Assembly (NCBI GenBank): GCA_903820285.1
Contig: CAIJGS010000314.1
Location: forward strand, 1-39,120
Source of the DNA: an uncultured Verrucomicrobia subdivision 3 bacterium
Lineage (GTDB): Bacteria > Verrucomicrobiota > Verrucomicrobiia > Limisphaerales > UBA11358
Direction of reading: 5' to 3'
DNA: 39,120 nucleotides
Below are positions 1 through 39,120 of this stretch, piece by piece (position 1 is the first letter of the stretch; the number at the start of each line of letters is the position of its first letter). Position numbers and translations under genes: made by a program. The notes under the pieces were generated by a model. The model worked only from the letters and a program-made list of their open reading frames with translations. It was not told where the DNA came from and searched no databases.

Positions 1-923
<923 letters not shown>

Positions 924-936
924 GCGGTTGTTTCAT

Positions 937-973
937 GGCCGCGCCAGAACCGGTTCTGGCGCGGCCTTTTTTT
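937..973 (+). terminator. Rho-independent terminator of the aconitase gene
   Basis: A perfect 30-nt palindrome (937-966, arms beginning GGCCGCGCCAGAAC) is followed by seven T at 967-973. It lies 14 nt after the aconitase stop codon and before the rhomboid gene on the same strand, so it separates two transcription units. Confidence 0.9.
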
Positions 974-1038
974 GAGGTGGGACCGGGCACAGGGTTGGCG
1001 GAGGAGTTGTCTTGATTAAACCTTAATACCGTCGGGTC

Positions 1039-1902
1039 ATGACACCCATTACCATGTTGATACTCGTGGTCACCGGCGTGGCCACGTGGGCGGCTTTTCG
1101 CCGGCCCGACCTGCGCGAACGGTGGATTTTCAATCCCTACGCCATCCTTCGCCATGGCGAATATCCGCGCATGGTCACAAGCGCATTGATTCACGCCAAC
1201 TGGATGCATTTTGCCGGCAACGCCTACAGCCTTTACTGTTTTGGGCAGGCCCTCGAGATTTTGTACGGAGCCCGCTGCCTGCTGGTGATCTATCTGGCTT
1301 CGATTGTGGGTGGCTCGGCGCTGTCGCTCTTTCTTCACCGGCATCACGACTACCGCGCGCTGGGCGCCTCCGGCGGCGTTTGCGGCCTGATCTTTGCCTC
1401 CATCTTTTTGCTGCCGGGCGGCGGCATCGGCCTGTTCCTGATTCCGTTCGGCATCCCGGCGTATCTCTATGCGATCGTGTTTCTGGTGGTATCTTTCATC
1501 GCCCATCGCCGCCAAAAGGACCATGTGGGACATGACGCGCACCTGGGCGGGGCCATCGTGGGCCTGCTCACGGCGGCCTGCCTGTATCCCGAAATGATCT
1601 TCGCCGCACCGGCCATGTTCGCCACCGTGCTGATGCTCTCCGGGCTGATCCTGCTGGTGCTGATTTTTGATCCCTGGCACCGGCTGGAACGGCGGTTGCA
1701 ACCGGATAGCCCCGCCGACTTCGGGCCCGGCGGCGACGAGCGAACGCGTGATTACGCAGCGAACCGGACACGCCGCCTGAAAAAGGAAGAGATCGACCGC
1801 CTGCTCGACAAGGTGGCCGAAGGCGGCATCCAAAAATTGTCCACCGCCGAACGCAAACGCCTGGATGAACTCTCCAAAGAAGTTTACGGCCGCGCCAGTT
1901 GA
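1039..1902 (+). CDS. Rhomboid family intramembrane serine protease
   Basis: A 287-residue polytopic membrane protein with the rhomboid signature: HANWMHFAGN (His52, His57, Asn61) in the second hydrophobic region, the nucleophile Ser111 in GASGG, and the catalytic base His168 in DAHLGGA. Rhomboids cleave transmembrane helices inside the inner membrane; the substrate cannot be told from sequence. After the last helix, residues ~240-287 form a charged cytosolic tail (KKEEIDRLLDKVAEGG) of the kind found in many environmental rhomboids, with a helix rich in Lys, Glu and Leu. It starts at ATG 1039 with no Shine-Dalgarno sequence. It is isolated from aconitase by a terminator. Confidence 0.93.
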   Translation: MTPITMLILVVTGVATWAAFRRPDLRERWIFNPYAILRHGEYPRMVTSALIHANWMHFAGNAYSLYCFGQALEILYGARCLLVIYLASIVGGSALSLFLHRHHDYRALGASGGVCGLIFASIFLLPGGGIGLFLIPFGIPAYLYAIVFLVVSFIAHRRQKDHVGHDAHLGGAIVGLLTAACLYPEMIFAAPAMFATVLMLSGLILLVLIFDPWHRLERRLQPDSPADFGPGGDERTRDYAANRTRRLKKEEIDRLLDKVAEGGIQKLSTAERKRLDELSKEVYGRAS

Positions 1903-2024
1903 ATGCTGCCCGGATGGGCTGCCATAGCTGGTCGCAAAAGTGTAAGCAGTTCTACCACTTAGCCCTAATTCGGGCTTGAATTTGAGGAATGACTGTCCAT
2001 TATCTGGCAACCCTCAACCTTTTT

Positions 2025-3062
2025 ATGATCGAAATCAAGGTGCAATGTGACTGCGGCCAGAAGTTCAAATTTGATGTGGAGCCGGTCAATCAGCAGATGC
2101 CCTACGCGGTAACCTGCCCGATTTGCGGCCGGGATGGCACCGGCAAGGCCAATGCCATCTTGCAGCAAATGGCGCCACCAGCGCCAGTTACCGCCGAAGC
2201 TCCCGCCCCGGTCATCGCCATGGTCGCAGCCCCTGCCCCCGCTGCGCCCCGTTTGCGCATGAGCGCGCCCAGTCACGCCGCGGCTCCCGCCGAGGCCCCG
2301 GCGGCAGACGCCGCGATGGCGCCGCCGGCGATCACCGGGCTGGCGCGTCATCCCGGCGACACCACCGCCGCGCCCGTCAAAAAATCCAGCTTCGGCATGG
2401 CGCTGCTCGGCGCCTTGATTGGCACGCTGGCAGGCACGCTCGTTTATTTTCTGGTGCTGAAGTATTGCGATGTCCATTACCGGATTGTGGCCAAGTTCCT
2501 GGCCCTGGGCGTGGGCGGCCTGGCCGGCTGGCTGGCGGAGGTCATGGGCAAAGGCGAAGGCAGCAAGGAACTCGGCGGCATCACGGCGGTGCTGGTGCTG
2601 TGCGGCTTGATCGGCTCACAATATCTGATCGCCCTCGGCTGGTGGCACGAAGAGCTCGCGCTTTTTGGCCAGGGTGAAACCGCCTACAGCCTCAACGTGC
2701 AGTCAGCCAAACAGGTGGTGCAGGCCGTGCCCACCGGGTCGGAAACGGAGATCCGCAATTTCCTCGCGAAACAGGCATCGGAAGATGGCAACACGGTGAC
2801 TCCCGCAGCGGTCAGCGCGGACGACGTGAAAGAGTTTCATGACAAAACTCTTCCCCAAGACCAGGACCTCGCCAGCGGCAAAATGACGGAGGCGCAATAT
2901 GACGCACAGAATGACATTGATCCGGCGAAGGAAAAGGAGTCCCAAAAAAACGAGGAAGGTACTTTCAAGAGTGTCTTCCTGTTGCTGCTGATCAGCCGAT
3001 CCAACCTGATCGCCCTCGCCGGCGCTGCCGGGCTGGCGTACAAGCTGAGCACGAATGCGTAG
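2025..3062 (+). CDS. Zinc-ribbon membrane protein of unknown function
   Basis: Hypothetical protein of 345 residues from ATG 2025; an in-frame ATG at 1989 is also possible but has no well-spaced ribosome site. The N-terminus has a CDCG and a CPICG pair, a four-cysteine zinc ribbon, followed by ~70 residues rich in Ala and Pro (a flexible linker). Three hydrophobic helices follow (around GALIGTLAGTLVYFLVL, LALGVGGLAGWLAEV and VLVLCGLIGSQYLIAL), then a charged soluble part of ~100 residues, and a last hydrophobic segment near the C-terminus. The shape, a cytosolic metal ribbon tethered to a small membrane domain, is common in this phylum but I cannot name a role. Neighbours give no functional hint. 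Confidence 0.7.
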   Translation: MIEIKVQCDCGQKFKFDVEPVNQQMPYAVTCPICGRDGTGKANAILQQMAPPAPVTAEAPAPVIAMVAAPAPAAPRLRMSAPSHAAAPAEAPAADAAMAPPAITGLARHPGDTTAAPVKKSSFGMALLGALIGTLAGTLVYFLVLKYCDVHYRIVAKFLALGVGGLAGWLAEVMGKGEGSKELGGITAVLVLCGLIGSQYLIALGWWHEELALFGQGETAYSLNVQSAKQVVQAVPTGSETEIRNFLAKQASEDGNTVTPAAVSADDVKEFHDKTLPQDQDLASGKMTEAQYDAQNDIDPAKEKESQKNEEGTFKSVFLLLLISRSNLIALAGAAGLAYKLSTNA

Positions 3063-3097
3063 GGTCAGGCAATTGGCAACCATCGTCAGGTAAATTC

Positions 3098-3397
3098 ATG
3101 ACCGTACCACGCACAACCAAGGGAGGGACCCGGGGAAAGGTGTTCAGCGTGGTCGCCCGCCTGCGGATTAAAGATGCCGAATGTTTGCTGGCCAATCGCC
3201 GCAACAACGGGGCGATTTATCTGGCCGGTTACGCGGTGGAATGCCAGTTAAAGTACGCCTATTGCCAGAGAAAGGATTCCGTCTATCTGCCGGGAAATCT
3301 TGAGGTTCATGACTGGGACAGGCTGGTCAATGAGGCCGGGCTTCGGAAGGACATCAAAGCCCAGGCAAAAATGGAAGCATTTATTCCGCCCTCGTAG
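3098..3397 (+). CDS. HEPN-like domain protein, truncated by a frameshift
   Basis: A 99-residue product whose core (DAECLLANRRNNGAIYLAGY followed by AVECQLKYAY) matches the first helices of HEPN-domain proteins, a family that includes toxins, RNases and nucleotide-linked stress proteins. The reading stops at TAG 3395, but the remainder of a HEPN-type C-terminus continues in another frame to 3513. Adding one base around 3380-3390 would join the two parts into a ~138-residue protein, a normal HEPN length. So either the copy is broken or the base call is wrong. The next gene starts on an ATGA overlap with the restored stop codon, a sign of a formerly intact two-gene unit. The canonical R-X4-6-H RNase motif is not evident. 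Confidence 0.65.
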   Translation: MTVPRTTKGGTRGKVFSVVARLRIKDAECLLANRRNNGAIYLAGYAVECQLKYAYCQRKDSVYLPGNLEVHDWDRLVNEAGLRKDIKAQAKMEAFIPPS

Positions 3398-3513
3398 ATC
3401 AGTGGGGGCCGGGATTGAGATACCGGACGGCGGATTATTCCAGCCGCGAAGTGAACCGGCTTTACAACGAGTTGAACCAGCTTTATAAGTTCCTTAGCGA
3501 ATTAGTGCCATGA
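3389..3513 (+). pseudogene. Out-of-frame C-terminal part of the HEPN-like gene
   Basis: In the frame starting at 3388 the sequence reads ALVDQWGPGLRYRTADYSSR and then EVNRLYNELNQLYKFLSELV before TGA at 3511-3513. This is amphipathic, helix-rich and ends just where the next gene begins (ATG 3510). It continues the HEPN reading after a one-base loss between about 3380 and 3390. Confidence 0.6.
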
Positions 3514-3821
3514 GTGCGATTGCGACCAAAAAAATTACGGACAGTTTTCCCCGGGCCAAAATCAAGTCCGTGGTGCAAAACGTTTTACCCAAAGGTGCGA
3601 ATTTTCGCCTGTATGTGGTTGACTCCAAGATTGGCAAAATGAAAATCGTCCGGGTCGTGACGCCGGCATGGAAGACCCTTCAGCCCGCAGATCGCATTTT
3701 TCGAATAATTCAGGCGGCCAACGCCAACCTTTCCCCGGCCGAGCAGAATAACATTCTCCGTTTCAGCGTGCTGACGCCGGATGAATATAAAGACATCGTC
3801 GGCAACGGGTCTTTTTCGTAA
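3510..3821 (+). CDS. Small partner protein of the HEPN-like gene, unknown function
   Basis: A 103-residue protein, not recognised. It has an N-terminal helix-forming stretch, a central beta-rich part (FRLYVVDSKIGKMKIVRVV) and a C-terminal FSVLTPDEY segment. Its ATG overlaps the stop of the restored HEPN-like frame (ATGA at 3510-3513), implying translational coupling and a shared job. It lacks the GSxxxG...DxD motif of MNT nucleotidyltransferases, the usual HEPN partner, so it is not a standard HEPN/MNT pair. It converges with mnmE, ending 18 bp from its stop. Confidence 0.6.
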   Translation: MSAIATKKITDSFPRAKIKSVVQNVLPKGANFRLYVVDSKIGKMKIVRVVTPAWKTLQPADRIFRIIQAANANLSPAEQNNILRFSVLTPDEYKDIVGNGSFS

Positions 3822-3839
3822 CGGCGGCAGTCTGTCGTC

Positions 3840-5210
3840 TCACTTCCCCAGACAAAATGTGCTGAAGATGGAGTCGAGCAAATCTTCGGTGGTGGTCTTG
3901 CCAACAATTTCGCCGACGGCGGCGGCGGCTTCGCGAAGGTCGAGGGCGACGAGTTCCAGGGTGGCGGCGGCGCGCAGGGCTTCGGCTGCCGCGCGGGTGG
4001 CGGTGCGGCCGCGCAGTAGCGCCCCCTGATGCCGGGAGTTGATCATCACTTGGAGCAGACCGGTGTTGATCTCGCCGGCCCACACGAGTTCCTTGATGGC
4101 GTCTTTCAACGCTTCCAGCCCGGCCCCGCTCACGCAGCTCACATCCACGACGGGGGCTTTGAGGGTTTCCGGCAGCGCGAGGCGCACGGGCAAGTCGGTT
4201 TTGTTGCGGATGATGATGCGCTTCTTGCCGGCGAATTCGGTAAAGTAATTCAGGTCGGTTTCGGTGGCGGGGTCGCCGGCATCGAGCACGTGTAAAATCA
4301 GTTCGGCGGCCGCAAGGGAGGCGTGACTGCGGCGGATGCCTTCGCGCTCAATGTCATCGGTGCCTTCGCGCAGGCCGGCGGTGTCGATGAACACCACGGG
4401 CAGGCCGCGGATGTTGGCGGTTTCCTCGATGGTGTCGCGCGTGGTGCCGGGCACGGGCGAGACGATGGCGCGGTCGTGGCCGAGCAGCTGGTTCAGCAGG
4501 CTCGATTTCCCGGCGTTGGGCCGGCCGACAATCGCGGCCCGGATGCCGCGCCGCAGGATTTGGCCTTCGGTGGCGCTGCGCAGGAGTTCATCCATGAAGC
4601 GGACACCGTTGTCCAGGCGGGCGAGCAACTGATCCCGCGTGTCCGGCGCAATGTCCTCATCCGGAAAATCAATGTGCGCCTCCACGTGCGCCAGCGTGAG
4701 CATGAGGTCGTCGCGCAGCAGGTTGATGCGCGCGGAAAGTTTGCCGGCGAGCTGTTCGTTGGCGGCGGCGAGGGCGAGTTCGGTGCGCGAGTGGATGAGG
4801 TCGGCCACGGCTTCGGCCTGCGCGAGGTCGATGCGGCCGTTCAGAAAGGCGCGCCGGGTGAATTCGCCGGGCTCGGCCAGACGCGCACCATGGAGCAGCA
4901 GCGTATCGAGAATGAGCTTGGCGGGGAGAATGCCGCCGTGACAGGAAATTTCCACCGTGTCTTCGCGCGTGAAGGTGCGCGGGGCGCGCAGGACAGCGAG
5001 CAGGACTTCATCAATCACCTCGCCGGCGCGCAGGATTTTGCCGAATTGCAGGGTGTGCGAATCAGCGGCGGAAGGGAGACGATTGCGTTTGCCGGCGGGG
5101 ATAAAACATTTATCGGCAATGGCAAAGGCGCGGGGTCCGGACAGGCGCAGGACGGCCAGGCCGCCCTCACCGGGAGGGGTGGCAATGGCGGCGATGGTGT
5201 CGTCGAGCAT
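3840..5210 (-). CDS. mnmE: tRNA uridine-5-carboxymethylaminomethyl(34) synthesis GTPase MnmE
   Basis: A full-length 456-residue MnmE. With MnmG it installs the carboxymethylaminomethyl group on U34 of certain tRNAs in the cytoplasm. The N-terminal formyl-folate-binding domain (DTIAAIATPPGEGGLAVLRL) is followed by a helical domain into which the G domain is inserted: G1 at 229-236 (GRPNAGKS), the switch segment PGTTRDT, G3 DTAG at 276-279 and G4 NKTD at 336-339. The C-terminus ends FCLGK with the catalytic Cys453, as expected. The start at 5210 gives the conserved MLDDTIAAIATPPGEG N-terminus. No Shine-Dalgarno sequence is visible. It appears to be transcribed alone; the neighbouring minus-strand gene ends 67 bp upstream. 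Confidence 0.97.
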   Translation of the reverse strand: MLDDTIAAIATPPGEGGLAVLRLSGPRAFAIADKCFIPAGKRNRLPSAADSHTLQFGKILRAGEVIDEVLLAVLRAPRTFTREDTVEISCHGGILPAKLILDTLLLHGARLAEPGEFTRRAFLNGRIDLAQAEAVADLIHSRTELALAAANEQLAGKLSARINLLRDDLMLTLAHVEAHIDFPDEDIAPDTRDQLLARLDNGVRFMDELLRSATEGQILRRGIRAAIVGRPNAGKSSLLNQLLGHDRAIVSPVPGTTRDTIEETANIRGLPVVFIDTAGLREGTDDIEREGIRRSHASLAAAELILHVLDAGDPATETDLNYFTEFAGKKRIIIRNKTDLPVRLALPETLKAPVVDVSCVSGAGLEALKDAIKELVWAGEINTGLLQVMINSRHQGALLRGRTATRAAAEALRAAATLELVALDLREAAAAVGEIVGKTTTEDLLDSIFSTFCLGK

Positions 5211-5276
5211 AAGCCAAGTTAGCGTGGAGAGTCGGCGCGTGGCAAGGATGGGACACGCCCGGAACGGCGGTGCCGT

Positions 5277-5534
5277 TCAGACGTGGCGACAGTTGCCGAG
5301 CTGGTTTTCGGCGTCGCGGCCGGCCAGAAACAGGCTGGCCTTCTGGTAGCTGCGCTTGTGCAAATAGTGCAGCAGCATGGGGTCGGTGTTGCGCGGCAGC
5401 TGGGAGGTTAGGTCATCAATCCGCCGAAACAGGGGCATGAGATCGGGCTTGGGATTGGCGGTGGCCATGGATTTAACGGCCTGTTCGAGGTCGCCGAGAG
5501 CGGCGGCAATTTGCTGTTCCAAAGGGAGAGGCAT
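5277..5534 (-). CDS. Small hypothetical protein, charged/helical
   Basis: An 85-residue protein from ATG 5534 (a longer frame to 5585 overlaps the preceding gene and is less likely). No domain is recognised. The first half is an amphipathic helix (LEQQIAAALGDLEQAVKSM); the second half has a basic, aromatic segment (LLHYLHKRSYQKASLFLAG) and ends ENQLGNCRHV. It begins 7 bp after the stop of the Yip1-like gene on the same strand, so both are probably cotranscribed. The role is unknown. Confidence 0.65.
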   Translation of the reverse strand: MPLPLEQQIAAALGDLEQAVKSMATANPKPDLMPLFRRIDDLTSQLPRNTDPMLLHYLHKRSYQKASLFLAGRDAENQLGNCRHV

Positions 5535-5541
5535 GGGAAAC

Positions 5542-6168
5542 TTAGAAATGGACGCCGGGGAGAAAGGTCTTGATGTGGGCGGCAATGTGACGGATGTGCT
5601 GCATCAAATACAGCGCGGTCAGCAACCGGGCCAGACCGGTGACGAGGATGAGCACCATGGCTGTCATCAAATACAGGCCAAAGGCATGGGTGGGGTCCGG
5701 ATTCATCACCCGGGGCAGGCCCTGGTAAAGGATCCAGATGGAGAGGACGATCCCCGCGCCCCAGGTGGCCCACGGACTGATCTGTGGAAACGCATCGCCG
5801 AACCGGAGCAGAAACATCGGACTCAGCCCATAGGCGACCGCCGTAAACGACTCGCGAACCGTCGCCCGGGTGCGAAAAGTCTGGCCCATGATATTGACCA
5901 GCCGGGTGCATACAAAAACAATCAGGATGGAAAAAATCAGCTGGAACGCCTCGTAGAGAAGGATATCCGCCCGGGAAAATTCAATGGTCCGCCGGATGTC
6001 CGGATGAATGCGCCCCCAATGCTTCATGCCCGCACCTTCGACAGCGCATGCGATCAGCACCATGGGCAGCAGGTGCAAAAAGAAAATCCTTTTGACACTG
6101 CGCTGCGCCACCACAATCCGGTCCCAAGTCAGCTCGGTCTCAAAAATCAGGAAAAAAACCTTAATCAT
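5542..6168 (-). CDS. Yip1-like integral membrane protein
   Basis: A 208-residue polytopic membrane protein with about five hydrophobic helices (FLHLLPMVLIACAVEGAG, AFQLIFSILIVFVCTRLV, ESFTAVAYGLSPMFLLRF, WGAGIVLSIWILYQGL, YLMTAMVLILVTGLARLL). The VAYGLSPMFL segment and helix spacing match bacterial Yip1-domain proteins, a family without a clear biochemical role in bacteria. It is the first gene of a likely two-gene unit with the small protein that starts at 5534. An AT-rich region upstream (about 6180-6280) probably carries the promoter. Confidence 0.75.
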   Translation of the reverse strand: MIKVFFLIFETELTWDRIVVAQRSVKRIFFLHLLPMVLIACAVEGAGMKHWGRIHPDIRRTIEFSRADILLYEAFQLIFSILIVFVCTRLVNIMGQTFRTRATVRESFTAVAYGLSPMFLLRFGDAFPQISPWATWGAGIVLSIWILYQGLPRVMNPDPTHAFGLYLMTAMVLILVTGLARLLTALYLMQHIRHIAAHIKTFLPGVHF

Positions 6169-6467
6169 TCAATTTTATCCCGTCAGCATATCATCAAAGT
6201 CCGCTTTTTTCAATGAAAGGACGATGATATTTGGTTTATTTGTATTAATTATTAACAGCCAAAACCCACATTAAAAAAACCGAGGCCGGCCGAAAAATCC
6301 GGTCCTGCCGCCAAGCCATTCAGCCTGCCACAGGATTAAATCCGCCAGGCAGGTTTGACAGAAAAAAAACACCGGCGACCCTTCGGGCTTAAATCATTAT
6401 GGCAAAAGCGGGTGGTGGGCAATGAAATTCGCTTTCATCAACGGCTTGCGCCTGCTTAACTCAGGCT
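6169..6467. other. Divergent intergenic region between Yip1-like and FtsB-like genes
   Basis: About 300 bp without a gene, between oppositely directed genes. The part from ~6180 to 6290 is strikingly AT-rich compared with the flanks and is a good place for promoters in both directions. A TTGACA at 6355-6360 lies toward the FtsB-like gene but has no convincing -10 at the right distance. Near the FtsB-like gene, TTAACT ends 6 nt before its GTG. A short frame starting at ATG 6422 overlaps the FtsB-like gene and looks non-coding. Confidence 0.4.
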
Positions 6468-6794
6468 GTGAAAGTCAAAGTAGACACCGGGATCTGGAGT
6501 CGGCTCACCCAGGTGGTCGCGCTGCTCATTGCCGTGGCCATTCTGCTGATCGTGGCACGCGCCTACCTGCCCGTCATCCAGCAAAACGAGCGCATGCGCC
6601 GGGATATTCTCCGGCTCGATGCCGAGCTCCAGAAACAGGCGGAAACCTCCAAGCAGCTCCACGACGAAATGGATGCTCTGCGGAATGATCCCGGCACCAT
6701 CGAACGGCTGGCCCGGGAAAAGCTGGGCTATGCCCGCGCCGATGAAACGGTCATCCGCTTTGAACCGGCCGCCACCAACACCGTCCCCCGCTGA
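6468..6794 (+). CDS. FtsB/DivIC-type septum formation initiator protein
   Basis: A 108-residue bitopic protein: a short basic cytosolic tail, one transmembrane helix (residues ~12-32, VVALLIAVAILLIVARAYLP), then a coiled coil (~35-70, many Glu/Gln/Leu) and the family hallmark NDPGTIERLAREKLGYARADE. FtsB/DivIC proteins join the FtsL/FtsQ complex and help activate septal wall synthesis. The start is GTG 6468; a longer overlapping frame from 6422 encodes nothing plausible. The DCC-family gene follows after 20 bp on the same strand. Confidence 0.85.
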   Translation: MKVKVDTGIWSRLTQVVALLIAVAILLIVARAYLPVIQQNERMRRDILRLDAELQKQAETSKQLHDEMDALRNDPGTIERLAREKLGYARADETVIRFEPAATNTVPR

Positions 6795-6814
6795 TCTCCC
6801 AGCTCAAATATCGC

Positions 6815-7213
6815 GTGAAGAAACCCCAGCCCAGATACAAGCCCATCCATTCCGGCTGGATTCTCTATGACGACGCCTGCGGCATCTGCCGCCGACTGGC
6901 CCGGTTCTGGCAGAAACGCCTGCTGAAGCACGGCCTCGGCATCGCTCCGCTGCAGGCCCCTTGGGTGAAACAAAAGACGGGATTGAGCCAGTGGGCGTTG
7001 AAAAAAGATTTGCACCTGCTGCTGGACAACGGGGAGATTATCAAAGGGGCGGACACCTATCGCTACGCCCTGCGGTATATTACGTGGGCCCGGCCGGTAC
7101 ACCTGTTTGCGAATGCCCCGCTGGGCCGGCAGATCTTTGACTGGAGCTACCGGAAACTGGCGGACAACCGCCACCGGTTTTCCCGCTCCTGCGAGGTAAC
7201 CGAGGGGCCGTAA
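6815..7213 (+). CDS. DCC-family (DUF393) thiol-disulfide oxidoreductase-like protein
   Basis: A 132-residue protein with the DUF393 signature: the N-terminal YDDACGICRR motif (Cys22 and Cys25 in a thioredoxin-like CxxC), ALKKDLHLLLDNGEIIKGAD in the middle, and a C-terminal aromatic/basic helix that often associates with membranes. The family is predicted to have a thioredoxin-like fold; its substrate is not known. It starts at GTG 6815, 20 bp after the FtsB-like gene, so the two probably share a transcript. It converges on frr, with a terminator in the 63-bp gap serving frr. Confidence 0.85.
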   Translation: MKKPQPRYKPIHSGWILYDDACGICRRLARFWQKRLLKHGLGIAPLQAPWVKQKTGLSQWALKKDLHLLLDNGEIIKGADTYRYALRYITWARPVHLFANAPLGRQIFDWSYRKLADNRHRFSRSCEVTEGP

Positions 7214-7249
7214 AAATGAAACTGGCCGCCAACCGGAATTGGCAGCCAG
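7212..7249 (-). terminator. Rho-independent terminator of frr
   Basis: On the minus strand, arms CTGGC-T-GCCAA and TTGGC-G-GCCAG (7222-7249) form an ~11-bp stem around a 6-nt loop and are followed by T-rich sequence (A-rich 7212-7220 on the plus strand). It lies 28 bp past the frr stop codon. Confidence 0.7.
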
Positions 7250-7276
7250 AAAACTGCTACGCCAGCACTGCCAGCT

Positions 7277-7837
7277 TCAGACGGTGAGGATTTCTTTTTC
7301 CTTCGCGGCCAGGTGCTTGTCAATATTGCCGATATACTGATCGGTGAGTTTCTGCAGATCCTTTTCGGCCTGCTTCTGTTCGTCTTCGGTCACCCCGCTG
7401 TCCTTGCCGTGCTTTTTGAGCAAATCCATGGCATCGCGACGGACATGGCGGACAGCCACGCGGCTGTCTTCGGCCATCTTCTTGGTGATTTTGACAAATT
7501 CCAGGCGGCGCTCGGTGCTCAATTCCGGAAACGCGATGCGGATGATTTTGCCTTGGGTGACGGCCGAGAGCCCGAGGTTGGCCTTTTGAATGGCCTTTTC
7601 GATGGGCTGAATGGTGGTGTTATCCCACGGCTGCAACACCAGCATGCGGGGTTCCGGCGTGGTGATGGCTGCGAGCTCACGGATGCGCATCATGGAGCCA
7701 TAAACATCCACGAGAATGTTTTCCAAGAGCGAGGACGAGGCCTTGCCCGTGCGCACGCCGGCAAATTCATTTTGCACGACCTGCTCGGTCTTGATCATCT
7801 TTTCTTCCGCTTCCAGCAAAATTTCATCGGGTGACAT
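7277..7837 (-). CDS. frr: Ribosome recycling factor
   Basis: A 186-residue RRF, the standard length, which with EF-G splits post-termination ribosomes in the cytoplasm. Conserved parts are the N-terminal EEKMIKTEQVVQNEFAGVRT, the hinge region and LQPWDNTTIQPIEKAIQKAN, and the domain I return helices with ERRLEFVKITKKMAEDSRVA and VRHVRRDAMDLLKK. The start at 7837 (MSPDEILLEAEEK) fits the family; an in-frame upstream start would add six non-conserved residues. There is no Shine-Dalgarno sequence; a TATGCT hexamer (7845-7850, minus strand) ends 7 nt before the ATG, so the mRNA may be leaderless. The usual neighbours pyrH and tsf are absent here. Confidence 0.97.
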   Translation of the reverse strand: MSPDEILLEAEEKMIKTEQVVQNEFAGVRTGKASSSLLENILVDVYGSMMRIRELAAITTPEPRMLVLQPWDNTTIQPIEKAIQKANLGLSAVTQGKIIRIAFPELSTERRLEFVKITKKMAEDSRVAVRHVRRDAMDLLKKHGKDSGVTEDEQKQAEKDLQKLTDQYIGNIDKHLAAKEKEILTV

Positions 7838-7947
7838 ATGGGGGAGCATACCCAATTCCCGCCGGAGGGCGAAACAAAATTAAATGGCCCGTCGTCACCA
7901 GTTGCCAGCGGCGGAAATCTCTGTTCGGTGGCGCCCTAATGGCAACC

Positions 7948-8148
7948 ATGGCGCTGACTGCCCATTTTGATGGCGAGAAAGTTCCGTTTGATGAACCTTG
8001 CCAGCTTGAAGCCAATGCGCGGCTGGTGGTGGTGGTACTGCCGCCCGACGCCGAACGCCAGGCTTGGTCGCAGCTATCCGCCGGCCAGCTGGCGGGAGCC
8101 TATGGTACCAACGAGCCGGAATACACCGTCGCCGATCTGCGCTCATGA
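7948..8148 (+). CDS. Antitoxin-like small protein paired with MazF-like toxin
   Basis: A 66-residue protein (ATG 7948; an ATG at 7939 is also possible). Its N-terminal half looks like a swapped-hairpin type strand set (ALTAHFDGEKVPFDEPCQL), followed by a hydrophobic run LVVVVLPP and an acidic tail ending GTNEPEYTVADLRS that could bind the toxin. Its stop overlaps the toxin start (ATGA at 8145-8148), the usual arrangement of type II antitoxin-toxin genes. No DNA-binding domain can be assigned with confidence; the role is inferred mainly from the partner. Confidence 0.65.
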   Translation: MALTAHFDGEKVPFDEPCQLEANARLVVVVLPPDAERQAWSQLSAGQLAGAYGTNEPEYTVADLRS

Positions 8149-8504
8149 ACGAAGGCGACATCGCCCTCGCCCCGCTGCCCCAGGCCGATGGCCAGATCAA
8201 GAACCGTCCCGTTATTTTGCTGCGGCGGCTGCCGCCTTTCGGCGATTTTCCAGTTTGCGGCGTCAGCACTCAACCACACCAACGCGTGGCAGGCTTTGAC
8301 GAGGCGATCACACCGGGCGACCCGGAGTTTGCCGCCAGTGGACTCAAAGCAGCCTCGCTTATCCGGCCGGGTTTTCTCGCGGTGCTGCCGGGCTCCGCCC
8401 TGCTTGGTAAAATCGGTTCTCTGGCAGCCGAACGTCATTTCCGCCTCCTGGCCAACCTTTGCCGCCATCTCAGTTTGCCGCAGCAACCCGTTGCCAAGAA
8501 GTAA
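8145..8504 (+). CDS. MazF/PemK-like type II toxin
   Basis: A 119-residue protein starting at ATG 8145, overlapping the stop of the upstream gene by the ATGA arrangement. The N-terminus has the MazF/PemK pattern: EGDIALAPLPQADGQIKNRP, then VILLRRLP and FPVCGVSTQ. MazF proteins are SH3-like endoribonucleases that cut mRNA when the antitoxin is lost. The C-terminal half (ASLIRPGFLAVLPGSALLGK, then helix) also fits the family's GLL-x-SVIR-like region loosely. Longer upstream frames run through the antitoxin and are not used. Whether the catalytic residues are intact cannot be judged by eye. Confidence 0.75.
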   Translation: MNEGDIALAPLPQADGQIKNRPVILLRRLPPFGDFPVCGVSTQPHQRVAGFDEAITPGDPEFAASGLKAASLIRPGFLAVLPGSALLGKIGSLAAERHFRLLANLCRHLSLPQQPVAKK

Positions 8505-8538
8505 CCGAGCGGAGGCATCCGTGTCTTGAACAATGCCG

Positions 8539-11007
8539 TCAAGGCGAGGTCACCTGCACGCGATAAAACTGCATGTTCGTTCCGCGCACCGGCATCGTCC
8601 CGCGCACAGTGATGACTTCATTGGTCACCCCGCCCCGCGCGACTTCGGCCGTGTAGGCGCTGTTGGGCGTGACATTGGTGGCGTTGTAATGGGAGCCCGG
8701 GGTCCAGTGCGTCAGATCGGGCGAATATTGCACCGTGTAGGTCAGGTTGGTGGCGGCCAAACGGCGTTGGAAGGTGAGAGCCAGATAATTGCTGCCGCCA
8801 ATGTTGGTCACGCCAGTCTGGGTTGCGTAGCGGGATTTCCAGTAGGCCAGGAAATCCAGCAGGGCCTGGGGACTGTTCGTGGGCGCAGCATGGCCGGCCT
8901 GGTCGTGGGTGTTGACGCCGTGGCAACTGGGACACGTGCGCACTTCCCCGGGCTGGAAAGTAAGCCAGTACCGTTCGCGAACCACATTGGTGCCATTCGG
9001 ATCCACCAACTGCCAGGTCAGGGCGCGTCGAGCGGGCACCAGGGCAGCCATGGAACCATCATTGCCCAGCCGGACACTACCGGGCGGGGCGTTGGAGAGC
9101 ACGGGCAAATTGTCCGGCATGGGATCGTGCATCTGGCGTGCCAGCACGCGACGGCCGGGGCGCGGGCTGTCAGGATAGCCAAAGTTCAAACTGCGCAACT
9201 GGTCGGCCTGAAACAGTTGCAGCCATTCCACGGGATAGATGATTCCCGAATGCCCCACCGTCTGGTGGGTGGAAGTGGCCACGCGCAAATTGAAGGGCTG
9301 CTGAAAATCCGCATGGTCGCGAGTGGTGACATCGCGCGTAATGATCAGGGCGAGGTTGTGCAATTGGAGCCAGTTCTTGAACTGGACCGGGTCCACGCCG
9401 GCGGCGGCAAATTGCGCGGACTCGGGCGACTGGATGGCGGTCAAACGCCGGGCCGGGCGCGGCCGGGCGACCACTTCCACGGGATCAAATTCCCATAGCG
9501 CCTGATTGGTAATGGTGACGAGTTCGTCCGGATTCCACCACGTCACGTTGTTGGTCAGGCCGGTGGTGAGCAGCGGCCCGGGGACATAATAGCCGTTGCT
9601 AAACACCATTTGCGTGAGCCGGAAAGCGTAGTTCTCCGCCGGAAAATAATCCGTGCCAATGTTGCCGGCGCTGCCGGTGTAGAACGTGTGCGACGCAATC
9701 AGATGGCCATCCGTGGTACCCAACGGCGTGCGATAAAGCCCCGAGTGCCCGGGCGGCGGATTCGTGGGATCCGGTGCCGGCGTGGCAGTGACGCGCGGGG
9801 TCAGGTAAGTGAGGCGCATGAAATCCGCCGTCAGGTTGGTGCTGCCCGTGAGGGCGACCAGCTGCCCGCCGCTATGCGTGGCGAATTCAAGCGCGTCCAC
9901 GCCCAGATAATTGCCGGGGTGGCCGGCATCCTCGCGCATTTGCGTGAAGTTGGAGATGGGGTTGGTATTGTAATTCGCGCCGAAGTAATACAGGTCGGAA
10001 ATATTGGGATCGTTGGTGCGATCCTCGCGGCCGTAGCTGCCGCCAAGTTCATGCCGGCCGACATGGTTGAGGGTTTCCTCCTCGGTGCCGTCCTCATTGA
10101 TCTGCCAGGGGAAAAAATGGTTGAACGTGTGGGCGGTGTAAATGCCGCTGTCATAGCGCGGCCCGGGAAACAACTCCACGCGGTTGGTGGTGGCGACTGA
10201 AGTGGCGGATTCATCCGACCAGTCAAACGTGCCATAGACAACGTTGGTGGAGGCATTATCGCCATCGGCCTGCTGATCGCGTTGCAAATGATCCCAGTTC
10301 ACAAATAACACCCTGCCGGCGCTATCCACCGTAACGGAAAAGGCACCGCTGGGTGATTGTTCCAGCATAAAGAGGTTGCCCGTGGCCGGATTAAGACTCC
10401 AGATGCCGGTCACCGTGGCCGCCTCCTCATATTCATCCAGCTGCGGATACAGCTGCGGCGAACCGTCGCGCGGCCGGTCGCTGGTGAACAGAATCCGGTC
10501 GTCGGTGCCATAAGCCGGCGAGACATTATTAAAATTCGTTGGCTGGTTGGGCACCTTGGTAATGATCGGGGTGGCATTCGGAGTGAGAAAATTCGTGATT
10601 TCGTAGAGTTGCCAGAAATTATTGGTCTGGCTGATGTCAAACTGGTGCAGCGGGCCGCCGATGACCATGCTGAACACCGCCTTGGTGCCGTCCCAGTAAA
10701 CGGTGGGCTGACGGACGGCGATGCCGTTGGTGGACTGCAAACCGGAGCGACCAAAACCCGCCGCACGAGTCAGATTACGGAGGGTGCCGTCGGCATAGCG
10801 GATGTAAAGATCCCCGCCGCGTCCGCAGCTTTCCACATCCGGACGCTGGCTGCCAAACAGGGAGGCGATGGTGGTGAAATCCGCCGGCACCGGGATCTGG
10901 GTGACAAACAGGATGGGGTTCGTCGGCCCCGCCGACTGCGCTTCGGCCGAGCACGCAAACATGGTACAAAAGAGCAGCCCGGGCAAAATCCGGCGCAGCC
11001 AGTTCAT
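8539..11007 (-). CDS. Secreted CxxCH protein, hydrazine-synthase-alpha-like beta-propeller family
   Basis: An 822-residue secreted protein. From ATG 11007 the N-terminus is a classic signal peptide (MNWLRRILPGLLFCTMFACS, then AEA-QS cleavage); TTG 11028 or ATG 11019 are alternative starts. The body has TolB/WD-like repeats (RILFTSDRPRDGSPQLYPQL; GIWSLNPATGNLFMLEQSPS), suggesting a propeller. A single heme c site CPSCH lies near residues 692-696. The C-terminus (LTYTVQYSPDLTHWTP and after) is a beta-rich module common at the ends of secreted verrucomicrobial proteins. The overall plan recalls the hydrazine synthase alpha-like family of Planctomycetes and Verrucomicrobia, which outside anammox bacteria has no known reaction. 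The gene stands alone. Confidence 0.75.
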   Translation of the reverse strand: MNWLRRILPGLLFCTMFACSAEAQSAGPTNPILFVTQIPVPADFTTIASLFGSQRPDVESCGRGGDLYIRYADGTLRNLTRAAGFGRSGLQSTNGIAVRQPTVYWDGTKAVFSMVIGGPLHQFDISQTNNFWQLYEITNFLTPNATPIITKVPNQPTNFNNVSPAYGTDDRILFTSDRPRDGSPQLYPQLDEYEEAATVTGIWSLNPATGNLFMLEQSPSGAFSVTVDSAGRVLFVNWDHLQRDQQADGDNASTNVVYGTFDWSDESATSVATTNRVELFPGPRYDSGIYTAHTFNHFFPWQINEDGTEEETLNHVGRHELGGSYGREDRTNDPNISDLYYFGANYNTNPISNFTQMREDAGHPGNYLGVDALEFATHSGGQLVALTGSTNLTADFMRLTYLTPRVTATPAPDPTNPPPGHSGLYRTPLGTTDGHLIASHTFYTGSAGNIGTDYFPAENYAFRLTQMVFSNGYYVPGPLLTTGLTNNVTWWNPDELVTITNQALWEFDPVEVVARPRPARRLTAIQSPESAQFAAAGVDPVQFKNWLQLHNLALIITRDVTTRDHADFQQPFNLRVATSTHQTVGHSGIIYPVEWLQLFQADQLRSLNFGYPDSPRPGRRVLARQMHDPMPDNLPVLSNAPPGSVRLGNDGSMAALVPARRALTWQLVDPNGTNVVRERYWLTFQPGEVRTCPSCHGVNTHDQAGHAAPTNSPQALLDFLAYWKSRYATQTGVTNIGGSNYLALTFQRRLAATNLTYTVQYSPDLTHWTPGSHYNATNVTPNSAYTAEVARGGVTNEVITVRGTMPVRGTNMQFYRVQVTSP

Positions 11008-11231
11008 AAGACAAATCATAGAATCCAATTAGATTTACCGAAAAAACGGCCGTTTACAATACGCCTAAAGGAGTATCAGCCATTTGCGGAATCGCCGGCC
11101 ATACGCCCGCCAGACCGGCGAATTAAAGAATTTCCCTAGCCGGCAGGCGGTGAATCTTTGGCAACCCGGCCGGCATTCTTTGCAAATATCGCACATTATC
11201 GCCCATTTTCAATTTATCCCGTTCAGTTACA

Positions 11232-11495
11232 GTGCCATTGATGCAATTGATGGGATCCATCAGAGCCATGTTTCACCGGGACGCTTCGGCAACCGGATCG
11301 TTGGCGCACCCGGCTGGCCTCCTGCCGCTGGCGGACAGCAACGGTGGACGGGAGGCCGCATCGCCATTCGTCACCGAGTTCGTGATGGTGGAGTGCAGCC
11401 ATTATATCGGTCTGGCGTATCAGGACGCCGAGCGTAACTGGCGCACCGCCTATACGGACACCAAGTTGCCGAAACCGGTCAAGATTTTGGAATAG
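11232..11495 (+). CDS. Small hypothetical protein
   Basis: A reading frame of up to 87 residues from GTG 11232, with in-frame ATGs at 11241 and later as possible true starts. The first half looks poorly conserved; the second half (PFVTEFVMVECSHYIGLAYQ, then DAERNWRTAYTDTKLPKPVK) has a natural protein composition. No family is recognised. It lies alone between the large secreted protein on the opposite strand and the TMTC-like gene 71 bp downstream. Confidence 0.45.
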   Translation: MPLMQLMGSIRAMFHRDASATGSLAHPAGLLPLADSNGGREAASPFVTEFVMVECSHYIGLAYQDAERNWRTAYTDTKLPKPVKILE

Positions 11496-11566
11496 TCAGC
11501 AACGTCCGCCACCCGCTTTACTGGCACGGGTGACCGGACGGAAAATTTTAATCAGACAGGCTGGTA

Positions 11567-13624
11567 ATGCTAAAAACATTGGGGATTGATTTCCGCCCAA
11601 CCGGCACGGTTGTGGCGGAGGATGGGGCATGGGCTTTCAGCCGGGGCGCTTTCCGGTGGGTTCCTGCTGCGGTGCTGTTGTTTCTTCTGGCCCTGGCGGC
11701 CTACTCGCCCGTTTTGCCCGGGAATTTCATCATGGATGACCAGCGGCTGGTCGAAAGCGACAACCCGCTGGTCACCGGGGAATTCACTCCGCTCAACATC
11801 TGGTTTCAGACTGATTTCACCCTGTCCACCCTTGGCTTCTGGCTGGAGCGGCTGGTCTGGGGTACCAACCCGGGCGGCTATCACGCAGTGAACATCCTGC
11901 TGCACGGGCTGAGCGCGGTGCTCCTGTGGCAGGTGCTGCGCTGCCTGAAAATTCCCGGCGCCTGGCTGGCGGGCGCCCTGTTCGTGCTACATCCGGTGGC
12001 GGTCAATTCCGTGGCCCGCATTGCCGAGCTCAAGAACACCCTGTCCCTGCCCTTTTTCCTGCTAAGCTTTTGGGCCTATCTCCAATACGAAGCCACTGCC
12101 TTGTACCGGAGCCCGCAAGACCGCCCGCCCCGCGCCTGGACCGGCCTGTGCTGGTATCAACTGGCCTTTATTGCCTTCGTGCTGGCGTTGCTGGCCAAGA
12201 CATCCACCGTGGTTCTCCCGGCCCTGCTGCTGGCCGTCGCCCTCTGGCAGCGGCGGCGGCTCACGCGGCTGGACTGCTGGCATACCCTGCCGTTCTTTGC
12301 GCTGGCGATCACCTTCGGACTCATGTCCATCTGGTTTCAAAAGCACCAGGCGCTGGCGGACGCCGGGCAGGTGCTGGCCCCGGTCGGTTTTATCACCCGG
12401 CTGGCCATCGCCGGCAAGGTGTATTGGTTTTATCTCACCAAAGCGCTGCTGCCGGTGAATCTGAACCTGGTTTATCCGGTCTGGAAAACAGATACCTCTA
12501 CCGTGTCCGCCTGGTTGCCCCTGGTGCTCGCTCTGGGTGGCGCGGGACTATGCTGGCGGTTTCGCCGGGGCTGGGGCCGCCACGGTCTGCTGCTGCTGGC
12601 GGGATTTGGCATTACCCTCTTCCCCTCTCTAGGTCTGTTTGATGCCCAGTTCCTGACCCGCTGGCAGGTGTCCGATCATCTCCAATATCTGCCACTGATC
12701 ATTCCCGTCTCCGCCGTGGCCGCCATGGCCGCCATGGCCACCGGGTGGTCCGGGAAAAAACTGTTCCCCGGCGTAGCCACCGTCCTGCTGGCTGCGGCTT
12801 TCCTGCTGACCATGGAACGGGCAAATGTATTCGCGACCGAAGAGGCCCTGATGCGCGATACCCTCGCCAAAAACCCGGCGGCGGCCGATGCCCACAACGA
12901 TCTCGGCAGCATCCTCGCCCGGCGGCAGGATTTCACCGCCGCCGTCGACCAGTTTAACGCCGCGTTCGCCGAAAGTCCGGAAGATGCCAACATCCGCCTT
13001 AATCTCGGCCAGGCCATGGCCATGCAAGGCCGGCTGGACTCGGCGGCGGAACATTACCAGGCCGCCCTGAAACTCCGGCCGGGTGACTCCCTGACTCATA
13101 AAAAATACGCCCAGATCCTGCAGCAGCAGGGTAAAATCCGCCCGGCCATCCTGCAGTTGCAGGCCGGCATCATTTTTCAAAAACGCGGGCAGCCGGATGC
13201 CGACACCCGGATTCAACTGGCCGCCCTGTACTATCAGACGGGCCATTATCGCCGCGCCGCCGCCCAGCTCCGGCTGGCCATCCAGGCGGACACCAACTCG
13301 GTGGATGCCCTAAACAATCTGGCGTGGATTCTGGCCACCTGCCCGAATCACCGGCTCCGCAGCGGCGCCGATGCCGTGGCCCGGGCCGAACAGGCCTGCC
13401 AGCTCACCGGGTTCAAATCGGCCACTCCCATCAGCACACTCGCGGCAGCCTATGCGGAAGCGGGACGTTATAGTGAAGCGGTGGCTACCGCCCGCCGGGC
13501 GCTGCAACTGCAAAACTCAACCGGGGATTTCCAGCAGGCGGCGGTCAACCAGCAGTTGCTCGCCAGTTATCAGGCCGGCCAGCCTTATCATGAAAATGGC
13601 CCGGACGATGCGGAACCGGATTGA
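11567..13624 (+). CDS. TMTC-like GT-C fold membrane protein with TPR repeats
   Basis: A 685-residue protein. Residues ~30-425 hold about ten transmembrane helices. The first periplasmic loop begins MDDQRLV (Asp57-Asp58), the acidic pair expected of GT-C glycosyltransferases, and a later loop reads HPVAVNSVARIAELKNTLSL, the motif of TMTC-type proteins. Residues ~433-670 form TPR units (for example AHNDLGSILARRQDFTAAVD and LNNLAWILAT). In animals TMTC proteins are O-mannosyltransferases; bacterial relatives are uncharacterised but are likely lipid-linked sugar transferases acting on exported proteins. A 31-residue N-terminal extension precedes the first helix. The start ATG 11567 has no Shine-Dalgarno sequence. 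Confidence 0.8.
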   Translation: MLKTLGIDFRPTGTVVAEDGAWAFSRGAFRWVPAAVLLFLLALAAYSPVLPGNFIMDDQRLVESDNPLVTGEFTPLNIWFQTDFTLSTLGFWLERLVWGTNPGGYHAVNILLHGLSAVLLWQVLRCLKIPGAWLAGALFVLHPVAVNSVARIAELKNTLSLPFFLLSFWAYLQYEATALYRSPQDRPPRAWTGLCWYQLAFIAFVLALLAKTSTVVLPALLLAVALWQRRRLTRLDCWHTLPFFALAITFGLMSIWFQKHQALADAGQVLAPVGFITRLAIAGKVYWFYLTKALLPVNLNLVYPVWKTDTSTVSAWLPLVLALGGAGLCWRFRRGWGRHGLLLLAGFGITLFPSLGLFDAQFLTRWQVSDHLQYLPLIIPVSAVAAMAAMATGWSGKKLFPGVATVLLAAAFLLTMERANVFATEEALMRDTLAKNPAAADAHNDLGSILARRQDFTAAVDQFNAAFAESPEDANIRLNLGQAMAMQGRLDSAAEHYQAALKLRPGDSLTHKKYAQILQQQGKIRPAILQLQAGIIFQKRGQPDADTRIQLAALYYQTGHYRRAAAQLRLAIQADTNSVDALNNLAWILATCPNHRLRSGADAVARAEQACQLTGFKSATPISTLAAAYAEAGRYSEAVATARRALQLQNSTGDFQQAAVNQQLLASYQAGQPYHENGPDDAEPD

Positions 13625-13697
13625 GCTACGAACAATCGTCAGACGTCAGAAGTTGGAATACCTGCGGCCGCCAACCGGCCATGCGGACAAAAAAAGT

Positions 13698-13778
13698 CCG
13701 GGCGCAAAAGGGTTTAAAAGCGGTGAAGTGTGCGCCCCAACGTCAGACAACACCATTAACATCACCTTCTGCGCCCGG
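13698..13778. repeat. 81-bp inverted repeat in a convergent intergenic gap
   Basis: Arms CCGGGCGCAAAAGG (13698-13711) and CCTTCTGCGCCCGG (13765-13778) are complementary over 14 bp with one mismatch, around a 53-nt loop. It sits between the TMTC-like gene and a convergent small gene. It may be a long transcript-end hairpin or a small inverted-repeat element; no T tract supports a simple terminator. Confidence 0.5.
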
Positions 13779-13789
13779 TAAAAGCCGGC

Positions 13790-14080
13790 TCAATGGTAGG
13801 GTCCCCACTGCGCCGGATAATAATCTTCCTGCAAGGCGGTCACCGATAAATTCGGGAGCTCCACCTTGAAAAACCGATGTGGCGACAACGTCTGCGTTGT
13901 CTCCTTGCGATCATAAGTCATATAGACCACGCACTCATTCGTCCGATCTTCCGCCACCATGCTCCAGACCGGCTGATCCTGCGGAAACAACCGCCGCGAA
14001 TACTGCCGCGCCACGCTCGTCACCGACCGCATGCGCCGCCGGCGGCCAAAATATCCGGCCATGGCCGATATAATGCTCAC
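13790..14080 (-). CDS. Small hypothetical basic protein
   Basis: A 96-residue protein starting at GTG 14080. It begins with a basic segment (FGRRRRMRSVTSVARQYSRR), then has a beta-rich part WSMVAEDRTNECVVYMTYDR and an RFFKVELPNLSVTALQEDYY tail. Codon-position bias and residue composition look like those of a real gene, but I recognise no family. Convergent with the TMTC-like gene; no cotranscribed neighbour. Confidence 0.55.
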   Translation of the reverse strand: MSIISAMAGYFGRRRRMRSVTSVARQYSRRLFPQDQPVWSMVAEDRTNECVVYMTYDRKETTQTLSPHRFFKVELPNLSVTALQEDYYPAQWGPYH

Positions 14081-14311
14081 GCTTGGTTGGCTGGTTGCTT
14101 GCGTTATGATGCTTCAATTTAGCACGGTAGCGGGGGAAGAAAATTGGCAAGACTCTGCCTCCTAGGTACCCTTAATTCATAGAACGATATAGGTAATTCC
14201 TTTAGATGCATTTCATTGCAGGCAAGCCAGCTATGCCGATGGAAGCCCGCAAAAGCACACCCCAATTTGCGCCAATCAAACCGTTTTCTGGCGGTGGTGA
14301 AAAAATGCCTC

Positions 14312-14333
14312 AAAAAACCGGCCACGTAGGCCG
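14312..14333 (-). terminator. Probable terminator of the two-component operon
   Basis: On the minus strand, CGGCC-TACGT-GGCCG (14319-14333) is followed by GTTTTTT (A tract 14312-14317 on the plus strand). It lies 23 bp beyond the response regulator stop codon. Confidence 0.6.
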
Positions 14334-14355
14334 TGGGGTAGCTGCCGAACGGGCC

Positions 14356-15054
14356 TTACTCGCCGGTCGTTCCGGTCTGGAACCATTGCACGGCCTGATG
14401 AATCAAAGCGGTGCCACTCTTCAAATTGAGCTTTTCCTTGATGTGTGCGCGGTGCACATCCACCGTCTTGGGACTGAGGCTCAACTGCCGCGCAATTTCC
14501 TCCGTGGTATGCCCCTGGCCGATGAGTTGAAACACCTCAAATTCCCGATCGGTCAACGTCTGCAACGGGGAACCCGTGTTCCGGGACTTGGGATTGGACA
14601 CGCTGCGCAGCAGGCGCACGGACATCGTTTCGCTCAAATACACCCCGCCGTCAAGGACGCGCAAAATGGCCGTAATGAGATGGCTGGCGCTTTCCTCCTT
14701 CATGATGTAGCCCGAGGCGCCGGCGCGCAAAGCGCGCTCCGCATACACCTTTTCGTCATGCATGGAAACCATGAGCATGGGAATCTCGCCATGCACCGCC
14801 CGCACATCCTTGATAAACTCCAGCCCGCCGCCATCTTTCATCGTGATATCCGCAATAATAAGATCCGGCTTCGCTGCCGTGATTTTCCCCATGGCTTCGC
14901 GCGGTCCGCCCGCCTCGGCGACGACCTCCAGGTCGGGCCGCTGGTTGATGAGTTGCAGCAACCCCGCGCGCACCAGCGGGTGATCATCCACCACCAGAAT
15001 CCGGCGCCGGCGCCCGGCAGCTGAACCCGCGTTGTTTTCAATGCTGGCCATCAT
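14356..15054 (-). CDS. NarL/FixJ-family response regulator
   Basis: A 232-residue two-domain regulator. The receiver domain begins ILVVDDHPLVRAGLLQLI with acidic pair Asp23-Asp24, the phospho-acceptor is Asp69 (LIIADITM), and the conserved Ser97 and Lys119 are present. Residues ~165-225 form a LuxR-type helix-turn-helix (LTDREFEVFQLIGQGHTTEE, then IARQLSLSPKTVDVHRAHIK). It starts 2 bp after the stop of the histidine kinase and is surely its partner. The target genes are unknown. Confidence 0.95.
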   Translation of the reverse strand: MMASIENNAGSAAGRRRRILVVDDHPLVRAGLLQLINQRPDLEVVAEAGGPREAMGKITAAKPDLIIADITMKDGGGLEFIKDVRAVHGEIPMLMVSMHDEKVYAERALRAGASGYIMKEESASHLITAILRVLDGGVYLSETMSVRLLRSVSNPKSRNTGSPLQTLTDREFEVFQLIGQGHTTEEIARQLSLSPKTVDVHRAHIKEKLNLKSGTALIHQAVQWFQTGTTGE

Positions 15055-15056
15055 GT

Positions 15057-16805
15057 TTAAAACTTGGTTTCTGCGTTAACCGGTTTCCGGCCCTGGCCGG
15101 AACATATGATCCGGGTGCCTTTCCCCGGCTGGGACTGGACTTTGAACCGCACGCCCATGAGCCCGGCCCGGTGGCGCATGGCCCTGAGCCCCAATCCGGT
15201 TTCCTGCCGGCCATTGTCCTGAAATCCCCGTCCGTTGTCACCAACAACCAGCTCCCAGCCCCCGGCCAGAGTCTGCAGCGAAATGCTGATCTTGCTCGCC
15301 CCACTGTGCTTGAGGGCATTGTTCACCGCCTCTTGGGCGATCCGGTATAACTGCGCCGCCTGCTGGCGGTCTTCCAGCGAAATGGAGCCGCCGGCCACAA
15401 ATTCGCATTCCACCCGAGTCATGGCGGACGTGTCCGACGCCAGTTGTTGCAAGGCGTCCGACAGGCCATTCTCCCGGATCGGCACCGGGGCCAGCCCGTG
15501 GGACAGCACCCGGATCTCCCGCACGATTTCATGCAACCCCTCGCCCAATCTTTGCAGACCGGTCGCCAGCGGCGAGGCTGTCTCGCCCAAGCCCGCCCGC
15601 AAGGAAGCATTGAACAGCGTCAAAGCCGTCAACTGCTGGCCCACCCCGTCATGCAAATCATGACCAATGCGGCGCATCTCATTGTCGCTCGCCCGCATCA
15701 GGTCCTCCTCCAGCCGTTTCCGCTCGGTAATGTCCATGTTCACGCCAATCATGTTCAATGGCCGGCCATTTTCATCCTGAAACACTTGCCAGCGGCCAAA
15801 CAGCCAGTGGAGGGAGCCATCGGGCCAGATCACCCGCCATTCGCCTTCCACCGTCTGGGCCGTATCCCGCGCCTGCTGCGACCAGTTCTCCACCAACGGC
15901 CGGTCATCCGGATGAATCATTTTGAGCCATTCCTCGCGGGCCTGGGTCAGGCGGTCCGACGGCAGCCCGTACATGGCCGCCAGTTCCTTGGAGCGGATGA
16001 TATCGCCCGTCCGGAGATTCCATTCAAACGTGCCAATGCGCGCGGCGGATTGCGCCAGTTGCAGACGTGCCTGGTTTTCCCGCAGCGACGCCGTCCGCTC
16101 CTGCACGCGCTTTTCCAACTCGTCATGCGACAGCCGCAACGCAATCTCCACGGCCCGGCGACGCCGGTTCTCCCGCCACAACGCCGCCACCGCCACAAAA
16201 ATCATCACCACCCCGATCACCCCGCCTGCCAGGTTCAGCTGCGTGACATCCTTCACCGTCCGCATCAGATCGCTGCGCTGCGCATTTTCCGCCGCATTTT
16301 CCTCCGCCTCCATTTTGTGGTGGATCACCCGGATGCTGTCAATGCTGTCCTGCACCTGCTCCCGAAAGACCGTGTCCGGAGCCATCGGATCGCCATTCAC
16401 CAGCAGGTCCAGGTGTTCCCGGTTGATTTTGACATAATGGGTGATCAGCGTCTCCAGTTGCAGATACAGGGACCATTCATTGGTGTTATCCCGCACGAGC
16501 TCCTTCAGATTGCCCATGATCTCCGGCAAGGCGTTCGTGGCCGCATTGTACGGCCCCAGCAATTCGTGATCCCGGGTCAGGGCAAAACTCCGCTGCCCGA
16601 CCAGCAGGTCCAGCGAATGATTCTGCATCTCGTTCAGCAGGGAAATGACCTTTTGCGAATGCTCCACCCACCCGACCGACTGCTCCTCCTTCTGGTTCAA
16701 CCGCCACCAGAGCAGATTAAGCCCGCCCACCAAAGCCAGCGCCACCCCCAATGCCACAATCAGGGGCCAGGCTTTGAAAAAGACGCTGTGTTTTTTCTCA
16801 TTCAC
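15057..16805 (-). CDS. Membrane histidine kinase: CHASE3-like, PAS and HisKA_3 domains
   Basis: A 582-residue sensor. One helix at ~12-34 and another at ~192-210 bracket a periplasmic four-helix sensor that reads like CHASE3 (QKVISLLNEMQNHSLDLLVG; LQLETLITHYVKINREHLDL). A PAS domain at ~245-365 (AARIGTFEWNLRTGDIIRSK, then the HPDDR motif and GVNMDITERKRLEE) follows a short coiled coil. The HisKA_3 box has the likely phospho-His385 in HDLHDGVGQQL; the ATPase domain has QEAVNNALKHSG and DNGRGF. The family usually partners NarL-type regulators, here encoded 2 bp downstream. The start is GTG 16805. The signal sensed is unknown. Confidence 0.92.
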   Translation of the reverse strand: MNEKKHSVFFKAWPLIVALGVALALVGGLNLLWWRLNQKEEQSVGWVEHSQKVISLLNEMQNHSLDLLVGQRSFALTRDHELLGPYNAATNALPEIMGNLKELVRDNTNEWSLYLQLETLITHYVKINREHLDLLVNGDPMAPDTVFREQVQDSIDSIRVIHHKMEAEENAAENAQRSDLMRTVKDVTQLNLAGGVIGVVMIFVAVAALWRENRRRRAVEIALRLSHDELEKRVQERTASLRENQARLQLAQSAARIGTFEWNLRTGDIIRSKELAAMYGLPSDRLTQAREEWLKMIHPDDRPLVENWSQQARDTAQTVEGEWRVIWPDGSLHWLFGRWQVFQDENGRPLNMIGVNMDITERKRLEEDLMRASDNEMRRIGHDLHDGVGQQLTALTLFNASLRAGLGETASPLATGLQRLGEGLHEIVREIRVLSHGLAPVPIRENGLSDALQQLASDTSAMTRVECEFVAGGSISLEDRQQAAQLYRIAQEAVNNALKHSGASKISISLQTLAGGWELVVGDNGRGFQDNGRQETGLGLRAMRHRAGLMGVRFKVQSQPGKGTRIICSGQGRKPVNAETKF

Positions 16806-16947
16806 AACCGGTTAGTTTTCCTGGGGCAATGTTTACCAAACCGTCAACTTCGCAAAAAACCCCCGTCTGGCAAAGGGAAAAATGCCCAATACCACCTTTC
16901 AAAAAGTTGACGCCATAGGCTTTCCGGCCCACAATCTTCCCCCCATT

Positions 16948-17108
16948 ATGGCCTCGGGAAACCATCAGCAATCGTCCACCGGCTCCGCGCTCGACTTTGA
17001 AGCGCAACATTGGGCGGCGGACCAGCGTTTCTCCGCCGCATCGGGAGGAACTCGTTCCCACGCTCAACAAACTCGCCAAGGGGTACGCCATCTCCGACCT
17101 CAGCGCAT
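16948..17108 (+). pseudogene. Possible remnant of a type I restriction HsdM gene
   Basis: From ATG 16948 the text MASGNHQQSSTGSALDFEAQ followed by HWAAD resembles the start of HsdM methylases, which often read ...DFEAQLWAAAD.... After about residue 25 the similarity is lost; another frame (from about 17042) then reads HREELVPTLNKLAKGYAISD and LSAYEQ, plausible protein text, up to the rhuM start. This looks like the scar of a large internal deletion with a frame change. It sits directly upstream of rhuM, a gene often found inside hsd operons. The call rests on about 20 residues, so it is tentative. Confidence 0.4.
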
Positions 17109-18194
17109 ATGAGCAAAAGCAAGCCCACTCCGGGTGTTCGCGCCGAAAAACAGATGGCGATCCCCCCGGTTCGCTCATCGGCGGCGGAATACCTCACCTT
17201 TGTGGCCGCCAGCGGCAAGGGCAGCGTGGAAACCGTGTACGCCGGAGAAAATGTCTGGCTCACCCAGAAAATGATGGGACTCCTCTACGATGTGGATGTG
17301 AGGACGATCAGCTACCATCTTAAAAACGTGTTCTCCGACCGTGAGTTGGAAGAAAATTCAGTTATCCAATATTTTCGGATAACTGCCGCCGACGGCAAAT
17401 CCTACGACACCCGGCATTACAACCTCGCCGCCATCATCGCCGTTGGCTACAAGGTCAACTCCGAGCGCGCCGTGCAGTTCCGCAAATGGGCCACCGGCAT
17501 CATTGAGCAATTTACCATCAAGGGCTTTGCCATGGATGACGAGCGCCTGAAAAATGGCGGCTCCATTCTCACCAAACAGTATTTTGAAGAGCAGTTGCAG
17601 CGCATCCGGGAAATTCGCCTGAGCGAGCGCAAGTTTTATCAGAAAATCACCGACATCTACACCACCTCCATTGACTACGACGTCACCGCCCAAGCCACCA
17701 AGCGGTTCTTTGCCACAGTGCAAAACAAACTGCATTGGGCCATCCACGGACAGACTGCGGCTGAACTCATCTTCCACCGGGCTGATGCCGGGAAAGACCA
17801 CATGGGTCTCACCTCTTGGAAGGACGCGCCAAAAGGCAAAATCCAGAAATTCGATGTCAGCGTGGCGAAAAACTATCGGACGGAAAACGAAATGGCCCAA
17901 CTGCAACGACTCGTTTCCGCCTATTTGGATGTGGCTGAAGACATGGCCCTGCGGCAGATCCCCATGACCATGCACGACTGGGAAACCCGCCTCAACCGCT
18001 TCATTGCAGCCACCGACCGGGAAATCTTGCAGGATGCCGGCAAGGTTACCGCCGAAATCCCCCAGGCCCATGCTGAAAGTGAGTTCGAAAAATACCGCAT
18101 CGTGCAGGATCGCCTCTACGTGAGCGACTTCGATGCCGAGCTGAATAAGCTGACGACCGGCACCGCCGACAAGAAAACCAAGAGCGAGGCATGA
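17109..18194 (+). CDS. RhuM family protein
   Basis: A 361-residue protein starting at ATG 17109 (a longer frame from 17010 runs through the hsdM-like remnant). It has the RhuM layout: VETVYAGENVWLTQKMMGLL (a winged-helix-like start), TISYHLKNVFSDRELEENSV, NLAAIIAVGYKVNSERAVQF then RKWAT, and FAMDDERLKNGG, with a helical C-terminal half containing FHRADAGKDHMGLTSW. RhuM was named in Salmonella and is widespread in mobile and restriction-modification loci, but its function is not established. Here the neighbours that would complete a type I system are gone: a decayed stretch precedes it and only a 10-codon frame follows on an ATGA overlap. Confidence 0.85.
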   Translation: MSKSKPTPGVRAEKQMAIPPVRSSAAEYLTFVAASGKGSVETVYAGENVWLTQKMMGLLYDVDVRTISYHLKNVFSDRELEENSVIQYFRITAADGKSYDTRHYNLAAIIAVGYKVNSERAVQFRKWATGIIEQFTIKGFAMDDERLKNGGSILTKQYFEEQLQRIREIRLSERKFYQKITDIYTTSIDYDVTAQATKRFFATVQNKLHWAIHGQTAAELIFHRADAGKDHMGLTSWKDAPKGKIQKFDVSVAKNYRTENEMAQLQRLVSAYLDVAEDMALRQIPMTMHDWETRLNRFIAATDREILQDAGKVTAEIPQAHAESEFEKYRIVQDRLYVSDFDAELNKLTTGTADKKTKSEA

Positions 18195-18226
18195 AGCCCG
18201 GCAGCAAACCCGAGCTTAAGCCGTAG
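18191..18226 (+). pseudogene. Truncated start of a downstream gene (possible HsdS remnant)
   Basis: The rhuM stop overlaps an ATG (ATGA at 18191-18194) that opens only an 11-codon frame, MKPGSKPELKP, before TAG. The overlap implies a translationally coupled gene once followed rhuM. HsdS subunits often begin with a similar basic, Lys-Pro-rich stretch, which would fit the hsd context, but ten residues prove little. Confidence 0.3.
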
Positions 18227-18261
18227 CTGTATCTTCCAGAGTTCCGCGAGATCATTGAATG

Positions 18262-18296
18262 TTAGGCGTTCGATGTTGGATTGTTGGATGTTTTCC
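18262..18296. repeat. Short dispersed repeat of the 'CGTTCGATGTTGGA' type
   Basis: The stretch contains GCGTTCGATGTTGGATTG and GTTGGATGTTTTCCC, two overlapping imperfect copies of a TTCGATGTTGGATGTT-like unit. I associate such tracts with dispersed intergenic repeats of this bacterial group (from memory). Only one tract is seen in this window. Confidence 0.35.
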
Positions 18297-18350
18297 CTGC
18301 CGATTTAAATTCCCCCGCCCTTGGTAATCGTCCGCCAGGACCTTTCACCT

Positions 18351-18378
18351 TTGCTCCGCTGCCCCGCCTTGCTATTTT
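18351..18378 (+). promoter_or_regulatory. Candidate promoter of the radical SAM gene, start at +1
   Basis: TTGCTC (18351-18356), 16 nt, then an extended -10 TGCTATTTT (hexamer 18373-18378). The ATG lies 7 nt after the hexamer, where transcription would be expected to begin, so the message may be leaderless. Confidence 0.45.
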
Positions 18379-18385
18379 AAGGGCG

Positions 18386-19957
18386 ATGCCGGACATCGTC
18401 CTCACCACCCTCAACGCGAAGTATATCCACACGGCCTTCGGGCTGCGTTACCTCTTCGCCAACCTCGGCGACATCCAGTCCCGGGCCGGGCTCCGCGAGT
18501 TCGACATCAATCAGCGGCCCCTCGAAATCGTTGAAGCCCTGCTCGCCCTCGAACCCCAAATCATCGGGTTCGGTGTGTACATCTGGAACACCACCGAGAC
18601 GGCCGAGGTCATCGCCACCCTTAAACGACTCCGGCCCGGCCTCAAGATCATTCTCGGCGGACCCGAGGTCAGTTTTGAAACCGATGCCCAGGCCATTGTC
18701 CAGCTCGCCGACCACGTGATCACCGGCGAGGCCGACCTCGAGTTTGCCAGCGTCTGCCGCCAGTTGCTCGCGCCGGCCGCCGCGCCGCTGCCGAAAATCA
18801 TTACCGCCCGGCTCCCGGAATTCACGCAGATCCTCCTGCCCTACGACCTCTACAACGAGGCCGACCTCGCCCATCGCATCGTCTATGTGGAAGCCTCGCG
18901 CGGCTGCCCCTTCACCTGCGAATTCTGCCTCTCCTCGCTGGATGTGCCCGTCCGCCAGGTGTCCCTGCCGAAATTCCTGGCCGAAATGCAAAAGCTGCTC
19001 GATCGCGGCCTGAAGCAGTTCAAGTTCGTGGACCGCACCTTCAACTTGAATCTCGCCACCAGCCGCGCCATTCTGGAATTCTTTCTCGCCCGGCATCAGC
19101 CCGGCCATTTCTATCATTTCGAGATGATCCCCGACCGCCTCCCCGCCGAGCTGCGCGAAATCATCGCACGCTTTCCGCCGGGTTCCCTCCAGTTCGAGGT
19201 CGGCATTCAGACCTTCAATCCCGAGGTGGGCACCCACATCAGCCGCCGGCAGAATTACGACCGCATGGCGGATAATTTTCAATTTCTGCGGAGCCAGACG
19301 GGCGTGCATATCCATGCCGACCTCATCGTCGGCCTGCCCGGCGAAACGCTGGAAAGTTTTGCCACCGGTTTCAACCGGCTGGTCACCATGGGCCCCCAGG
19401 AAATCCAGGTGGGCATTCTCAAACGTCTGCGCGGCACGCCCATCAGCCGCCACGATCAGCCGTTTGGCATGGTGTACACGCCCCATCCGCCGTATGAAAT
19501 TCTCGAGAACAGCCTGCTCGATTTTGCCACCCTCCAGCGCCTGCGCCGCTTCGCCCGCTATTGGGACATGGTCGGCAACAGCGGCAATTTCATCCGCACC
19601 ACCCATTTGATCTGGTCCGGCGTGCCGTCCGCCTTCCACGCTTTTTTCAAATTCAGCGACTGGCTCTACACCCGCACCGGCCGAACCGACAGCATTGCCC
19701 TCGCCCGCCTCGCCGAACTGGTCTTTGAATTCCTAACGGCCGAACAGCACCTTGATCCCGATGCGTGCGCCGCCACGCTATGGCAAGACTGGCAGCAGGC
19801 CGGCCGCCGCGATCCGCCCGAATGCATCCGCGAACGGCTTGCCGCCGAAACCGCCCGTCATCCGCGCGCCTCCAAAATCGCGCTGCCCAAGCGCCAGGCA
19901 CGCCATGTGACCGGCCAGCCCATTGAAGAAGTAGCAGCCGACGTGAAGATGGTCTAA
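18386..19957 (+). CDS. B12-binding domain radical SAM protein (DUF4080 type)
   Basis: A 523-residue protein from ATG 18386 (an upstream in-frame start at 18281 adds non-conserved sequence). Residues ~1-135 form a cobalamin-binding-like Rossmann domain (IVLTTLNAKYIHTAFGLRYL; IILGGPEVSFE; ADHVITGEADLEF). The radical SAM core has CPFTCEFC with Cys174, Cys178 and Cys181 to hold the 4Fe-4S cluster, and later GIQTFNPEVGTHISRRQNYD and HADLIVGLPGET. The C-terminal ~180 residues match the DUF4080 extension. Such proteins are predicted methyltransferases or related radical enzymes; the substrate is unknown. It stands alone. Confidence 0.88.
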   Translation: MPDIVLTTLNAKYIHTAFGLRYLFANLGDIQSRAGLREFDINQRPLEIVEALLALEPQIIGFGVYIWNTTETAEVIATLKRLRPGLKIILGGPEVSFETDAQAIVQLADHVITGEADLEFASVCRQLLAPAAAPLPKIITARLPEFTQILLPYDLYNEADLAHRIVYVEASRGCPFTCEFCLSSLDVPVRQVSLPKFLAEMQKLLDRGLKQFKFVDRTFNLNLATSRAILEFFLARHQPGHFYHFEMIPDRLPAELREIIARFPPGSLQFEVGIQTFNPEVGTHISRRQNYDRMADNFQFLRSQTGVHIHADLIVGLPGETLESFATGFNRLVTMGPQEIQVGILKRLRGTPISRHDQPFGMVYTPHPPYEILENSLLDFATLQRLRRFARYWDMVGNSGNFIRTTHLIWSGVPSAFHAFFKFSDWLYTRTGRTDSIALARLAELVFEFLTAEQHLDPDACAATLWQDWQQAGRRDPPECIRERLAAETARHPRASKIALPKRQARHVTGQPIEEVAADVKMV

Positions 19958-20348
19958 ATGTTAGTGTCAACGCTCGTCCTCATCCCGGCCCTAATTCATG
20001 TGAGGATGAAATTCAGATTTTATGCTTTAAACCTATGGCTTGTGAGCCAGAAAAACCATAAATAAGCCGTAAAGTTTAAAAATTAGGCGAGGGTCGGAAT
20101 CAGGCGGCTAAGGCCCTGTTTCAAGCCCAATACACCCCGGTTTTGCCGGCAATTCAAGCAAGCTCTGGCACTACCTGACCATACCCTTTTTAACCCTCTT
20201 ACTGAAGTTTTCACCGAAGGTCACCAGCGGCTTTTTTGAATGGAATCAAACCCTCATGATTATTCCGCCAATTTGCATCACGCGCTGTTGCGATTCACTT
20301 GGAAATTTGCGCCAGGCGGTTCCGGCCGGTTCCAAGGCGGTAAATGAT
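19958..20348. other. Gene-free stretch before the attC-like cluster
   Basis: About 390 bp between the radical SAM stop and the first attC-like site. No convincing frame, RNA gene or terminator is seen. It is more AT-rich than the flanking genes (especially 20020-20090) and contains several in-frame stops in all frames. Confidence 0.4.
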
Positions 20349-20456
20349 GCCGAACGACCAAAAGCTGAGCCACGCCGCCGATGACTTTCGCCAACCGGAA
20401 ATCCGTAGCGGAAATCGCCAAGCGTAATGGGCGTTGGCTCCAGCGCTTTGCTAGGC
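20349..20456 (-). repeat. attC-like recombination site 1 (minus orientation)
   Basis: A 108-bp site. Read on the minus strand it runs from an R''-like GCCTAGC (20450-20456) through an L''-like GCGCTGGAGCC to an L'-like GGCTCAGCT and an R'-like GTTCGGC (20349-20355). The two ends are inverse complements with one extra G in the L'' arm, as in integron attC hairpins. It is about 80% or more identical to the site at 21175-21279, with both arms conserved and a variable middle. Confidence 0.6.
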
Positions 20457-20492
20457 CGCTCCGGCCTCATTGGAATCGCTTGAGCGAAAAAG

Positions 20493-20532
20493 AATGTAAA
20501 ACACGCTTTACATTTGGAAAGGATGCTTTACA
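20493..20532 (+). promoter_or_regulatory. Palindromic operator upstream of the membrane protein/XRE operon
   Basis: AATGTAAA-ACACGC-TTTACATT (20493-20514) is a perfect 8-bp inverted repeat with a 6-bp spacer. A third half-site TTTACA follows at 20527-20532. It lies 12-51 bp before the operon start, so it is the natural binding site for the XRE regulator encoded by the second gene, giving autoregulation. Confidence 0.6.
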
Positions 20533-20543
20533 GTGTTGTCACT

Positions 20544-20969
20544 ATGAATAAAAACATTGAAGCCGTTCAAACTCCGCCAATTGCAACCCGCCCGATATCC
20601 AAATGGGGCATCGCGGCTTTCATCGCCACGATCGTCTCGCGTTGGTGGTTGCCTCACCATGTCGATGCAGACGTTGCTCTGCGAGCTGTCGTCGCACTCG
20701 CGCCCATTCCTATTTGGTTTATGCATGTGCGATCTGCCGCCCAAAGAATGCGTCTGGTCGATGAAATGCAACGACTCATCTACTATAAAGCATGGCTTTT
20801 TGCGGGTCTTGGAACAATGTTCGTGATGATAGCCTTGTGGCAAGTGCAGTTGATTGGGCTTCATCTCCCAGATTGGTTGAGTCACGGCCTGGACTATCAG
20901 TGCACGATCATCTTGATGGCCTCCTTGGTTTTCGTCGGTTACATGCTGGTCAATCGCCGCTACAAATGA
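20544..20969 (+). CDS. Small membrane protein cotranscribed with an XRE regulator
   Basis: A 141-residue protein from ATG 20544 (frames from 20514 or 20523 would begin inside the operator). It has about four hydrophobic helices (WGIAAFIATIVSRWWLPH; ALRAVVALAPIPIWFMHV; AWLFAGLGTMFVMIALWQV; IILMASLVFVGYMLVNRRY). It resembles the membrane proteins routinely paired with tiny XRE regulators; in such pairs the membrane partner is thought to modulate the regulator, but this is not proven. Its stop overlaps the next start (ATGA at 20966-20969). The operon runs opposite to the orientation of the flanking attC-like sites. Confidence 0.7.
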   Translation: MNKNIEAVQTPPIATRPISKWGIAAFIATIVSRWWLPHHVDADVALRAVVALAPIPIWFMHVRSAAQRMRLVDEMQRLIYYKAWLFAGLGTMFVMIALWQVQLIGLHLPDWLSHGLDYQCTIILMASLVFVGYMLVNRRYK

Positions 20970-21163
20970 AAAACAAGCTGCGTGAAATGCGAGCGACGAA
21001 GGAATGGTCGCAGTCTGATCTGGCTGAGAAGTTGGAAGTATCGCGGCAAACAGTCAACGCGATTGAAACTGGGCGGTATGACCCAAGTCTTCCTCTCGCC
21101 TTCAAGTTGGCTGGTGTATTCAAGGTGGCTATCGAGGACATTTTCGTTCCTGACAAGGATTGA
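20966..21163 (+). CDS. Small XRE-family transcriptional regulator
   Basis: A 65-residue protein that is almost only a helix-turn-helix domain: KLREMRATKEWSQSDLAEKL, recognition helix VSRQTVNAIETGRYDPSLPL, and the closing FKVAIEDIFVP. It belongs to the small YozG-like XRE type that is typically encoded beside a short membrane protein, here by a 4-bp overlap. The palindrome at 20493-20514 is its likely operator. The stop codon is followed within 12 bp by the second attC-like site. Confidence 0.88.
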   Translation: MKNKLREMRATKEWSQSDLAEKLEVSRQTVNAIETGRYDPSLPLAFKLAGVFKVAIEDIFVPDKD

Positions 21164-21174
21164 CGCGAGGAGAC

Positions 21175-21279
21175 GCCCGACCAAAAGCTGAGCCACGCCG
21201 CCGATGACTCCCGCCAACCGGAAAGCCGAAGCGAAAACTGACCGGCATAATCGGCGTTGGCTCCAGCGCTGTGTTAGCC
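21175..21279 (-). repeat. attC-like recombination site 2 (minus orientation)
   Basis: A 105-bp site. On the minus strand it begins with GGCTAAC (21273-21279), an L''-like GCGCTGGAGCC, and ends with an L'-like GGCTCAGCT and an R'-like GTCGGGC (21175-21181). The arms pair with one extra G on the L'' side. A decayed minus-strand frame ends 12 bp before its R'' box, the layout of an integron cassette. Confidence 0.6.
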
Positions 21280-21291
21280 AACGTCGTCATA

Positions 21292-21664
21292 TCACATATG
21301 GATTTGGACGTTTTTAAGCTGTGAAACTTCCCAAACGAGAAGTGCCAGATTGACGACCAAACCAATCCAAGGAAGCGCCCAAGGACGGTGTAACTTTCCA
21401 CTGATCCGTACCCCGAGAAAGGAATATTTCCAATCAGTTTACTGCATTGATTGCCGAGCCTGCCAAATGACTGGAACGTCATTGGTCCGAAGCCATCCAA
21501 CCAGAGCCAAAAATGTTCGCCGAAAACCCCAACTGCCGACTATCGGGCTGGCTTTTCCCATCCTCCCATGACCGAACCAAGGCTTGTGCAATTCCCATTT
21601 TGGCCGCCACCTGGCCTGACGTAAAATTTTTCTCTGTCCGCTTGACTTGAATCCGATCATCCAT
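21292..21664 (-). pseudogene. Decayed cassette gene: XRE-like N-terminus, membrane-like C-terminus
   Basis: From ATG 21664 the minus strand reads MDDRIQVKRTEKNFTSGQVA and then AKMGIAQALVRSWEDGKSQP, a helix-turn-helix pattern, up to a stop at 21479. In a second frame, GYGSVESYTVLGRFLGLV is legible, and a third frame from about 21360 continues VVNLALLVWEVSQLKNVQ to TGA at 21292. Reading through needs frame changes near 21490 and 21360. Either one gene with two frameshifts or two small decayed genes is possible. The end lies 12 bp before attC-like site 2 in the same orientation. Confidence 0.5.
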
Positions 21665-21938
21665 CGTTTGTATGTTGCCTGTCAATTGCTTAGCGTTGCT
21701 TTCACGATGCTGTTTTGGGTCAAAAGCGGGGTGAATCTGCCGTTGTGCAATACCCAACAGGGCGACTTTTCCCCGAGGAGAGGGAGAACAGGGTTGCCGC
21801 GTCTTTCGCGTATCAAGCCGCTGGATTGGTCATACTGGTGGACGAATGATTTGAGGTTGCCGGCATGGCCCACCGTTGAGGGAAATGCGCGAATATTTCT
21901 TGCCTTTATCCCCCATGTCCCCAATTTAAACGGCACAC

Positions 21939-22982
21939 ATGAGTTCCAGCAAAAAAATCTATCTCGGCACGGACAGCGGCGCCACCACCTCCAAGATCGC
22001 CGCCGTCTGGGAAGACGGCGAACCCGTCACCAAAAAACTGCAACAGGCCTCCACCGCCGCCCAGGATGGCACCCCCGCCGTCGTGCGCGGCTGGATCAAT
22101 GGCATCAACGACTTTCTCGCCGCCAACCAGCTCTCCTGGAGTCAGGTCGAAGGCGTGGGCCTCGCCATTCCCGGACCATACAAAAGCTACGGCGTGCTGG
22201 AAAAAACCCCCAATCTGCCCGCCTCGTTTGAAGGCTGGAACTTTCATGCGGATTACAGTGCCGCCCTCGCGAAGGAAGCCGGCCGCCCCATTCCGCTCAC
22301 CGCCGGCAATGATGGCAACTACGGCGGCGTGGCCGAGGCCAAGATCGCCCGCGGCACCAGCGACGCCTCCGTGATGATGCTCATGCCCGGCTCCGGCCTG
22401 GGCACGGCGTATGTGGATAAGAAGGGCCTCTGCCTGGATGGCGATACCCTCGCCGGCATGGAAGCCGGTCACGCCCCGGTACCGCTGCAAGTACTCGGCA
22501 CCGATGAGAAACCCCTCCCCTGCGGCTGCGGTCGCGACTGGGGCTGCGTGGAAGCCTACACCACCATTTCCGGCCTGCCGCATTTGCTGGCCCAGTTCCT
22601 GAAAAAACATCCCACGCACGAACTCGCCATCTCCACCGCGCCGATCAAGGAAAAGGTCCTCTCCCTGCGCGGCCGGGCGCAAAAGGGCGATGCCCTCGCC
22701 ATTGAAATCTTTGACTTCCAGGCGCGTGTCATGGGCATTCACGTGGCCAACCTCGCCATGTCCCTGGACCCGGGCATCGTGATCATCGGCGGCGGGCTCA
22801 TGGATCTGGAATCCACCACCCCGGAGTTCCGCGAACGCTATCTGCGCATTGTCACGGAATCCGCCATGCCCTATCTCTGGCCGCCACAGCGCAAGACCAT
22901 CAAGATCCTTCCCGCCGTCCTGGGCGATCTCTCCCAGGCCATCGGTGCGGCGCTCGTGGCGCTCTATGCGAGCAAGGCCTGA
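21939..22982 (+). CDS. ROK family sugar kinase
   Basis: A 347-residue ROK protein. It has the N-terminal phosphate loop LGTDSGATTSK, the catalytic Asp125 in TAGNDGNYGG, the second phosphate motif MPGSGLGTAYV, and the ROK zinc site: His178 (EAGHAPV) with Cys195, Cys197 and Cys202 in CGCGRDWGC. There is no N-terminal helix-turn-helix, so it is an enzyme rather than a ROK repressor. It probably phosphorylates glucose or an aminosugar in the cytoplasm; the substrate is not determined by sequence alone. TTTAAA (21925-21930) ends 8 nt before the ATG. It closes with a terminator shared with the convergent desaturase gene. Confidence 0.9.
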   Translation: MSSSKKIYLGTDSGATTSKIAAVWEDGEPVTKKLQQASTAAQDGTPAVVRGWINGINDFLAANQLSWSQVEGVGLAIPGPYKSYGVLEKTPNLPASFEGWNFHADYSAALAKEAGRPIPLTAGNDGNYGGVAEAKIARGTSDASVMMLMPGSGLGTAYVDKKGLCLDGDTLAGMEAGHAPVPLQVLGTDEKPLPCGCGRDWGCVEAYTTISGLPHLLAQFLKKHPTHELAISTAPIKEKVLSLRGRAQKGDALAIEIFDFQARVMGIHVANLAMSLDPGIVIIGGGLMDLESTTPEFRERYLRIVTESAMPYLWPPQRKTIKILPAVLGDLSQAIGAALVALYASKA

Positions 22983-23001
22983 GCAACTGACTTGATCAAA
23001 T

Positions 23002-23043
23002 AAAAAACAACCCCCGGTGGTGCCTGGCACCACCGGGGGTTTT
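23002..23043. terminator. Bidirectional terminator between ROK kinase and desaturase
   Basis: AACCCCCGGTGGTGCC and GGCACCACCGGGGGTT form a 16-bp stem (23009-23042) with a tiny loop. A-rich sequence lies on the left (23002-23010) and T on the right, so it can end both convergent transcripts. Confidence 0.9.
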
Positions 23044-23066
23044 CGTTTAAATGAATGGTCAGCAAT

Positions 23067-24119
23067 TCAGCTGCGCGCCGCCTGCTTTGCCTGCTTCCGC
23101 ACCGTCCGGAGATGCCGGTAGCCCACCAGCTTGCGCTGCTGTTCATCCCACAGGCGGAAGGTGAAGGACTTCAAACTGCCAAACAGGGTCACGGGCTTGA
23201 CCGTCTGGAACAGCGGTTCCGCCTGGTGACATTTTTCCAGATGATAATTCGGGATGCGCGGGCTGAGATGGTGAATGTGGTGGAACCCGATGTTGCCCGA
23301 GAACCATTGCAGGATCTTGGGCAGCTTGTAGAACGAGCTGCCTTGCAGCGCGGCCTGGGCATAATCCCATTCATCGGCCCGTTCCCAATAAACCCCTTCA
23401 AACTGATGCTGCACGTAGAACAGCCACACCCCCGCCGAACCGGCCGCCATCAGCACCGTGATCTGGATGATCAGGTAAGCCTTGAGGCCAAAAATCCAGA
23501 TCAACCCCGCCGCCATCGCGCCCAGCGCCAGATTCGTCCAATAAACCGAATAACGTTCCCGCGTCGGTGCCCGGAACTTCGGCACCCGTTGCAGCACCAG
23601 AAACAGCGCCAGCGGCGCCAGCACAAACAAAATGAACGGATTGCGCGCCAGCCGGTACGAAAACTTTTTCCAGCGTGACGACTCCAGATATTCCTGCACC
23701 GTCATCGTCCACACATCCCCCGTGCCGCGACGATCCAGATCCCCCGAGCTGGAATGGTGAATCGCATGCTCCCAGCGCCAGTGATAATACGGGGTAAAGG
23801 TCAGCACCCCCGTGATCGCTCCCACAAAGTGATTCGCCTTCTGCGATTTGAAATAGGCCCCGTGGCCGCAATCATGAAAAATGATGAACATACGCACCAT
23901 GAAGGCCCCGGCTAGAAGCGCCAGCGGAATGGTCAGCCACCAGGATATCTGCACCGTCACGTACATCAGCGCCCAAATACCAATATACGGCACCACCGTG
24001 TTCACGATCTGCCACACGCTGCGCGCCACGGACGGCTTCTGATAGCGTGCCACGATTTCCTTCCATTTTGAGACATCTGCCTCGCTCCCCGGGGGAGCGA
24101 CTTTTGCTTCATTAGTCAT
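23067..24119 (-). CDS. Fatty acid desaturase
   Basis: A 350-residue membrane-bound di-iron desaturase. The three histidine boxes are HDCGH (82-86), HAIHH (118-122) and HHIHH (280-284), with the additional His238 in VQHQFE. Hydrophobic helices at ~42-80, ~160-180 and ~196-235 anchor it in the membrane. The motif set fits acyl-lipid delta-12/omega-6 type desaturases, which insert double bonds into membrane acyl chains; the position cannot be fixed from sequence. It is transcribed alone. The start is ATG 24119, with no Shine-Dalgarno sequence. Confidence 0.93.
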   Translation of the reverse strand: MTNEAKVAPPGSEADVSKWKEIVARYQKPSVARSVWQIVNTVVPYIGIWALMYVTVQISWWLTIPLALLAGAFMVRMFIIFHDCGHGAYFKSQKANHFVGAITGVLTFTPYYHWRWEHAIHHSSSGDLDRRGTGDVWTMTVQEYLESSRWKKFSYRLARNPFILFVLAPLALFLVLQRVPKFRAPTRERYSVYWTNLALGAMAAGLIWIFGLKAYLIIQITVLMAAGSAGVWLFYVQHQFEGVYWERADEWDYAQAALQGSSFYKLPKILQWFSGNIGFHHIHHLSPRIPNYHLEKCHQAEPLFQTVKPVTLFGSLKSFTFRLWDEQQRKLVGYRHLRTVRKQAKQAARS

Positions 24120-24421
24120 AGTGTAGTGTCATGTTACTGATTTCTGCGTTACGCCCAAACTGGAAGCCCGAAAGCCCAATTTTGGGAGGGTCACTACTCG
24201 AGCATAGTCGAACCCGCCGGTAACGGCAACAGTCAATCCCGAAAACCTTTCGCCGGGTTAACTTGCCGTATCAGTCAGGCTATTGAGCCACAGTCACATC
24301 CCCGGCATCGCACCAACCGCCACCGCCCCACCCCTAGGTTGATATGTTGACAATATTTGTCCGGCAGCCGAGAGTGCGGTGTCCGTTACGTTCCTTGGCC
24401 GAAATTTATCCCATAAAATTC
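24120..24421. other. Divergent intergenic region, no gene seen
   Basis: About 300 bp between the divergently transcribed desaturase and the His-rich protein. TTGACA occurs at 24347-24352 but without a good -10 at 16-18 bp. A longer frame starting inside it (24344) is rejected in favour of ATG 24422. No structured element stands out. Confidence 0.4.
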
Positions 24422-24793
24422 ATGATCCTATCCATAATTATTCTCTGGCTGGCGGTAATGATTGTCCTCTTGGTGATCCAGCGGCAAAGCGTTTGGGCCC
24501 GCCGGAAAAACCGCTGGCAGCGCCGGCTTTCCGGCCAGAAAGACGACGCCGGCGGCTTCTGGCTCTGGCTGGCGGGTTCGGGGGAAAATCAGGATTCGGC
24601 CGCAGATTCGGAACATCCGGATGGTCCGCACCATCCACACCACCACCATGATCACGGTCACCACCGTCACCCGCACCACGGCGGCGGGGATTCTGGCGGC
24701 GGACACCATGGCGGTCACCACAGCGGCGGATTTGACGGGGGTGGGCATCATGGCGGTGGCGGCTTCGATGGTGGTGGCGGCGGACACCATTGA
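24422..24793 (+). CDS. His/Gly-rich single-pass membrane protein
   Basis: A 123-residue protein. A hydrophobic helix (MILSIIILWLAVMIVLLVIQ) anchors it, followed by a basic stretch (RRKNRWQRRL) and then, from about residue 65 on, a low-complexity tail almost made of His, Gly and Asp (HHPHHHHDHGHHRHPHH and GGGHHGGHH-type blocks). Such tails can bind Ni, Zn, Cu or Co, so metal storage or buffering at the membrane is a possibility, but low-complexity bias alone cannot prove it. The start ATG 24422 puts the helix at the very N-terminus. The next membrane protein gene follows after 83 bp. Confidence 0.65.
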   Translation: MILSIIILWLAVMIVLLVIQRQSVWARRKNRWQRRLSGQKDDAGGFWLWLAGSGENQDSAADSEHPDGPHHPHHHHDHGHHRHPHHGGGDSGGGHHGGHHSGGFDGGGHHGGGGFDGGGGGHH

Positions 24794-24876
24794 CCCCGTT
24801 ACCTGCCTTCCCGATTGACATCTCTTCCCCGTCTGGAAAACTTCCCGCGCTTTCCGCGCCACGCGGGAACATCTGC

Positions 24877-25326
24877 ATGAAAGACACCGAAGCCAAGCCG
24901 GTCTTGCGCTATGACAACCTCCTGGTTTCATCCCGGGGCATGTCTGAAGTTCACGGCAAAAAGCTCATCCTTTTCATCCCGGCGGCGGAAATCGACCATC
25001 TTGAATTGAAATTCGGCCGAGCGGAACACCGCCCGCTGGTGTCGCTGGCCATCGGCATCGTTTTCACGCTCATCGGCGCGTTCGGTCTGGTTTACCTGTT
25101 TCTGGCCCCGCGCGCCTTCCGCTATGAACTGGCCATGATGGTCTTTGGCTTCATCGGCGGGACGATCATTTTTGACGTACTAAAACAGCGCTACTTCATC
25201 GAAGTCCGGCGCCCCAAAGGCCTTGGCCGGCTGGTCTTTTCCAAAAACGCCCAACCCGCAGGCCTCCGGGACTTCTGTCAGCAGGTCGGGGCGGTTTACG
25301 GCCACCAGATTAAAGACATCCCCTGA
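24877..25326 (+). CDS. Hypothetical two-helix membrane protein
   Basis: A 149-residue protein from ATG 24877 (an upstream TTG at 24790 in frame overlaps the previous gene). A beta-rich N-terminal part (VLRYDNLLVSSRGMSEVHGK) precedes two transmembrane helices (LVSLAIGIVFTLIGAFGLVY and YELAMMVFGFIGGTIIFDVL), then a soluble C-terminus with FSKNAQPAGLRDFCQQVGAV. The arrangement resembles small PH-like membrane proteins but I cannot assign a family. It lies behind the His-rich protein on the same strand and may be cotranscribed. Confidence 0.65.
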   Translation: MKDTEAKPVLRYDNLLVSSRGMSEVHGKKLILFIPAAEIDHLELKFGRAEHRPLVSLAIGIVFTLIGAFGLVYLFLAPRAFRYELAMMVFGFIGGTIIFDVLKQRYFIEVRRPKGLGRLVFSKNAQPAGLRDFCQQVGAVYGHQIKDIP

Positions 25327-25440
25327 AATCCCGCCCCCCACGCGCGGCGGTCACGCCCCTTCAGCCCAACAACGCGAGTGGCTCGGCGCATCAATTGCCT
25401 CCGTTCCCTCCCTGAAGCGACCTGCCTCTCGCCCCGGCCC

Positions 25441-25558
25441 CCCGGCTTCCTGATTCGTGTCCCTTCGTGTTTATTAGTGGTTCGCCTGAATCGCCGCGCC
25501 CCGCCGTATTTCGCTTTGCCCGCGCCCGGCTTTTTCATTAATGTCCCCTCATGTTCAC
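25441..25558. repeat. Two imperfect copies of a ~34-bp dispersed repeat
   Basis: CCCGGCTTCCTGATTCGTGT (25441-25460, continuing to 25474) and CCCGGCTTTTTCATTAATGT (25525-25544, continuing to 25558) are about 75% identical over 34 bp, 84 bp apart. On the minus strand the first copy can be read as TTNKHEGTRIR, a chance peptide I know from intergenic repeats of Planctomycetes and Verrucomicrobia. The second copy contains the start codon of the downstream gene (ATG 25551). Confidence 0.5.
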
Positions 25559-26237
25559 GCCCGCCGATTTGTTTGACCTTACCAAAACTGAACACGCCGC
25601 CATCTTCGACGGTTGCCAGTATGCGTGGGAAGCGCTCAAGAAGATTGAGGGCTATATCGCCGCCAACCTGAAACCCGGCCTGCACAACCAGTGCGAAGGC
25701 GCGGCCTTCATCGGCAAAAATGTCTCCATCGGCGAAGGTACCGTGGTGGAGGACGGCGTCATGATCAAAGGCCCCGCCATCATCGGCCGCAACTGCTCCA
25801 TCCGCCACAACGCCTACATTCGCGAAAACGTCATCATCGGCGACAACTGCGTGATCGGCAACGCCAGCGAACTCAAAAACGCCCTCGTCTTCAATAACGC
25901 GCAAATCCCCCATTTCAACTACGTCGGCGACTCCATCCTCGGCTACAAGGCGCATATCGGCGCCGGCGTGAAAATTTCCAACGTCAAACTCATGCCCGGC
26001 AACATCGAAGTCGAGCTCGACGGCGTGCCCTTCGACACCGGCCTGCGCAAATTCGGCGCCCTCCTCGGCGACTACGCGGAAGTCGGCTGCAACGCCGTCC
26101 TGAATCCCGGCACCATCCTCGGCCGCGGCGCCATCGTGTACCCGAACGTCTTCTGGCGCGGCATCCTGCCCGCCAATATGATCGCCAAGAACAAGGCCGA
26201 GATCGAAATCGTCGTGAAGCGCCCACGCGGAGTCTGA
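25551..26237 (+). CDS. Left-handed beta-helix (hexapeptide repeat) sugar-nucleotide/acyltransferase-like protein
   Basis: A 228-residue protein. An N-terminal helical cap (EHAAIFDGCQYAWEALKKIE) is followed by hexapeptide repeats ([IV]G..[CTV].[IV] pattern: GAAFIGKNVSIGEGTVVEDG; AIIGRNCSIRHNAYIRENVI; IIGDNCVIGNASELKNALVF) and again at residues ~170-205 (AEVGCNAVLNPGTILGRGAI). The HFNYVGDSILG stretch matches the C-terminal half of GlmU-like UDP-GlcNAc pyrophosphorylases, so this is a relative without the nucleotidyl domain. The likely activity is acyl transfer to a sugar nucleotide; the substrate is unknown. The last residues (VVKRPRGV) are basic. Confidence 0.8.
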   Translation: MFTPADLFDLTKTEHAAIFDGCQYAWEALKKIEGYIAANLKPGLHNQCEGAAFIGKNVSIGEGTVVEDGVMIKGPAIIGRNCSIRHNAYIRENVIIGDNCVIGNASELKNALVFNNAQIPHFNYVGDSILGYKAHIGAGVKISNVKLMPGNIEVELDGVPFDTGLRKFGALLGDYAEVGCNAVLNPGTILGRGAIVYPNVFWRGILPANMIAKNKAEIEIVVKRPRGV

Positions 26238-26401
26238 CGGCATTTTCCATTGGCAATGGGCAATCGCCAATTGGGCACGATTTAAGAAGCCCCGGTGGCC
26301 GGCCGCAAGGACCGTTCGGAGTCCCGCCTTTCAGGCGGTCCGACAATCGCAACCTCCATCCGTCTTATTCTGTCATTCTGTCAAAAAATCCCGCCCTGCA
26401 T

Positions 26402-26456
26402 TTGACATTCAAAAACCTGTGCTATATTACGCGGTTGGAAGTTTACATGGTAAACT
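26402..26456 (+). promoter_or_regulatory. Candidate promoter with palindromic operator, no obvious gene
   Basis: A perfect -35 TTGACA (26402-26407) with TATATT at 26423-26428 (15-bp spacer) or TATTAC at 26425-26430 (17-bp), followed by AGTTTAC-ATG-GTAAACT (26440-26456), a perfect 7-bp inverted repeat where a transcript would begin. It points into the 26.4-27.1 kb spacer, so a non-coding RNA is conceivable. Confidence 0.35.
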
Positions 26457-26655
26457 CACCGTCACAGCTAAACTCGCGCCCGGCTGTCCCGTCACCCCTT
26501 GGCGGGTCCGTCCGGCACACTTTTCCTTTGCCCCGGACCGGCACCCTCCCGGCACGGGGTGGGGACGGCTCGTCCCCACGGTCGTGGATGTTGCAGAGTA
26601 CCCAACCGCAAGGAATGCCGCGCGCCAAGGTGGCTCTCCGCAATGACCATCAAGG

Positions 26656-26709
26656 CCCAATCAAGGCAAAAAGCCCTGTAATCGTGCATAATCAAGGCAT
26701 ATCAAGGCA
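26656..26709. repeat. 54-bp direct repeat, copy A
   Basis: Begins CCCAATCAAGGCAAAAA and ends ATCAAGGCA; 47 of 54 positions match copy B at 26899-26952. The unit ATCAAGGC recurs inside (three to four times here, counting the one just upstream at 26649). Confidence 0.75.
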
Positions 26710-26780
26710 TCCGCTGAAAAGTAAAAAATGGGCGCAAACCATCAGCCAAAGTGGAACCGCGACTATGTGGCAACGAATTG

Positions 26781-26820
26781 CCGCTTTGGTCACCGCGACG
26801 CGTCGTGGTGACCAAAGCGG
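26781..26820. repeat. 40-nt near-perfect palindrome
   Basis: Arms CCGCTTTGGTCACC (26781-26794) and GGTGACCAAAGCGG (26807-26820) are perfectly complementary; the centre CGACGCGTCG is itself a palindrome and only one position (26795/26806) is a G-T wobble. It lies midway between the two 54-bp direct repeats. No T tract follows, so it is not a standard terminator. Confidence 0.8.
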
Positions 26821-26898
26821 TGTCACGATACCGCACCCCCCATCGCTCTCGATATGCCCCACCCGAAACCCGAAATCCGTGAGCTGTTCCCGGTTTTC

Positions 26899-26952
26899 CC
26901 CAATCAAGGCAAAAACCCCAGCAATCGTGCATGATCAAGCCTCATCAAGGCA
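26899..26952. repeat. 54-bp direct repeat, copy B
   Basis: Second copy of the repeat at 26656-26709, same length without gaps, seven mismatches. Conserved core AATCGTGCAT lies in the middle. Confidence 0.75.
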
Positions 26953-27104
26953 GACGCAAAAAAAGCCCAATTCCCTCGGCCGCTTGGCGCTTGGAGATTC
27001 TCTGGAGCTTGGAAATTGGAGCTTTCCCCTTCCGCCTGCCCCCTTTTCGTTGAATGCATTTTTCGGGTGCATTCCGGGGCGGACACGGTTTAACATCTGC
27101 TTTC

Positions 27105-27848
27105 ATGAAATCGCTTGAAAATCAAATCGCCGTGGTCACCGGTGCCGGTCGCGGCATCGGCCGGGCCATTGCCCTGAAATTTGCCGCCGAAGGCGCGGAT
27201 GTGGTGGTCGTTTCCCGGACCCAGGAGAATTCCGAGAAGGTCGCCGCCGAAATCCAAGCGCTGGGCCGCAAGGCTTGGGCGCATGCCGTGGATGTGGCGG
27301 ATGCTGCCGCCGTAAACGCCGCCGCCGAAAAGATCCTCGCCGAGGCCGGCAAGGTGGACATTCTGGTGAACAATGCCGGGGTGACCCGCGACGGCCTGCT
27401 CATGCGCATGCCGGATGCCGACTGGGACACCGTCCTAAACACCAACCTCAAGGGCGCGTTCCTGGTCACCAAGGCGTTTGTGCGTTCCTTCATCAAACAG
27501 CGCAGCGGGCGCATCATCAATATTTCCTCCGTGATCGGGCTGATCGGCAATGCCGGTCAATCCAACTACGCGGCGAGCAAGGCCGGCTTGATCGGGTTCA
27601 CCCAGTCCACCGCCCGCGAACTGGCGTCGCGCGGCATCACGGCCAATGCCATTGCCCCCGGTTTCATTGAAACCGACATGACCTCGGAACTGAACGAAGC
27701 ACTGCGCGCGGAGATCCTGAAGAAGATTCCGCTGGGGTGTTTAGGCCAGTCCGAGGACATTGCCGCCGCCGCCCTGTACCTGGCCAGCCCGGGTGCCCGC
27801 TACGTAACCGGTCAGGTTTTGACCGTGGATGGCGGGATGGTGATGTGA
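27105..27848 (+). CDS. fabG: 3-oxoacyl-[acyl-carrier-protein] reductase
   Basis: A 247-residue classical SDR, the usual FabG length. NADPH-binding TGAGRGIG starts at residue 12; the catalytic set is Asn114, Ser142, Tyr155 and Lys159 (SNYAASKAG). The NNAGVTRDGLLMRM and APGFIETDMTSEL segments are typical of FabG. It reduces beta-ketoacyl-ACP in fatty acid elongation in the cytoplasm. acpP and fabF follow on the same strand, forming a fab cluster. The ATG 27105 start is chosen because an upstream frame (27054) adds non-conserved residues; TAACAT (27091-27096) ends 8 nt before it. Confidence 0.95.
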   Translation: MKSLENQIAVVTGAGRGIGRAIALKFAAEGADVVVVSRTQENSEKVAAEIQALGRKAWAHAVDVADAAAVNAAAEKILAEAGKVDILVNNAGVTRDGLLMRMPDADWDTVLNTNLKGAFLVTKAFVRSFIKQRSGRIINISSVIGLIGNAGQSNYAASKAGLIGFTQSTARELASRGITANAIAPGFIETDMTSELNEALRAEILKKIPLGCLGQSEDIAAAALYLASPGARYVTGQVLTVDGGMVM

Positions 27849-27930
27849 TTTGACGGCGTTAGCGTTAAAGTATGCCGGTTTTGCATATTTTGCCAACGTT
27901 GACGCCCTTGAAAAAAAATGGATTCAAAGC

Positions 27931-27958
27931 TTGACGGTTTTGGGTCTGTACCTAATAA
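27931..27958 (+). promoter_or_regulatory. Candidate acpP promoter
   Basis: TTGACG (27931-27936), a 16-bp spacer and TAATAA (27953-27958), 15 nt before the acpP ATG. It would give a very short leader and allow acpP-fabF to be expressed separately from fabG. Confidence 0.5.
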
Positions 27959-27973
27959 CTATTGAACAATTTT

Positions 27974-28216
27974 ATGTCAGACAAACCTATCGACCAACGC
28001 GTAAAAGAGATCATCGTTGAACAGCTCGGGGTCAAGCCCGACCAAGTCACTCCCGAGGCCAAGTTCATTGAAGATCTGGGCGCCGATTCCCTGGACACCG
28101 TTGAACTGGTGATGGCCTTGGAAGAGGAATTCGAAATCGAAGTGCCCGATGAACAGGCGGAAAAGCTGCAGTCCGTCGGCGACGTGATCAAATACGTCGA
28201 AGAATCCCAAAAGTGA
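27974..28216 (+). CDS. acpP: Acyl carrier protein
   Basis: An 80-residue acidic ACP. The phosphopantetheine attachment site is Ser39 in [16 protein letters not shown], and the rest ([40 protein letters not shown]) is typical. It carries growing acyl chains as thioesters in fatty acid synthesis. It starts at ATG 27974; a TTG four codons earlier is less likely. It lies between fabG and fabF as in many bacteria, with its own candidate promoter and a hairpin before fabF. Confidence 0.97.
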
Positions 28217-28230
28217 TCGATTTATCCAGG

Positions 28231-28275
28231 CGGGGCAGTTTTGGCTGGTCACAGCCTGAACTGCCCCGTTTGATT
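28231..28275 (+). terminator. Hairpin between acpP and fabF (terminator or attenuator)
   Basis: A 10-bp stem CGGGGCAGTT / AACTGCCCCG (28231-28240 and 28259-28268) encloses a second small stem GGCTG-GTCA-CAGCC and is followed by TTTGATTTT. It ends 12 nt before the fabF start. It may lower fabF expression relative to acpP, which is normally needed in excess. Confidence 0.6.
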
Positions 28276-28280
28276 TTCTC

Positions 28281-29540
28281 ATGCCAAATCATGCTTCCGA
28301 CCGCCGTGTCGTGGTGACCGGTCTGGGTGTCGTGACCCCTTTGGGGAACGACCTGCAGACCTTCTGGAAAAACCTCATTGCCGGCCAGTGCGGCATTGGC
28401 CCGATCACCACGTTTGACACGACCGCTTTCGATACGAAGATCGCGGCGGCGGTGAAGGATTTTGATCCGACCCCGGCGTTTCCCTCCCCGAAGGAAATCC
28501 GGCGCACGGATCGCTACGCGCAGTTTGGCATCTATGCCGCGTGGAGTGCGCTGAAGGATTCCGGCATTGATCTGGGCGCGGAGAACACGGACGAAATCGG
28601 TGTGATGATGGGTTCGGGCATTGGCGGTCTGGAGACCACCACGAACCAGCACGTTGTTCTGCTGGAACGCGGGCCAGGCCGGATGTCGCCCTTCACGATT
28701 CCCATGCTCATTTCGAACATGGCATCGGGGCTGATCTCGATGTATTACAATTTGCGGGGCCCGAATTTTGCGACCTGCTCCGCGTGTGCGACGGCGAACC
28801 ACGCCATTGGCGAGGCCTGGCGCACGATCAAGATGGGCGATGCCTCCGTGATGGTGGCGGGCGGATCGGAAGCCACGATTATTCCCATCGGCATCGGTGG
28901 TTTCTGCGCGATGCGCGCCATGAGCACGCGCAATGACGATCCAGAGCATGCCTCCCGTCCGTTCGACAAGGACCGCGACGGCTTTGTAATGGGCGAAGGC
29001 GCGGGCGTTTTGATTTTGGAAGAGCTGGAGCACGCCAAGAAGCGCGGTGCCCGCATTTATTGCGAAATTGCCGGCTACGGCAACACCGCCGATGCGCATC
29101 ACCTCACCGCCCCGTCCCCCGGTGGCGAAGGCGCGGCGCGCTGCATGAAGATGGCGCTGCGTTCTGGCGGCCTGAACCTGACAGATATTTCGTACATCAA
29201 CGCCCACGGCACCTCGACGCCGCAGGGCGACGTCTGCGAAACGCAGGCGATCAAGAGTGTGTTCGGCGAGCACGCCCGCAAGCTGGCGGTGAGTTCCACC
29301 AAGGGCGCGACGGGTCACATGCTCGGCGCGGCCGGCGCGGTGGAAATGGCCGTGTGTACGCTGGCCATCCAAAATGGCATCGTTCCCCCCACCCTCAATT
29401 ACACCACGCCCGATCCCGAGTGCGACTTGGACTACGTGCCGAACGTGGCGCGCGAAATGTCCGTGAACGCTGTCGTGAATAATTCGTTTGGATTTGGCGG
29501 TCATAACTCGACGATTGCGGCGAAGAAGTTTGTGGGGTAA
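28281..29540 (+). CDS. fabF: Beta-ketoacyl-ACP synthase II
   Basis: A 419-residue condensing enzyme, close to the usual FabF length (~413). The catalytic triad is Cys169 (ATCSACATANHAIGEA), His309 (INAHGTSTPQGD) and His346 (KGATGHMLGAAG), with Lys341; the C-terminus has NSFGFGGHNSTIAAKKF. It condenses malonyl-ACP with acyl-ACP to extend the chain by two carbons. It follows acpP by 64 bp with a hairpin between. A duplicate of its last 15 codons and stop occurs at 30113-30160, after an unrelated gene. Confidence 0.97.
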   Translation: MPNHASDRRVVVTGLGVVTPLGNDLQTFWKNLIAGQCGIGPITTFDTTAFDTKIAAAVKDFDPTPAFPSPKEIRRTDRYAQFGIYAAWSALKDSGIDLGAENTDEIGVMMGSGIGGLETTTNQHVVLLERGPGRMSPFTIPMLISNMASGLISMYYNLRGPNFATCSACATANHAIGEAWRTIKMGDASVMVAGGSEATIIPIGIGGFCAMRAMSTRNDDPEHASRPFDKDRDGFVMGEGAGVLILEELEHAKKRGARIYCEIAGYGNTADAHHLTAPSPGGEGAARCMKMALRSGGLNLTDISYINAHGTSTPQGDVCETQAIKSVFGEHARKLAVSSTKGATGHMLGAAGAVEMAVCTLAIQNGIVPPTLNYTTPDPECDLDYVPNVAREMSVNAVVNNSFGFGGHNSTIAAKKFVG

Positions 29541-29543
29541 TCC

Positions 29544-30047
29544 GTGAATGAAGTGCCGCCTAATGAGGATGCCGGCGCTTCAAAAACTAAGAAACGTTTG
29601 TTTTGGGTAGATCTGACCGCGTTGATTGTGGTCGCACTACTTGTTTTTGTTTTATTTCCCGCCTCAATTTTTTTCCTGCCTATTCATCGGGCGGATGCCG
29701 GATACCGCAAGGCCAAAGAAACGATCAACTTTGAGGAATTGCGTTCATGGGCGCAGGCGGAGGCCAAACAACATTCGGGATTGAAAGGGGAGAGCGAGAA
29801 TGTACCGCGTTCAGAAATCCCGGCCTACATCATGCATCTCTACTCATTCCCGCCTGAGTTTGTTGTTGCCGACACGGGAGACACCAATTGTAATGCGATG
29901 ATTGTCTGGGGCGGCGGTTTTTTTCATTGGAGTTTTGAAATTGGTTCGACCAATTTTGTTGCTTCCACAAATCTAGAGTGTCCCCATGTTTATGAGTTAT
30001 CTCCAGGGATTTATTATCGGCGTGAATCAAGTTGGGGATTGCTGTAA
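29544..30047 (+). CDS. Hypothetical single-pass membrane protein
   Basis: A 167-residue protein from GTG 29544, 3 bp after the fabF stop. A cytosolic N-terminus is followed by one helix (LTALIVVALLVFVLFPASIF) and a periplasmic domain that begins HRADAGYRKAKETINFEELR and has beta-rich WGGGFFHWSFEIG and ELSPGIYYRRESSWGLL. No family is recognised. It is somewhat less GC-rich than its neighbours (many TTT/ATT codons), and it lies between fabF and a copy of the fabF tail, so it may be a later insertion. Confidence 0.65.
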   Translation: MNEVPPNEDAGASKTKKRLFWVDLTALIVVALLVFVLFPASIFFLPIHRADAGYRKAKETINFEELRSWAQAEAKQHSGLKGESENVPRSEIPAYIMHLYSFPPEFVVADTGDTNCNAMIVWGGGFFHWSFEIGSTNFVASTNLECPHVYELSPGIYYRRESSWGLL

Positions 30048-30112
30048 ACGTTTGCCCACCATAGCAAAGCCAGGCGCATGGTGCTGCGGGAAATGATTAA
30101 CCGCGGTTCGAC

Positions 30113-30160
30113 TTTGGCGAATTCAACTCGAAGATTGCGGCGGAGAAGTTTGTGGGTTAA
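30113..30160 (+). pseudogene. Duplicated 3' tail of fabF
   Basis: Forty of 48 bases match the end of fabF (29493-29540). The frame reads FGEFNSKIAAEKFVG-stop against FGGHNSTIAAKKFVG-stop in fabF. It is too short to be a gene and has no start; it marks an ancient duplication or replacement of the fabF 3' end around the gene at 29544-30047. Confidence 0.65.
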
Positions 30161-30184
30161 GGTCAAATCAGCACGGAATAGCTT

Positions 30185-30499
30185 ATGGCTGTAGTCAAAG
30201 AATCAACCACCAAAGGCGCCGCCAGATTTGATGTCCGGGATGCCGCCCGTGCCGCTGCCGGTTATTTTCAAGCGCTATATCCGAACGTGGTTTCCTTCAG
30301 CTTGGAAGAAGTGGAATTATCGGAGAAAGAGGATTACTGGCTGATAGCCCTCAGTTTTGAACTGCCTCCCAAACGCACCGGCCGTGGTTCCGGTACGCTG
30401 CCAATACTCTTTCAGCCGCCCAAAACAAAATACAAAATTTTCAAAGTGGATGTGAAAACCGGCGAGGTGGTTTCGATGCGAATCCGGAATCTGGAGTAA
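30185..30499 (+). CDS. Small hypothetical protein
   Basis: A 104-residue soluble protein from ATG 30185. The text FDVRDAARAAAGYFQALYPN, then FSLEEVELSEKEDYWLIALS and YKIFKVDVKTGEVVSMRIRN, looks like a compact alpha/beta fold of the kind used in small pepSY-like or immunity-type proteins, but I do not recognise a family. It lies just after the fabF tail duplicate and 92 bp before the nucleoside phosphorylase gene. Confidence 0.65.
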   Translation: MAVVKESTTKGAARFDVRDAARAAAGYFQALYPNVVSFSLEEVELSEKEDYWLIALSFELPPKRTGRGSGTLPILFQPPKTKYKIFKVDVKTGEVVSMRIRNLE

Positions 30500-30591
30500 G
30501 CCTGAATATTCAAATTTTATTGATACGCGAATAGCGCAGCATGGATTGGTGTTGGACACCAAAATGATATTGGGCATCCTCCTCTGAAGCC

Positions 30592-31872
30592 ATGAACTTT
30601 CTCTCACTCATCGAAGCCAAGCGCGAAGGCAAACCCCTCACGCGCGAGGAGATTCAGGCGTTTGTCACGGCGTTCACCGCCGGGCAGGTGCCGGATTACC
30701 AGATGGCCGCGCTGCTGATGGCCATTTTCTTTCGCGGGCTCACGACGGCCGAAACCGCCGCGCTCACGCTGGCGATGCGCGATTCGGGCGAGGTGCTGAC
30801 CTTTCCCGCCGACCCGCGTCCGCTTGTGGACAAGCATTCCACCGGCGGCATTGGCGACAAGGTGTCGCTGCCGCTCGCGCCGCTGCTGGCCTGCCTGGGC
30901 TTTCGCGTGCCGATGATCTCGGGTCGCGGCCTGGGCATCACCGGCGGCACGCTCGACAAGCTGGATTCCATTCCCGGATTTCAAACCGCGCTGCCGGTGC
31001 CGAAAATCATCGCGCAGGTACAAAACGTTGGCTGCGTGATTTGCGGCCAGACTGCCACGATGGTTCCCGCTGATAAAAAAATGTACGCCCTGCGCGATGC
31101 CAGCGGTACGGTGCCGAGCATTCCGCTGATCGTCGCGTCCATCCTCTCCAAGAAGCTGGCGGAAAATCTGGAGGCGCTCATTCTCGATGTAAAATACGGC
31201 GCCGCCGCCTTCATGCCCACCAAGGCGGAGGCGCAGAAACTGGCTGCCGCCATGGTGGCGCTGGGCAACGAATGCGGCACCAACACCCGCGCGATTCTCA
31301 CGGACATGAACACGCCGCTCGGCCGCGCCGCCGGCAACTGGCTGGAGGTGAAGGAATCCGTGGAGTGTCTCGAAGGTCAGGGCCCGACTGACCTGCAACA
31401 GCTCGTGATCGAATGCGCCGCCAATCTGCTGGTGCAAACGAAAAAGGCAACAACGCCGGCACTGGCCCGTCGGCTTGCGGCCGATTGTCTGGCCTCGGGC
31501 CAGCCGCGCCAGAAGTGGGATGAAATGATTCTCGCGCAAGGCGCGGACCTGGCCACCTTCAACCAAAAGCTGGCGCTGGATTCCACCGCCGCGGCGGTCG
31601 CGGAATTGACGGCGGACCGGGCCGGCTACGTATCGCAATGCGATGCCCGACTGATGGGCGAAGTCATTCGCGATCTCGGCGGCGGCCGGCTGGCGCAGGA
31701 TGCGAAGATTGATTATGACGTGGGGGTGGACCGCATTGCCAAGCCCGGTGAACGGGTGGAAAAAGCGGCAACCCTGTGCCGCGTGCACGCCGCCGATGCC
31801 GCGCAGGCGGACGCCGCCGTGGAACGGCTGGCGGCGGCGTTTCATCTTTCCACCGGCCGGCCGGCGGCGTGA
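30592..31872 (+). CDS. Pyrimidine-nucleoside (thymidine) phosphorylase
   Basis: A 426-residue enzyme of the nucleoside phosphorylase II family. The phosphate-binding motif VDKHSTGGIGDKVSLPLAP (residues 79-97, Lys81, His82, Ser83, Lys90) and the family signature SGRGLGITGGTLDKLDSIPG (110-129) are present, followed by ALRDASGTV and LDVKYGAAAF. It splits thymidine, deoxyuridine or uridine with phosphate to base and sugar-1-phosphate in nucleoside salvage; specificity (DeoA or Pdp) is not decided by sequence. The C-terminal domain (DYDVGVDRIAKPGERVEK) is intact. It is followed by an SDR gene 92 bp downstream. Confidence 0.93.
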   Translation: MNFLSLIEAKREGKPLTREEIQAFVTAFTAGQVPDYQMAALLMAIFFRGLTTAETAALTLAMRDSGEVLTFPADPRPLVDKHSTGGIGDKVSLPLAPLLACLGFRVPMISGRGLGITGGTLDKLDSIPGFQTALPVPKIIAQVQNVGCVICGQTATMVPADKKMYALRDASGTVPSIPLIVASILSKKLAENLEALILDVKYGAAAFMPTKAEAQKLAAAMVALGNECGTNTRAILTDMNTPLGRAAGNWLEVKESVECLEGQGPTDLQQLVIECAANLLVQTKKATTPALARRLAADCLASGQPRQKWDEMILAQGADLATFNQKLALDSTAAAVAELTADRAGYVSQCDARLMGEVIRDLGGGRLAQDAKIDYDVGVDRIAKPGERVEKAATLCRVHAADAAQADAAVERLAAAFHLSTGRPAA

Positions 31873-31964
31873 CGGAAAAGATACAAGACGAGTCGAATTT
31901 TTCGGATCCGGCCGGGTTGTGCAAATCCCCAATGTGGGGCATGGTGTGGCAAATAAATTCATTT

Positions 31965-32708
31965 ATGAGTCATCACTTGAAAGGAAAAGTGGCCTTGGTC
32001 ACCGGCGGATCCCGCGGCATCGGCCGCGCCATCGCGGAACGTCTCGCGCAGGAAGGCGCGGCGGTGGCGGTCAATTTCTCCAGCAATGTCGCCGAGGCGC
32101 AAAAGGTCGTGACGGCCATTCAGGCGGCCGGTGGCACGGCGTTCGCCATTCAGGCCGATGTCGGACGGGTGCCGGAGATCATCCGGCTCTTCGATGAAAC
32201 CATCGCCCATTTCGGCCGGCTGGATATTCTGGTGAACAACGCCGGCGTGATGTTCGCCAAAACGGTCAGCGCCACGACGGAAGCAGAGTTCGACCGGATT
32301 TTTGCCATCAACGTGAAAGGCGTCTTCTTCGCGTGCCAGCAGGCGGCCACGCGCCTGGCCGACGGCGGCCGCATCATCAATCTTTCCAGTTCGACCACCG
32401 CACGCTTCATGCCCACTTATGGGGCCTACGTCGCCACCAAGGGTGCGGTGGAACAGCTCACGCGCTCGCTGGCCAAGGAGTTGGGACCGCGCGGCATTAC
32501 GGCGAATGCCATTTCGCCGGGGCCGACGGAAACGGAATTGTTCGTGACGGGCAAATCGCCGGAGCAGATTGATTTCTTCGCGAAGCAATCGGCCTTTGGC
32601 CGGCTGGGCCAGCCGGGGGAAATCGCCGCCACCGTGGCGTTTCTGGCCGGCCCCGATGCGAGTTGGATCAGCGGACAGAACCTACGGGTGAATGGGGGAC
32701 TGGCCTGA
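31965..32708 (+). CDS. SDR family oxidoreductase (FabG-like)
   Basis: A 247-residue short-chain dehydrogenase from ATG 31965 (longer upstream frames overlap the previous gene). TGGSRGIG (13-20) binds the cofactor; Asn116, Ser142, Tyr155 and Lys159 form the catalytic set (YVATKGAVEQLTRSLAKELG). It resembles glucose-dehydrogenase/FabG-like SDRs of unknown substrate more than the true FabG of the fab cluster at 27.1 kb (SPGPTETELF instead of APGFIETDM). It stands between the phosphorylase and a YkvA-like gene. Confidence 0.9.
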   Translation: MSHHLKGKVALVTGGSRGIGRAIAERLAQEGAAVAVNFSSNVAEAQKVVTAIQAAGGTAFAIQADVGRVPEIIRLFDETIAHFGRLDILVNNAGVMFAKTVSATTEAEFDRIFAINVKGVFFACQQAATRLADGGRIINLSSSTTARFMPTYGAYVATKGAVEQLTRSLAKELGPRGITANAISPGPTETELFVTGKSPEQIDFFAKQSAFGRLGQPGEIAATVAFLAGPDASWISGQNLRVNGGLA

Positions 32709-32773
32709 ATCCGGCCGGCCAGCAGGGCAGATTTTTGCTTTTGCCCTGCCATGGGTTGCAGTAAAGTTCCCGC

Positions 32774-33178
32774 ATGCCTGAAGTAGCCAAGTTCGTCAGA
32801 AACAGCGCCACCAGTATCACCCCGGCGGTGGCTGCCAATGTGCTGCGTCTCCTGCCCCAGTGGAAGCTGGAGTTTACGCAAATCAATGCGCCGAAGTTCC
32901 CCCACCTGCTCAACCAGCTGGAATTCCTCGCCAATGCGGTGGAGGATGCCGTTGATGGGGTATATAAGGATCTGCCTTACACGGCGCTGGCTCAGGCGGT
33001 TTTTGCGCTGATCTATGCGCATAAAAAAATTGGCATCATTCCGGACAGCGTGCTCGATCTGGGGCGCGCGGATGATTCCAGCGTGGTCCGCGCCGCGCTC
33101 ATCCAGAACGAAAAAGCCTTCGCCATCTACGCTGGCAAACAGGGCATTGACTGGAGTCTCATCACCAGCCAGGCCTGA
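32774..33178 (+). CDS. YkvA-like (DUF1232) small protein
   Basis: A 134-residue protein. The C-terminal half reads QAVFALIYAHKKIGIIPDSV and LDLGRADDSSVVRAALIQ, close to the DUF1232/YkvA pattern (..IPD..P..G..DD..VV). Unlike many YkvA proteins it has little hydrophobic content, so membrane association is uncertain. TAAAGT (32762-32767) ends 6 nt before the ATG. The ACT-domain gene follows after 18 bp, so the two are probably cotranscribed. Confidence 0.65.
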   Translation: MPEVAKFVRNSATSITPAVAANVLRLLPQWKLEFTQINAPKFPHLLNQLEFLANAVEDAVDGVYKDLPYTALAQAVFALIYAHKKIGIIPDSVLDLGRADDSSVVRAALIQNEKAFAIYAGKQGIDWSLITSQA

Positions 33179-33196
33179 GCGTTCATTTTATCCGCC

Positions 33197-33718
33197 ATGA
33201 AAAGCCATCTTGTCACCACCATTGTCGGCCCGGATCGCACCGGGCTGGTTGAATCCGTTGCCCGCGTTGTGGCCGCGCATGGCGGCAACTGGCTGGAAAG
33301 CCGCATGTGCCGGCTCGGCGGTGAATTTGCGGGCATCCTGCGCATTGAAATTCCGGCGGCCCAATCCGCTGCGTTGCTGGCCACGCTGAAGGGCATTGCC
33401 GGTCTCACCGTTACCGTGCAATCCGGCCAAGGTGCGGTGGCACCGGCGGGTGGCCGCCTGACGGGCTTGGAAATTGTCGGCTCGGACCGTCCCGGCATTG
33501 TGCGCGACATCACCAGCGCCCTCGCTCGCGCGGGCGTGAACGTGGAAGAATTTTCGAGCGAAATCAGCAGCGCCCCGATGTCCGGCGAACCGCTCTTCAA
33601 AGCGGTTGCCCGGCTGCAACTGCCGGCCGGCTGCAACCTCGCGGCGCTGAAAGCCGAGCTGGAAAAAATCGCCGCCGACCTGCTGGTGGATGTTTCGCTG
33701 GAAGAAGTAACTGCCTGA
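33197..33718 (+). CDS. Double ACT-domain protein (GcvR-like)
   Basis: A 173-residue protein made of two ACT domains. The first starts VTTIVGPDRTGLVESVARVV and has GNWLESRMCRLGGEFAGILR; the second starts GLEIVGSDRPGIVRDITSAL and contains NVEEFSSEISSAPMSGEPLF. This arrangement is that of GcvR-type regulators, which in enterobacteria bind glycine and control the glycine cleavage operon through GcvA. No gcvA partner is visible here, so the ligand and target remain unknown. It shares a likely transcript with the YkvA-like gene. Confidence 0.85.
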   Translation: MKSHLVTTIVGPDRTGLVESVARVVAAHGGNWLESRMCRLGGEFAGILRIEIPAAQSAALLATLKGIAGLTVTVQSGQGAVAPAGGRLTGLEIVGSDRPGIVRDITSALARAGVNVEEFSSEISSAPMSGEPLFKAVARLQLPAGCNLAALKAELEKIAADLLVDVSLEEVTA

Positions 33719-33746
33719 CCAAAGGCTGTTTGCAGGTGTTTTGCGG

Positions 33747-33775
33747 TTGACAGGGTGGCCGCCAGGTCTTACTTA
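33747..33775 (+). promoter_or_regulatory. Candidate promoter of the TPR-PDZ lipoprotein gene
   Basis: A perfect TTGACA (33747-33752) and, after 17 bp, TACTTA (33770-33775), a weak -10. The start codon is 31 nt further downstream. Confidence 0.35.
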
Positions 33776-33806
33776 AGGCCTGGGTTGCGGAACTTTTATT
33801 TTTCAC

Positions 33807-36314
33807 ATGAACAGAATCCTTTCATGGAGGGCGGTCTTTTGTCTCGGATTGTTGCTGGCTGGCGAGGTGACTGGCTGTCACCATGCCGATAAACCCCCGA
33901 TCGCCGAAAATTACTTCAAAACGCATTTCCAGGATGAGTCCCAGTACATTGTGGAGAGCATTGCCACCGATGTGGCCGAACAGGTTTATTTTGCCAAATT
34001 TCATCACCTGCCACCGGCCAAAGAATTTTCCGTGGCTGCCAGCGAGACGGCCGCGTCCGTGTTCCGGACCCCGGTTTATGAACTGACACTGGACCTTGAT
34101 AAGCAGCATCAAGGGTTGAAGACGGTGCTGAAAATCGGCGGCCCGATCTGGTCGCCGGAGATCTACGATGACCTGACGCGGCTGCTGGCCAGCCGGCTGG
34201 ATCTGCCCGCCATCGGCAACAATGATTCCAAGGATACCGCGTTGATGGCCCAACTGACGGATGGTTCGGCCGTGACGATTGAGCAGCGAAACCAGGCGCT
34301 TTCCGCGGCGCTGGAGAATGATTTTGCCAATCCCACGTTGCATGAACAGGCGGCGCTGCTGCTCGGAGCGTTCACCCTGCGGGAACACTCGGGAAATTTC
34401 TTTGATACCCGCCAGTCCTTGTGCCGCGTTACGGCGCATCTGGCGCTGGCCCGCTACCTGGGCGGAACGGATTATGATCTCAATGGCACGGTCGCCACGG
34501 CCATGTTGCTGACCGCCATGAACAATCAGGCGGCGGCCCTGGACCTGATGAACGGATTGACCACGACCAACCCGGCGGCACGCGAGTGGATTCGCGCCCT
34601 GCAGGCGCGCAATACCGGGGATTACCGGCCGTTGCAGAAACTCAGCGAAACGGACACGCTCACCCCGGTGGAATCCTTTGAGCTGTACCGCGCCCTGGTC
34701 AACGGCGTCAATCCGGACCTGGCCTGGGGCAAGCTGGCCGACAGCCAGAAGAAAATTCCGGATTTCCTGCGCATTGCCCATGAAGTCAATGAGTCGGTGG
34801 GCGTGGAAAACGAATTATACCCGCTTACCTTCCCGGTGGAAACCAGCGAACTGACGGCTGTGTGCCAGCTGGCGGCGCCATCAGACGCGAACCGGACCAA
34901 TCTGACGGACATTCTGAATATACCCCCGGAGCGCTGTTTTTCCGCCGGCGACGACCGGCAGATGCACGTGCGCATCATCGGCTGGGGGCAATGGGCGGCG
35001 TTTTTGCAGCGGCATCTGTGCCAGGCGGTGTGGCGGGATTATTATTATTTGTCCGGCGTCATCGGCTCGCCAGATGAAGCCCGGACATTTTCCACCCAAT
35101 GCGACGAGGCCTACCGGGGATTGCGGCTCGACCCGTTTCGGCGCCGGTTCATGGCCGCGGACATGGACGCATGCCATTTGGCGATGGATGACGGCATCAA
35201 AGTGACGGTGGAGATGCCCCAATGGGTGCCATCCTATTGCTGGAATTATGCCACGGCCGGCTATGGCCGGAACGACGGATACCAAGCCGTGCCCAATCCG
35301 CATCTGAACGAATGGCACAAACACAACCCTCCGCCGGGAACCGCTTACAATCTGCCGGCCCGGCTGGGGCAGCCGAGCATGACCGGGCGAAGCGACACCA
35401 TGCAATTGCTGGATGAAGTGCATACCATCGCACCTTACGACTGGGCCTTGCTCGATTACATTATCAACCGCAAATACAACCGGGCACCGGATCATGCCCA
35501 GGTGGCGGATCTGCTGGGGGCATTGCCGTTGTATTCCGTCAAAGCCATGAAAATTGAAGCGGCCAGTGTGCGGGACCAGACGCAGCAGTACGAACGGCTG
35601 ATGCTCCGGGCGGCGGATCTGGATCCGTCCGCCAATCTTGTCCTGGCCATATATTATCAGACCAATCATCTGGACGAAAAGGCGGTGGACTACTATGAAA
35701 AAAGCATCCAGCTGGATCCCAATTCGGTGGCTGTGGCCAACCAGCTCAACTGGCTGATGCATTATTATCTGAGGAAGAACCGGGAGGAGGACGCCCGCCG
35801 GGTGGCGGATTTTGCCGGCGAGGTTTATTCCTATTCCGGGTTGTTTACCAAGGCGGATTTTTTTGAATCAACCGGCCACTATAAGGACGCGTTTGAATGG
35901 TATTCCAAGATCAAGGAGCGCTACAATGATTCACGACCGGTGATCAATTTTGGCTACCGCCACAAGGATCAGACCGGCGATGGCACCTACCTCGCGTCCC
36001 AAGCGGACCAGTATTTTCCCAAAGGTACGGAGCCGGTGAGTCTGGAGAGTTTCAAAGCGCCCCCCGCCGACGGGGTGGTGCTGAACGGAAACAGTGAACT
36101 GCTGCAGCAGGCGGGCATGAAAGGCGGCGATGTGGTCGTGGCCATCAGCGGCATCCGGGTTCACAACAAAGACCAGTACTCCTTCGAGCGCGATCTGCTG
36201 ACCACCCCGGAACTGGACCTCATCGTATGGCAGGGAAAGGGCTATCACGAAATCAAAGCCAGCCCGCCAAAACATCTGTTTGGTGTGGAAATCGGGAATT
36301 ACCAGGCGAATTAA
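33807..36314 (+). CDS. Large lipoprotein with TPR-like repeats and a C-terminal PDZ-like domain
   Basis: An 835-residue exported protein. The N-terminus is a lipoprotein signal (RAVFCLGLLLAGEVTGC, lipid cysteine near residue 24). The middle is mostly helical; around residues 600-700 TPR-like pairs are clear (LVLAIYYQTNHLDEKAVDYY; KSIQLDPNSVAVANQLNWLM; FFESTGHYKDAFEWYSKIKE). The last ~90 residues (NGNSELLQQAGMKGGDVVVA, then ISGIRVHNKDQYSFER and LIVWQGKGYHEI) form a PDZ-like domain. Together these suggest an envelope scaffold that holds peptide tails, but there is no enzymatic domain and no named family. Alone on its strand, with tgt 60 bp downstream. Confidence 0.75.
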   Translation: MNRILSWRAVFCLGLLLAGEVTGCHHADKPPIAENYFKTHFQDESQYIVESIATDVAEQVYFAKFHHLPPAKEFSVAASETAASVFRTPVYELTLDLDKQHQGLKTVLKIGGPIWSPEIYDDLTRLLASRLDLPAIGNNDSKDTALMAQLTDGSAVTIEQRNQALSAALENDFANPTLHEQAALLLGAFTLREHSGNFFDTRQSLCRVTAHLALARYLGGTDYDLNGTVATAMLLTAMNNQAAALDLMNGLTTTNPAAREWIRALQARNTGDYRPLQKLSETDTLTPVESFELYRALVNGVNPDLAWGKLADSQKKIPDFLRIAHEVNESVGVENELYPLTFPVETSELTAVCQLAAPSDANRTNLTDILNIPPERCFSAGDDRQMHVRIIGWGQWAAFLQRHLCQAVWRDYYYLSGVIGSPDEARTFSTQCDEAYRGLRLDPFRRRFMAADMDACHLAMDDGIKVTVEMPQWVPSYCWNYATAGYGRNDGYQAVPNPHLNEWHKHNPPPGTAYNLPARLGQPSMTGRSDTMQLLDEVHTIAPYDWALLDYIINRKYNRAPDHAQVADLLGALPLYSVKAMKIEAASVRDQTQQYERLMLRAADLDPSANLVLAIYYQTNHLDEKAVDYYEKSIQLDPNSVAVANQLNWLMHYYLRKNREEDARRVADFAGEVYSYSGLFTKADFFESTGHYKDAFEWYSKIKERYNDSRPVINFGYRHKDQTGDGTYLASQADQYFPKGTEPVSLESFKAPPADGVVLNGNSELLQQAGMKGGDVVVAISGIRVHNKDQYSFERDLLTTPELDLIVWQGKGYHEIKASPPKHLFGVEIGNYQAN

Positions 36315-36360
36315 TTTCCTGCCGGCGCAAATTTTAATCTGCAAGCGGACGGTTTCCCCT

Positions 36361-36366
36361 TATAAT
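36361..36366 (+). promoter_or_regulatory. -10 box of tgt placed for leaderless transcription
   Basis: A perfect TATAAT, 8 nt before the tgt ATG (36375), with no Shine-Dalgarno sequence between them. The expected start of transcription falls at or next to the ATG. No clear -35 is seen. Confidence 0.55.
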
Positions 36367-36374
36367 CTGTCCGA

Positions 36375-37520
36375 ATGTACGAACTGCTCAAAACCGATAC
36401 CACCACCCAGGCGCGCCTGGGACGGTTGACCACCGCGCACGGCGTGGTGGAAACGCCCGTGTACATGCCGGTCGGCACCCAGGCCAGCGTGAAGGCGATG
36501 GACCCGCGTGAACTGCTGGAATGCGGCACGCAGATCATTCTCGGCAACACCTACCATTTGAACATCCGGCCCGGCCTGGACATCATCCGCGCCGCCGGCG
36601 GCCTGCATCAGTTCATGAACTGGCAGCTCCCCATTCTCACGGACAGCGGCGGTTTCCAGGTGTTCAGCCTCGCAAAGATTCGCAAGATCAAGGCGCACGG
36701 CGTGGAATTCCGGTCGCATCTGGATGGTTCCATGCTCTTCATCGGGCCCAAGGAATCCATGGAAATTCAGCGTGTGCTGGGGTCCGACATTGCGATGGTG
36801 TTCGATGAATGCCCGCCGCACGACGCCCCCGCCCGGGAGCAGCGCCAGGCCGTGGAGCGCACCATCCGCTGGGCGCATGAATGTCGCGTGCAGCCGCGCG
36901 CCGAGGGCCAGAAGGTGTTCGGCATTGTGCAGGGCGGCAACAACGCCGCGCTGCGCGAGGAATGCGCCAAGGCGCTCGTGCCGCTGGATTTCGATGGTTA
37001 CGCTATCGGCGGCGTGAGCGTGGGTGAACCCGAACCCGAAATGCTCCAGGCCATCGAATACACCGTGCCGCATCTGCCCGCGAACAAGGCGCGTTACGCC
37101 ATGGGCCTCGGCACCCCGGCGCAGATGCTGGAACTGGTGGCGCGCGGCGTGGACATGTTTGACTGCGTGCTCCCCACGCGCGTGGCCCGCAACGGCACGG
37201 CGTACACCAAGTTCGGCGCCATCGGCATCAAAGGCGGCCAGTTCAAGGCGGATTTCCGGCCCGTGGAAGAAGGCTGCACCTGCTATGCCTGCACCCATTT
37301 CACCCGGGCCTATCTGCGGCATTTGCTGAACGTGAATGAAATCCTCGGCCTGCGCATGCTGAGCGTGCACAACACGCACATGTTCGTGAAGGTGATGGCC
37401 GATGCTCGGCTACACCTGGCCGCGGGGACGTTTGGGGAATATTACCGCGAGTTTATTGCCAATTTTAAGCCGTCACAAAAGGTGTTGGCGCAGCGGCAAA
37501 AGGATAAACCTGCAACCTGA
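36375..37520 (+). CDS. tgt: tRNA-guanine(34) transglycosylase
   Basis: A 381-residue TGT, the normal bacterial length. It exchanges G34 of tRNAs with GUN anticodons for the queuosine precursor preQ1. The general acid/base Asp90 (ILTDSGGFQVFSL), GIVQGG, the nucleophile Asp263 in GVDMFDCVLPTRVARNG, and the zinc ligands Cys301, Cys303, Cys306 and His332 (CTCYACTHFTRAYLRHLL; SVHNTH) are all in place. The start MYELLKTD fits the family. No queuosine synthesis genes lie beside it. It is probably transcribed from its own promoter. Confidence 0.97.
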   Translation: MYELLKTDTTTQARLGRLTTAHGVVETPVYMPVGTQASVKAMDPRELLECGTQIILGNTYHLNIRPGLDIIRAAGGLHQFMNWQLPILTDSGGFQVFSLAKIRKIKAHGVEFRSHLDGSMLFIGPKESMEIQRVLGSDIAMVFDECPPHDAPAREQRQAVERTIRWAHECRVQPRAEGQKVFGIVQGGNNAALREECAKALVPLDFDGYAIGGVSVGEPEPEMLQAIEYTVPHLPANKARYAMGLGTPAQMLELVARGVDMFDCVLPTRVARNGTAYTKFGAIGIKGGQFKADFRPVEEGCTCYACTHFTRAYLRHLLNVNEILGLRMLSVHNTHMFVKVMADARLHLAAGTFGEYYREFIANFKPSQKVLAQRQKDKPAT

Positions 37521-37633
37521 CGCGAGAGGTGTAAGACATTGGGTTTGAGCGCATACATTTGGGCGCAATTTGTTTTTGAAGAACGCCCAATAAAAGCTTT
37601 CGGTAGATTTTCTGCCCATTCATAATTCGGCCC

Positions 37634-38695
37634 GTGAAGGCCTGTTCATATTGTGGACGCCGGAATGAGGATATTGCCGCATCGTGCGGGGAATGTGGCA
37701 CGGAATTTCCCGGGGCAAAGATAGAAAAGCCGGCTCCGGAAGAAATCGACAAACCATTGGCAGCACCGTTTACGGATGTTTCCGGGCTGGATTTGGGCTT
37801 TGAAATCAGTGCGGGGTTTTCCCGGCCGGATTGGAGTCTGATTCATGAATTCGTCCGGAAAAATGTGCCACGGGACGATTTGGCCGACGTCTGGAATCAC
37901 ATTGTGGCGACTTGGCTGGCAGAGCTGGCGACCGATTTGGGCGGCGGTTGCCGGGTTCGCCGCTCCGACAGTTTTTTCTGTTTATCGGACTTGGAGGCGG
38001 AGACTACCCGGAAGTTGCTGGCCTATGCCGAGCGGGCGCTGGGAACCGTTCGCGCCAACCTGGGGCCCGCCGCCTGGAGCGGCTATCATGGCAAGCATGT
38101 TTTGCTCCTGTTTGCGGACCTGGATGATTACTTTCATTACATTTCGCATTATCACAAAGAGGGGAAGAATTTGCTGAGTGCCGGCGTTTTTATCCGCCAA
38201 GGGTATGCGCATATCGCCCTGCCTTACACCAGTGCATTTTCGGTGCAACACACCGTGGCCCATGAACTGGTTCATAACCTTCTGTGTCATTTACATATAC
38301 CCTTATGGCTCAACGAAGGGCTGGCCGTGGCCATCGAAAAATTGGTAACGCGAAGTCCTTTCTATCTTGACCAGGACGTGGCTGATCGCCACCGGAATCA
38401 TTGGAACGAGACCAATATTCAGGGGTTTTGGGCGGGGGTGACATATAATTCGCCCGGTGATGATGCTGAACTCAGTTATAGTCTGGGTGAGATTCTGGTG
38501 AACCTGCTTTCCGAAAAGGGGCAGGCATTCAGCAGTTTCATACAAGCTGCCGACTGGCGTGATGCCGGGCAGGAGGCCGCCCTCAATTTTCTCGGGCAGG
38601 ATTTGGGTGAGTCATTGAACGGATTCTTGGGGCAGGGCGACTGGCGTCCGCGACGGAAAGCGATAGCAGATTATTGGCGGAAAAAGCCGATTTGA
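37634..38695 (+). CDS. Zinc-ribbon plus HExxH metallopeptidase-like protein
   Basis: A 353-residue protein from GTG 37634. An N-terminal zinc ribbon (CSYCGRR with Cys4 and Cys7; CGECG with Cys18 and Cys21) is followed by a linker and a domain with HTVAHELVHNLLCHLHIPLW (His210-Glu211-x-x-His214) and LNEGLAVAIEKL, Glu228 being the likely third zinc ligand. This is the gluzincin layout of peptidase-MA-like and DUF1570-type proteins. There is no signal peptide, which is unusual for such a peptidase, so it probably acts in the cytoplasm. The substrate is unknown. CATAAT ends 7 nt before the start codon. Confidence 0.75.
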   Translation: MKACSYCGRRNEDIAASCGECGTEFPGAKIEKPAPEEIDKPLAAPFTDVSGLDLGFEISAGFSRPDWSLIHEFVRKNVPRDDLADVWNHIVATWLAELATDLGGGCRVRRSDSFFCLSDLEAETTRKLLAYAERALGTVRANLGPAAWSGYHGKHVLLLFADLDDYFHYISHYHKEGKNLLSAGVFIRQGYAHIALPYTSAFSVQHTVAHELVHNLLCHLHIPLWLNEGLAVAIEKLVTRSPFYLDQDVADRHRNHWNETNIQGFWAGVTYNSPGDDAELSYSLGEILVNLLSEKGQAFSSFIQAADWRDAGQEAALNFLGQDLGESLNGFLGQGDWRPRRKAIADYWRKKPI

Positions 38696-38822
38696 ATCGG
38701 ACCCGGACCAGATTGTTTTGGCCGGTTCCAGGCGGCAATGTTTATGGACCGGCTAAAAAATTTGCCCCCGGGGGCGGGTTATGGCAAGATATGGTTATCG
38801 TAAAAACAAAATTTACAAACCT

Positions 38823-39120
38823 ATGAGCAAACCGAAAATCGTTGCCTATCTGAAACCGACCTGCGGCTGGAGCCAGGGCGTGCGCGCCGTGCTGCGCAAG
38901 TATGACCTGCCCTTTGAAGACCGCGACATCATCAACGATCCCCTACAGCGCCAGGAAATGATCGAGAAGACCGGCCAGATGCTGAGCCCTTGCGTGGAAA
39001 TCAACGGCCACATGTTGCCCGACATCAGCGGCGAAGAAGTCGAAGCCTGGATGCTCGCCAACAGCGTGGTGACGCCCAATGACCGCGTGCCCGAAGCGCC
39101 CATCAACCAGCCCTGCGCCC
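38823..39120 (+). CDS. Glutaredoxin-like protein (3' end outside window)
   Basis: The first 99 residues are visible. The thioredoxin-like fold begins KPKIVAYLKPTCGWSQGVRA with a monothiol-type active site CGWS, followed by FEDRDIINDPLQRQEMIEKT and the glutathione-binding-like SPCVEINGHMLPDISGEEVE. Unlike classical monothiol CGFS proteins it has Trp in the active site and reads on into a C-terminal extension (NDRVPEAPINQPCA...). It is likely a redox or iron-sulfur carrier protein. It is cut by the window edge. Confidence 0.85.
   Translation, partial: MSKPKIVAYLKPTCGWSQGVRAVLRKYDLPFEDRDIINDPLQRQEMIEKTGQMLSPCVEINGHMLPDISGEEVEAWMLANSVVTPNDRVPEAPINQPCA

Follow-up and report, generated by a model that had tools for sequence, protein, structure and literature searches.

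Intergenic mosaic repeat arrays in a young Verrucomicrobia lineage and their probable reshuffling by recombination at a common linker repeat

Mosaic repeats in intergenic DNA have been described from Neisseria, from enterobacteria and from pneumococci, and both their origin and the engine behind them are unsettled. In NIMEs, a short repeat alternates with modules of 50-150 bp in intergenic DNA; these elements occur in high copy number, are linked to rearrangements, and have as their linker dRS3, a 20-bp inverted repeat of the form ATTCCC(N)8GGGAAT (PMC9778887). BIME/REP elements and REPINs are intergenic mosaics that include hairpin units, reach high copy numbers and have a species-restricted distribution (PMC2817692, PMC3116915), and in BIMEs the palindromic REPs are arranged in alternating orientation (PMC2817692). 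The pneumococcal BOX repeats are modular and intergenic, vary in the copy number of their inner modules and contain accidental open frames (PMC3049150). A literature search on interspersed repeats in Verrucomicrobia retrieved nothing.

The DNA analyzed here, referred to as the window, is a stretch of 39,120 nucleotides from an uncultured Verrucomicrobia subdivision 3 bacterium. We consider it probable that the array in this window belongs to a lineage-private family of intergenic mosaic elements, whose units are reshuffled by recombination at a linker repeat that we named R and whose function is putative. The initial annotation had described a spacer free of genes and of a terminator, in which two 54-bp direct repeats frame a 40-nt palindrome, and each of these elements was borne out. 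The repeats (26656-26709 and 26899-26952) are identical at 47 of 54 positions without gaps, and their likeness reaches 65 bp (26656-26720 and 26899-26963, 83%), with a blastn E value of 4.8e-14 that argues against chance. The palindrome has two 20-nt arms that are 95% complementary, with one mismatch and no loop, and nothing terminator-like was found in 26230-27110. A 223-codon frame in the spacer has no Pfam match and is reduced to 81 codons in the sister species. Absent from the earlier description were the number of copies in the genome, the promoter-like head at 26399-26483, another module behind R copy 2 (27000-27024) and the fact that the palindrome and R are two separate repeat families. 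The features of the locus are listed in Table 1; fabG is followed by genes for an acyl carrier protein and a FabF-like protein, and the FabG protein encoded at the orthologous site of the sister species is 99% identical.

Table 1. Features of the array locus (positions in the window).
Feature	Position	Strand	Details
Upstream gene, hexapeptide (left-handed beta-helix) transferase-like protein	25551..26237	+	Pfam PF00132, E 1.4e-21
Head module	26399..26483	+	TTGACA 26402-26407; 15-nt spacer; TGC-TATATT (TATATT 26423-26428); palindrome GTTTACATGGTAAAC 26441-26455
R copy 1 (linker repeat)	26656..26720	+	octamer starts 26660, 26681, 26691, 26701 (spacing 21, 10, 10)
Module between R copies 1 and 2, with cloverleaf remnant	26721..26898	+	module plus one R forms a 243-bp unit
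Cloverleaf repeat (~80 nt when intact), decayed copy without its outer closing stem	26754..26843	+	82% identity with the intact copy in the window's own genome (contig C37)
40-nt palindrome, middle arm of the cloverleaf	26781..26820		
R copy 2	26899..26963	+	octamer starts 26903, 26924, 26934, 26944
Piece of a recurrent module after R copy 2	27000..27024	+	CTCTGGAGCTTGGAAATTGGAGCTT; words that recur after R in many arrays
Downstream gene, fabG	27105..27848	+	Pfam PF00106/PF13561

The initial annotation had proposed counting the copies of the repeat and the palindrome, and held that dozens of identical copies spread through the genome would indicate a simple dispersed repeat. When the genome of the window (G000, 395 contigs) was searched at the DNA level, 96 matches were obtained, mostly to R, and with a profile of R at least 109 copies were found in 40 intergenic arrays, comprising that of the window and those of 38 further regions. 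The number does run to dozens, but the arrays are ordered and polarised, which a simple dispersed repeat would not be. In the genome of the sister species (G041), at least 118 copies in 41 arrays were detected; both counts are lower bounds, since they were taken from a limited number of scored candidates. The search for R covered 97 genomes, namely that of the window, 48 from its genus and a further 48 from its order, and only these two were positive, R being absent from the 95 other relatives. Additionally, a search for the exact R pattern in a collection that represents 84,980 species by a single genome each, from which records of the window's own genome were possibly left out, gave CAIQKM01 as the sole match, and this is the sister species. 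Viral contigs contained no match to the R pattern, which leaves a phage origin unsupported. As far as the searched collections show, R thus appears to be private to one young lineage. A lack of any conservation in close relatives, also considered in the initial annotation, is not the case, because the site occurs in the closest relative in altered form. It is important to mention that both genomes are fragmented metagenome assemblies in which many arrays stop at contig ends, and that genes around the arrays were called with a simple codon model.

The arrays contain one to seven copies of R, all on a single strand, and are located in spacers between genes. The stretches between the copies have a median length of 144 nt and belong to a limited set of module families. 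Among 588 matches between like modules, the orientation relative to R was the same in 584 and opposite in 4. The columns of R from about -30 (an AAAA/CCCC tract) onward track the module that follows and not the one that precedes, so that the unit consists of the R core and its following module; this association decays gradually across R, with no single breakpoint. Many modules are made of short imperfect tandem words (CTTTGCG.., CATCTGCGTC.., TTGGATG.., GGAGCTTGG.., TTTAGCC..), and such modules recur in unrelated arrays, for example in L012, L016, L017 and at 27000-27024 of the window.

The octamers of R are ATCAAGGC, ATCAAGCC and ATCGTGC, with a few variants. They are co-oriented in 867 cases versus 4, and their spacings fall at 10, 20-21, 31, 41-42, 52 and 63 bp, with scarcely any values between. 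This spacing is helical phasing, though the values do not represent many independent observations, as part of the spacing goes back to a single ancestral R. Across 223 copies, each position of the last octamer, ATCAAGGCA, shows 97-100% conservation, in contrast to its variable neighbours; the figure is slightly inflated by the use of the best of several octamers as anchor. In the sister species, ten perfect tandem ATCAAGGTTC decamers adjoin R copies at L102:6880-6979; this run is likely a slippage product of R octamers, and it indicates that octamers can grow in 10-bp steps. Of the readings offered in the initial annotation, a protein-binding array would fit the co-oriented, phased octamers, and R is putatively such a site. 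A replication or partition site is unlikely, because about 40 arrays are dispersed through the genome and R has no bias towards the G-rich strand (15 of 38 and 14 of 40). The R consensus has no inverted repeat and is non-palindromic, and three foldings of R as RNA were no better than shuffles (z 0.72, -0.06 and 1.38).

Upstream of at least 34 arrays, at a distance of about 110-350 bp and always on the strand of R, a segment similar to the head module of Table 1 was found. Its consensus comprises TTGACATT or a variant, TGC-TATATT and the palindrome GTTTACNTGGTAAAC, and among the 97 genomes searched it is limited to the two R-bearing species. Judged by its sequence, the head looks like a promoter of the extended -10 type, in which an operator-like palindrome lies close to where transcription would be expected to begin, and it is predicted to act as one. 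A standard sigma-70 scan of the window with spacers of 16-18 nt did not call the head, whose spacer is 15 nt. Heads with no R found beside them occur on C151, C14 and C212 of G000 and at L024:6555, and the head may be spreading on its own.

The palindrome is part of a cloverleaf repeat in which a closing stem (TGGAGT/ACTCCA) encloses three hairpins. For the 95 nt around the palindrome, the folding energy is -46.1 kcal/mol (z -4.75), a value reached by 0 of 200 shuffles. In an alignment of 14 cloverleaf sequences, 92.9% of the cells are paired, a percentage favoured by the exclusion of five irregular members, and 47 double changes were counted versus 17 in shuffles (0 of 500 as many), far above slid controls; eight of the 14 rows were turned round for this alignment. 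Since the closing stem was fixed by the search pattern, it is helices 2-4 that carry the covariation evidence. The suggestion of a structured RNA fits the palindrome, which lies in a covarying cloverleaf family, and does not fit R, which folds no better than shuffles. The only Rfam match scored 19.8 bits where the gathering score is 36, lies outside R and is at chance level; a CRISPR array or known RNA was rejected for want of an Rfam match at the gathering score. Related copies of the cloverleaf were found in 11 relatives that have no R, and matches to a second module family (CGAGCGCCAACGGCGCGG...) in 16 such relatives, partly over short stretches. With at least two module families found in relatives that lack R, the modules tested come from repeats common in the order, and it is R and the head that are private. 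In G063, a genome of the same order, a first look gave 283 and 137 candidates for the two module families, and related repeats may have undergone a large expansion there.

At the window's orthologous site in the sister species, the head is 95.0%, the upstream gene 93.7% and the right flank 91.9% identical. This site holds one R and lacks the 243-bp unit; its single R corresponds to R copy 1 of the window up to the word AATCGTGCAT and to R copy 2 after it, the 3' half being identical to that of copy 2. Because no outgroup carries R, a gain of the unit here and a loss in the sister both fit. In 21 paired loci, the best cross-species match lies at a non-orthologous array for 65 of 82 units and at the orthologous array for the remaining 17. 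Tandem amplification of units is seen in L096 and L114, and L018 contains five R copies, while its ortholog L203 has zero R and the last module alone. The two flanks of L013 map to two contigs, and for L024, L031, L037 and L043 one flank only was found in the sequence pieces searched, where the data may be incomplete; a joined flank query covered five loci and one flank of a sixth. Synteny breaks at arrays are possible. Whole units are gained or lost and most of the array content is turned over, while the aligned flanking DNA of the two species stays about 80-98% identical. With at least 227 copies in 81 sampled arrays of two sister species that are still this similar, the turnover is traceable almost step by step, from the gain, loss and tandem amplification of units to exchanges from one locus to another and to places where synteny is possibly broken at an array.

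In the mechanism that we favour, R (about 55-65 bp) serves as the repeated linker between modules from a limited library, and units would be exchanged, duplicated and deleted through homologous recombination or slippage between R copies. Because these copies are direct repeats, orientation would be kept during exchange. At the window, the 243-bp unit would have been gained, or lost in the sister, by an exchange inside the shared word that joins the two halves of the sister's R. The suggestion of a mobile-element end comes close in spirit, the arrays being intergenic mosaics that rearrange, but neither an enzyme nor element ends came to light. Recombination at R does not account for the original arrival of heads and arrays at about 40 loci. 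More tentatively, the phased octamers may be bound by a cellular protein, a partner to which the strict polarity and the helical phasing point, and many arrays may be transcribed from their heads.

The binding of a protein could also be what maintains the arrays. Selection of the phased octamers as sites for a nucleoid or regulatory protein, with shuffling as a side effect, is a possible reading, and one compatible with recombining mosaic arrays. It draws on the co-orientation and helical phase of the octamers, on the conservation of the last octamer next to variable neighbours (slightly inflated by the anchor choice) and on the downstream gene, which is more often co-oriented with R (24/11 and 27/13, p about 0.04 each), but no R-binding protein is known, and orthologous arrays range from none to five R copies, so that few of the sites can be essential in place. 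The slight excess of co-oriented genes leaves room for an effect on downstream genes, and would also suit a transcribed regulatory leader, in which the head is predicted to drive RNA through the array and thereby control the gene after it. We regard this reading as unlikely: the head is always co-oriented where it precedes an array and the palindrome folds strongly, but the downstream gene is opposite in orientation at about a third of the arrays, array content is not conserved between the sister species and G000, and R does not fold. The frame that runs from the head ATG (26447) through the array to the start of fabG was considered as a repeat protein, given its GGAAG-N5-ATG-like start, its 223 open codons and, over all arrays, a lower number of stops than in the other two frames. 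Such a protein is extremely improbable, because the start position is ATG, TTG or CTG depending on the head and the frame of the ortholog ends so early; moreover, the spacings of R are mostly non-multiples of three, and Pfam gave no match.

The fixed polarity, the sites of about 60 bp and the promoter-like head upstream recall an integron, with R as attachment site and the modules as cassettes, but we hold this to be very unlikely. No integron integrase (TIGR02249 over the cut-off) was found in G000, which is 91% complete, or in G041, which has a partial match, versus 8 of 18 genomes tested; the R copies folded no better than shuffles as an attC-like site under RNA parameters; the modules are gene-free and also occur elsewhere without R; and the module association fades across R instead of ending at a single point. 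Integrases over the curated cut-off were seen in the same-genus genomes G001, G011, G016, G021, G026, G027, G037 and G046. It is just as doubtful that Y1 (RAYT) transposases mobilise the palindromes as REPs, with R as a by-product. Y1 transposases do occur (6 and 5 matches) and the palindrome family is hairpin-rich and widespread, but most modules are non-palindromic, as is R, whose copies show a single orientation with no alternation, and the transposases are equally common in relatives without R; with Y1 genes in 18 of 18 genomes tested, a Y1 transposase as private engine was set aside as not distinguishing. An undescribed directional assembly, in which a private recombinase or a helically cooperating protein on the R octamers would join modules in one orientation into promoter-headed arrays, seems improbable as well; if true, such a system would quickly rewire the regions upstream of genes. 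Recombination between R copies in mosaic arrays remains our preferred explanation.

Compared with the described systems, the R arrays share with NIMEs the alternation of a short linker with longer repeated modules in intergenic DNA, as well as a high copy number and a link to rearrangements. The R consensus, however, does not contain dRS3 and has no sequence relation to NIMEs, and unlike the NIME linker, R is 55-65 bp long, is built of non-palindromic, phased direct octamers, is always co-oriented and is accompanied by a promoter-like head. With BIME/REP elements and REPINs, the R arrays share an intergenic mosaic build, hairpin units, a high copy number and a restriction to few species, but in contrast to BIMEs, R is not palindromic and all of its copies in an array are co-oriented. 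With BOX they have in common a modular build, a variable copy number of the inner modules and accidental frames, whereas BOX has a fixed set of boxA, boxB and boxC and the R arrays join many unrelated modules by one linker. Integron cassette arrays are similar in polarity, in sites of about 60 bp and in a promoter-like region upstream, and differ in that the R arrays lack an integrase over the cut-off, a foldable site and module genes, and occupy dozens of loci. The R arrays are thus built like NIMEs and resemble BIMEs, and they fail a defining feature of each.
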